Assembly (NCBI GenBank): GCA_012839215.1
Contig: DUNV01000106.1
Location: 1-40,794, forward strand
Direction of reading: 5' to 3'
Origin: Bacillota bacterium
GTDB lineage: Bacteria > Bacillota > Dethiobacteria > DTU022 > UBA8154
Length of the DNA stretch: 40,794 bases
Under the pieces are notes generated by a model that did not search any database, had not been told where the DNA came from, and saw nothing but the letters and a program-made list of their open reading frames with translations. Shown one piece after another: positions 1-40,794 of the stretch. Every line of letters begins with the position of its first letter. Positions within the stretch are counted from its first letter, which is position 1. A program made the translations under genes and the position numbers.

Positions 1-265
1 CGGATTTATGGTAGGCATTGCACGGGAAGCGGCCCGGGTAGGTGGGGGTTCACTACCTCTTGCCCTACTGAAAAGCTGCCAGGTTTATCTGGAACCCAAA
101 AATGTAAGCCCCGCCTTTATCACGGAGAAACTTCGGCGATCCGATCCGCCGGTCCTGGTGCGGGTGAAAAAAAACAGGGTCTTTTTTGATTTGCGTTCAC
201 TGCGGGAGGAGGACGATGAACTTCTGCTAGAGGCTCTTTATCAGGTGGTGCTATCGGGAAAATAG
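1..265 (+). CDS. selA: L-seryl-tRNA(Sec) selenium transferase, C-terminal fragment (5' end outside window)
   Basis: Frame is open to the window edge (…GFMVGIAREAARVGGGSLPL…LRRSDPPVLVRVKKNRVFFDLRSLREEDDELL); C-terminal SelA pattern; followed directly by selB. Confidence 0.9.
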   Translation, partial: GFMVGIAREAARVGGGSLPLALLKSCQVYLEPKNVSPAFITEKLRRSDPPVLVRVKKNRVFFDLRSLREEDDELLLEALYQVVLSGK

Positions 266-326
266 CGGCGTTACTAAAGCATTAACAATAGGATTTGCAT
301 TTTAAAAAGGGGGATGCTGGCCGGGA

Positions 327-2219
327 ATGATTATTGGAACAGCGGGGCATGTCGATCATGGTAAAACTGAACTTACGAAGGCCCTTACCGGGATAGATAC
401 TGATCGTCTCCACCAGGAAAAAGAACGGGGTATATCTATAGATATTGGTTTTGCCCCACTGCATTTTTCTGAAGGCCGCGTTGCAGGGCTGATCGATGTT
501 CCCGGGCATGAAAAATTTATCCACAATATGCTGGCGGGTATCGGAGGTATCGATCTTGTCCTCATGGTTATCGATGCCCTAGAAGGGGTGATGCCCCAGA
601 CGCGGGAACACCTCGATATTTTGGAACTTTTGGGGGTTAAAAAAGGGATCGTTGCCATTACCAAAAAAGACCTGGCCGATAGCGAATGGTTGGAGATGGT
701 TATAGAAGAGGTTAAGGATCATCTAAAGGGGACTTTCCTGTCTGAGGCTCCTATTCACACTGTTTCTGCCTTTACTGGCGAGGGAGTGCCCGAGCTTAAA
801 TCTTTCCTGGAACAAATGTATGAGACCTTTTCCGGTAAGGATACAGAAGCACCCCTGCGCGTGCCCATCGATCGATCCTTTACGATTTCCGGTTTTGGGA
901 CTGTTGTTACCGGCACCCTGCTCAGCGGAAAGGTGAGTGTTGGCCAGTCTGTGGAGGTACTGCCACCCGGGAAAGTTTGCCGGGTCAGGGGTATCCAGGT
1001 TTTCGGCAAAAATGTAGAACAGGCTTTTGCCGGGCAAAGGGTGGCGGTCAATCTGGCCGGGTTGGATAAAAAAGAGGTTCAAAGGGGTAGCGTACTCGCA
1101 GTTCCCGGATATTTTCATCTGACACGTTTCCTTGATGCCAGGCTAAAACTCCTTCCTTCAGCGCCAAAACCCCTCGTTAATATGGCCCCTGTTCATTTTT
1201 ACCTCGGCACGGCCAGACTGGTGGCCCGTCTGTTGCTACTGGGATCTGACGTTCTGGAACCGGGAAAGGAAGGCCTGGTGCAATGCCGGCTCGTAAAGCC
1301 CCTTGTGGCGAGCCGCGGGGATCAGTTTATCATCCGTTCTTATTCCCCGATGGTCACAATCGGGGGCGGGACTGTTCTTGATGAGCGTCCGCCGAGGCAT
1401 AAACGCTTTAAAAAAGAGGTTTTGGAGACCCTGCGGGAGCTGGGTAAAGAAGATTTACTGCCCTTCATCATGCAAAAGATGAATTCTGCCGGCGGAGCAA
1501 CCCTTCAGGAACTGGCAAAGCTTGCCAAATTGGGTGAGGAGCCCCTGCAATTGCTTTTACAGAAGGCCCTACGGCAAAAAAAGATTGTCCTGCTGGGGGA
1601 TTTATACGTTACAACCACAACAATAGAAGAATGGACCAAAAATATTCTAGAAGGACTCAGCCTCTACCATCGGCAAAAACCCTTATCACCTGGTATTTCC
1701 AAAGCCCATTTGGGGGGGCTGATAACCCGCCAGGTTACCAGCCGGGCCTATGATGCTCTTCTTGCCCACCTTGGGGAAAAGGATCTCATCAGGGTTTCTG
1801 GCGAAATGGTTTCCCTTTTCGATTTTTCACCAAGGCCAACGGGGATGCAGGAACAAAAATTAATCCAGATTAGGACATTTTTCCAGCAAAGAGGGCTGGG
1901 TACTGTCAATCTCCGGGAGTGGGAGGAAAAGTTGCAATTACCACCCGGAGAAATGGAAAATCTACTGGATTATCTCGCCCGCCAGGGTGCCATTACCAAA
2001 ATAACCGAGGACTTTTATCTGGATGGCAGGATTTACCAACAGTGTTTGGAAATATTGAAGGATTACTTTCAGGATCACCGGGCGATTACCTTGGGGCAGT
2101 ACCGCGACCTGATTAAAGGATCACGTAAAATTGCCCAAACCCTGCTTGAACATTTTGATGGATGCAAATATACCAAAAGGGTGGGGGATGAAAGAGTTGT
2201 ATGGAAGATGCCGCTTTGA
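327..2219 (+). CDS. selB: Selenocysteine-specific translation elongation factor
   Basis: MIIGTAGHVDHGKTELTKALTGIDTDRLHQEKERGISIDIGFA GTPase start; 630 aa with C-terminal winged-helix region; adjacent to selA. Confidence 0.97.
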   Translation: MIIGTAGHVDHGKTELTKALTGIDTDRLHQEKERGISIDIGFAPLHFSEGRVAGLIDVPGHEKFIHNMLAGIGGIDLVLMVIDALEGVMPQTREHLDILELLGVKKGIVAITKKDLADSEWLEMVIEEVKDHLKGTFLSEAPIHTVSAFTGEGVPELKSFLEQMYETFSGKDTEAPLRVPIDRSFTISGFGTVVTGTLLSGKVSVGQSVEVLPPGKVCRVRGIQVFGKNVEQAFAGQRVAVNLAGLDKKEVQRGSVLAVPGYFHLTRFLDARLKLLPSAPKPLVNMAPVHFYLGTARLVARLLLLGSDVLEPGKEGLVQCRLVKPLVASRGDQFIIRSYSPMVTIGGGTVLDERPPRHKRFKKEVLETLRELGKEDLLPFIMQKMNSAGGATLQELAKLAKLGEEPLQLLLQKALRQKKIVLLGDLYVTTTTIEEWTKNILEGLSLYHRQKPLSPGISKAHLGGLITRQVTSRAYDALLAHLGEKDLIRVSGEMVSLFDFSPRPTGMQEQKLIQIRTFFQQRGLGTVNLREWEEKLQLPPGEMENLLDYLARQGAITKITEDFYLDGRIYQQCLEILKDYFQDHRAITLGQYRDLIKGSRKIAQTLLEHFDGCKYTKRVGDERVVWKMPL

Positions 2220-2228
2220 ACCTTACCA

Positions 2229-2408
2229 CTATGAAGAAGAGCATTGCTTCATGTATTCGTAAATCAGCCTGTCCAATTCCAGGCTTAGGGCATAGGTTTT
2301 TTCGCATGTAAGAGGGCGGCCGCGGCAGGAGTCCACCTTTTGATTGAGCTGGCACCTTAAATTTTCGATGCGTGTGCTTAATCCCAAGCATTCTTTTTGG
2401 TAATTCAT
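2229..2408 (-). CDS. Spo0E-like sporulation regulatory phosphatase (59 aa from the internal ATG; track ORF starts at 2438)
   Basis: MNYQKECLGLSTRIENLRCQLNQKV…YALSLELDRLIYEYMKQ has the Spo0E-family SxxLDxxI signature; GGGGTGG-like SD upstream of ATG 2408. Confidence 0.75.
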   Translation of the reverse strand: MNYQKECLGLSTRIENLRCQLNQKVDSCRGRPLTCEKTYALSLELDRLIYEYMKQCSSS

Positions 2409-2452
2409 TTTTTTAAACCACCCCTGGTATGAAGGCACTGTTATTTTATTCC

Positions 2453-2491
2453 ATTATACTTCTGCGATACTTAGACATTGATACTTCGACA
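2453..2491 (-). promoter_or_regulatory. Candidate Spo0A-controlled promoter of the Spo0E-like gene
   Basis: Minus strand: TGTCGAA (2491-2485) and TGTCTAA (2477-2471), 14 bp apart, then TATAAT (2458-2453); no good -35 hexamer. TGTCGAA is the 0A-box consensus. Confidence 0.5.
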
Positions 2492-2497
2492 TTAAAA

Positions 2498-2526
2498 TTG
2501 ACAGTCCTTTCTTTTAAATGAATAAT
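2498..2526 (+). promoter_or_regulatory. Sigma-A-like promoter candidate for the Hdr/Etf/Flx operon
   Basis: TTGACA (2498-2503), 17 nt, AATAAT (2521-2526); implies a leader of about 400 nt. Confidence 0.4.
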
Positions 2527-2937
2527 CTGTAAAATTAGTTATAAATTATATTAACTTTTACGTTAAATGTTATTTTTTCTTAAAATATGTCACCATTTCG
2601 CCAACACTAACCTTAGAAACAAAACCTATAACAGTTAAGCGGTAGATCTATATAAACACAACTTAAAAAAGTGCAACAATATTTTAATCTTAAAAAGAAG
2701 AAGGATTTTTAATTTAAAGCGTCGAAAACAACTCTAAGAGAGATTTTTGTGAATTCCTTTGCCCATGGGGGAAAAGCAGGTTAAAAAAATGGAAGGGAGG
2801 AAAAGACTTTCAAGACTTGTTTTTAGTTTTTGCTGTACCATTTTTTACTTAGGTAAAGTGTGAGCAGGAAACCCGGGGTAGAGCTTCGGAACTCCCGGAA
2901 CATGTTTCCGGGCGTGATGTTAATCCTGAAGTGAGGT

Positions 2938-4092
2938 ATGAAGATGAATACAGATGCAAATACAGTAATCGAGAGTTTCATTCAGAAATATGATCTGCTT
3001 GGGTGTATTCAGTGTGGAAGATGTACCGGGGGGTGCCCGGTAACAATTCGGACCGGCTTAAACCCACGCCGAATTGTTTATGATTCCCGGGATGAGGAAA
3101 TGCTGGAGGAACTATCTAATTTAACGGAAATTTGGGATTGTACCACTTGCAATACCTGCGCGGTAAGGTGTCCCAAAGGCCTTAAACCCGTTGATGTGCT
3201 TGTTGGCCTGAGGAACATGCTTGTAGAGGAAGGTGTTATCCAGCCGACGGTAAGGGATGCCCTGGAAAGTATTTTCCGGGAAGGCAATCCCTGGGATAAG
3301 CCACGGGCAACCCGTTGTGATTGGATGGAGGGGCTGGACGTTAGAATTGTTGAGCCCGGTGAAGAGGTGGAAAACCTTATTTTTGTCTGTTGTACTATTG
3401 CCTACGATCCCAAGGTTCAAGTGATCGCCCAAAACTTTGTGAAACTTCTCAATAAGGCAGGGGTTGATTACGGTTTTATTGGGGAGGATGAATCCTGCTG
3501 TGCCAGCGAGGCCCATAACATGGGCGAAGAGGGCCTTTTTGAAATGATGATCGAGGACAACACCGAGCTTTTAAACAGCTATGCTGCAAAACGCCTGGTG
3601 ACTCTTTCCCCGCACTGTTATTCGACTTTTAAGAATCAGTATCCTGATCTCAAGGCAGAGGTTATTCACTATTCTCACCTGTTAAAAGAACTCCTCGAAG
3701 AAAAGAAAATAGCTTTTGGTAAAGAATGTTCAGATAAAGTTATTTATCATGATCCCTGTTATCTCGGAAAACAGAACGATGTTTATGATGAGCCGCGCTA
3801 TGTCTTAAAACAGATCAAAGGGGCAGAAATTCTAGAATTTGAACGCAGTCGGGAACGCAGCCTCTGCTGCGAAGGCGGCGGTGGGAAAATGTGGGTCGAG
3901 GGAACAGAAACAAAGGAAGAACGCCTGGCAGAAACCCGTGTTAAAGATGCCAGGGAGCAGGGGGCCACTGTCTTGGCTGTTGCCTGTCCGTTTTGTGTTT
4001 TAACCTTGGATGACGCCCTCAAGGCCAAAGGTTTTGAAGAAGAGATGCGCGTCGCAGATGTTTTGGAATTTTTAGGGCCATTTATAGAGTAA
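2938..4092 (+). CDS. Soluble HdrD-like (HdrC-HdrB fused) Fe-S oxidoreductase with two 4Fe-4S motifs and two CCG domains
   Basis: CIQCGRCTGGCP and CTTCNTCAVRCP followed by two cysteine-rich CCG segments (…VCCTIAYDP…ESCCASEAHNMG…, …HDPCYLGKQN…CCEGGGGKMW…CPFC); no N-terminal membrane domain. Confidence 0.88.
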   Translation: MKMNTDANTVIESFIQKYDLLGCIQCGRCTGGCPVTIRTGLNPRRIVYDSRDEEMLEELSNLTEIWDCTTCNTCAVRCPKGLKPVDVLVGLRNMLVEEGVIQPTVRDALESIFREGNPWDKPRATRCDWMEGLDVRIVEPGEEVENLIFVCCTIAYDPKVQVIAQNFVKLLNKAGVDYGFIGEDESCCASEAHNMGEEGLFEMMIEDNTELLNSYAAKRLVTLSPHCYSTFKNQYPDLKAEVIHYSHLLKELLEEKKIAFGKECSDKVIYHDPCYLGKQNDVYDEPRYVLKQIKGAEILEFERSRERSLCCEGGGGKMWVEGTETKEERLAETRVKDAREQGATVLAVACPFCVLTLDDALKAKGFEEEMRVADVLEFLGPFIE

Positions 4093-4200
4093 TTGTTTTT
4101 TAAAACAGGTAATATGTAGAAAACCCGGGTTGTCTCTGGTGGAAAAGGATGGCGAATTGGAAAAATTATTTTATTTAGTTGTAGGAGGTGGGAGTCTTAA

Positions 4201-4989
4201 ATGAATATATTTGTTTGCATTAAGCGGGTTCCCGATACATCCGAGGCGGAAGTAAAGGTGGACGCAAACGGCAAGGATGTGGATAGCAGCAAGTTTTCCT
4301 TCGATATCAATGATGCAGACAACTATGCCGTCGAGGAAGCTATTCTTATAAAGGAGAAAGTAGGAGGTAACGTCAAAGTTGTCAGCATGGGTCCCAAGGA
4401 TGGCGATGTGATGATTCGCATGGCCCTGGCCAAGGGCGGCGATAGTGCTATTCGTATCGAGGATCCACGTATTAACACTGTTGACCCACTTCAGGTGGCC
4501 AAAGTTTTGGCTGCTGCTGTGAAGGGGCAGGATTTTGACTTGGTGTTAACGGGATGTATGGCTGAAGACGATGGCAATATGGCCGTTGGAGTAGCCCTGG
4601 CTGAAACCCTGGGTGTTCCCCACGCAGCCATGGTAAAAAAGGTCGAGGTCGATGAGGGGAAAGTGAAAGTCTACCGCGAGCTTGAAGGCGGGCTCTCAGA
4701 AGTTGTGGAGCTGGCCCTGCCTGCGGTCCTGACCATCCAGACAGGTATTAACGAGCCTCGCTATGCTCCAATCAGGGGCATACGTATGGCCCAGAAAAAA
4801 GAATTAAAGGTTCTTAATCTGGATGATCTGGGGCTGGCTGAGGATGATGTCAGCGAAGGCTCATCCCTGGTTGAACTTAAAAACCTGTATATCCCCGAAG
4901 TTGTTTCCCATGCGGAAATTATCGAAGGGGAACCGGAGGAAAAAGCAGAAATTTTAGCTGACAAATTGGTGAAAGGAGGGTTATTGTAA
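4201..4989 (+). CDS. etfB: Electron transfer flavoprotein beta subunit
   Basis: MNIFVCIKRVPDTSEAEVKVD…LVLTGCMAEDDGNMAVG…INEPRYAPIRGIRMAQKKELKV; SD AGGAGGTGGG. Confidence 0.95.
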   Translation: MNIFVCIKRVPDTSEAEVKVDANGKDVDSSKFSFDINDADNYAVEEAILIKEKVGGNVKVVSMGPKDGDVMIRMALAKGGDSAIRIEDPRINTVDPLQVAKVLAAAVKGQDFDLVLTGCMAEDDGNMAVGVALAETLGVPHAAMVKKVEVDEGKVKVYRELEGGLSEVVELALPAVLTIQTGINEPRYAPIRGIRMAQKKELKVLNLDDLGLAEDDVSEGSSLVELKNLYIPEVVSHAEIIEGEPEEKAEILADKLVKGGLL

Positions 4990-4991
4990 TT

Positions 4992-5966
4992 ATGGGTACT
5001 ATACTTGTTTTAGCTGAACATCGTCAGGGTTCATTGCGGGATGTTTCTTTGGAGATGCTGACCAAAGCCTCGCAAGTGGCAGGGCAAAATGGGGGAGAAG
5101 TGGTAGCCCTCCTGTTGGGCAGCGGTGTGGATGCCTTGGCAGACAAGCTTGCTGGTTACAGTGACAAGGTTCTTTATGTGGATAACCCTCTTTTTGCAGA
5201 CTACAATGCAGAAAAATACCAGCTGGCCTTGGTAGAACTGGTTAAACAGTACAATCCCGAGCTTTTTATGATTGGCCATACAACCCAGGGGGTGGATCTG
5301 GCCCCGGCACTGGCTGTAGAGATGGGCATGCCTTTTGTCTCCGATGTGATCGAAATTGAACTTGCTGATGGCAAGCTACAGCCGGTACGTCAATACTATC
5401 AGGGTAAAGTTAACGCCAATTTTGCCTTTAAAGGTGAACCCCCCTATCTGGTTAGTTTTAGGGAGGCCACCTTAGAGGTTCCCGAACCTTCTAAACAGGG
5501 TTCCATAGAAAAGATTGAATCTCCACTAAAAGAGGATATTGAATATCGCAGATTTATTGAATATGTCGAAGCTGAAGTTGGCGATGTCGATATTACCCAA
5601 TCAGAAATTCTGGTAGCAATAGGGCGCGGTGTTCGAGAAGACAAAAACATGCCTATGATCCAGGAGCTTGCCAGCGCCATCAAGGCAGATCTTTGTGGTT
5701 CCCGCGCAGCTACGGATGCGGGTTGGCTTGAGCATGATCGCCAGGTCGGCACCTCAGGAAAAACTGTTAAACCAAAGCTGTATATCGCTATCGGTATTTC
5801 TGGAGCTTTCCAACACCTTGCCGGGATGAAGGGAGCAAAGACTATTGTAGCTATTAACAAGGATCCGGATGCTCCCATTTTTTCCGTGGCAGACTTTGCC
5901 ATTATCGACGATCTCTTTAAAGTTGTCCCCAAACTAACGGAAAAGCTCAAAGAGTTGGTGGGTTAA
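4992..5966 (+). CDS. etfA: Electron transfer flavoprotein alpha subunit
   Basis: C-terminal FAD-binding segment GSRAATDAGWLEHDRQVGTSGKTVKPKLYIAIGISGAFQHLAGMKGAKTIVAINKDPDAPIF. Confidence 0.96.
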   Translation: MGTILVLAEHRQGSLRDVSLEMLTKASQVAGQNGGEVVALLLGSGVDALADKLAGYSDKVLYVDNPLFADYNAEKYQLALVELVKQYNPELFMIGHTTQGVDLAPALAVEMGMPFVSDVIEIELADGKLQPVRQYYQGKVNANFAFKGEPPYLVSFREATLEVPEPSKQGSIEKIESPLKEDIEYRRFIEYVEAEVGDVDITQSEILVAIGRGVREDKNMPMIQELASAIKADLCGSRAATDAGWLEHDRQVGTSGKTVKPKLYIAIGISGAFQHLAGMKGAKTIVAINKDPDAPIFSVADFAIIDDLFKVVPKLTEKLKELVG

Positions 5967-6029
5967 TTTAGAACGCCTGAGAATAGATAGTTGATGCAGT
6001 TAATCTTTGTTGGAGGATGAAAGAGCGCA

Positions 6030-8030
6030 ATGAACAACAAGCCAAGAATTGGTGTGTATGTCTGTCACTGCGGGGCGAATATTGCCAAGACGGTAGATGT
6101 GGAGGCAGTTTCCGAGTTTGCTTCCCACCTCCCCTATGTCAAAGTGGCGCGCAACTATGCCTATATGTGTTCCGATCCAGGGCAACTTTTAATCAGGGAA
6201 GACATAAAAAACGAGGGACTGACCCGTGTTGTAGTGGCCTCTTGTTCCCCCCGCATGCATGAGCTGACCTTTCGCAAGACGCTTGCGGCGGCAGGGCTGA
6301 ACCCCTACTATCTGGAGATGGCCAATATCCGGGAACATTGTTCCTGGGTGCATACGGACAGGGATGAGGCTACAGCTAAAGCCAAAAGATTGGTTTATTC
6401 TGCTGTGGCCAAGGCCCGTCTATTGGAACCCCTGACGGAAAAAGAGGTTGAAGTTGAACCCTCCGCCCTGATTGTTGGAGGGGGGATTGCTGGAATACAA
6501 GCGGCGCTAGACATTGCCGCAGCAGGTTTTAAAGTCTACATGGTAGAAAAGACTACCTCTGTTGGTGGGAAAATGTCCCAGTTGGATAAAACCTTCCCCA
6601 CCCTGGACTGTTCTGCCTGTATTCTGACGCCAAAAATGGTCGATGTGGCCAGCCACCCCAATATCGAGTTGATGACCTACTCCAAGGTGGAGGATATTTC
6701 CGGCTATGTGGGCAATTTTGATGTCAAAGTACGCAAAAAGGCCCGTTATGTGGATATGGATAAATGTACCGGGTGCGGGGCCTGTGCCGAGGAGTGCCGA
6801 TTACGTGGCACGATCCCCAATGATTATGATATGGGCCTGGGCAAGAGGGGAGCCATCTACCTTCCCTTCCCGCAGGCTGTCCCGGCAAAATATACCATTG
6901 ATCCCGATCGTTGTTTGATGCTTACCAGGGGAAAATGCGGTAAGGGACCCAAGTGTGTGGAGGCCTGCGCGGTGGGGGCCGTTAATTTTGAACAAGAAGA
7001 TGAAATTGTCGAGTTTAAGGTAGGCACTGTTATTATTGCCACAGGTTATGAGATCTTCGATGCCTCCAAAAAGCCGGAATATGGCTATGGCCAGTATCCC
7101 AATGTTATCAACGGGCTGGAACTGGAGCGTCTGGTTGCTGCTTCCGGGCCTACCGGCGGGGAGATCGTTATCGGCAAAGGGGACAAGGCCATGGTTCCCA
7201 AGGAAGTGGCCTTCATTAGCTGCGTTGGTTCCCGGGATGACAGCGTGGACAAACCTTACTGTTCCCGGGTTTGCTGCATGTACTCCGCCAAGCTTGCCCA
7301 CCTGATTTTGGAAAAACTTCCCGAGGCCAATGTCAGGATCTACTATATGGATGTCCGTGCCTTTGGCAAGGGATATGAAGAATTTTACGATCGTGTTCGC
7401 CGGGAGGGTGTCCACTATATCCGGGGTAACCCTTCCGAAATATTTAAGCGCGGCGATAAGCTGGTGGTTAAGGCAGAAGATACATTGGCAGGAAGGCCCC
7501 TGGAAGATGAGGTGGACCTGGTGGTTCTGGCCGTTGGCCTGGAACCGCGCCAGGATGCCCGGGAGATCATTGATATTCTCAAACTCTCCCAATCTGCAGA
7601 CGGCTTTTACATGGAGGCCCACCCCAAACTGGCACCCGTTGATACCGCCACCGATGGAGTATATCTGGCCGGCTGTGCCCAAGGTCCCAAGGACATCCCC
7701 GACACTGTAGCCCAGGCTAAAGGTGCTGCCGCCTCAGCGCTGATCCTGCTCTCCAGCGGGCAGGTAAAGGTGCAGGCACAAATTTCCATTGTAGATGAAT
7801 CAACCTGTCGCGGCTGTGGGTTCTGCGTGGAAATCTGCCCCTATGGTGCCATTGAATTAGTAGAAATCAATCGCATGGGGAATATGGCCCAGGTTGCCAG
7901 GGTAAACGAAGCTCTATGCAAGGGCTGTGGTGCCTGCGCGGCCGGCTGCCTGTCCGGTTCCATTCAGCAGAGATCATTCAAGGACCAACAGATCCTACCG
8001 CAAATTGCAGTATTGGGGGCTATGAAATGA
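6030..8030 (+). CDS. hdrA: HdrA-like heterodisulfide reductase subunit A (FAD, multiple 4Fe-4S)
   Basis: IGVYVCHCGANIA…, VGGGIAGIQAALDIA…, TLDCSACILTPKM, YCSRVCCMYSAKLA, C-terminal ferredoxin motifs; uninterrupted frame. Confidence 0.95.
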   Translation: MNNKPRIGVYVCHCGANIAKTVDVEAVSEFASHLPYVKVARNYAYMCSDPGQLLIREDIKNEGLTRVVVASCSPRMHELTFRKTLAAAGLNPYYLEMANIREHCSWVHTDRDEATAKAKRLVYSAVAKARLLEPLTEKEVEVEPSALIVGGGIAGIQAALDIAAAGFKVYMVEKTTSVGGKMSQLDKTFPTLDCSACILTPKMVDVASHPNIELMTYSKVEDISGYVGNFDVKVRKKARYVDMDKCTGCGACAEECRLRGTIPNDYDMGLGKRGAIYLPFPQAVPAKYTIDPDRCLMLTRGKCGKGPKCVEACAVGAVNFEQEDEIVEFKVGTVIIATGYEIFDASKKPEYGYGQYPNVINGLELERLVAASGPTGGEIVIGKGDKAMVPKEVAFISCVGSRDDSVDKPYCSRVCCMYSAKLAHLILEKLPEANVRIYYMDVRAFGKGYEEFYDRVRREGVHYIRGNPSEIFKRGDKLVVKAEDTLAGRPLEDEVDLVVLAVGLEPRQDAREIIDILKLSQSADGFYMEAHPKLAPVDTATDGVYLAGCAQGPKDIPDTVAQAKGAAASALILLSSGQVKVQAQISIVDESTCRGCGFCVEICPYGAIELVEINRMGNMAQVARVNEALCKGCGACAAGCLSGSIQQRSFKDQQILPQIAVLGAMK

Positions 8031-8458
8031 GCGAACAATTTGAACCCAATGTGGTAGCATTTTTGTGTAACTGGTGTACCTATGCCGGTGCTGACCTTGC
8101 TGGCACGAGCAGGATGCATTATGAACCCAACGTCAATATCATTAGAGTGATGTGCAGCGGTAGGGTTAACCCTCTTTTTGTGGTGAATGCCCTACAGCAG
8201 GGTGCCGATAGCGTCCTGGTTTCCGGTTGCCACCCGGGGGATTGCCATTATATGGAAGGCAATTATTATGCCCGGCGTCGGTTTACTTTGATGAAGGAAC
8301 TCCTCGATTATGTGGGCGTTGACCCCCAAAGGTTTCATATGAGTTGGGTTTCAGCCTCGGAGGGCAACAAATGGAAAGATGTCGTGGGCGAAGTAGTTAA
8401 GGAAACAAAGGAAGTAGGCTCCTTTGAACAATTTCAGAGGGATAAGATTAACTGGTAA
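8027..8458 (+). CDS. FlxD/MvhD-like hydrogenase iron-sulfur subunit
   Basis: MSEQFEPNVVAFLCNWCTYAGADLAG…VMCSGRVNP…GADSVLVSGCHPGDCHYMEGNYYARRR; ATGA overlap with the hdrA stop. Confidence 0.9.
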   Translation: MSEQFEPNVVAFLCNWCTYAGADLAGTSRMHYEPNVNIIRVMCSGRVNPLFVVNALQQGADSVLVSGCHPGDCHYMEGNYYARRRFTLMKELLDYVGVDPQRFHMSWVSASEGNKWKDVVGEVVKETKEVGSFEQFQRDKINW

Positions 8459-8474
8459 GGAGGAGGAGAAATAG

Positions 8475-9458
8475 TTGGCAGATCTGGAAAAACTCATAAC
8501 TGTAGCCAAAGAAACTGTCTCACGGGATGATGTCAAACATTTGATCGGCTGGAGACAAGGAACGTACGGCTTCAGGGTATCTCCGCACTTTATCACAGAA
8601 CCGGAGGAAGCAGATAAGCTCATCTTCTCGCCTCTTTGCAACAGTAATCTGGTTAACTATCTGACCTGGGTTGAAAAGCTTCCCGTCCCCCGGGGGCAGG
8701 AGGCCGATACACGTAAAGTTGCCCTGATGGTCAAAGGTTGTGATAGTCGTGCGGTGGTTCAGCTATTGATTGAACAGGGAATTAAAAGGGAAGACGTTAT
8801 TGTCATTGGGTGCCCCTGTGAAGGGGTTATAGATTTAGCCAAGGCCGAAGAAATGTTTCCTAATGTGCTGGAGCAGGTTGAAGCCCGTTGGGATGGTGAG
8901 AAGATCGTTTTTAAACTGCCCGATGGTGAAAAAGCGGTGCCCCGGGAGGATGTTTTGGCGGACAAGTGCCTGAGATGCCGCTATCCCAATCCTGTTCTCT
9001 CGGATGTTCTTCTTGGGGACGAAGTGAAAACCGAGGGCAATGATGACTATGCCGATGTAGATGGAATGGAGGAAAAAACCACCAAAGAGCGCTGGGCTTT
9101 CTGGGAAGAGCAGTTTTCCTCCTGTATCCGCTGTTATTCCTGTCGAAATGTTTGTCCTATGTGTTATTGTGAAGACTGCATTCTTGACAGGCTAAACCCA
9201 ACGTGGATTAACCGTTCCAATAACATTTCCGAGAATACAGCTTTCCACCTTGCACGTGCTTTTCACTTGGCGGGACGTTGTATTGAATGCGGGGAATGTG
9301 AAAGGGTTTGTCCGGTCAATATTCCTATCATGACACTGAACAGGAAGCTAACAAAAGAAGTTCGAGAAAAATTTGACTATGATCCGGGGACAGATCCTGA
9401 TTCCAAGCCGCTTCAGGCCAGCTACCTTCCAAATGATCAGGAAAACTTCATTCTCTAG
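8475..9458 (+). CDS. FlxC-like 4Fe-4S protein
   Basis: DKCLRCRYPNP, CIRCYSCRNVCPMCYCEDC and CIECGECERVCPVNIP motifs; TTG start after GGAGGAGGAG; gene order. Confidence 0.75.
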   Translation: MADLEKLITVAKETVSRDDVKHLIGWRQGTYGFRVSPHFITEPEEADKLIFSPLCNSNLVNYLTWVEKLPVPRGQEADTRKVALMVKGCDSRAVVQLLIEQGIKREDVIVIGCPCEGVIDLAKAEEMFPNVLEQVEARWDGEKIVFKLPDGEKAVPREDVLADKCLRCRYPNPVLSDVLLGDEVKTEGNDDYADVDGMEEKTTKERWAFWEEQFSSCIRCYSCRNVCPMCYCEDCILDRLNPTWINRSNNISENTAFHLARAFHLAGRCIECGECERVCPVNIPIMTLNRKLTKEVREKFDYDPGTDPDSKPLQASYLPNDQENFIL

Positions 9459-9469
9459 AGGTGGGTGCT

Positions 9470-10483
9470 ATGGATAATATGAAATTACCGAAGGAAAAGG
9501 TAGGAGACTTTCTTGCCAAGCTGGGGAAGGAAAAATTTCGTGTTCCCCGGGAAATTGGCGGGCGCAGTGAGTTTGCCCCTCCAAATGGAGAAAGCAATGT
9601 GGACTTTAGCCTTCCCAATACCACGGTACCGCTGAAAAGCCTCTTTTATCCGCAGACAGAAACGCTGTACCGTTTTGAGGTTGGGGATACCGTCCCGAAA
9701 ACCTCTGTAGTTGCAGAGGAAATGATCATCATGGGGGTTCGCCCCTGTGATGCCAGGGCCCTGACTATTGTAGACAAGCTCTTTTCCTGGGATCCTGAAG
9801 ATCCCTATTACCTGGCCAAAAGGGAAAAAGCAACCTTAATCGGACTCGCCTGCCAGGAACCACGTGTAAACTGTTTTTGTACTTCCCTGGGAGGCGGCCC
9901 GGCATCCACTGAAGGGCTGGACATCTTAATGACAGATCTGGGTGACAGTTATTTATTCCAGGTTTTGACGGAAAAAGGGGAAAAGATCTGTCAGGAGGCC
10001 GGGGACATACTTGTAAAATCCGAAGACAACGATGTGCAGGCAGCAGAAAAAGCTCACAACGATGCTGCCTCCAAGATCGTCAGGGGAATTGAGGCAGATA
10101 GTATTCCTGAAAAATTGCCACAGCTTTGGGAAAGTGACATCTGGAAAAAAACTGCTGATCCCTGTCTAGGCTGTGGAACCTGCACTTTCCTTTGTCCAAC
10201 CTGCCATTGTTTTGACATCCAGGATGAAATTGAAGGCATTGAAGGACGAAGGTATAGGGTGTGGGATTCCTGTATGTTTACAGAATACACGCTCCACACT
10301 TCCGGGCATAACCCCCGCCCAACCGGCCGGGAGAGGACTCGCAACAGGATTAATCACAAGTATTCCTACTATGTTGAAAAATTCGAAGTGATCGCCTGTG
10401 TTGGCTGTGGACGGTGTATTAATCTGTGCCCGGTGAACATCGATATTCTTAATATCTTATCGCAGGTTAAGGAGGCACTATGA
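9470..10483 (+). CDS. FlxB/HydB-like 4Fe-4S dicluster protein
   Basis: CLGCGTCTFLCPTCHCFD and CVGCGRCINLCPVNIDI; start chosen at MDNMKLPKEKV; gene order. Confidence 0.75.
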   Translation: MDNMKLPKEKVGDFLAKLGKEKFRVPREIGGRSEFAPPNGESNVDFSLPNTTVPLKSLFYPQTETLYRFEVGDTVPKTSVVAEEMIIMGVRPCDARALTIVDKLFSWDPEDPYYLAKREKATLIGLACQEPRVNCFCTSLGGGPASTEGLDILMTDLGDSYLFQVLTEKGEKICQEAGDILVKSEDNDVQAAEKAHNDAASKIVRGIEADSIPEKLPQLWESDIWKKTADPCLGCGTCTFLCPTCHCFDIQDEIEGIEGRRYRVWDSCMFTEYTLHTSGHNPRPTGRERTRNRINHKYSYYVEKFEVIACVGCGRCINLCPVNIDILNILSQVKEAL

Positions 10484-11322
10484 AAGAGAATCCTTATCAA
10501 CCGTATATAGCCACTATCGAAGATACCTGGTATGAAACTGTGGGCGATCGGCCTGTCAAAACTTTCAAAGTGACCTTGGATGACCCTGAGGTACGGAAAA
10601 ACTGGAGCCACAGGCCCGGACAGTGTGCCATGGTTGGACGGCTGGGTATCGGGGAGAGCATGTTCTGTATTTCCTGCTCTCCGACTGAGGGAGAATTCTT
10701 GCGTTTTTCGATTTTGCGTGCCGGTAAAAACACCCAGGGCCTCCACGAACAAGAGGCTGGCGATAAAATTACCGTGCGCGGACCTTACGGCAACTACTTT
10801 CCCCTGGAGGACTGGAAGGGGAAGCATATCCTGACAATCGGCGGTGGCATTGGGCAGGCCCCCTTGCGCCCCATTGTGGAATATGTCAAGGCTAACCTCG
10901 ATCAATATGCCGGGTTGACCACTATTTATGGTGCCCGCACTTCGGGGGATCTTTGCTTCAAGGATGAGTTTGCAGAAATGGCCAGGCGTGACGATATAAA
11001 CTGTTGCCTGACTATCGATATTGAAGAAGAGGGTTGGGAATACAATGTAGGATTTGTACCGACCATGCTAATGGAAGTTAATCCCTCTCCAGACAATACG
11101 ATCGCCATCACCTGTGGACCTCCAATCATGATCAGATTTGTGTTGGAGAACCTCAAAAAACTCAACTTCGAGGATGATCAAATCTACACAACCCTGGAAA
11201 ACAGGATGAAGTGCGGTTTTGGCAAATGCGGTCGCTGCAATGCCGGGAATCTTTATGTTTGCAAGGATGGACCAGTCTTTTCCTATGCAACATTAAAAGC
11301 TGTTCCCGAAGCATTTGCCTAG
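10480..11322 (+). CDS. FlxA/HydG-like FAD/NAD(P)-binding oxidoreductase
   Basis: PGQCAMVGRLGIGESMFCISCSP, GGGIGQAPLRPIVEYV, CGPPIMIRFVLENL, MKCGFGKCGRCNAGNLYVCKDGPVF (2Fe-2S); ATGA overlap with upstream gene. Confidence 0.88.
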   Translation: MKENPYQPYIATIEDTWYETVGDRPVKTFKVTLDDPEVRKNWSHRPGQCAMVGRLGIGESMFCISCSPTEGEFLRFSILRAGKNTQGLHEQEAGDKITVRGPYGNYFPLEDWKGKHILTIGGGIGQAPLRPIVEYVKANLDQYAGLTTIYGARTSGDLCFKDEFAEMARRDDINCCLTIDIEEEGWEYNVGFVPTMLMEVNPSPDNTIAITCGPPIMIRFVLENLKKLNFEDDQIYTTLENRMKCGFGKCGRCNAGNLYVCKDGPVFSYATLKAVPEAFA

Positions 11323-11327
11323 GAAGC

Positions 11328-11379
11328 AGTGCATCACGGGGACGGTTCTCCCGTTGCAATAGGAGAACCGTCCCTATGC
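11328..11379. repeat. Palindromic repeat, short copy (unit 1)
   Basis: GCATCACGGGGACGGTTCTCC (11331-11351) pairs with GGAGAACCGTCCCTATGC (11362-11379). Confidence 0.9.
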
Positions 11380-11392
11380 TTTATCGAAGTTT

Positions 11393-11426
11393 GGCAGACA
11401 GCAGACTAAAAGCCGTCTGCCTTTTT
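11393..11426 (+). terminator. Intrinsic terminator after the FlxA-like gene
   Basis: GGCAGAC (11393-11399) / GTCTGCC (11415-11421) followed by TTTTT. Confidence 0.8.
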
Positions 11427-11436
11427 GCATCACGAG

Positions 11437-11522
11437 TGCAACACGGGGACGGTTCTCCTGTTGCAGTGCCCTGGAAGAAAAAATAGCGAAGAATGCAACA
11501 GAAGAACCGTCCCCGTGTTGCA
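11437..11522. repeat. Palindromic repeat, full copy (unit 2)
   Basis: TGCAACACGGGGACGGTTCTCCTGTTGCA - loop - TGCAACAGAAGAACCGTCCCCGTGTTGCA. Confidence 0.95.
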
Positions 11523-11567
11523 TTACAGTACCGGCGATTGGGATAACATAAATTTAATTGGATAACC

Positions 11568-11596
11568 TTGATCAGGGGCGCATTTCGTTTTATACT
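11568..11596 (+). promoter_or_regulatory. Sigma-A-like promoter of the rseC-like gene
   Basis: TTGATC (11568-11573), 17 nt, TATACT (11591-11596). Confidence 0.65.
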
Positions 11597-11630
11597 ATAC
11601 TTGATTTAGCGAAAAGAGGTATGTTCTATA

Positions 11631-12113
11631 ATGGACGAGATAATGGATCATTATGGTCAGGTTATCGAGCTGGCTGGGGATGATAGGGCCCTGGTCAGGG
11701 TTCGCAGGAATTCCGCCTGTGGTAGCTGTGGGCGTTGTGGCGGCTTTTTTGGTGACCCGGAAAAAAATCATGAAATGCTTGTGGAAGTTAACAACCCCAT
11801 TGGTGCCAAGGCCGGCCAATTGGTTCGGCTGGAGGCCAAGGCCAGTGAAATGCTTATGGCGGCCGTTCTTCTCTATTTTGTTCCACTGATGGGCCTGCTC
11901 CTAGGACTTGTCGTTAGTCGAAACTGGGCATTGAGGGTTTTGCCAACGATAAACGCAGATCTATTTGGAATTGGCATCGGATTGTTTACTATGGTGCTGG
12001 TATTTTTTGTTTTACGCCTTGCTGAAAGGCGTATTACCAGTGGTAAACGTTTCAAGGCAGTTATCACCGCTATTATCCGGGAAGAGGAAATCCCGGAACA
12101 TGTCATTCCCTAG
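11631..12113 (+). CDS. RseC/MucC-family (SoxR-reducing system) membrane protein
   Basis: G.V.….ALVRVRRNSACGSCGRCGGFF Cys motif followed by two hydrophobic segments; 160 aa. Confidence 0.85.
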   Translation: MDEIMDHYGQVIELAGDDRALVRVRRNSACGSCGRCGGFFGDPEKNHEMLVEVNNPIGAKAGQLVRLEAKASEMLMAAVLLYFVPLMGLLLGLVVSRNWALRVLPTINADLFGIGIGLFTMVLVFFVLRLAERRITSGKRFKAVITAIIREEEIPEHVIP

Positions 12114-12200
12114 TGCATCACGGGGACGGTTCTCCTGTTGCAGTGCCCTAGAAGAAAAAATAGCGAAGAATGCAACAGAAGAACCGTCCCCGTGATGCAC
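12112..12200. repeat. Palindromic repeat, full copy (unit A)
   Basis: TGCATCACGGGGACGGTTCTCCTGTTGCA…TGCAACAGAAGAACCGTCCCCGTGATGCAC; starts inside the rseC stop codon. Confidence 0.95.
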
Positions 12201-12272
12201 TGTTGCAGTGCCCTGGAAGAAAAAATAGCGAAGAATGCAACAGAAGAACCGTCCCCGTGATGCAGTGATGCA
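12201..12272. repeat. Truncated palindromic repeat (unit B, loop plus right arm)
   Basis: TGTTGCAGTGCCCTGGAAGAAAAAATAGCGAAGAATGCAACAGAAGAACCGTCCCCGTGATGCA; left GGGGACGGTTCT arm missing. Confidence 0.9.
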
Positions 12273-12336
12273 CAGCGAGTGCAACAGAAGAACCGTCCCC
12301 GTGATGCACAACAGAAGAACCGTCCCCGTGATGCAC
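12273..12336. repeat. Two tandem right-arm half-copies (units C and D)
   Basis: AACAGAAGAACCGTCCCCGTGATGCAC occurs twice in tandem. Confidence 0.9.
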
Positions 12337-12353
12337 AGCCTGAGTTTTCACTG

Positions 12354-12382
12354 TTGCGGAAAGGATGGATATGTGTTAAAAT
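12354..12382 (+). promoter_or_regulatory. Promoter upstream of the lysine riboswitch
   Basis: TTGCGG (12354-12359), 17 nt, TAAAAT (12377-12382). Confidence 0.6.
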
Positions 12383-12419
12383 ACTAGTGAAAAGTGAATA
12401 ATACCTCATCTCTTTAACC

Positions 12420-12610
12420 GGGGTGAGGTAGAGGAGCGGTTGGTAATGAGTAAACACGCCTAAATGCCGGGAGGATAGCGTGTCGAAAGGTGCCGCCGCC
12501 GAAGCTTTTAGCCCTTCCCGGGGGACTAAAGGCTGGTTTGCCAGTGAACAACTGGCTGACTGTCATCTGGTAAAACCCTTTTACCAGATGGAGCGCTATC
12601 TCACCAAGGG
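12420..12610 (+). ncRNA. Lysine riboswitch (L box)
   Basis: GGTGAGGTAGAGGAGC…AGTA…GGAGGATAGCGTGTCGAAAGGTGCCGCCGCCGAAG…GGCTGGTTTGCCAGTGAACAACTGGCTGACTGTCATCTGG…GGAGCGCTATCTCACC; P1 arms pair; located before lysA. Confidence 0.93.
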
Positions 12611-12631
12611 TTCGAGAGGTTTGACATGTTT

Positions 12632-12670
12632 AAACGACTGATGGTTGAGCCTGTTAGTCGTTTTTATTTT
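12632..12670 (+). terminator. Riboswitch expression-platform terminator
   Basis: AAACGACT (12632-12639) / AGTCGTTT (12656-12663) then T-rich tract. Confidence 0.85.
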
Positions 12671-12698
12671 TCCATGGGGGGAGGTGAAGATATTGCTT

Positions 12699-13997
12699 AT
12701 GGCAGGTTCCGGGCGTATTAATGATAATGGGCACCTGGAGATCGGGGGCTGCGATACCGTTGAATTGGCAGGAAGATATGGGACACCCCTATATGTTATG
12801 GATGAAAGGTTAATCAGGGAGAACTGCCGGCGTTATCAAAATGCCCTCAAGAAAGCGTATCCCTTTGGTGAGATTTTTTATGCCGGTAAAGCATTTTTGA
12901 TTGTGGCTATGGCTGCCCTAATCAATGAAGAGGGGCTGGGACTGGATGTTGTCTCAGGCGGGGAACTCTTTACAGCTGGCAGGGCAGGGTTTTCGCCCGG
13001 GCGAATCTGTTTTCATGGTAATAACAAATCGCGGGAAGAAATTGCCCAGGCCCTAGAAGCTGGGGTAGGCAGGATAGTGGTGGATAGTCTTTCTGAGTTA
13101 GAGGAGCTGCTCCTCCTGACTGATCGTACAAGGGAAAGGCCGGTGATTTTACTACGCATCAGACCCGGCATCGAGGTCCATACCCACAGTTATATTCAAA
13201 CCGGGCAGGAGGACTCAAAATTTGGTTTTGGATTGCAGGATGAGGATACCTGGAGGGCTATCAATCTGGCACTTTTAAATAGGGAGAAGGTGGAGCTGTG
13301 CGGGTTCCATTGCCATATTGGTTCCCAGATATTTCAGAATGAGCCTTTTGCCCTTGCCGCGGAGGCTATGTTTGATTTTATGGTGGAGGTCAAAGAGAAA
13401 ACCGGTTTTATTGCCACGCAGCTAAGTATGGGCGGCGGGCTAGGCATTCGTTATACAAAGGAGGATAGGCCTCCTTCGATAGAAACTTTTGTCGAGTTTG
13501 TAGCTGCCAGGGTGAAAAATGCTGCAGCGCAAAGAAAATTTCCTCTGCCACAACTATTGCTTGAGCCCGGCCGTTCCATCGTTGGGGAGGCGGGAACCAC
13601 CCTTTACTGCATTGGAACAATTAAAGATATTCCCGGGGTGCGGCGTTATGTGGCTGTGGACGGTGGGATGGCGGACAATATACGGCCAGCTCTTTACCAG
13701 GCTGTTTACGGCGCCGCCCTGGCTAATAGGGCGGGGGAGAAGCCATCTGAAATGGTCACTATTGCCGGCAAGGCCTGTGAATCGGGCGATATCCTCATTC
13801 AAGAAACCCTTTTGCCCCCGGTGGAGAAAGGGGATCTTTTGGCTGTATTTTCTACCGGCGCCTATTGTTATGCTATGGCTAGTAATTATAACCGCACTCC
13901 CCGCCCGGCAGTTCTTTTTGTTGGCGAGGGGAAGGCCAGGGTTGTGGCTAGAAGGGAAACCTACGAGGACCTTATTCGCCTAGAGAAACCAATCTAG
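12699..13997 (+). CDS. lysA: Diaminopimelate decarboxylase (start moved downstream of the terminator)
   Basis: GTPLYVMDERLIRENC…EIFYAGKAFL…GLDVVSGGEL…HCHIGSQI…EPGRSIVGEAG…CESGDIL; GGGGGAGGTGAAG SD before ATG 12699. Confidence 0.95.
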   Translation: MAGSGRINDNGHLEIGGCDTVELAGRYGTPLYVMDERLIRENCRRYQNALKKAYPFGEIFYAGKAFLIVAMAALINEEGLGLDVVSGGELFTAGRAGFSPGRICFHGNNKSREEIAQALEAGVGRIVVDSLSELEELLLLTDRTRERPVILLRIRPGIEVHTHSYIQTGQEDSKFGFGLQDEDTWRAINLALLNREKVELCGFHCHIGSQIFQNEPFALAAEAMFDFMVEVKEKTGFIATQLSMGGGLGIRYTKEDRPPSIETFVEFVAARVKNAAAQRKFPLPQLLLEPGRSIVGEAGTTLYCIGTIKDIPGVRRYVAVDGGMADNIRPALYQAVYGAALANRAGEKPSEMVTIAGKACESGDILIQETLLPPVEKGDLLAVFSTGAYCYAMASNYNRTPRPAVLFVGEGKARVVARRETYEDLIRLEKPI

Positions 13998-14107
13998 AAA
14001 CTTTTATCGGCATCTTTCCGTGGGGCATAGGTTGCCTTGGGTAGGTTGCTGGCCCAGTACTCCGGTTTTTAGTGTCTTTAGGTCTTTCGTCTCAGCTTTC
14101 GCCCTTC

Positions 14108-14178
14108 GCTTGCCTTCCCGGCAGAGCTGCTTTCCATGGCAGCATGCCGGCTGCAGACGTCCTGTCTGCATGGCAAGC
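14108..14178. other. Candidate structured RNA/DNA element with three-way-junction geometry
   Basis: GCTTGCC (14108-14114)/GGCAAGC (14172-14178) encloses hairpin CCGGCAgaGCTGC…GCAGCaTGCCGG (14118-14150) and hairpin TGCAGAC…GTCTGCA (14152-14170). Confidence 0.55.
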
Positions 14179-14350
14179 ATTGGACTCAGGCCTTGACGGG
14201 ACCTTGAGCGGCCCTAAAACAGTCGACCTTGTCCAGCATCCTTCCACAAGGATGTTTGTATTTGGTGTTTTTAACGAAATAGTTGCTAAAATTGGGGTGT
14301 GGCTGGCCACTGCAGGCTGAGCTGACTTGGCAGCGGCGGCAGAAAGCACC

Positions 14351-14519
14351 GGCAGAGGGCCCCGGCCGGGGGCTGCCCTGCAGGCAAGGATGCCTGCAGC
14401 TTGCAACGACCAAGATGGTCGTATTTGCAGGGAAGGCCGCCAAGGGCAGGGGTCCGGGCCGGCAGAAGCTTTCCGCCGTTGCCCCGGAACGAAGCCGTAG
14501 TCCCGGCCACACCGGACCC
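14351..14519. other. Candidate structured RNA/DNA element, a series of GC-rich hairpins upstream of asd
   Basis: GGCAGaggGCCCCggccGGGGGCTGCC (14351-14377), CTGCAGGCA-AGGA-TGCCTGCAG (14378-14399), TGCAA-CGACC…GGTCG…TTGCA (14402-14429), GGGTCCGG-GCCGG…CCGGC…CCGGACCC (14450-14519). Confidence 0.55.
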
Positions 14520-14577
14520 GTGGGCGAAAAGTTTTTCCATGGTTTCAGATATAAGATATTTTACGAGGAGGATGGTT

Positions 14578-15600
14578 ATGTCGGGTTATAATGTTGCTAT
14601 TGTAGGAGTTACAGGAATGGTCGGTCAGACTTTTATCCAGGTTCTCCAGGAACGCCGCTTTCCCGCTAAGGGTTGGAAACTTTTGGCTTCATCACGTTCC
14701 GTTGACAAGAAGATCGATATCGGGGGAGTTCCACACCTGGTCGAAGAAGCTGTACCCGCCTCTTTTCAAGGGGTCGATATCGCCTTTTTCAGTGCCGGGG
14801 GAGCAATCAGCGAGCAGCTCGCCCATGAAGCTGTCAAGTGCGGTGCGGTGGTAGTAGATAATAGCAGTGCCTTCCGTATGGATCCACAGGTTCCACTGGT
14901 GGTTCCCGAGGTCAACCCCGAGGCCATCAAAGGACATAATGGCTTGATAGCCAATCCAAACTGTTCGACGATTCAGATGGTCGTGGCCCTGGATCCCCTG
15001 CATAAGGCCGCCGGCATAAAGAGGGTCGTTGCTGCCACTTACCAATCCGTTTCAGGGGCAGGGAAGGAGGCGGTCGACGAACTACTTGCTCAAAGCGAGG
15101 CCGTGCTAAATAATAAGGAAGTGGTTAAAGAAAGGATACCTTATAAAGGCGCCAAAAGAAACCACCAGATTGCTTTTAACATGGTCCCGCATATTGATGT
15201 CTTTGACGAGGATGACTATACTAAGGAAGAACTGAAGATGATTGTGGAAACGCGCAAGATTATGGGTATTCCCGATCTGCCTATTACGGTAACGACGGTC
15301 CGGGTACCTTCGCTAAACGGCCATTCCGAAGCCATTAATGTGGAGTTAAATTCTCCCCTTTCTCCCCAGGAGGCACGCCGGGTTCTTTCCGGCACACCGG
15401 GAATTATTGTCATGGATAACCCCGGGGAACTTCTTTATCCAATGCCGGTTCAGACAGAAGGCAAGGATGAGGTATTTGTAGGCAGGATCAGGATTGACCG
15501 TTCTGTGCCCCATGGACTGAATATGTGGGTTGTGGCCGATAATATCCGCAAGGGCGCGGCAACGAACTCTATTCAGATTGCTGAACTGTTGATCAAATAA
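14578..15600 (+). CDS. asd: Aspartate-semialdehyde dehydrogenase
   Basis: MSGYNVAIVGVTGMVGQTFIQVLQER…VVDNSSAFRMDPQVPLVVPEVN…LIANPNCSTIQMVVALDPLH; GAGGAGG SD. Confidence 0.96.
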   Translation: MSGYNVAIVGVTGMVGQTFIQVLQERRFPAKGWKLLASSRSVDKKIDIGGVPHLVEEAVPASFQGVDIAFFSAGGAISEQLAHEAVKCGAVVVDNSSAFRMDPQVPLVVPEVNPEAIKGHNGLIANPNCSTIQMVVALDPLHKAAGIKRVVAATYQSVSGAGKEAVDELLAQSEAVLNNKEVVKERIPYKGAKRNHQIAFNMVPHIDVFDEDDYTKEELKMIVETRKIMGIPDLPITVTTVRVPSLNGHSEAINVELNSPLSPQEARRVLSGTPGIIVMDNPGELLYPMPVQTEGKDEVFVGRIRIDRSVPHGLNMWVVADNIRKGAATNSIQIAELLIK

Positions 15601-15706
15601 TGCCACGGTGAGAGATTGTACTTTGCCGTATAGAATAGAATTATGAACTTACACTAAATAATGATACCATTACAGAAGTTGTTTTCTGACTTTGCTTTAT
15701 GGAGTG

Positions 15707-16927
15707 ATGAAGTTGGGTATTGTTGTTTTAAAGTTTGGTGGCACCTCAGTTTCAACTCCTGAAAAAAGGGCGATGATCGTCCGCAGGGTTGCCGAAACAA
15801 GGGAAAATGGATACCAGGTAGCGGTCGTAGTTTCAGCGATGGGGAGAAATGGGGATCCCTATTCCACGGATACCCTCAAATCGCTTGTTCTAGAGGAGCA
15901 CCCCGGCGTTACCCCGCGGGAACTGGATCTGATCATGTCCTGCGGCGAAATAATTTCTGCCGCGGTGCTGGCAGCAACTTTGACAAACAAGGGGATTGTC
16001 TCCCGCGCCCTGACAGGGCCACAGGCCGGCTTTCTGACAGATGGTTCCTTCAGTGAGGCAGAGGTTGTGGACTGTCAGCCGGAAAAGGTCTTTGATTCAC
16101 TAAACAGGGGCGAGGTGCCGGTCATCACTGGTTTCCAGGGGGCAGACAGTACGGGAGAAATTAATACGTTGGGCAGGGGAGGCAGCGATACCTCTGCCGT
16201 TATTTTGGGGGCAGCATTAAAGGCGGAAATGGTGGAAATATATACAGATGTTTCCGGAATTATGACAGCTGATCCCGTCGTATTGAAAGAAGCCAAAGTT
16301 ATTGAACAGATCACCTATGGCGAGGTATGCCAACTGGCTTACGAGGGGGCCAAGGTAATTCACCCCCGGGCCGTGGAAGTGGCCATGCGCAATAATATTA
16401 CAGTGATCGTCAGAGGACATGATGGCAGCACTCCGGGGACAGTTATTACCGGGGAGGCAGCCCTCAAAGACGGCAGTTTTAGCACCCGGGGGCGCCGGGC
16501 TGTGACCGGTATTGCCCACAGCGTGGATCTGGCCCAGTTCTTGATCGAATTTGCTGATCCGGATTCTGAAAGGGAGCAAAAGGTTTTTCAACGGATTGGG
16601 GAGGCGAATATAAACATTGACCTGATCAGTGTTTTTCCCGACGTTAAGGCCTTTACGGTGAGGGAAGAAGACTGTGCCGGGGTTGAAGAAATCTTGCGCT
16701 CGCTTGATCTTAGCTATAGGCTTGAAAAAGGGTGTGCCAAGGTTTCTGTTGTCGGTGTGGGAATGCATAGCATCCCCGGGGTTATGGCCAGGGTCGTGCA
16801 AGCTTTGAACCAGCAAAATGTTAAAATTTTGCAATCGGGAGATTCAAATATTACCATCTCACTTCTGATTAAAAAGGAAGATCTTTTACCTGCTGTCAAG
16901 GTGTTGCACAGTACATTTAATTTATGA
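15707..16927 (+). CDS. Aspartate kinase (monofunctional, C-terminal ACT region)
   Basis: VVLKFGGTSVSTPEKR…VVVSAMGRNGDPYSTDTL…GRGGSDTSAVILGAAL…EIYTDVSGIMTADP. Confidence 0.95.
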   Translation: MKLGIVVLKFGGTSVSTPEKRAMIVRRVAETRENGYQVAVVVSAMGRNGDPYSTDTLKSLVLEEHPGVTPRELDLIMSCGEIISAAVLAATLTNKGIVSRALTGPQAGFLTDGSFSEAEVVDCQPEKVFDSLNRGEVPVITGFQGADSTGEINTLGRGGSDTSAVILGAALKAEMVEIYTDVSGIMTADPVVLKEAKVIEQITYGEVCQLAYEGAKVIHPRAVEVAMRNNITVIVRGHDGSTPGTVITGEAALKDGSFSTRGRRAVTGIAHSVDLAQFLIEFADPDSEREQKVFQRIGEANINIDLISVFPDVKAFTVREEDCAGVEEILRSLDLSYRLEKGCAKVSVVGVGMHSIPGVMARVVQALNQQNVKILQSGDSNITISLLIKKEDLLPAVKVLHSTFNL

Positions 16928-17006
16928 TACTACGGCAAGGGGTATATACTGCGGTATAATGCGAAAATGCCTTGCAGGTAGTATTTGCGCAGCAGCCTAA
17001 TTGTAG

Positions 17007-17044
17007 AAGCCGTGTCCTAAAAAAGGGGGGCGGCTTTTTTTTTA
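17007..17044 (+). terminator. Intrinsic terminator after aspartate kinase
   Basis: AAGCCG…CGGCTT stem followed by a T-run. Confidence 0.75.
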
Positions 17045-17092
17045 TGGATTTTTATTAGGTTTTCTATTTGCTTGGGGGGGGGAGCATCTTCG

Positions 17093-17121
17093 TTGACAGT
17101 GGCATTGGCCCGTGTTAAAAT
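17093..17121 (+). promoter_or_regulatory. Sigma-A-like promoter of the hisA-hisF-hisI group
   Basis: TTGACA (17093-17098), 17 nt, TAAAAT (17116-17121). Confidence 0.75.
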
Positions 17122-17189
17122 ACATCCATCTTTGGTAGGCAATACAATCATTTTTACGGGCTACTTATTTCTTGGAAGGAAGGTATTTA

Positions 17190-17915
17190 ATGGATATTAT
17201 TCCGGCAATTGATCTGCATGGGGGCAAGTGTGTTCGCTTGTTAAGAGGCGAAAGATCCAAAGAAACAGTTTACAGCGACAATCCTGCTGAGATGGCAAGG
17301 AAATGGCAATCACTGGGGGCTGCGCGCTTACACATGGTTGATTTGGATGGTGCTTTTGCCGGGAAGCGGGTAAATGCCGCGGCCATAAGCGATGTCGTTT
17401 CGGCACTTAGCATTCCCGTGCAGCTCGGCGGGGGTATCCGCGACAGGGAAATCGCGCAAAGTACCCTTGATCTTGGTGTTTCGAAAATTATTTTGGGCAC
17501 GGCAGCAATTCGTAAACCTGAGCTAATCCGTGAACTGGTGGAAGCATTTGGCAAGCGTATTCTCGTGGGGATCGATGCCCGGGAGGGGATGGTTGCCGTC
17601 GAGGGCTGGATGGAGTCTTCCACCAGCAGGGCAGTTGATCTGGCGTTGCAAATGCAAGAGTTTGGTGTTTCCGAAATTATCTATACGGATATTGCCCGGG
17701 ATGGGACACTGGAGGGCCCGAACCTTACTGCCCTCCAGGAAATGGCCGGGTTTCTTTCCATACCGTTAATCGCCTCCGGAGGGGTTTCTTCCCTGGATGA
17801 TCTTAAGCGTCTCAGGGAGTTGGAGCATCTGGGGATTAGCGGTGTTATTGTAGGACAGGCCCTTTATACCGGGAAGTTTGGCCTGGAAGAAGCCATTGAG
17901 GTTATAAAAGGTTAG
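17190..17915 (+). CDS. hisA: ProFAR isomerase (HisA)
   Basis: MDIIPAIDLHGGKCVRLLRGERS…QLGGGIRD…IASGGVSSLDDL; followed by hisF. Confidence 0.95.
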   Translation: MDIIPAIDLHGGKCVRLLRGERSKETVYSDNPAEMARKWQSLGAARLHMVDLDGAFAGKRVNAAAISDVVSALSIPVQLGGGIRDREIAQSTLDLGVSKIILGTAAIRKPELIRELVEAFGKRILVGIDAREGMVAVEGWMESSTSRAVDLALQMQEFGVSEIIYTDIARDGTLEGPNLTALQEMAGFLSIPLIASGGVSSLDDLKRLRELEHLGISGVIVGQALYTGKFGLEEAIEVIKG

Positions 17916-17926
17916 GGGGGGCCTCT

Positions 17927-18688
17927 GTGCCAAAAAGGATTATTCCCTGTCTGGATATAAAAGAGGGCAGGGTAGTAAAAGGGGTACAGTTTGCCAATCT
18001 CAAGGATGCCGGGGATCCAGTTGAACTTGCTGTTTTTTACGATCGGGCCGGCGCCGATGAATTGGTTCTTTTGGATGTTGCGGCCACGCCTGCGGGAAGG
18101 GAAACTATGATCCGGATGTTGGGTAAGGTTGCCGAAAAGGTTTCCATTCCCTTAACTGTCGGCGGGGGAGTTGGCACGGCGGAAGATATGCGTACTTTTC
18201 TGGAGGCCGGCGCTGATAAGGTCTCCCTGGCAACTGCTGCTGTGAGGGATCCCGCTCTGGTTGTGGAAGGTGCCCGTTTGTTTGGCAGCTCAAGCATCGT
18301 CGTGGCGGTCGATGCCTGTTGGGTTGAAGATAAGTGTGATTGGGAAGTTTATATTCAGGGGGGTAAAAAAGCCACCGGGCTGCCAGCCCTGGATTGGATC
18401 CCCCATATCGAGAGGCTGGGTGCCGGGGAAATATTGCTGACCAGCATGAATGCGGATGGAGGGAGGGGGGGGTTTGATATTCCCCTTTACGAGGCAGTAA
18501 CCGAAAGGGTGAATATTCCTGTGATTGCCTCCGGGGGAGCGGGCACGATGGAGCATTTTGCCAGGGTGTTTATGGAGGGCAGGGTGGATGCCGCTCTGGC
18601 GGCCTCTGTTTTTCATTATAGACATCTGGAAATTAGCGAACTCAAAAAATACCTGCAACAGCAGGGCGTGGAGGTGCGGATGGGCTAA
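17927..18688 (+). CDS. hisF: Imidazole glycerol phosphate synthase subunit HisF
   Basis: [32 protein letters not shown]…LTVGGGVGT…[18 protein letters not shown] start. Confidence 0.97.
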
Positions 18689-19029
18689 TGCCGCAGGAAA
18701 ATTTATCTGATATGCTTAAATTTAACCAGCAGGGCCTTATTCCTGCTATCGTTCAAGATTATGAGGATGGGCAGGTCCTCATGCTGGCCTATATGAACAA
18801 AGAATCATTTCAAAAAACCTTGGAAACAGGACTGACCTGGTTTTGGAGTCGCAGCAGGGGGAAGCTTTGGCAAAAAGGTGAAACTTCCGGGCATATACAA
18901 CGGGTTAAGGAAATTTTCTATGACTGTGATGCCGATACACTCCTAATCAAGGCTGATCAGACGGGGGCTGCCTGTCATACGGGCAACCGAAGCTGTTTTT
19001 ACCGTTCATTTTCCTTGCGCGGGGACTAG
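18688..19029 (+). CDS. hisI: Phosphoribosyl-AMP cyclohydrolase
   Basis: [39 protein letters not shown]…[27 protein letters not shown]. Confidence 0.96.
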
Positions 19030-19059
19030 TCTGGAAACTTTCCCCATCGGTATATTTTC

Positions 19060-19584
19060 TTGTGGAGGCCGGTGAGAACAATAGGTAGGTGTACCGACTG
19101 GAATTATTTTACCTTGGAAATTCCCGCAGGGGTTGTTACAATTTATTATGGGGTGGAGAGTATTTGTCGGCTTTCCCTATCCTGTGGGGAGCTGCCTCCT
19201 GCTCCTGTTGGAGGACGGGAACAGGTGCAGATGCCTTGGCCCAGGCTGGTAAGGGATCTGCAGCTCTTTTTTGAGGGAAAAGGGAAGGGGATAGTTTGGA
19301 ATTATCCCCTTTTTATGCAGGGTTATACCCCGTGGACCAGGAGGGTTCTGGAGATGTCCCGAAAAATCCCCTTTGGCCAGACTTGTACCTATGGAGAACT
19401 GGCTAAAATGGTCGGATCGCCCCGGGCGGCAAGAGCAGTGGGACAGGCCCTTGGCCGCAACCGGACGCCAATTATCTTTCCCTGTCACCGGGTTATTGGC
19501 AGTAGGGGTGATCTGGTTGGTTTTGGGGAAGGCATTGGCTGGAAAAAAAAATTGCTTGAGTTGGAAAAAAGCAAACAAAGATAG
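19060..19584 (+). CDS. ogt: Methylated-DNA--[protein]-cysteine S-methyltransferase
   Basis: IPFGQTCTYGELAKMVGSPRAARAVGQALGRNRTPIIFPCHRVIGSRGDLVGFGEG; PCHRV active site. Confidence 0.92.
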   Translation: MWRPVRTIGRCTDWNYFTLEIPAGVVTIYYGVESICRLSLSCGELPPAPVGGREQVQMPWPRLVRDLQLFFEGKGKGIVWNYPLFMQGYTPWTRRVLEMSRKIPFGQTCTYGELAKMVGSPRAARAVGQALGRNRTPIIFPCHRVIGSRGDLVGFGEGIGWKKKLLELEKSKQR

Positions 19585-19721
19585 CGGGAAATATTAATGG
19601 AAAGGGTTGCGCCATGCAACCCTGGCACACTACTGCAAAAAATGTGTTCTGCTGCCCTGGTTTTTTCCCTGCAACGGGTGCTATGCAGCTGGACCAATTG
19701 ATGAGGTGCCGGAGTAGAAAA

Positions 19722-20468
19722 ATGGAAAAAAAACTTCTCACCCTCGATGATGTTCAAAATAATCCCATGGTCACGGCCTTTATACGCCGGGCCAATGAAA
19801 ACCTGAGGGCGATAGGTTTCACAGAACATGGTTTTCGCCATGCGGATTTTGTAGCCCATACTGCCTATCGCATTTTATCTGAAATGGGCTACCCGGAAAG
19901 GGAGGCGGAACTGGCAGCTATTGCTGGCCTTCTGCATGATATCGGGAACATGGTCGATCGAAGCCACCATTTTTATTCGGGGGCGATGATTGCCATCATG
20001 CTTTTAAAGGATATGGGTATGGATGGGGCTGAAATTGCCGAAATTGCTGCGGCGATTGGTAATCACGATGAAATTAACGGCAATCCGGTCAGCAATATTT
20101 CATCGGCTATTATTCTGGCGGATAAGGCCGATGTCCATCGGACCAGGGTTCGGAATCGTAACTTTTGCAATTTTGATATTCATGATCGGGTCAATTATGC
20201 AGTGGTGAATGCCTCTCTTGAACTGGAACCCGGCAAACAGATGGATTATACTAGTTACAGGAGGACTGCCGATGTCATTGATGATACAAATTTGTATACA
20301 GAGCCCTCAGAAAGGATGATCACGCTAAAGTTAAAAATTGATACAGGCATTAGTCAGGTAATGGAGTACTTCGAGATATTTTTATCCCGCATGGTTTTAT
20401 GCCGACGTGCCGCGGCTTTTCTTTCGTCACGATTTGCGCTTGTTATTAATGATGTGCAATTGATGTAA
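19722..20468 (+). CDS. HD-domain phosphohydrolase-like protein
   Basis: HADFVAHTAYRIL…AGLLHDIGNMVDRSHHF…IGNHDE…ADKADVHRTR; start set at MEKKLLTLDD. Confidence 0.8.
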   Translation: MEKKLLTLDDVQNNPMVTAFIRRANENLRAIGFTEHGFRHADFVAHTAYRILSEMGYPEREAELAAIAGLLHDIGNMVDRSHHFYSGAMIAIMLLKDMGMDGAEIAEIAAAIGNHDEINGNPVSNISSAIILADKADVHRTRVRNRNFCNFDIHDRVNYAVVNASLELEPGKQMDYTSYRRTADVIDDTNLYTEPSERMITLKLKIDTGISQVMEYFEIFLSRMVLCRRAAAFLSSRFALVINDVQLM

Positions 20469-20495
20469 GGTTGGAAAGTGAGGAGGAGGATTTGT

Positions 20496-21746
20496 TTGCA
20501 TACAAAGAAAAAGGGTTTACGAGGAGGTCCGCTGCTTTTTGTTTTAATTTCACTTATTTTGATTGCCGTTTCCGGGTTTGTTCTCCTTAACTGGGAGGGA
20601 TATATGCAAAAAGGCTTGGATCTTGAGGGTGGGGTTTATGTCCTCCTCGAAGCAAAATCCCTAGGCGATGCGGAAGAAAATTCTGATGCCCTGCAAAGGG
20701 CGATGACCATTATCAGCAGCAGGGTGGATGAATTGGGGCTTGTGGAACCCGTGATCCAGCGCGAAGGGGAGAGGCGTATCCGTATTGAGCTTCCCGGGAT
20801 CGAAGATCAGGCCCAGGCGATGGAGATCATTGGCCGGACAGCCCAACTGACCTTTGTGAGCCCGGAGGGCGAGCTACTGCTCACCGGGGCGGATCTAAAA
20901 AAGGCATATTTTTCCCGTGGGCAGTACGGTGAACCCATCGTTGCCTTGGAATTTGGCGAGGAGGGCACACAAAAATTTGCCGAGGCAACGGAGAAACATT
21001 TACACCAGCCCATCGCAATTTTTCTGGATGAGGACCTGGTTTCCGCCCCTACCGTCCAGAACGTGATCGAAAATGGGCATGCCATGATCACCGGTATTCC
21101 TACCGCTGAGGAAGCGAGCAATATTGCCCTCCTGCTGCGCTCCGGGGCCCTACCGGTGGAACTGAATGAACTGGAAACCCGCTCAGTCGGTCCCCTGCTT
21201 GGGGAAAATGCTTTTAAACTGAGTTTTTCTGCCGGGGTTGTAGGGTTATCCCTGGTAGTCCTTTATATGCTTTTTTCCTATGCTTTTGCCGGGCTTATTT
21301 CCGTTATCAGCCTGACGGTTTATCTGGCGCTTGTTTTTGCCATTCTGTTCTGGTTTGGAGCGACGATGACCTTGCCAGGAATTGCCGGACTAATCCTTTC
21401 CATCGGTATGGCTGTGGATGCCAATATCATTGTTTTTGAGCGAATCAAAGAGGAACTGCGCAGGGGTAGGACAACGCTGACGGCCATCAACGCCGGTTTT
21501 GAAAAAGCCTTTAGGGCGATCATTGATTCAAATGTAACGACAATTATTGCCGGTGTGGTGTTGTTCATCGTTGCCAGCGGGTCTATCCGCGGTTTTGCCA
21601 TCGTTCTACTGGTCGGTATCCTGGCAAGCCTTTTTACCGCTTTCTTTTTGACGCGTTTCCTTCTACGGCTGGCGGCCCGCTCACAAATGATCAAAACGCC
21701 CCGTTACCTGGGATTAAAGGAGGTAACCCTCAGTGACAAGGTTTAA
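20496..21746 (+). CDS. secD: Protein translocase subunit SecD (probable TTG start)
   Basis: KGLDLEGGVYVLLEAK…GRTAQLTFV…SIGMAVDANIIVFERIKEELRRG; GGAGGAGG SD. Confidence 0.95.
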   Translation: MHTKKKGLRGGPLLFVLISLILIAVSGFVLLNWEGYMQKGLDLEGGVYVLLEAKSLGDAEENSDALQRAMTIISSRVDELGLVEPVIQREGERRIRIELPGIEDQAQAMEIIGRTAQLTFVSPEGELLLTGADLKKAYFSRGQYGEPIVALEFGEEGTQKFAEATEKHLHQPIAIFLDEDLVSAPTVQNVIENGHAMITGIPTAEEASNIALLLRSGALPVELNELETRSVGPLLGENAFKLSFSAGVVGLSLVVLYMLFSYAFAGLISVISLTVYLALVFAILFWFGATMTLPGIAGLILSIGMAVDANIIVFERIKEELRRGRTTLTAINAGFEKAFRAIIDSNVTTIIAGVVLFIVASGSIRGFAIVLLVGILASLFTAFFLTRFLLRLAARSQMIKTPRYLGLKEVTLSDKV

Positions 21747-22653
21747 TATTCCTTTTATCAAGTATTTCCGCTATGCAATTATTATTTCATTTGTGATTAT
21801 CCTTGCTGGGATTATTGCCCTTTTTTCCAATGGCCTCAACCGGGGTATTGATTTTACCGGGGGCACCATCTTGCATCTTAGGCTGGGGGAGGGCTACCAG
21901 ATGAATGAGGTAAGGAATGTGCTGGCACCCTATGATCTCTCCGGTGTACCCCTGCAAAGAGCTGGGGGCGATCAGATCAGTGGAAACGAAGTAATTATTA
22001 AGGCCCCCCACTTGGAAGAGCCCATCCGGCAGGAAATTATTACTTCCTTTATGGAAAAATGGCCGGAGATGACCACGGAGGATATTTTGCGGGTGGACAA
22101 TGTCGGAGCGGTGATCGGTGGAGAGTTAACGAGAGAAGCCTTTCTGGCATTGTTTATTGCCGCCATCGGGATGATCATTTATATTACGCTGCGTTTTGAA
22201 TTCAAATTTTCCCTGGCAGCAATCCTGGCCCTACTGCACGATGCCTTTGTCATCATCGCCATTTTTTCCATTTTCAGGGTGGAAATCAACAGCCCTTTTA
22301 TAGCCGCGGTGTTGACAATTATCGGCTATTCGATCAACGATACGATCATCATTTTTGATCGCATCCGGGAAAATATGAAAATCAGGCGGCAAAAACCTAT
22401 CGAAGAGGTAGTTAACGAAAGTATCAATGAAACGCTGACCAGGACGATCGGAACTTCCGTGACGACCCTTCTCGTTTTAATTTCCCTCTTTGTTGCCTTT
22501 AATTATTTTGTTGGCGGTATGGATCTAAAGGCCTTTTCCCTTGCCCTCTTGATCGGTGTCATCAGCGGGACGTATTCATCTATCTTTATTGCCGGGCCCC
22601 TCTGGGCTTTCTGGCGCAGTAGGGGAATGAAAAGGGAAAAAACGCCGGCCTGA
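21733..22653 (+). CDS. secF: Protein translocase subunit SecF
   Basis: NRGIDFTGGTILHLRL…TIIGYSINDTIIIFDRIREN…NESINETLTRTIGTSVTTLL. Confidence 0.96.
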   Translation: MTRFNIPFIKYFRYAIIISFVIILAGIIALFSNGLNRGIDFTGGTILHLRLGEGYQMNEVRNVLAPYDLSGVPLQRAGGDQISGNEVIIKAPHLEEPIRQEIITSFMEKWPEMTTEDILRVDNVGAVIGGELTREAFLALFIAAIGMIIYITLRFEFKFSLAAILALLHDAFVIIAIFSIFRVEINSPFIAAVLTIIGYSINDTIIIFDRIRENMKIRRQKPIEEVVNESINETLTRTIGTSVTTLLVLISLFVAFNYFVGGMDLKAFSLALLIGVISGTYSSIFIAGPLWAFWRSRGMKREKTPA

Positions 22654-22817
22654 TCCCGGACCGTGATGGGTTGGAGGTTGGAAGAAAAATAAGCCCCCCT
22701 TCCATGGCGGAGCCAATATTCATTGCTGCAAAAGAAGGAAATATCTTCTTATGTGACGAATTACTGCCTTGCGCAGGTAATAATGAAGAAGAGCGGGACT
22801 ATTTTCAGGTACAGGCT

Positions 22818-22855
22818 GAACAGTCCGGGCAAGCGTTGGCCGATACGGACTGTTC
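22818..22855. other. Stable intergenic hairpin between secF and recJ
   Basis: GAACAGTCCG (22818-22827) / CGGACTGTTC (22846-22855), no T-run on either strand. Confidence 0.7.
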
Positions 22856-22884
22856 CCCGATGATCACACAACAAGTCGAAGGTA

Positions 22885-25407
22885 TTGAATAAAATAAAAT
22901 TTAGGAAACAAGAAACGGACAGATCAGCATTGAGGAGAGCCGGGCAGGCAGGATCAGTTATTCGAAAAGAATGGTGTTTATATCCCCAGGATGCCGAAAA
23001 AAGGGCTTTCCTGGCCAGTAAGCTTAGTATACCCGAACCAATAGCCCAGATATTGATCAACAGGGGAATTACCAGCGCGGAGGAAGGGGAACTTTTCCTA
23101 GATCCCTCCTTGGCGCGGCTTTATTCCCCTTTTTGCATGAAGGATATGGATCAGGCCATCACGATTATTTGTCGGGCGCTTGAAGGCGGCAAAAAAATAG
23201 CTGTTTATGGGGATTATGATGCGGATGGGATCACCGCAACAGCACTGCTGGTTTCCCTACTTCAGGATTTGGGTGGAGATATTATATATTTTCTTCCTAG
23301 CCGTTATGCCGAAGGATATGGTCTTAACCGGGCGGCCCTGGAAAAACTAAAAGACCAGGGAGTTTCACTGATTATTACTGTCGATTGTGGCATCACCTCA
23401 GTTGAGGAAGTATTCTTTGCCAGGCAAATGGGAATGGGTATAATTGTAACCGATCACCATCAACCACCAGTGCTATTGCCGGAGGCGGATGCTGTTATCA
23501 ATCCCCTAAGGGCTGATTGCCCATACCCCTTTAAGGCGCTTTGCGGCGCGGGAATAGCCTATAAGTTGGGTGAGGCACTACTCAGGCAAACCACCCGGGA
23601 TTGGGAAAATAAAAGGGAAGAATATTTGGATCTGGCGGCCATTGGCACCATTGCCGATATTGTGCCACTCCTCGGTGAAAACCGCATCCTGGCCTACCAG
23701 GGCCTGCAAAAAATGAACCAGGGTCTCCGTCCAGGGCTAGGTTCACTTTGCCAGATAGCCGGGCTAGGCGATACTGAAATCACCGCCAGGCAAATCGCTT
23801 TTATGATCGCCCCCCGCCTCAACGCCCCCGGCCGGTTGGGGGAGGCATTGCCTGCTCTCAATCTGCTCTTGGAAAAGGAACCGGGGGCAGCACAAAAGCT
23901 GGCCAAGGAGCTACATAATGTCAATTTCCGGCGCCAGGAAATAGAAAAAAGTGTATTTGCCGAGGCGTGTAGTTTTATTGATAAAAAAGCATTGGATAAA
24001 AAAAAGTTTTTGCTGCTGGCCCATGAGGAATGGAATCCCGGAGTTTTAGGCATTGTTGCCGGCCGCATGGTGGAAAGGTACAACCTTCCCGCTATCCTGC
24101 TCACGCTAGAAAAAGGGATTGCCACTGGTTCGGGGAGAAGCTGTGGAGGTTTCGATATTAACGGAGCCTTAAGGAAATGTGATTCCCTGTTGTTAGAATA
24201 TGGAGGGCACAAACAAGCCTGTGGATTGAAACTGAAAAAGGAGCATTTAACCCTCCTTGACGAGGAATTAAACAAACTGGCAAACGATTTTTTCCCGCGG
24301 GAGGGGCCTGTGCAGAAGACTCATTTTGAACTGATTCTCGATCCAGAAACGATTAGCCCTCATCTCATGGAATCCCTGGAGGCCTTGGAACCATTTGGCT
24401 ACGGAAATCCCAGGCCGGTTTTTGCCGGAGAAAATTGGTCACTGGCCGGATTTAAAGGAGTCGGGCAGGCCGGGCAACATCTACAGCTCAGCATGAAAGC
24501 AAAAGATCGTCTTTTTCGGGGTATCAGCTTTAACGGCAGGGATAATTTGCCTCTTTGCAAGTTGTTTAGGAACATAAACCCTTTCTTTTCCCTTTCCTTT
24601 GATCGCTGGAGGGGAAATAATAATTTACAACTTGAAGTATATGACTTTTTTTATAACGATGAATACAGGGGAAGGGACTTTACCATCATCGATCAAAGAG
24701 GAGCAAACGAGAAAAGACGTTTCTTGGAACAACTTCTCAGTGATGGGGAGGAAACGCTGGTTTTTGTTAACACGGTCGGACGCCTCAAATCCTTGCAAAA
24801 AACTTTTTTAGGTAGTAAAGGGATAGCATTTTCGCATCAGGGGCGCTATGATAAATACAGCGGGGATGAAAAACCTTTCACAAATCTTGTACTCTATGAT
24901 CTGCCCCTTAACGGAGATAGACTGGCAGCCTTGTGCAGTTTCCTTCTTAAAAACAGGCAGGAAGATCTTTTTCTTTATCTCCTTTACGGGCCGAGAGACT
25001 ACCAGGAAAATTTAAATCTTTTACAGGCAACCATTCCTTCTTTTGGCTCCCTCGAACAGGTTCACCTTTCACTACAAGAGCTGGCCTGTGGGAAAAGCAT
25101 TTCATGGCAGGGTGCCTTCCATAAATTAAAAGAACGGCTTTCTCTCAAGGTAACGAGGCCGCTTTTCCAAAGGAGCCTGGAAATATTTCAAGAGGCTGCA
25201 TGCCTACAACTGGATAGGGAAACAATTTCTTTCCCTGAAAGGTTAGTAAAAGATTATTGCTCCTTTTTAGGGGATCTTTCTCTAACTGCTACATACCGGC
25301 GGGAAAGGGAAAAATGGGAAAAGGCTTTGGCCTGGCAGCATTTTTTTCTAGAATCCCCCGCATCGAAGATACCTTCTTTTTTAAATCTTCCCCAACAAAG
25401 GGGTTAA
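22885..25407 (+). CDS. recJ: Single-stranded-DNA-specific exonuclease RecJ
   Basis: VYGDYDADGITATALLVSLL…TVDCGITSVEE…VTDHHQPP…GSGRSCGGFDINGAL. 5' boundary approximate. Confidence 0.95.
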   Translation: MNKIKFRKQETDRSALRRAGQAGSVIRKEWCLYPQDAEKRAFLASKLSIPEPIAQILINRGITSAEEGELFLDPSLARLYSPFCMKDMDQAITIICRALEGGKKIAVYGDYDADGITATALLVSLLQDLGGDIIYFLPSRYAEGYGLNRAALEKLKDQGVSLIITVDCGITSVEEVFFARQMGMGIIVTDHHQPPVLLPEADAVINPLRADCPYPFKALCGAGIAYKLGEALLRQTTRDWENKREEYLDLAAIGTIADIVPLLGENRILAYQGLQKMNQGLRPGLGSLCQIAGLGDTEITARQIAFMIAPRLNAPGRLGEALPALNLLLEKEPGAAQKLAKELHNVNFRRQEIEKSVFAEACSFIDKKALDKKKFLLLAHEEWNPGVLGIVAGRMVERYNLPAILLTLEKGIATGSGRSCGGFDINGALRKCDSLLLEYGGHKQACGLKLKKEHLTLLDEELNKLANDFFPREGPVQKTHFELILDPETISPHLMESLEALEPFGYGNPRPVFAGENWSLAGFKGVGQAGQHLQLSMKAKDRLFRGISFNGRDNLPLCKLFRNINPFFSLSFDRWRGNNNLQLEVYDFFYNDEYRGRDFTIIDQRGANEKRRFLEQLLSDGEETLVFVNTVGRLKSLQKTFLGSKGIAFSHQGRYDKYSGDEKPFTNLVLYDLPLNGDRLAALCSFLLKNRQEDLFLYLLYGPRDYQENLNLLQATIPSFGSLEQVHLSLQELACGKSISWQGAFHKLKERLSLKVTRPLFQRSLEIFQEAACLQLDRETISFPERLVKDYCSFLGDLSLTATYRREREKWEKALAWQHFFLESPASKIPSFLNLPQQRG

Positions 25408-25420
25408 AGGAAGAAAGAAA

Positions 25421-27592
25421 ATGAGCCTCCAGCAGCTGAAAAGGCGTTTTACAAGCTACAACAAGAAAAAAGAGGATTGGGTATCCATCCGTAAGGCCTA
25501 CCAGTTTGCCCTCAAGGCACACGAGGGGCAAAAAAGGGTTTCCGGAGATTCATTTATTACCCATCCCCTCGGTGTTGCCTGTATTCTTTCCGAGCTGGAG
25601 CTCGATCTCGTCACCATTTTAACCGGCCTTCTCCATGATGTGCTAGAGGATACCACTATTTCATTCGAGGAAATCGAGGAAGAATTTGGTGAGGAAGTAG
25701 CTGTACTCGTCGATGGGGTAACCAAACTAAGCCGCATGGAGTTTCGCTCCAAGGAGGAGCACCAGGCGGAAACATGGAGAAAAATGTTTGTGGCCATGGC
25801 CCGGGATATCAGGGTTCTTCTCGTCAAATTGGCCGATAGGACGCACAACATGCGCACGCTCCGCTATCTGAGCAGTTCCAAACAAAAGGAAATTGCCCGG
25901 GAAACGCTGGAAATTTATGCCCCGCTGGCCCATCGCCTCGGTATAAGTAAAATCAAATGGGAGCTGGAGGATCTAGCCTTCCGGTATCTAAATCCCGATG
26001 CATATTATAACCTGGTTGATAAGTTGGCCAAAAAAAGAAGGGAACGGGAAGATTTTATTGCCCAAGTCATAACGATCCTACAAAAAAAATTAAACGAGAC
26101 AGGGTTAAAAGCAGATATCAGTGGCCGCCCCAAACATATTTATAGTATTTACCATAAAATGAAGGAACAGGGGAAGGACTTTACGGAAATCTATGATCTT
26201 ACCGCGGTACGTATCATCATGAAAAACGTCAGAGACTGTTACGCTTCCCTGGGGGTTGTTCATACCCTTTGGCGGCCCATTCCCGGGCAGTTCAATGATT
26301 ATATCGCCATGCCCAAACCAAATATGTACCAATCACTGCATACAACTGTCGTTTGTGCCAAAAATGAACTGCTCGAGGTGCAGATAAGGACAAGGGAAAT
26401 GCATCGTACAGCAGAATATGGCATTGCGGCCCACTGGAAATACAAGGAAAAAGTCAAAGATGACAAAGAATTTGAAGAGAAACTTTCCTGGCTGCGGCAG
26501 CTTTTGGAGTGGCAGCAGGATCTCAAGGACGCCCATGAATTTATGGAGCTCTTAAAGATCGATCTTTTTTCGGATGAAGTCTTTGTTTTTACTCCCAAGG
26601 GAGATGTGATCGACCTTCCCAAGGGATCCGTACCGCTGGACTTTGCCTACAGGATCCATACCGATATCGGTAGGCAATGCACGGGGGCCAAAGTTAACGG
26701 GCGGATCGTACCCCTGGATTACCAGTTAAAAACAGGGGATATCCTGGAGATCATCACTAGCAAGCAGGGAACACCCAGCCGTGATTGGTTGAACATCGTC
26801 AAAAGTTCCCAGGCGAAAAGCAAAATCAGGGCCTGGTTCAAGCGTGAACGGCGGGAGGAAAACATCTCCAAGGGGAAGGAAACCTTGGAGAGGGATATTC
26901 GCCGGCTGCAGCTGGAGCCCCACCTCTTTCTTAGGGATCAGCTGCTGGAGGATGTGGGAAAAAAATATAATCTTCTTTCTGCTGATGACGTCTATGCTGC
27001 CGTGGGCTATGGCGGAGTTTCATCAAAACAGATTATAACCAGGCTGCGGGATGAATACGGAAGAATATTTGGGGAGGAAAGGGAACTACCCACCATAGAG
27101 GTAAAACCCTGGAAAGGGGCTGCCCGTGCCTCCCAGGGGGTCAAGGTACAAGGGGTTGATAACCTGTTGGTGCGCTTTTCCAAATGCTGTAATCCCCTCC
27201 CCGGTGATGAAATAATAGGTTTTGTCACCCGTGGCAGGGGGGTTTCCATCCACAGGGCCGATTGCCCCAATGTGGCCTCCCTCAAGGGTCCCAAGGAAAG
27301 ATTCCTCGAGGTCCGCTGGGAAGCGGAGGGGGATTTTTCTTTTCCTGTGGAAATAGAAGTTGTTGCCATGGAGCGCCCCAATCTCCTTGCCGATGTCATG
27401 TATGCCCTCAGCGAAAGCAAGGTGAATATCACAGCCGTCAATGGCCGGACAACCAAGGACAAACTTGTTATCGTCAATCTTACTTTTGTGATCAAGGATC
27501 TGGAACAACTGGAGCATATTATGGATAAAATAAGGCGGATCAAGGATGTTTATTCTGTAGGGAGGCGTTCGGGAGCGGGTTCAGCTAGCTGA
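25421..27592 (+). CDS. relA: Bifunctional (p)ppGpp synthetase/hydrolase
   Basis: HD region LLHDVLEDT, synthetase region YDLTAVRIIM…GVVHTLWRPIPGQFNDYIAMPKPNMYQSLHTTV, TGS and ACT domains. Confidence 0.97.
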   Translation: MSLQQLKRRFTSYNKKKEDWVSIRKAYQFALKAHEGQKRVSGDSFITHPLGVACILSELELDLVTILTGLLHDVLEDTTISFEEIEEEFGEEVAVLVDGVTKLSRMEFRSKEEHQAETWRKMFVAMARDIRVLLVKLADRTHNMRTLRYLSSSKQKEIARETLEIYAPLAHRLGISKIKWELEDLAFRYLNPDAYYNLVDKLAKKRREREDFIAQVITILQKKLNETGLKADISGRPKHIYSIYHKMKEQGKDFTEIYDLTAVRIIMKNVRDCYASLGVVHTLWRPIPGQFNDYIAMPKPNMYQSLHTTVVCAKNELLEVQIRTREMHRTAEYGIAAHWKYKEKVKDDKEFEEKLSWLRQLLEWQQDLKDAHEFMELLKIDLFSDEVFVFTPKGDVIDLPKGSVPLDFAYRIHTDIGRQCTGAKVNGRIVPLDYQLKTGDILEIITSKQGTPSRDWLNIVKSSQAKSKIRAWFKRERREENISKGKETLERDIRRLQLEPHLFLRDQLLEDVGKKYNLLSADDVYAAVGYGGVSSKQIITRLRDEYGRIFGEERELPTIEVKPWKGAARASQGVKVQGVDNLLVRFSKCCNPLPGDEIIGFVTRGRGVSIHRADCPNVASLKGPKERFLEVRWEAEGDFSFPVEIEVVAMERPNLLADVMYALSESKVNITAVNGRTTKDKLVIVNLTFVIKDLEQLEHIMDKIRRIKDVYSVGRRSGAGSAS

Positions 27593-27631
27593 TTGTTCAA
27601 ATACCCCCGGAGCAGGGTAATAACCAATACT

Positions 27632-28111
27632 ATGAAGATAAAGGCGGTCGGTCTCTTGCGTGCTGTTGTGCAAAGGGCAGGTAGATCAAAAGTTGAAGTG
27701 GATGGAAAGGTCGTTGGGGAAATTTCCGCCGGTCTCGTTGTTTTTGTTGGGGTTGGCAAGGAGGATGGGCAGGAGGATTGTCGCTATATCTCTGAAAAAA
27801 TAGCCCACCTGCGCATTTTCGGAGATGAAAAAGGGAAAATGAACCTTTCCTTGCTGGAAACAGGAAAAGAAATTCTTTGTATTTCTCAATTTACTCTTTA
27901 CGGAGATACCCGCAAAGGACGCCGTCCAAACTTTTTCGCCGCGGCGGGTCCCGAAAAAGCAAAGCAGTTATATGAACAATTATGCACCATGCTGCGGCAG
28001 AAGGGCATCAAGGTGGAAACAGGAAGATTCCAGGCAACGATGAAAGTGCGTGTGGAAAATGATGGTCCGGTCACTATCTTATTGGATAGCAGGGACACCG
28101 TGGCAAAGTAA
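27632..28111 (+). CDS. dtd: D-aminoacyl-tRNA deacylase
   Basis: [37 protein letters not shown]…[31 protein letters not shown]-like end. Confidence 0.95.
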
Positions 28112-28126
28112 AACGGAAAGCCCCAC

Positions 28127-28849
28127 CTAGAGGATCTGGCTCAAAAATTCCTTGGTGCGGGCAGCCTGGGGATGAAAAAAAACTTGCTCAGGTGGCCCCT
28201 CCTCCGCAATAATACCACCTTCCAAATAAATTACCCGATCAGCGGCCTCTCTGGCAAAGCCCATTTCGTGGGAAACGACTACCATGGTCATACCATCCCT
28301 GGCCATCTGTTTCATCACATTCAAAACCTCCTTGATCATTTCCGGATCCAGAGCCGAGGTGGGTTCATCGAATAGCATCACTTTCGGTTGCATAGCCAGC
28401 GCCCGGGCGATAGCCACCCTTTGCTGCTGCCCCCCGGAAAGATGGCGTGGATAAGCGTTTGCCTTTTCCAGAAGCCCTACTTTTTCCAGTTGACTAAGCG
28501 CCAGGTTGCGGGCTTCCTGCGGCGGGATATTTTTCACCTTGAGGGGTGCCAGGCTAATATTTTGCAAAGCTGTCTTGTGGGGAAAAAGATTAAAATGCTG
28601 AAAGACCATGCCCACATTTTGCCTGATGTGGTTCAGATTGACCCCGGGTTCACAAATGTTTACCCCATCCATGATAATTTGCCCTTTTTGCGGTATTTCC
28701 AGCAGGTTGAGGCAGCGTAGAAAAGTGCTCTTGCCCGAGCCGCTGGCGCCGATGATGACCACGACCTCTCCCTTGCTGATTTCGGTATCAATACCGCAAA
28801 GGACTTCCAATTTACCGAAACTCTTGTGTAGATTGCGAACTTTAATCAC
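28127..28849 (-). CDS. glnQ: Polar amino acid ABC transporter ATP-binding protein (GlnQ-like)
   Basis: [21 protein letters not shown]…[17 protein letters not shown]…[37 protein letters not shown] start after GGAGG. Confidence 0.93.
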
Positions 28850-29498
28850 TGACTTGCAACCTCCTTTCCAGGTAGCCCAAAATTTTGGAAAGGGCATAGG
28901 TGATGACGAAATAAATTAGGGCAATGGTTGTGAAGATCTCAAAATCCTGATATGTCCTCGTGCGGATATGCTCTCCGGCGCGCATTAATTCTGTCAGGGC
29001 GATGACGGAAAGCAGGGAGGAGTCTTTAATTAACATAATAAGCTCATTGACCAGCGGGGGAATGACCCGTCGCAGGGCCTGGGGCATGATCACATGGATC
29101 ATGGCCATCGTCCCGCTCATACCCAGTGAACGGGCGGCTTCCATCTGCCCGCGATCGATAGACTGAATGCCCGCGCGGACGATTTCGGCGACATAAGCGC
29201 CACTGTTGATGGAAAGTCCAATTGCTGCAGCAGCCCGGCGATCCAGATCGATGCCCAACTGTGGCAGACCGTAATAAAGGATAAAAAGCTGGACCAAAAG
29301 GGGCGTGCCGCGAATAAATTCGATGTAGGCACTGGAAATGATCTTGAGCAGGTTAAAACGGGAAAGCCGGGCCAGGGCAACCAGCGATCCAATGCAAAAC
29401 CCCATCGTTACCGCCAGGGAAGAAATTCTAAGTGTCTCCTGCAGGCCCAGCATCAGGAAAGGCCAGTTTTTAACTATTACTGAGTAGTCCAAAGTCAT
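28842..29498 (-). CDS. Polar amino acid ABC transporter permease
   Basis: [13 protein letters not shown]…[25 protein letters not shown]…[38 protein letters not shown]-type permease. Confidence 0.93.
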
Positions 29499-29624
29499 CT
29501 TGCAAGGCACCTCCGGGTTTTTGCTGGAAGGAAGATCGCAGACTGAAGCTTGTCCCCTGAAGTACTCATCTAGGGTGCATTCACAGTTTTAGGGGGCCCG
29601 CCCGGGCGCCATTTAGGCCGCAAA

Positions 29625-29656
29625 ACAGGCAAAGCGCCAGAGGGCGCCTTGCCTGT
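29625..29656 (-). other. Intercistronic stem-loop between binding-protein and permease genes
   Basis: Minus strand ACAGGCAAGGCGCC-CTCT-GGCGCTTTGCCTGT followed by TTTG. Confidence 0.7.
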
Positions 29657-29723
29657 CAGGGCTGCCTGCCTCCCATGGGTACCATCCGGGCACGGCAATA
29701 AAATGAAAACGCCGCTGCGTTTT

Positions 29724-30467
29724 TTAGAACCACTTGCTAATGAGTTCGTCAAATTCGCCGCTTTCTTTCAGCTCTAGCAATACCTTGTTGATCTGTTCCA
29801 GAAGCTCTGTGTTTTCCTTGCTGACGGCAATGCCAAAAAGTTCCTCTGTGAAGTTTCCGCCGACAGTCTTGCAGCCGCCTTTGATCTCAATGTAACGCTG
29901 GGCAACAGGAATATCAATGATGATGGCGTCGACGCGCCCGTTGGCCAAATCGAGGAAACCCTCATTGATTTTGTTGTATTGCCGGATGTTTTCTTTTGGA
30001 AAGCGATCGTGGGCTTCCATATCGCCGGTTGTTCCCAGCTGGACGGCGATGATTTTGCCCTCAAGATCATCAACGCCTTGAATTTCCGTTTCATCTTCCG
30101 GTACGACGACAGTTTGTCCAGCATTATAATAGGGTTCGGAAAAATTGACTTCCTGCAGGCGTTCTTCCGTAATAGTTATGCCGGCTACAGCCATATCTAT
30201 TCTTTTGGAATTAAGAGCCTGGGTGAGTCCGCCAAATTCCATGTCTTCAATGATTAGCTCCTTGCCAAGTTTTTCGGCGACAGCCTTGGCAATATCCACA
30301 TCAAAACCATCGACCTCATTTTGTTCATTGCGGAATTCAAAGGGAGGAAAGTCCGCATTGGTACCCATAACCACCTGACCCGCTTCTTTTGGCCCGGCAC
30401 AGCCGGCAAAGGCGACTAGGCCCAGAAGAGTACAACAAAGAACCACATAAACCCAAAATTTTTTCAC
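29724..30467 (-). CDS. Amino acid ABC transporter substrate-binding lipoprotein
   Basis: Signal peptide with lipobox-like LVAFAGCAG; GTNADFPPFEFRNEQNEVDGFDVDIAKAVAEKLG; IDMAVAGITITEERLQEVNFSEPYYNAGQ. Confidence 0.93.
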   Translation of the reverse strand: MKKFWVYVVLCCTLLGLVAFAGCAGPKEAGQVVMGTNADFPPFEFRNEQNEVDGFDVDIAKAVAEKLGKELIIEDMEFGGLTQALNSKRIDMAVAGITITEERLQEVNFSEPYYNAGQTVVVPEDETEIQGVDDLEGKIIAVQLGTTGDMEAHDRFPKENIRQYNKINEGFLDLANGRVDAIIIDIPVAQRYIEIKGGCKTVGGNFTEELFGIAVSKENTELLEQINKVLLELKESGEFDELISKWF

Positions 30468-30579
30468 ATCGGTCCCCCTCTTTAATGTAATTTAAAACAT
30501 TATACCACAATTCCTTTTTACGTGGGAATTAAACATTATTGTGCCCGCGATTTTTTTGGAATTTTGGGGATCGGTAAAG

Positions 30580-30608
30580 TTGACAAGGTGGCTGGCATTG
30601 GCTAAAAT
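30580..30608 (+). promoter_or_regulatory. Sigma-A-like promoter of aspS
   Basis: TTGACA (30580-30585), 17 nt, TAAAAT (30603-30608). Confidence 0.75.
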
Positions 30609-30658
30609 CATTGGAGTAGGAAAATGGAAATAAGGTTTGGAAGGCTGGGGAGATACTC

Positions 30659-32443
30659 ATGGGTTTGCAGAAAAATAGAGGTTGTGGGCTACTAACGAAA
30701 GATAACACCGGCGAAAGGGTAACCATTGCCGGTTGGGTTCAGGGGCGCAGGGATCACGGGGGGCTTATTTTCCTCGATGTGCGCGATCGCACCGGTATTG
30801 TTCAGGTTGTCTTTGATCAGGAAAAGAGCAAGTCCTTTTTTGATCAGGTGGAAAAAATACGTCCGGAGTATGTTATTGCCGTGGAGGGTAGTGTCATTCC
30901 CAGATCAAGGGAAGCTGTCAATCCGAAACTGAAAACGGGGGAAATCGAAATTTCTGCCGATGCCCTGGAAATATTCAACCCCTCGCTTACCCCACCCTTT
31001 TATATTGAGGATGGCATCGATACCGATGAAAATTTACGTTTGCGTTATCGTTACCTGGATCTGCGCCGCCCGGAAATGCTGGAACTGATGCATTTTCGCC
31101 ATAAAATACTTCTTGAAACCAGAAAGTACCTTGATAAAGAAGGATTTTGGGAAATAGAAACACCGATGCTGACGCGTAGCACTCCGGAAGGGGCGCGGGA
31201 TTATCTGGTTCCCAGCCGTATTTCTCCTGGCAGTTTTTTTGCCCTTCCCCAATCACCCCAACTCTTCAAACAGCTTCTGATGGTTTCCGGGGTGGAAAAA
31301 TACTTTCAGATTGCCCGTTGTTTTCGTGATGAAGACCTAAGGGCTGATCGGCAGCCGGAATTTACGCAGATCGATTTAGAGCTTTCCTTTTCCACGCGGG
31401 AAAAGATTATGGCCATTATGGAAGGGCTCGTGCGCCATCTCTTCTTGCAAGTCTGCGGTGAGGAGATTAACCCTCCCTTTAAGGTCCTTTCCTATCAGGA
31501 GGCCATGGACAGGTTCGGTTCCGACCGGCCTGATACACGTTTTGCCATGGAACTCTTTGATGTTTCAGAAATAGCCGCCAAGTGCCAGTTTAGGGTTTTT
31601 CAAAACGCTGTCACCTCCGGAGGTGTTGTCAGGGGACTAAATGCCAAAAAATGCGGGCATTATAGCCGTAAGGAAATAGATGATCTTACTGCCCTAGTCA
31701 AATCCTGGGGTGCCCAGGGTCTGGGCTGGATGATCGTCACCGGGGATGGCTTTAAAACGCCCCTAGCCAAATTTTTTGATCCGGTATTACTGGACCAAAT
31801 CAGGGAAATAGCCGATGCCCGGGAAGGGGATTTGCTGCTCTTCATTGCCGGTGACAAGGAAAAGGCCCTGGATATTTTGGGGCAGCTCCGGGTTCACCTG
31901 GGGCAGCGCGAGGGGCTTGTTTCCCCCGGGGAAAAGAAATTTCTCTGGGTCATCGATTTCCCACTGTTGGCCTATGATAAGGAAGGGAAAAGGCTTACCT
32001 CCGTACACCACCCCTTTACAGCCCCCCTAGAGGAAGACCGTCCCCTCTTGGCCAGCGATCCCTTAAATGTCCGTTCCCAGGCCTATGATTTGGTATACAA
32101 TGGCGTGGAGGTAGCCGGCGGAAGCATACGTATCCACCGCAAGGATATCCAGGAAGAAATTTTTGCCCTGCTGGGGTTAACCCCAGCAGATATTGAGGAA
32201 AAGTTCGGGTTTTTATTGGGTGCCTTCCAATACGGAGCGCCTCCCCATGGCGGTCTGGCCTTTGGCCTCGATCGTCTGATTATGCTCATGGCCGGCCGAA
32301 AAAGCATTAGGGACGTTATCGCCTTTCCCAAGACAGCTGCTGGAAATTGCCTGCTTACCGGCGCTCCCGCACCGGTCTTTGCCGGCCAGCTGGCCGAGCT
32401 GCATATTTCCCCTGTTTTGCGGGAAGATAAAAAGAAAGGCTAA
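30659..32443 (+). CDS. aspS: Aspartyl-tRNA synthetase
   Basis: GWVQGRRDHGGLIFLDVRDRTGIVQVVF…RYRYLDLRRPEM…ARCFRDEDLRADRQPEFTQIDLE…GLAFGLDRLIMLMAG. Confidence 0.97.
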   Translation: MGLQKNRGCGLLTKDNTGERVTIAGWVQGRRDHGGLIFLDVRDRTGIVQVVFDQEKSKSFFDQVEKIRPEYVIAVEGSVIPRSREAVNPKLKTGEIEISADALEIFNPSLTPPFYIEDGIDTDENLRLRYRYLDLRRPEMLELMHFRHKILLETRKYLDKEGFWEIETPMLTRSTPEGARDYLVPSRISPGSFFALPQSPQLFKQLLMVSGVEKYFQIARCFRDEDLRADRQPEFTQIDLELSFSTREKIMAIMEGLVRHLFLQVCGEEINPPFKVLSYQEAMDRFGSDRPDTRFAMELFDVSEIAAKCQFRVFQNAVTSGGVVRGLNAKKCGHYSRKEIDDLTALVKSWGAQGLGWMIVTGDGFKTPLAKFFDPVLLDQIREIADAREGDLLLFIAGDKEKALDILGQLRVHLGQREGLVSPGEKKFLWVIDFPLLAYDKEGKRLTSVHHPFTAPLEEDRPLLASDPLNVRSQAYDLVYNGVEVAGGSIRIHRKDIQEEIFALLGLTPADIEEKFGFLLGAFQYGAPPHGGLAFGLDRLIMLMAGRKSIRDVIAFPKTAAGNCLLTGAPAPVFAGQLAELHISPVLREDKKKG

Positions 32444-32484
32444 AAATGGAGAGCTATGCCGGCAGATAAAATGAATATTTGCTA

Positions 32485-32513
32485 TTGCCATGAAGTAAAA
32501 AATATGCTATCAT
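32485..32513 (+). promoter_or_regulatory. Promoter of the 6S RNA candidate
   Basis: TTGCCA (32485-32490), 17 nt, TATCAT (32508-32513); predicted start about 32520. Confidence 0.75.
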
Positions 32514-32519
32514 AATTTT

Positions 32520-32708
32520 GCGAAGATTAAGAGCTACCCTGCTGTATACGTGCAGCCTTAAAAGTTTTGAGCTAACACTGATCAAAAGGGTTCCCAACTT
32601 TATGTGCCGCATAGACGCCCCGCCAGAGGGGACCTATAGAGCATGTAAGAGGGTACCCACCTGGGGAGAGCAGTTCAAAACGGCGGGCCCACGGTATGGT
32701 GGGGTATT
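32520..32708 (+). ncRNA. ssrS: 6S RNA
   Basis: GTGCAGCCTTAAAAGTTTTGAGCTAACACTGATCAAAAGGGTTCCC…GAGCATGTAAGAGGGTACCCACCTGGGGAGAGCAGTTC…; closing stem CTACCC-TGCT-GTATACGTG with CACGGTAT-GGTG-GGGTA; own promoter; located after aspS. Confidence 0.8.
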
Positions 32709-32921
32709 TTTTTGTTTTTCCCACACTTTTTTTTTGTAAAGGAAAGATGATATAATGTAGGCATGTTTTTCTGTGCAAACTCCCTTTGCGAAATGTTCCC
32801 AGGATAGTTGCAGTGTATCAAATATTGAATTAAATGCGGTAAAACTAGGGTTTTACGATGTTATCTATTTAAAGTTAAGCAAAGACGGGGCATCTGCTGG
32901 AGGGCTCCGGGGGGTGAGGGT

Positions 32922-34241
32922 TTGTCTATTCGGCAAGTATTGCAAAAAATAGTCCTGCAAATAAAAGATGGTACCCATCCCAGCGATTTGGCGGAACTGG
33001 TCGATGAACTGAAGGATGAACAAAAAAAAGAGCTTTTTGATCTTCTCTCCGATGAAGAGGCGGCCCTGATTATTCAGGAAATGGAGGATTTCGATCAGGT
33101 ATCCCTGATTCGGTTGCTGACGAAGCATAAGGCCTCGGCAATCCTCAGGGAAATGGATGTGGATGATGCCGCTGACCTGGTTGGCGAGCTGCCGCCCGAG
33201 GAAGCAAAAGAACTTCTGGCACATATTGAAGAGGACGCTGAAGAAATCAGGGGCTTGCTCAGATATCCTGAAGATACTGCGGGGGGGATCATGACCACGG
33301 ATTTTATTGCCCTACCCGAAGATATTCCTGTGGAGGAGGCGATAACACGTCTGCGGGAAATAGCCCCTGAGGCAGAAATAATTTATTATGCCTATGTTGT
33401 CGATGTCCATGCAAAGTTAAATGGGGTCCTTTCCCTGCGGGATTTAATAGCCGCGGGGGATGGAACACTGCTGCGAGATATTATGTTGAAAAACGTGATT
33501 AGCGTGCCGGCTGAAATGGACCAGGAGGAGGTAGCCCGTGTTGTCTCCAGATACGATCTCCTGGCGGTGCCTGTCGTTGATGAGGGAGAACGGCTATTGG
33601 GCATCATCACCGTTGATGATATCATAGATGTTATTGAGGAAGAGGCCACGGAGGACATCTACCACCTGGCCGGAACTGGTGATGTCACCGGGGATTATTA
33701 TTTTGGGGCTTCAACCTTTAGCCTGGCCGGCAGGCGCACACCATGGCTACTGATCTGTCTTCTGGGCGGCTTGCTTTCGGGGAGCGTGATAGGGATCTTT
33801 GAGGATACCCTAAAAAGCATTGTTGTCCTGGCCCTTTTCATACCGGTCATTATGGATATGGGAGGTAATGTGGCCACGCAGACCTCCACCCTTTTTGTGC
33901 GGGGTCTTGCTACTGGGGAAATAAGGGCAGGGGACACCTGGAACTATTTTTTACGCGAAATTAAAATTGGTGTGGTGATCGGGGCAGTCAACGGTGCAGC
34001 AATAGCCATTCTTGCTTCCCTGTGGCAGGGTGTTCCACTTCTGGGTCTCGTTGTTGGCCTGGCCATGAGCGCTACCATTATCGTCGCCGCCCTGATTGGG
34101 ACCCTTGTGCCGATTATCTTTAACCACTATGGTCTCGATCCGGCTATTTCCTCCGGCCCCATTGTAACGACGATTAAGGATACAACCGGCCTGCTGATCT
34201 ATTTTTGGATTGCTACCTTGTTTATGGGGTATCTGGCATGA
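32922..34241 (+). CDS. mgtE: MgtE-family magnesium transporter
   Basis: N-terminal acidic MgtE domain, CBS pair (DIMLKNVISVPAEMDQEEVARVVSRYDLLAVPVVDEGERLLGIITVDDIIDVI), TM region PVIMDMGGNVATQTSTLFVRGLATGEI. TTG start. Confidence 0.95.
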   Translation: MSIRQVLQKIVLQIKDGTHPSDLAELVDELKDEQKKELFDLLSDEEAALIIQEMEDFDQVSLIRLLTKHKASAILREMDVDDAADLVGELPPEEAKELLAHIEEDAEEIRGLLRYPEDTAGGIMTTDFIALPEDIPVEEAITRLREIAPEAEIIYYAYVVDVHAKLNGVLSLRDLIAAGDGTLLRDIMLKNVISVPAEMDQEEVARVVSRYDLLAVPVVDEGERLLGIITVDDIIDVIEEEATEDIYHLAGTGDVTGDYYFGASTFSLAGRRTPWLLICLLGGLLSGSVIGIFEDTLKSIVVLALFIPVIMDMGGNVATQTSTLFVRGLATGEIRAGDTWNYFLREIKIGVVIGAVNGAAIAILASLWQGVPLLGLVVGLAMSATIIVAALIGTLVPIIFNHYGLDPAISSGPIVTTIKDTTGLLIYFWIATLFMGYLA

Positions 34242-34358
34242 GAACCCTGCAAAGTGAGGGCCTAAGATGGAAAAAGTAGCAGAGTAGAGGAACTTTATGA
34301 AGAATATGAGCGGGCGATACGGCCCGGGTGCCGGTTATTGGTCCCATGGTAGTTTATC

Positions 34359-35456
34359 TCAAGACGAAGGTTCCGATCCCTTTGCAAAATTTATAATTTC
34401 TGTGGCGATATTTTCCAGAGGCAGGACCATACCCGCGGCCCCCAGTGCAATAGCCTGTTTAGGCATACCAAAAACAATGGAACTTTGCCTATCCTGGGCA
34501 ATGGTTGGGGAGCCCTTGTCATACATCGCTTTGAGGCCCATGGCCCCATCCTCGCCCATGCCTGTCAGGAGTATGCCCAAGCTATGGGGTGAGGCGTGGT
34601 GGGCGACAGAAAAACAGGTTTTGTCCACGGAGGGCCTATGGCGATTGATAGGCGGCCCGCTGTCCAGGCGGAGAAGAAACCCCCCGGGGCCTTTTTCCAG
34701 CAGCAGGTGCTTGCCACCGGGGGCGATATAAACATGGCCGGCCAGTAATGGTTCACCGCTGGCAGCCTCCTTAACCTCCAGCACACAGGAGGAGTTCAGG
34801 CTTTGGGCATAGGAGGCTGTAAAGCCGGCGGGCATATGTAGCACAACGATGATTCCCGGCATATTTGCCGGCAGTTCTGTCAGGATGCGCTTAACTGCCA
34901 CGGTACCCCCTGTGGATCCCCCGATGACAATAATTTTCTGGCTGTGGCTCAGCAAGGGAAGGTTCTTTTTATGCTTTTTTGGCAAAACCTGTTGGCGGTT
35001 GCCGCCATATGCTTGCCGTTCCATCCTGATCTGGCGACGCAGTAGCCCCAAATCAATGCCAGCTGCACCCTTTACCTTGGAGATGATCTCCCGGTGCATT
35101 TCCTGCAAGCCATCACGAATACCCAATGAAGGTTTGGTGACAAAATCAATGGCGCCAAGCTCTAGGGCCCTGAGGGCGGCAGCACTTCCCTGGTGGGCCA
35201 GTGAACTGATGACGACCACCGGTAGAGGGTAGACTACCATCAGTTTCCTTAAAAATGTAAGACCATCCATTCTCGGCATTTCCAGATCGAGAGTGAGCAC
35301 ATCGGGCTTCAGTTCCCGGATTTTTTTTACGGCGATGAGGGGATCGGCAGCCGTGCCAATAATCTCCAGATCCCTGTCCTGCGAGAGGATCTTGCTGAGA
35401 AATTGCCTTACCAGTGCCGAATCATCAACGACTAATACTTTTATAGTTCCAGCCAC
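34359..35456 (-). CDS. cheB: Chemotaxis response regulator protein-glutamate methylesterase
   Basis: KVLVVDDSALVRQFLSKIL…LTLDLEMPRMDGLTFLRKLM…IGGSTGGTVAVKRILTELP…LLTGMGEDGAMGL. Confidence 0.96.
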   Translation of the reverse strand: MAGTIKVLVVDDSALVRQFLSKILSQDRDLEIIGTAADPLIAVKKIRELKPDVLTLDLEMPRMDGLTFLRKLMVVYPLPVVVISSLAHQGSAAALRALELGAIDFVTKPSLGIRDGLQEMHREIISKVKGAAGIDLGLLRRQIRMERQAYGGNRQQVLPKKHKKNLPLLSHSQKIIVIGGSTGGTVAVKRILTELPANMPGIIVVLHMPAGFTASYAQSLNSSCVLEVKEAASGEPLLAGHVYIAPGGKHLLLEKGPGGFLLRLDSGPPINRHRPSVDKTCFSVAHHASPHSLGILLTGMGEDGAMGLKAMYDKGSPTIAQDRQSSIVFGMPKQAIALGAAGMVLPLENIATEIINFAKGSEPSS

Positions 35457-35468
35457 TTTTGCTGCCTC

Positions 35469-35954
35469 CTAGATGGTGATGCTGATTTTTTTAACATAGA
35501 CGGCAAAAGTTTCCGGAAAGAAATAAATTTTTCTTCCAAAACGGCCTCCCATATTGCCTGCCAGAATGGGTATGTTTTTTTCCCGAAGATAAGCCTTAAT
35601 AAAACTTATATTCATTTTGGCAACATTGCTGGCCATCATCTCATAGACCTGTCCACCGCCAAAGACCTTGGCCTCCAGCATGCCCAGGTTTGCCCCAATG
35701 CTTTGCATCGTATTGCACAACAGCTCCATGGAGTGATCCCCATAGCGGGCATCCAGGATACCAGCAGTGGCCGTGCTTTTGCCGCGGGGTTTGCCGGGTA
35801 GCATGAAATGGTTCATGCCGGCGATGCCTGTTTGCCGATCTCTAATACAAACAGCAATACAGGAGCCCAAAACAGCAGTGAAGACAACTTTTGACTCTCC
35901 GGTTGCACTGTAGCCGCCGGCATATACTTCATGAACAACCCTTTTCTTTTTAAT
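35469..35954 (-). CDS. cheD: Chemoreceptor glutamine deamidase CheD (proposed AUU start at 35954; track ORF starts at an internal TTG, 35870)
   Basis: (I/M)KKKRVVHEVYAGGYSATGESKVVFTAVLGSCIAVCIRDRQTGIAGMNHFMLPGK…; no ATG/GTG/TTG between the upstream in-frame TAA and the conserved LGSC. Confidence 0.85.
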   Translation of the reverse strand: MKKKRVVHEVYAGGYSATGESKVVFTAVLGSCIAVCIRDRQTGIAGMNHFMLPGKPRGKSTATAGILDARYGDHSMELLCNTMQSIGANLGMLEAKVFGGGQVYEMMASNVAKMNISFIKAYLREKNIPILAGNMGGRFGRKIYFFPETFAVYVKKISITI

Positions 35955-35973
35955 TAGATTTTACACCGCCTAG

Positions 35974-36831
35974 TCAGGGTATTCGTTTATAGATCGTGTG
36001 CCTGAGCATAAGCCAATCCTCATCACGGCCCTCAGATGTACCGATTGATTCGGAATGGCCCAGAAACAAGAGGCCGCCGGGCAGAAGACTCCGGTGAAAA
36101 AACCCAAGGATTTTTTGCCGCGTTTCCCGGGAAAAATAGATAAAAACGTTGCGGCAAAAGATCAAATTCAGGGATCCTGCCGCCGGGTATTTTTCCTGGG
36201 AAACGAGGTTAATGCGACGAAAGGTAACCAGATCCCGTAACACCTTTTTTATTTTAAAGAAACCCTCATTGGGGCCAACCCCCAGTTTGAAATATTTTTT
36301 TAGGTAATGGTAGGGGATACCCAGGATTTCCTGCTTGCTATAAATGCCGGTACGGGCCTTTTCTAGGACCTCTGTGTTCACATCGGAGGCCATGATATTA
36401 ATGGACCAACCATTTTTGTGTTGAAAATAGTTGTGCAGGACCATGGCCAGGGTGTAGGGTTCCTCACCTGTGGAACACCCGGCCGACCAGATGCCGATTT
36501 CTTTTACGCCGTTATTCCTAGCCTGGGATTCTAAAAAGGGGAGGTATTCACTGCAGATGTGTTCAAAGTGATGCTTTTCACGAAAAAATCTCGTTACATT
36601 GGTAGTTAAATAGTTAAACATAACTTCCACTTCATCGGGAGTGTCGCGCAAAAAACGAAAGTAATCTGCAAATGTTTTAATTTTTAATTCCCGCAGTCGT
36701 TTGGAGAGGCGGGAAATGACCAGGGATTTTTTTGCCTCGGTTAAATTTACTCCGATTGTATCGTAAACAACCTGTCGAACAGTTTGAAAATCCCTGGCTG
36801 AAAGCTCCTCAACATTTCCCCATATGTTCAT
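35974..36831 (-). CDS. cheR: Chemotaxis protein methyltransferase
   Basis: NVTRFFREKHHFEHI…IWSAGCSTGEEPYTLAMVL…NLIFCRNVFIYFSRETRQKIL…GGLLFLGHSES. Confidence 0.95.
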   Translation of the reverse strand: MNIWGNVEELSARDFQTVRQVVYDTIGVNLTEAKKSLVISRLSKRLRELKIKTFADYFRFLRDTPDEVEVMFNYLTTNVTRFFREKHHFEHICSEYLPFLESQARNNGVKEIGIWSAGCSTGEEPYTLAMVLHNYFQHKNGWSINIMASDVNTEVLEKARTGIYSKQEILGIPYHYLKKYFKLGVGPNEGFFKIKKVLRDLVTFRRINLVSQEKYPAAGSLNLIFCRNVFIYFSRETRQKILGFFHRSLLPGGLLFLGHSESIGTSEGRDEDWLMLRHTIYKRIP

Positions 36832-36883
36832 TCGTCTATCACCTAAAGGGCAAAAAGTGTAATTTTGTGTCTGGGCAAATTTT

Positions 36884-38131
36884 CTAAAGATCAAGGCTCA
36901 GAAAAACTTTTATAAGCCCGGGATCGAACTGGCTACCGGCTGATTGTTCGAGTTCCTTCCGTGCCTCCATTTTGCCCATTGCTTTTTTATAGGGTCTTTC
37001 GTTGGTCATGACATCATAGCTATCTACAATTGTTACAATTCGTGAAAGAAACGGTATTTCCTCCCCCTTCAGCCCTTGGGGGTAGCCCCGGCCATCCCAT
37101 CTTTCGTGATGGGAAAGTATCACCGGGGCAACCCTGGCAAATTTATTGGAGGAAAGGGCAATGCGGTAACCCTTGGCAGAATGCTCCTTGATAATTGCCC
37201 ATTCTGCAGGGGTGAGTTTCCCGGGTTTGATGAGAATTTGCTCTGGTACGGCAAGCTTGCCTATATCATGCAGGGTTACCGCCAGGATGAGATCTTCCAT
37301 CTGGCAATCTGTCAAACCCAGTTCCAGGCCGAATTCAATAGCCAGATTCTGCATTCTCCAAGCGTGCTCCTCGGTCTCATAATTTTTTTCCCCCAGCAAT
37401 TTTACGAGGGAGGCAATAGTCTCGTAACGACGGCTCTTTGCTCCTGCTACCTTGTTAAGGCACAGCTCTGCTTCGGCCTTGTGCAGAGTATCCAGGATAT
37501 CCTGATCAAGCTTTTCCTTGGTGGCAGCCCCCAGGGCAATGGTACTTTTCATAGGAACCGTATCAGCTTTTCCACATTCCCTACCGATGGTATCCATAAT
37601 TTTCTGGGAAAGGTTTTCCGGTGTTTTGGGCAGGGCCACGGCAAACTCATCCCCTCCCCAGCGGGCAAAGATGCCGCCGCTTGGGCAGGTATTTTTAAAG
37701 ATACCTGCGGTATTTTTAATGACGTGATCCCCCTTATCGTAACCAAATACATCGTTGATCAACTTTATATCATCGAGATCACCGATAATAATGCTAATGG
37801 GAAGGTGTTTTTCAAGATCCATATGTCTGAGCCTGCTCAAAAAAAGGGAGCGGTTGCAAAAACCTGTCATTCGATCACAGGGGTTGGTATCCGAATATTC
37901 CCCGGCGCAATATTTTAGCTTGTTAAAGATATCCTTGTTTTCATTTTTATCGCAGATGAGAAAGCAATCATAATCAAATGCCTGCCATTTTTTATATGCC
38001 TCAACCGGGGTAGCGGCGCAATCCACAGTAACAGGTGTATTATCTGGATCACCGGCGATTATTCTTTTATAACAGGTGGCTCCCTTGCAATTTTTCCCAA
38101 TGGCTAAAATATTTAGTTTTTCCCTGTCCAT
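36884..38131 (-). CDS. GGDEF + HD-GYP protein with an N-terminal receiver-like segment
   Basis: DRMTGFCNRSLF…IIGDLDDIKLINDVFGYDKGD…FARWGGDEFAVAL; HAWRMQNLA…LHDIGKLAVPE…HHERWDGRGYPQGLKGEEIP. Confidence 0.92.
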   Translation of the reverse strand: MDREKLNILAIGKNCKGATCYKRIIAGDPDNTPVTVDCAATPVEAYKKWQAFDYDCFLICDKNENKDIFNKLKYCAGEYSDTNPCDRMTGFCNRSLFLSRLRHMDLEKHLPISIIIGDLDDIKLINDVFGYDKGDHVIKNTAGIFKNTCPSGGIFARWGGDEFAVALPKTPENLSQKIMDTIGRECGKADTVPMKSTIALGAATKEKLDQDILDTLHKAEAELCLNKVAGAKSRRYETIASLVKLLGEKNYETEEHAWRMQNLAIEFGLELGLTDCQMEDLILAVTLHDIGKLAVPEQILIKPGKLTPAEWAIIKEHSAKGYRIALSSNKFARVAPVILSHHERWDGRGYPQGLKGEEIPFLSRIVTIVDSYDVMTNERPYKKAMGKMEARKELEQSAGSQFDPGLIKVFLSLDL

Positions 38132-38183
38132 GGCCTATCCTCTTCCCCTATGACAGCAAAAAACAATGTTTTTTGCTGAAGTT

Positions 38184-38507
38184 TTAGCTGTTTTCATGTG
38201 TTTCATTTTCGATATTAATAACCTTATAAAGATGGATCATTTTAAACATTTTTTTGATATAGGCACTGGTGATATTAATGATCCTGAGTTCACCATTTCT
38301 TTCTTTCAGCTTTTTTTGAAATAATAATAATTTTCCCAGCCCGGAACTGTCGATGCCGGTTGCATGGCTAAAATCCAGTGTAATGATCTGAAAACCTTCG
38401 TCGTAAAGTTCCTGTAACTGATCTTTTAAAAGATGGGAATTTGCCAGATCAATTCTATCCCTGACCATTACCAGTGCCATGCTGTTACCTTTTTTTATAA
38501 CTTCCAA
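38184..38507 (-). CDS. STAS-domain (anti-sigma factor antagonist-like) protein
   Basis: RIDLANSHLLKDQLQEL…ITLDFSHATGIDSSGLGKLLLFQKKLKERNGELRIINI. Confidence 0.9.
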   Translation of the reverse strand: MEVIKKGNSMALVMVRDRIDLANSHLLKDQLQELYDEGFQIITLDFSHATGIDSSGLGKLLLFQKKLKERNGELRIINITSAYIKKMFKMIHLYKVINIENETHENS

Positions 38508-38574
38508 TTCTTTTTCCTCCCAGGTATACCTCCGGGATTAGCCCCATCTTTTCGGGCGGATCCCCCGGGTTTTT

Positions 38575-39126
38575 TTATTGCTTGCCCCCGTCCTCTTTGG
38601 TTTTTTGCCCTGCGGCCATTTTTTGCAGGCTATCTATCTCGCCGAGGGAAAGGATTTTATCGGGTTCAAGTAGCAGGACTATTCTTTCCCCCGATTTGCC
38701 CATCCCTTTTAGGTGTTCAGTCTTAATATCGCTGGCAAATTCTTTATCGACAAGCTGTATATCTTCGCTATGGAAGCCCATAATATCGGAAACACGATCC
38801 ACGATCATGCCCATGGTTTTTTTCTCTACCTCGATAATGATGATCACGGTAAAACCATCATATTTTCCCGCGGGAAGATTGAATTTGCGGTGCATATCAA
38901 TAATGGGGATCACCTTACCCCGGAAATTAATGACGCCTTTGATGACCGGGTTGTTGTTAAAAACCTTTGTGGGTTTTTTATAGCGTATTATTTCCTGTAC
39001 CAGCATGATATCTATCCCATATTCCTCATCGCTTATTTGGAAGGTGACGAACTGGTTTTCAGCGGTACTGGTGCCCGTATCATATCCGATATCCAGGACG
39101 TTGCTACCTGCATAATCCTCAGACAA
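38575..39126 (-). CDS. cheW: Chemotaxis coupling protein
   Basis: QFVTFQISDEEYGIDIMLVQEIIRYKKPTKVFNNNPVIKGVINFRGKVIPIIDMHRKFNL…GMIVDRVSDIM. Confidence 0.95.
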   Translation of the reverse strand: MSEDYAGSNVLDIGYDTGTSTAENQFVTFQISDEEYGIDIMLVQEIIRYKKPTKVFNNNPVIKGVINFRGKVIPIIDMHRKFNLPAGKYDGFTVIIIIEVEKKTMGMIVDRVSDIMGFHSEDIQLVDKEFASDIKTEHLKGMGKSGERIVLLLEPDKILSLGEIDSLQKMAAGQKTKEDGGKQ

Positions 39127-39141
39127 AGCCTTTCCCTCCTT

Positions 39142-40794
39142 TTAAAATTTTTCAAAATCCTCCTCGTCCAGCTCAAAATCTTCATCCCCGTAGGCCACCA
39201 GGGCAGCTGTTTCACGTGGGGGGGCAATTTTTCGGATCGTTCTCGTTTTATCCTTTTCCTGGTGTTTCTTGATGGTGGAGGCACCATTGGCCCGGCCATT
39301 TGCCGAAAGCTTGAAGAAACTGACCTGATTGGATAGTTCTATGGCCTCGCTGTGCATATTCTCACTGGAGCTGGCAATTTCCTCCACCAGGGAGGCATTT
39401 TGCTGTGTGACCTGATTCAACTCTTCGATGGCCGAACGGATATCCCCGGCGGCGGCAGACTGTTCTTTTATCGAAGCGGCAATTTCCCCGACGACATCGC
39501 TGGTTTTCTGTGTATTGGCAACTGTTTCTTCCAACACTTTTTCTGTTTCGCTCATCAGTTCGTTACCCTTGTCGACTCTGACGATACTATCCTTGATCAG
39601 CTTTTCGATTTCCTTGGCTGACTCGGCGGAGTTTCCGGCCAGATTCCTCACCTCGGCGGCAACAACGGCAAAGCCCCGGCCCTGCTCACCGGCGCGTGCC
39701 GCCTCTACAGCAGCGTTAAGCGCCAGTAGATTTGTCTGGAAGGCAATATCGTTGACCTTGGCAATAATTTCAGCGATCTCCTGGTTTCCCTGGGTAATTT
39801 CGCCCATGGCCTTCTGCAGATCCTTGACGACTTTTTCCCCCTGATGTACGCTATCCAGCGTTTGCCGGGAAAGGTTGTCCGCCTCGGCAGAGTTGGCAGA
39901 GGAGGTTTCCAGGGAAGAGGCGATCTCTTCGATAGTGGAGGCGATTTCCTCCAGGGAAGAGGCCTGTTCCTCGGTGCGCTGGGAGAGATCCTGATTGCCC
40001 GAAGAAATCTCGTCGGAAGCGTGGGAAACGTTATCGGAAGCCGCCTGGACGCGCTGCATTGTCTGTCGCAGGGTCTGGACGGTGTTGTTTATATTTTGGG
40101 CCATCTGTCCGATCTCGTCCCGGCTGGCTATTTCTGCCTGGGCGGTAAAATCGCCTTCGGCTAGCTTTGCTGTCAGATCGCTGACTTTCTGCACAGGGTG
40201 GATGATAGACAAGGCGGCTAAAAGGGCTACAATGGCGATGATGATAGCCGAAACGACGATGATGGGAATGAGCGCGTTGCGCAGGGCGGTAACTCCGGCA
40301 AAAGCCTCAGCCGAATCCATTTTTACGACGAGACCCATGGGCATGCGCCCCATCTGCATGACGCTAAGTCCCATGAGAGCCCGATCTCCCTGGTTGTCTA
40401 TAAGCTCTATGGCATCATAAAAATCCATATTGCCGGCGCGGATTGCCGGGGCCAATACCTCGACGCCACGTGTATTGATGCTTTTCTTAAGGGCGGCACC
40501 CTGGGAAAGCTCGCCGTGACGGCTGTTGCTAAAGAGCAGGCCATTTTCATCAAAGAGAAAGGCATCGGCAGTAGTACCCAGCTCGTCGAGTCCATCATGT
40601 AAAAATTGGGCAATACCCTGGTCGTCCACGGCGATATTAAGCGTGCCCAGTATGTTGCCACTGCGCCCGTTGCTTCGCACAGGGGCACCCACAACCATGA
40701 CATTGCTATTCGTCACATTAGAAAAGAAGAGTTCGGACCATTCTGTGTGGCCCTGCAGCGCATCCTGGATATAATTGCGGTCTGATATATCATC
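39142..40794 (-). CDS. Methyl-accepting chemotaxis protein (N-terminus beyond window)
   Basis: HAMP plus signalling hairpin [37 protein letters not shown]; frame stays open to 40794 ([31 protein letters not shown]…), a Cache-type sensor segment. Confidence 0.95.

Follow-up and report, generated by a model that had tools for sequence, protein, structure and literature searches.

An eight-gene operon predicted to encode a soluble ETF:NAD+:ferredoxin oxidoreductase with an EtfD-like protein and HdrA

The window, i.e., the whole analyzed stretch of DNA (40,794 nucleotides), comes from a Dethiobacteria-type Bacillota genome. Open reading frames were read and compared with Pfam and NCBIfam families. 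This verified eight genes on the plus strand at positions 2938 to 11322, with real coordinates and overlaps. The genes and the flanking signal-like sequences are listed here.

2498-2526, + strand: promoter-like TTGACA-17-AATAAT, identified solely as a consensus match (11/12 positions), approximately 410 nt 5' of the first start codon
2938-4092, + strand: HdrD-like (soluble EtfD-like) Fe-S protein, 384 aa
4201-4989, + strand: EtfB, 262 aa
4992-5966, + strand: EtfA with ETF_alpha FAD domain, 324 aa
6030-8030, + strand: HdrA, 666 aa
8027-8458, + strand: FlxD/MvhD-type [2Fe-2S] subunit, 143 aa
8475-9458, + strand: FlxC-like 4Fe-4S protein, 327 aa, TTG start
9461-10483, + strand: FlxB-like (sulfhydrogenase beta / AsrA-like) 4Fe-4S protein, 340 aa, GTG start
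10480-11322, + strand: FlxA-like FAD/NAD(P)-binding subunit with [2Fe-2S] site, 280 aa
11393-11426, + strand: intrinsic-terminator-like hairpin with T-run 3' of flxA, GGCAGAC-AGCAGACTAAAAGCC-GTCTGCC-TTTTT (scan match at 11401-11420)

All four subunits FlxA, FlxB, FlxC, and FlxD are co-encoded in the operon (Pfam, NCBIfam). ATGA overlaps join hdrA to flxD (8027-8030) and flxB to flxA (10480-10483). The widest intergenic gap, 108 bp, lies between the hdrD-like gene and etfB, and a signal scan of this gap gave no promoter or terminator match. The contiguous same-strand genes, the ATGA overlaps, and the 3' hairpin had been described in the initial annotation, and all were found again at the same positions. 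Little weight is given to the promoter and terminator scans, which overall were not clearly above shuffled sequence: 7 terminator-like matches were found across the whole region versus 11.7 in shuffles, i.e., not above chance. An Rfam search of the operon leader gave no match.

Separate HdrB and HdrC proteins with two noncubane CxxC sites are not encoded in the operon. One HdrC-HdrB-type fusion of 384 aa was found instead, confirming that a single soluble protein stands in for both. It has two ferredoxin-type 4Fe-4S sites (C23, C26, C29, C33 and C68, C71, C74, C78) and two CCG sites. CCG1 consists of C152, C187, C188, and C227 with S224 in place of Cys, and CCG2 of C274, C310, C311, C350, and C353 together with H226. 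Both the serine, which replaces the first Cys of CxxC, and the histidine, which lies within an SPHC motif, were present in 68/68 HdrD-like sequences. The closest PDB sequence match was EtfD (9ojn; 181 bits); HdrC scored 57 bits, and HdrB gave no match. The predicted structure, whose N-terminal half is of low confidence, also had EtfD as its closest fold match (E 5.6e-20; HdrB from 3e-7).

EtfD is the mycobacterial ETF:menaquinone oxidoreductase, in which the D1 and D2 ligands were defined (PDB 9OJN; PMC13083937). Its cubane ligands and its D2 ligands (five Cys and a His, His583) were all found in the HdrD-like protein, which shares with EtfD the two cubane sites, the two CCG domains in the same order, and the general electron wire. 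In contrast, the D1 cysteine pattern differs: three of the four D1 ligands (Cys503, 538, 581, and 584) are present, with S224 for Cys581, and the Hdr-type C188 is located where EtfD has Thr539. The five-helix membrane part of EtfD with heme b and the menaquinone site is absent from the HdrD-like protein, in which hydropathy revealed no transmembrane segment. The predicted electron exit is HdrA, whereas in EtfD it is heme b. Judged by its sequence, its ligands, and its modeled fold, the HdrD-like protein appears to be a soluble ETF dehydrogenase connected to HdrA.

Alternatively, the operon could encode an NADH:ferredoxin:disulfide reductase of the Flx-Hdr type. The substrate of the HdrD-like protein would then be a small disulfide or a DsrC-like protein, which it would reduce, and EtfBA would be only co-transcribed or a side donor. 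The passage of PMC6687939 that cites Ramos et al. (2015) presents FlxABCD-HdrABC of Desulfovibrio vulgaris and syntrophs as an NADH dehydrogenase/heterodisulfide reductase, proposed to reduce a thiol-disulfide partner. With this system the operon shares HdrA, the four Flx subunits, solubility, and the NADH and ferredoxin ends. Moreover, CCG2 of the HdrD-like protein has a complete five-Cys noncubane set. However, here an EtfD-like fusion is found for HdrB and HdrC, the ETF pair lies within the operon, and ETF, not a disulfide, is predicted as the partner at the high-potential end. The invariant CCG1 serine and EtfD-type CCG2 histidine also speak against disulfide reduction, as HdrB encoded elsewhere in the same genome has the plain CxxC form and the nearest solved relative is EtfD, not HdrB. 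Further, EtfBA was present in the unit at every locus long enough to reveal it, and the genome has a separate HdrC-HdrB-HdrA-FlxD-FlxC set on another contig. We therefore regard this alternative as unlikely. The 'disulfide-type site' of the initial annotation was given up, and a heterodisulfide-type site in the HdrD-like protein was rejected on the EtfD-type ligands. The SPHC motif also occurs in a Bam-like paralog encoded elsewhere in this genome (cluster on contig C123), and thus the histidine is no ETF-specific feature.

The motifs DGDTAQVGP, RXFXG, and SPT characterize bifurcating ETFs (PMC9232219). All three were missing in 66/66 operon EtfB proteins, and EtfAB as the bifurcating unit was rejected on this basis. 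The closest solved relative of EtfB is the trimethylamine-dehydrogenase ETF (W3A1). HdrA, on the other hand, matched the bifurcating 5ODC HdrA over its full length. Its FAD domain contains CCMYxxK, with K421 corresponding to K409 of 5ODC (the flavin lysine), and both the inserted ferredoxin domain and the C-terminal 2x4Fe-4S domain are kept. Since EtfB lacks the beta-FAD/NAD motifs, bifurcation, if any, should occur on HdrA and not on EtfB. The flavin-based bifurcation or confurcation considered in the initial annotation was accordingly retained as a possibility and moved to HdrA. Its proposal that NAD(H), ferredoxin, and ETF are connected by a soluble system was supported: the unit includes EtfBA in all relatives, and the features for NADH and ferredoxin chemistry are retained in HdrA and FlxABCD. 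The bifurcating Ldh-EtfAB, Bcd-EtfAB, CarCDE, and Fix/EtfABCX complexes likewise join ETF, NADH, and ferredoxin. Their branch point is the beta-FAD of EtfB, whereas here it would be HdrA.

The identical eight-gene order on a single strand was detected at no fewer than 50 fully readable loci (on 48 distinct contigs, not counting the window); the median intergenic gaps were -4 to 60 bp. It spans the window's own order (Dethiobacteria-type Bacillota) throughout and at least 12 Actinomycetota genomes. Given this number of loci in two phyla, an arrangement peculiar to one genome was rejected, as was an assembly or strand artefact, and the gene order is far beyond what chance would give. The operon proteins co-vary (pairwise-distance r of 0.75-0.94). 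Together, the kept order and the co-variation, both seen across two phyla, point to a single machine. At a threshold of E <= 1e-100, at which distant forms are missed, a phylum-wide search detected the HdrD-like protein in the window's own order only; the Actinomycetota and Chloroflexota carriers come from a genome scan (best 80 of 165 candidates). Among these best 80 candidates, the Chloroflexota versions have an HdrA without the inserted ferredoxin domain and no Flx near the locus, and thus the ferredoxin branch is not universal. Whether the order is common and already characterized had been raised at the outset. It is common, and we found no biochemical description of the operon in the open-access literature. 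In the Unc8 MAG (NPL-UPA2), etfAB is in tandem with an Hdr-like complex without HdrB, and the authors guessed that they work jointly (PMC6305446). That case shares with the operon the Etf genes adjoining Hdr-like genes (hydB-hdrAC) but is a partial set in one MAG, for which no EtfD-like assignment, Flx set, or distribution was given (PMC6305446).

No acyl-CoA dehydrogenase is encoded within the window, as correctly noted before. The electron donor, then considered unknown, is now largely identified: two acyl-CoA dehydrogenases are encoded elsewhere in the genome, one of them within a thiolase/HBDH/ACAD/enoyl-CoA hydratase run without etf, and the operon EtfA is the sole ETF alpha. The donor is most likely these acyl-CoA dehydrogenases encoded outside the window, with the operon ETF as the sole ETF. 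A single ETF was found in 37 of the 60 relatives, against 195 acyl-CoA dehydrogenases in total. More than one ETF call was obtained in 20/60 relatives (a single split gene in at least one of them, G040), and thus the hub is not exclusive everywhere. The Actinomycetota carriers among the best 80 of 165 scan candidates have 1-3 ETFs versus 11-42 acyl-CoA dehydrogenases. ETF-QO was missing in 59/60 relatives, and a NarI-type membrane module or domain in 60/60.

In principle, the HdrD-like protein and EtfBA might serve a 2-hydroxyacid or amine dehydrogenase (GlcD-/TMADH-type) instead, with HdrA-Flx as the NADH outlet. The similarity of EtfB to the trimethylamine dehydrogenase ETF would fit, as would the GlcD/GlcF-type genes that this genome carries on contig C97 and the role of the EtfD homologue DgcB in dimethylglycine catabolism (PMC13083937). 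However, the GlcD genes bring their own GlcF, and acyl-CoA dehydrogenases were present in 59/60 relatives and in 14/14 carrier genomes tested in other phyla, with as many as 42 in one genome, alongside few ETFs. Furthermore, G024 (97% complete), the only well-assembled relative to have lost the operon with its hdrD-like gene and the ETF, is also devoid of acyl-CoA dehydrogenases. This makes such a donor improbable.

We conclude that the operon probably encodes a soluble ETF:NAD+:ferredoxin oxidoreductase made from two known modules, in which a non-bifurcating EtfAB serves acyl-CoA dehydrogenases. EtfAB would gather electrons from the dehydrogenases encoded elsewhere and dock at the CCG clusters of the HdrD-like protein, which would be an EtfD-type ETF dehydrogenase that has no membrane part. 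Electrons would then cross its HdrC-like N-terminal region via the two cubane clusters, which would contact HdrA at the place that HdrC occupies in HdrABC. The FAD of HdrA would be the branch point, with the HdrA ferredoxin domains serving ferredoxin and FlxD-FlxC-FlxB-FlxA serving NAD(H). The net reaction would be ETFred + Fdred + 2 NAD+ <-> ETFox + Fdox + 2 NADH, operating as confurcation during fatty or amino acid oxidation and as bifurcation with enoyl-CoA as electron sink. We infer the docking, the complex formation, the stoichiometry, and the direction; gene order is what suggests an EtfAB-HdrA complex. Uncoupled flow from ETF via the HdrD-like protein and HdrA to ferredoxin or NAD, or separate enzymes sharing a transcript, appears very improbable: HdrA relatives with lost domains are not all bifurcating, e.g., the HdrA of the Sporomusa-type methylene-THF reductase, which lacks the inserted ferredoxin domain (PMC9430772), but the operon HdrA has lost neither its flavin lysine nor either of its ferredoxin domains, and gene order and co-variation in two phyla favor a single machine. 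Moreover, uncoupled ETF-to-NAD+ transfer would be strongly uphill.

In the Bam-type class II benzoyl-CoA reductase, the HdrD-like BamD occurs with the HdrA-like BamE, and these modules are associated with NuoEFG-like subunits and with a tungsten enzyme of the AOR type. The operon shares with it the HdrD-like fusion paired with an HdrA-type flavoprotein, but Bam modules are without ETF and FlxABC, and no AOR-type BamB or BamC was found beside the HdrD/HdrA pair in the window. HdrF3-EtfBA of Desulfobacterium autotrophicum and the Syntrophomonas-type Fe-S oxidoreductase-EtfAB are membrane proteins feeding quinones (PMC2702500, PMC7082340). They have in common with the operon a CCG protein encoded with EtfBA and a tie to beta-oxidation; here, however, the CCG protein is soluble and joined to HdrA-Flx.

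On balance, we lean toward an additional class of ETF dehydrogenase, namely a soluble ETF:NAD+:ferredoxin oxidoreductase that is built on HdrA, bifurcates or confurcates without quinones, and may be the main or only acyl-CoA electron exit in Dethiobacteria-type Bacillota and several deep Actinomycetota lineages. It would stand beside ETF-QO, EtfD/FadF, Fix/EtfABCX, and the bifurcating EtfAB-dehydrogenase complexes. For anaerobes without ETF-QO, disposing of the electrons from acyl-CoA oxidation is an energetic puzzle, the usual answer to which is a membrane ETF dehydrogenase and quinones. The operon is a conserved soluble alternative, which most likely does in the cytoplasm the job done at the membrane by the known systems and would couple acyl-CoA electron exit to reduced ferredoxin. 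It shows how EtfD-like and HdrA modules can be exchanged, offers a specific enzyme for testing, and can serve as a marker cassette in metagenomes. Its carriers belong to uncultured groups that are frequent in digesters and soda lakes as well as in hot or deep sediments.

Reading of the open reading frames and sequence bore out the initial annotation in its eight genes, their coordinates, the ATGA overlaps and the downstream hairpin with a T-run. The window corresponds to contig C79 in a genome of 2.06 Mb and 97% completeness; related genomes in the collection are MAGs of Dethiobacteria-type Bacillota recovered from digesters, soda lakes and groundwater. The operon and its surroundings comprise the following features:

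327-2219: selB (Sec elongation factor), directly upstream of the operon; the same in almost every relative from the order and absent from this position at Actinomycetota versions of the operon
2498-2938: operon leader, ~410 nt before the first gene, containing a GC-rich hairpin near 2875-2912; no Rfam family was found in it
2938-11322, + strand: hdrD-like, etfB, etfA, hdrA, flxD, flxC, flxB, flxA
11327-11525 and 12106-12341: a ~30-nt element (GTGCATCACGGGGACGGTTCTCCTGTTGCA with its variants) present eight times, in either orientation; the copies make up long hairpins immediately downstream of the operon and of the gene that follows
12421-12606: lysine riboswitch preceding a diaminopimelate decarboxylase-like gene
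32533-32709: 6S RNA

Pfam and NCBIfam agreed with the gene names: CCG and 4Fe-4S domains in the HdrD-like protein, ETF domains in EtfB and EtfA, the HdrA family, FlpD/MvhD for FlxD, a 4Fe-4S protein for FlxC, an AsrA/sulfhydrogenase-beta-like protein for FlxB, and an NAD-binding FlxA with a 2Fe-2S site. By hydropathy, no transmembrane segment was convincing in any of the eight proteins, and two control genes from the window scored positive; two stretches, in the CCG core of the HdrD-like protein and the FAD domain of HdrA, were borderline.

Among solved structures, the HdrD-like protein best matched Mycobacterium smegmatis EtfD (9ojn, 181 bits, residues 64-377). Its N-terminus matched HdrC (57 bits), and HdrB was not among the sequence matches. 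In a fold search, a structure prediction with a mean pLDDT of 76 (most blocks of the CCG half exceed 90, and the N-terminal part is low) retrieved EtfD first (E 5.6e-20), then LutA and then HdrB. EtfD ligands (PMC13083937) were transferred via the sequence alignment with 9ojn. The cubane ligands (Cys301, 304, 307, 422 and 311, 412, 415, 418) are all kept. The same holds for the noncubane cluster D2 (Cys637, 672, 673, 709, 712 and His583), corresponding to C274, C310, C311, C350, C353 and H226. At the linear cluster D1 (Cys503, 538, 581, 584), C152, C187 and C227 are kept, but S224 replaces Cys581, and C188 stands where EtfD carries Thr539. The SPHC motif holding H226 occurs in 68 of 68 homologues, whereas HdrB elsewhere in the genome has a plain CAAC form. 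A Bam-like paralog (contig C123) also aligns with the histidine, so H226 counts against an open disulfide site more than for ETF. The disulfide-type site of the initial annotation is thus not supported: the protein has EtfD-type D2 ligands and is closest to EtfD by sequence and fold. The favoured reading is no longer a disulfide reductase to which an ETF was added but a soluble ETF dehydrogenase joined to HdrA-Flx.

We then considered where bifurcation would sit. Bifurcating EtfB needs three motifs, DGDTAQVGP, RXFXG and SPT (PMC9232219). All are missing in 66 of 66 operon EtfBs, which led us to reject EtfB as the bifurcation site; the operon ETF would then be a carrier with, most likely, one FAD, and bifurcation, if it occurs, would lie elsewhere. 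The closest solved relative of EtfB is trimethylamine dehydrogenase ETF (164 bits, versus 88-114 bits for the bifurcating ETFs named). HdrA can be aligned from end to end with its counterpart in the HdrABC-MvhAGD structure (823 bits) and retains the CCMYxxK lysine as well as the inserted and C-terminal ferredoxin domains, making it, as judged from sequence, the natural place for any bifurcation.

The initial annotation saw no acyl-CoA dehydrogenase in the window and left the donor open; two such genes lie elsewhere in the genome, which has a single ETF alpha gene, that of the operon. Neither has etf genes beside it: one is in a run of thiolase, 3-hydroxyacyl-CoA dehydrogenase, acyl-CoA dehydrogenase and enoyl-CoA hydratase, and the other adjoins acyl-CoA carboxylase. 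Of the 60 genomes of the order, 37 have exactly one ETF, and these 37 together hold 195 acyl-CoA dehydrogenases; in Actinomycetota carriers, 1-3 ETFs stand against 11-42 such dehydrogenases. With positive controls matched, ETF-QO/FixX (PF05187) was not found in 59 of the 60 genomes, and the NarI-type domain (PF02665), used to mark membrane EtfD-type modules, was found in none. No membrane part was seen in the four CCG proteins of the genome (the operon HdrD-like protein, the Bam-like paralog, a GlcF-like protein and HdrB). One relative, G024 (97% complete), lacks HdrD-like protein, ETF and acyl-CoA dehydrogenase together. This pattern is as expected if the operon is an ETF-emptying hub. The window's own genome also has RnfC and FeFe-hydrogenase genes, giving its ferredoxin and NAD pools further connections. 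In several relatives, RnfC and acyl-CoA dehydrogenase lie ~6-11 kb apart on one contig (G001:C31, G002:C61, G005:C34, G008:C186, G009:C129).

The neighbourhood survey proposed in the initial annotation showed the exact order to be common in the lineage and present in a second phylum. The HdrD-like protein was found (E below 1e-60) in 57 of 60 genomes of the order, and the complete order at 50 loci, which apart from the window fall on 48 different contigs (L151 duplicates L053, and L152 duplicates L037), ruling out an arrangement unique to one genome. Twelve of these full-order loci are from Actinomycetota, e.g., Geothermincola and Solincola; Actinomycetota and Chloroflexota carriers were taken from the best 80 of 165 candidates in a genome scan. 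Partial orders in the order itself and in Actinomycetota coincide with contig ends. Intergenic gaps are short at all loci (medians -4 to 60 bp), and all eight proteins co-vary (pairwise protein-distance correlation 0.75 to 0.94). In two Chloroflexota loci (L149, L153), hdrD-like and etfBA are kept alongside an HdrA that lacks the inserted ferredoxin domain, and no Flx genes come after hdrA; the L149 contig ends soon after hdrA. At L153 (11198-16995), a second, divergent etfBA pair follows.

A 2018 list of twelve bifurcating enzymes with biochemical proof contains none in which ETF is joined to HdrA and Flx (PMC6085437). The nearest printed remark in the open-access literature concerns the Unc8 MAG, in which etfAB adjoins hydB-hdrAC; there, the authors offer the guess that Hdr and Etf act together (PMC6305446). 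Also on record are a membrane HdrF3-EtfBA from Desulfobacterium autotrophicum (PMC2702500) and an Fe-S oxidoreductase-EtfAB from syntrophs (PMC7082340). Matching passages on a Dethiobacteraceae digester MAG describe a potential acetate oxidiser with beta-oxidation and do not mention the operon (PMC7334858). The window's own genome also carries a Bam-like cluster (L031, G000:C123:4000-22000) with two aldehyde ferredoxin oxidoreductase-type genes, a ferredoxin, an HdrD-like paralog (39% identical), a large HdrA-like protein, a FlxD-like protein and NuoE/F/G-like subunits, adjoined by a TRAP transporter. A second, classical HdrC-HdrB-HdrA-FlxD-FlxC set lies at a contig end (L033, G000:C49); in the ORF list its hdrA and flxD seem to be broken up, which frameshifts or recoded stops might explain.

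For the proposed ETF-HdrA-Flx machine, we infer docking, stoichiometry and direction. Acyl-CoA dehydrogenases would reduce ETF, and ETF would in turn reduce the CCG clusters of the HdrD-like protein, whose cubanes would carry the electrons onward to HdrA, whereas in HdrABC the HdrC cubanes carry the same traffic in the opposite direction. At the HdrA flavin, ETF-derived electrons would meet those from reduced ferredoxin and exit via FlxD, C, B and A in the form of NADH. Textbook potentials are about -10 mV for enoyl/acyl-CoA and, in cells, about -280 mV for NADH and -500 mV for ferredoxin. The coupled reaction would therefore be near equilibrium and could run in either direction: confurcation when acids are oxidised, bifurcation when enoyl-CoA is the electron sink. 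A soluble ETF dehydrogenase on HdrA-Flx would build on known kinds and offers good value for a direct test.
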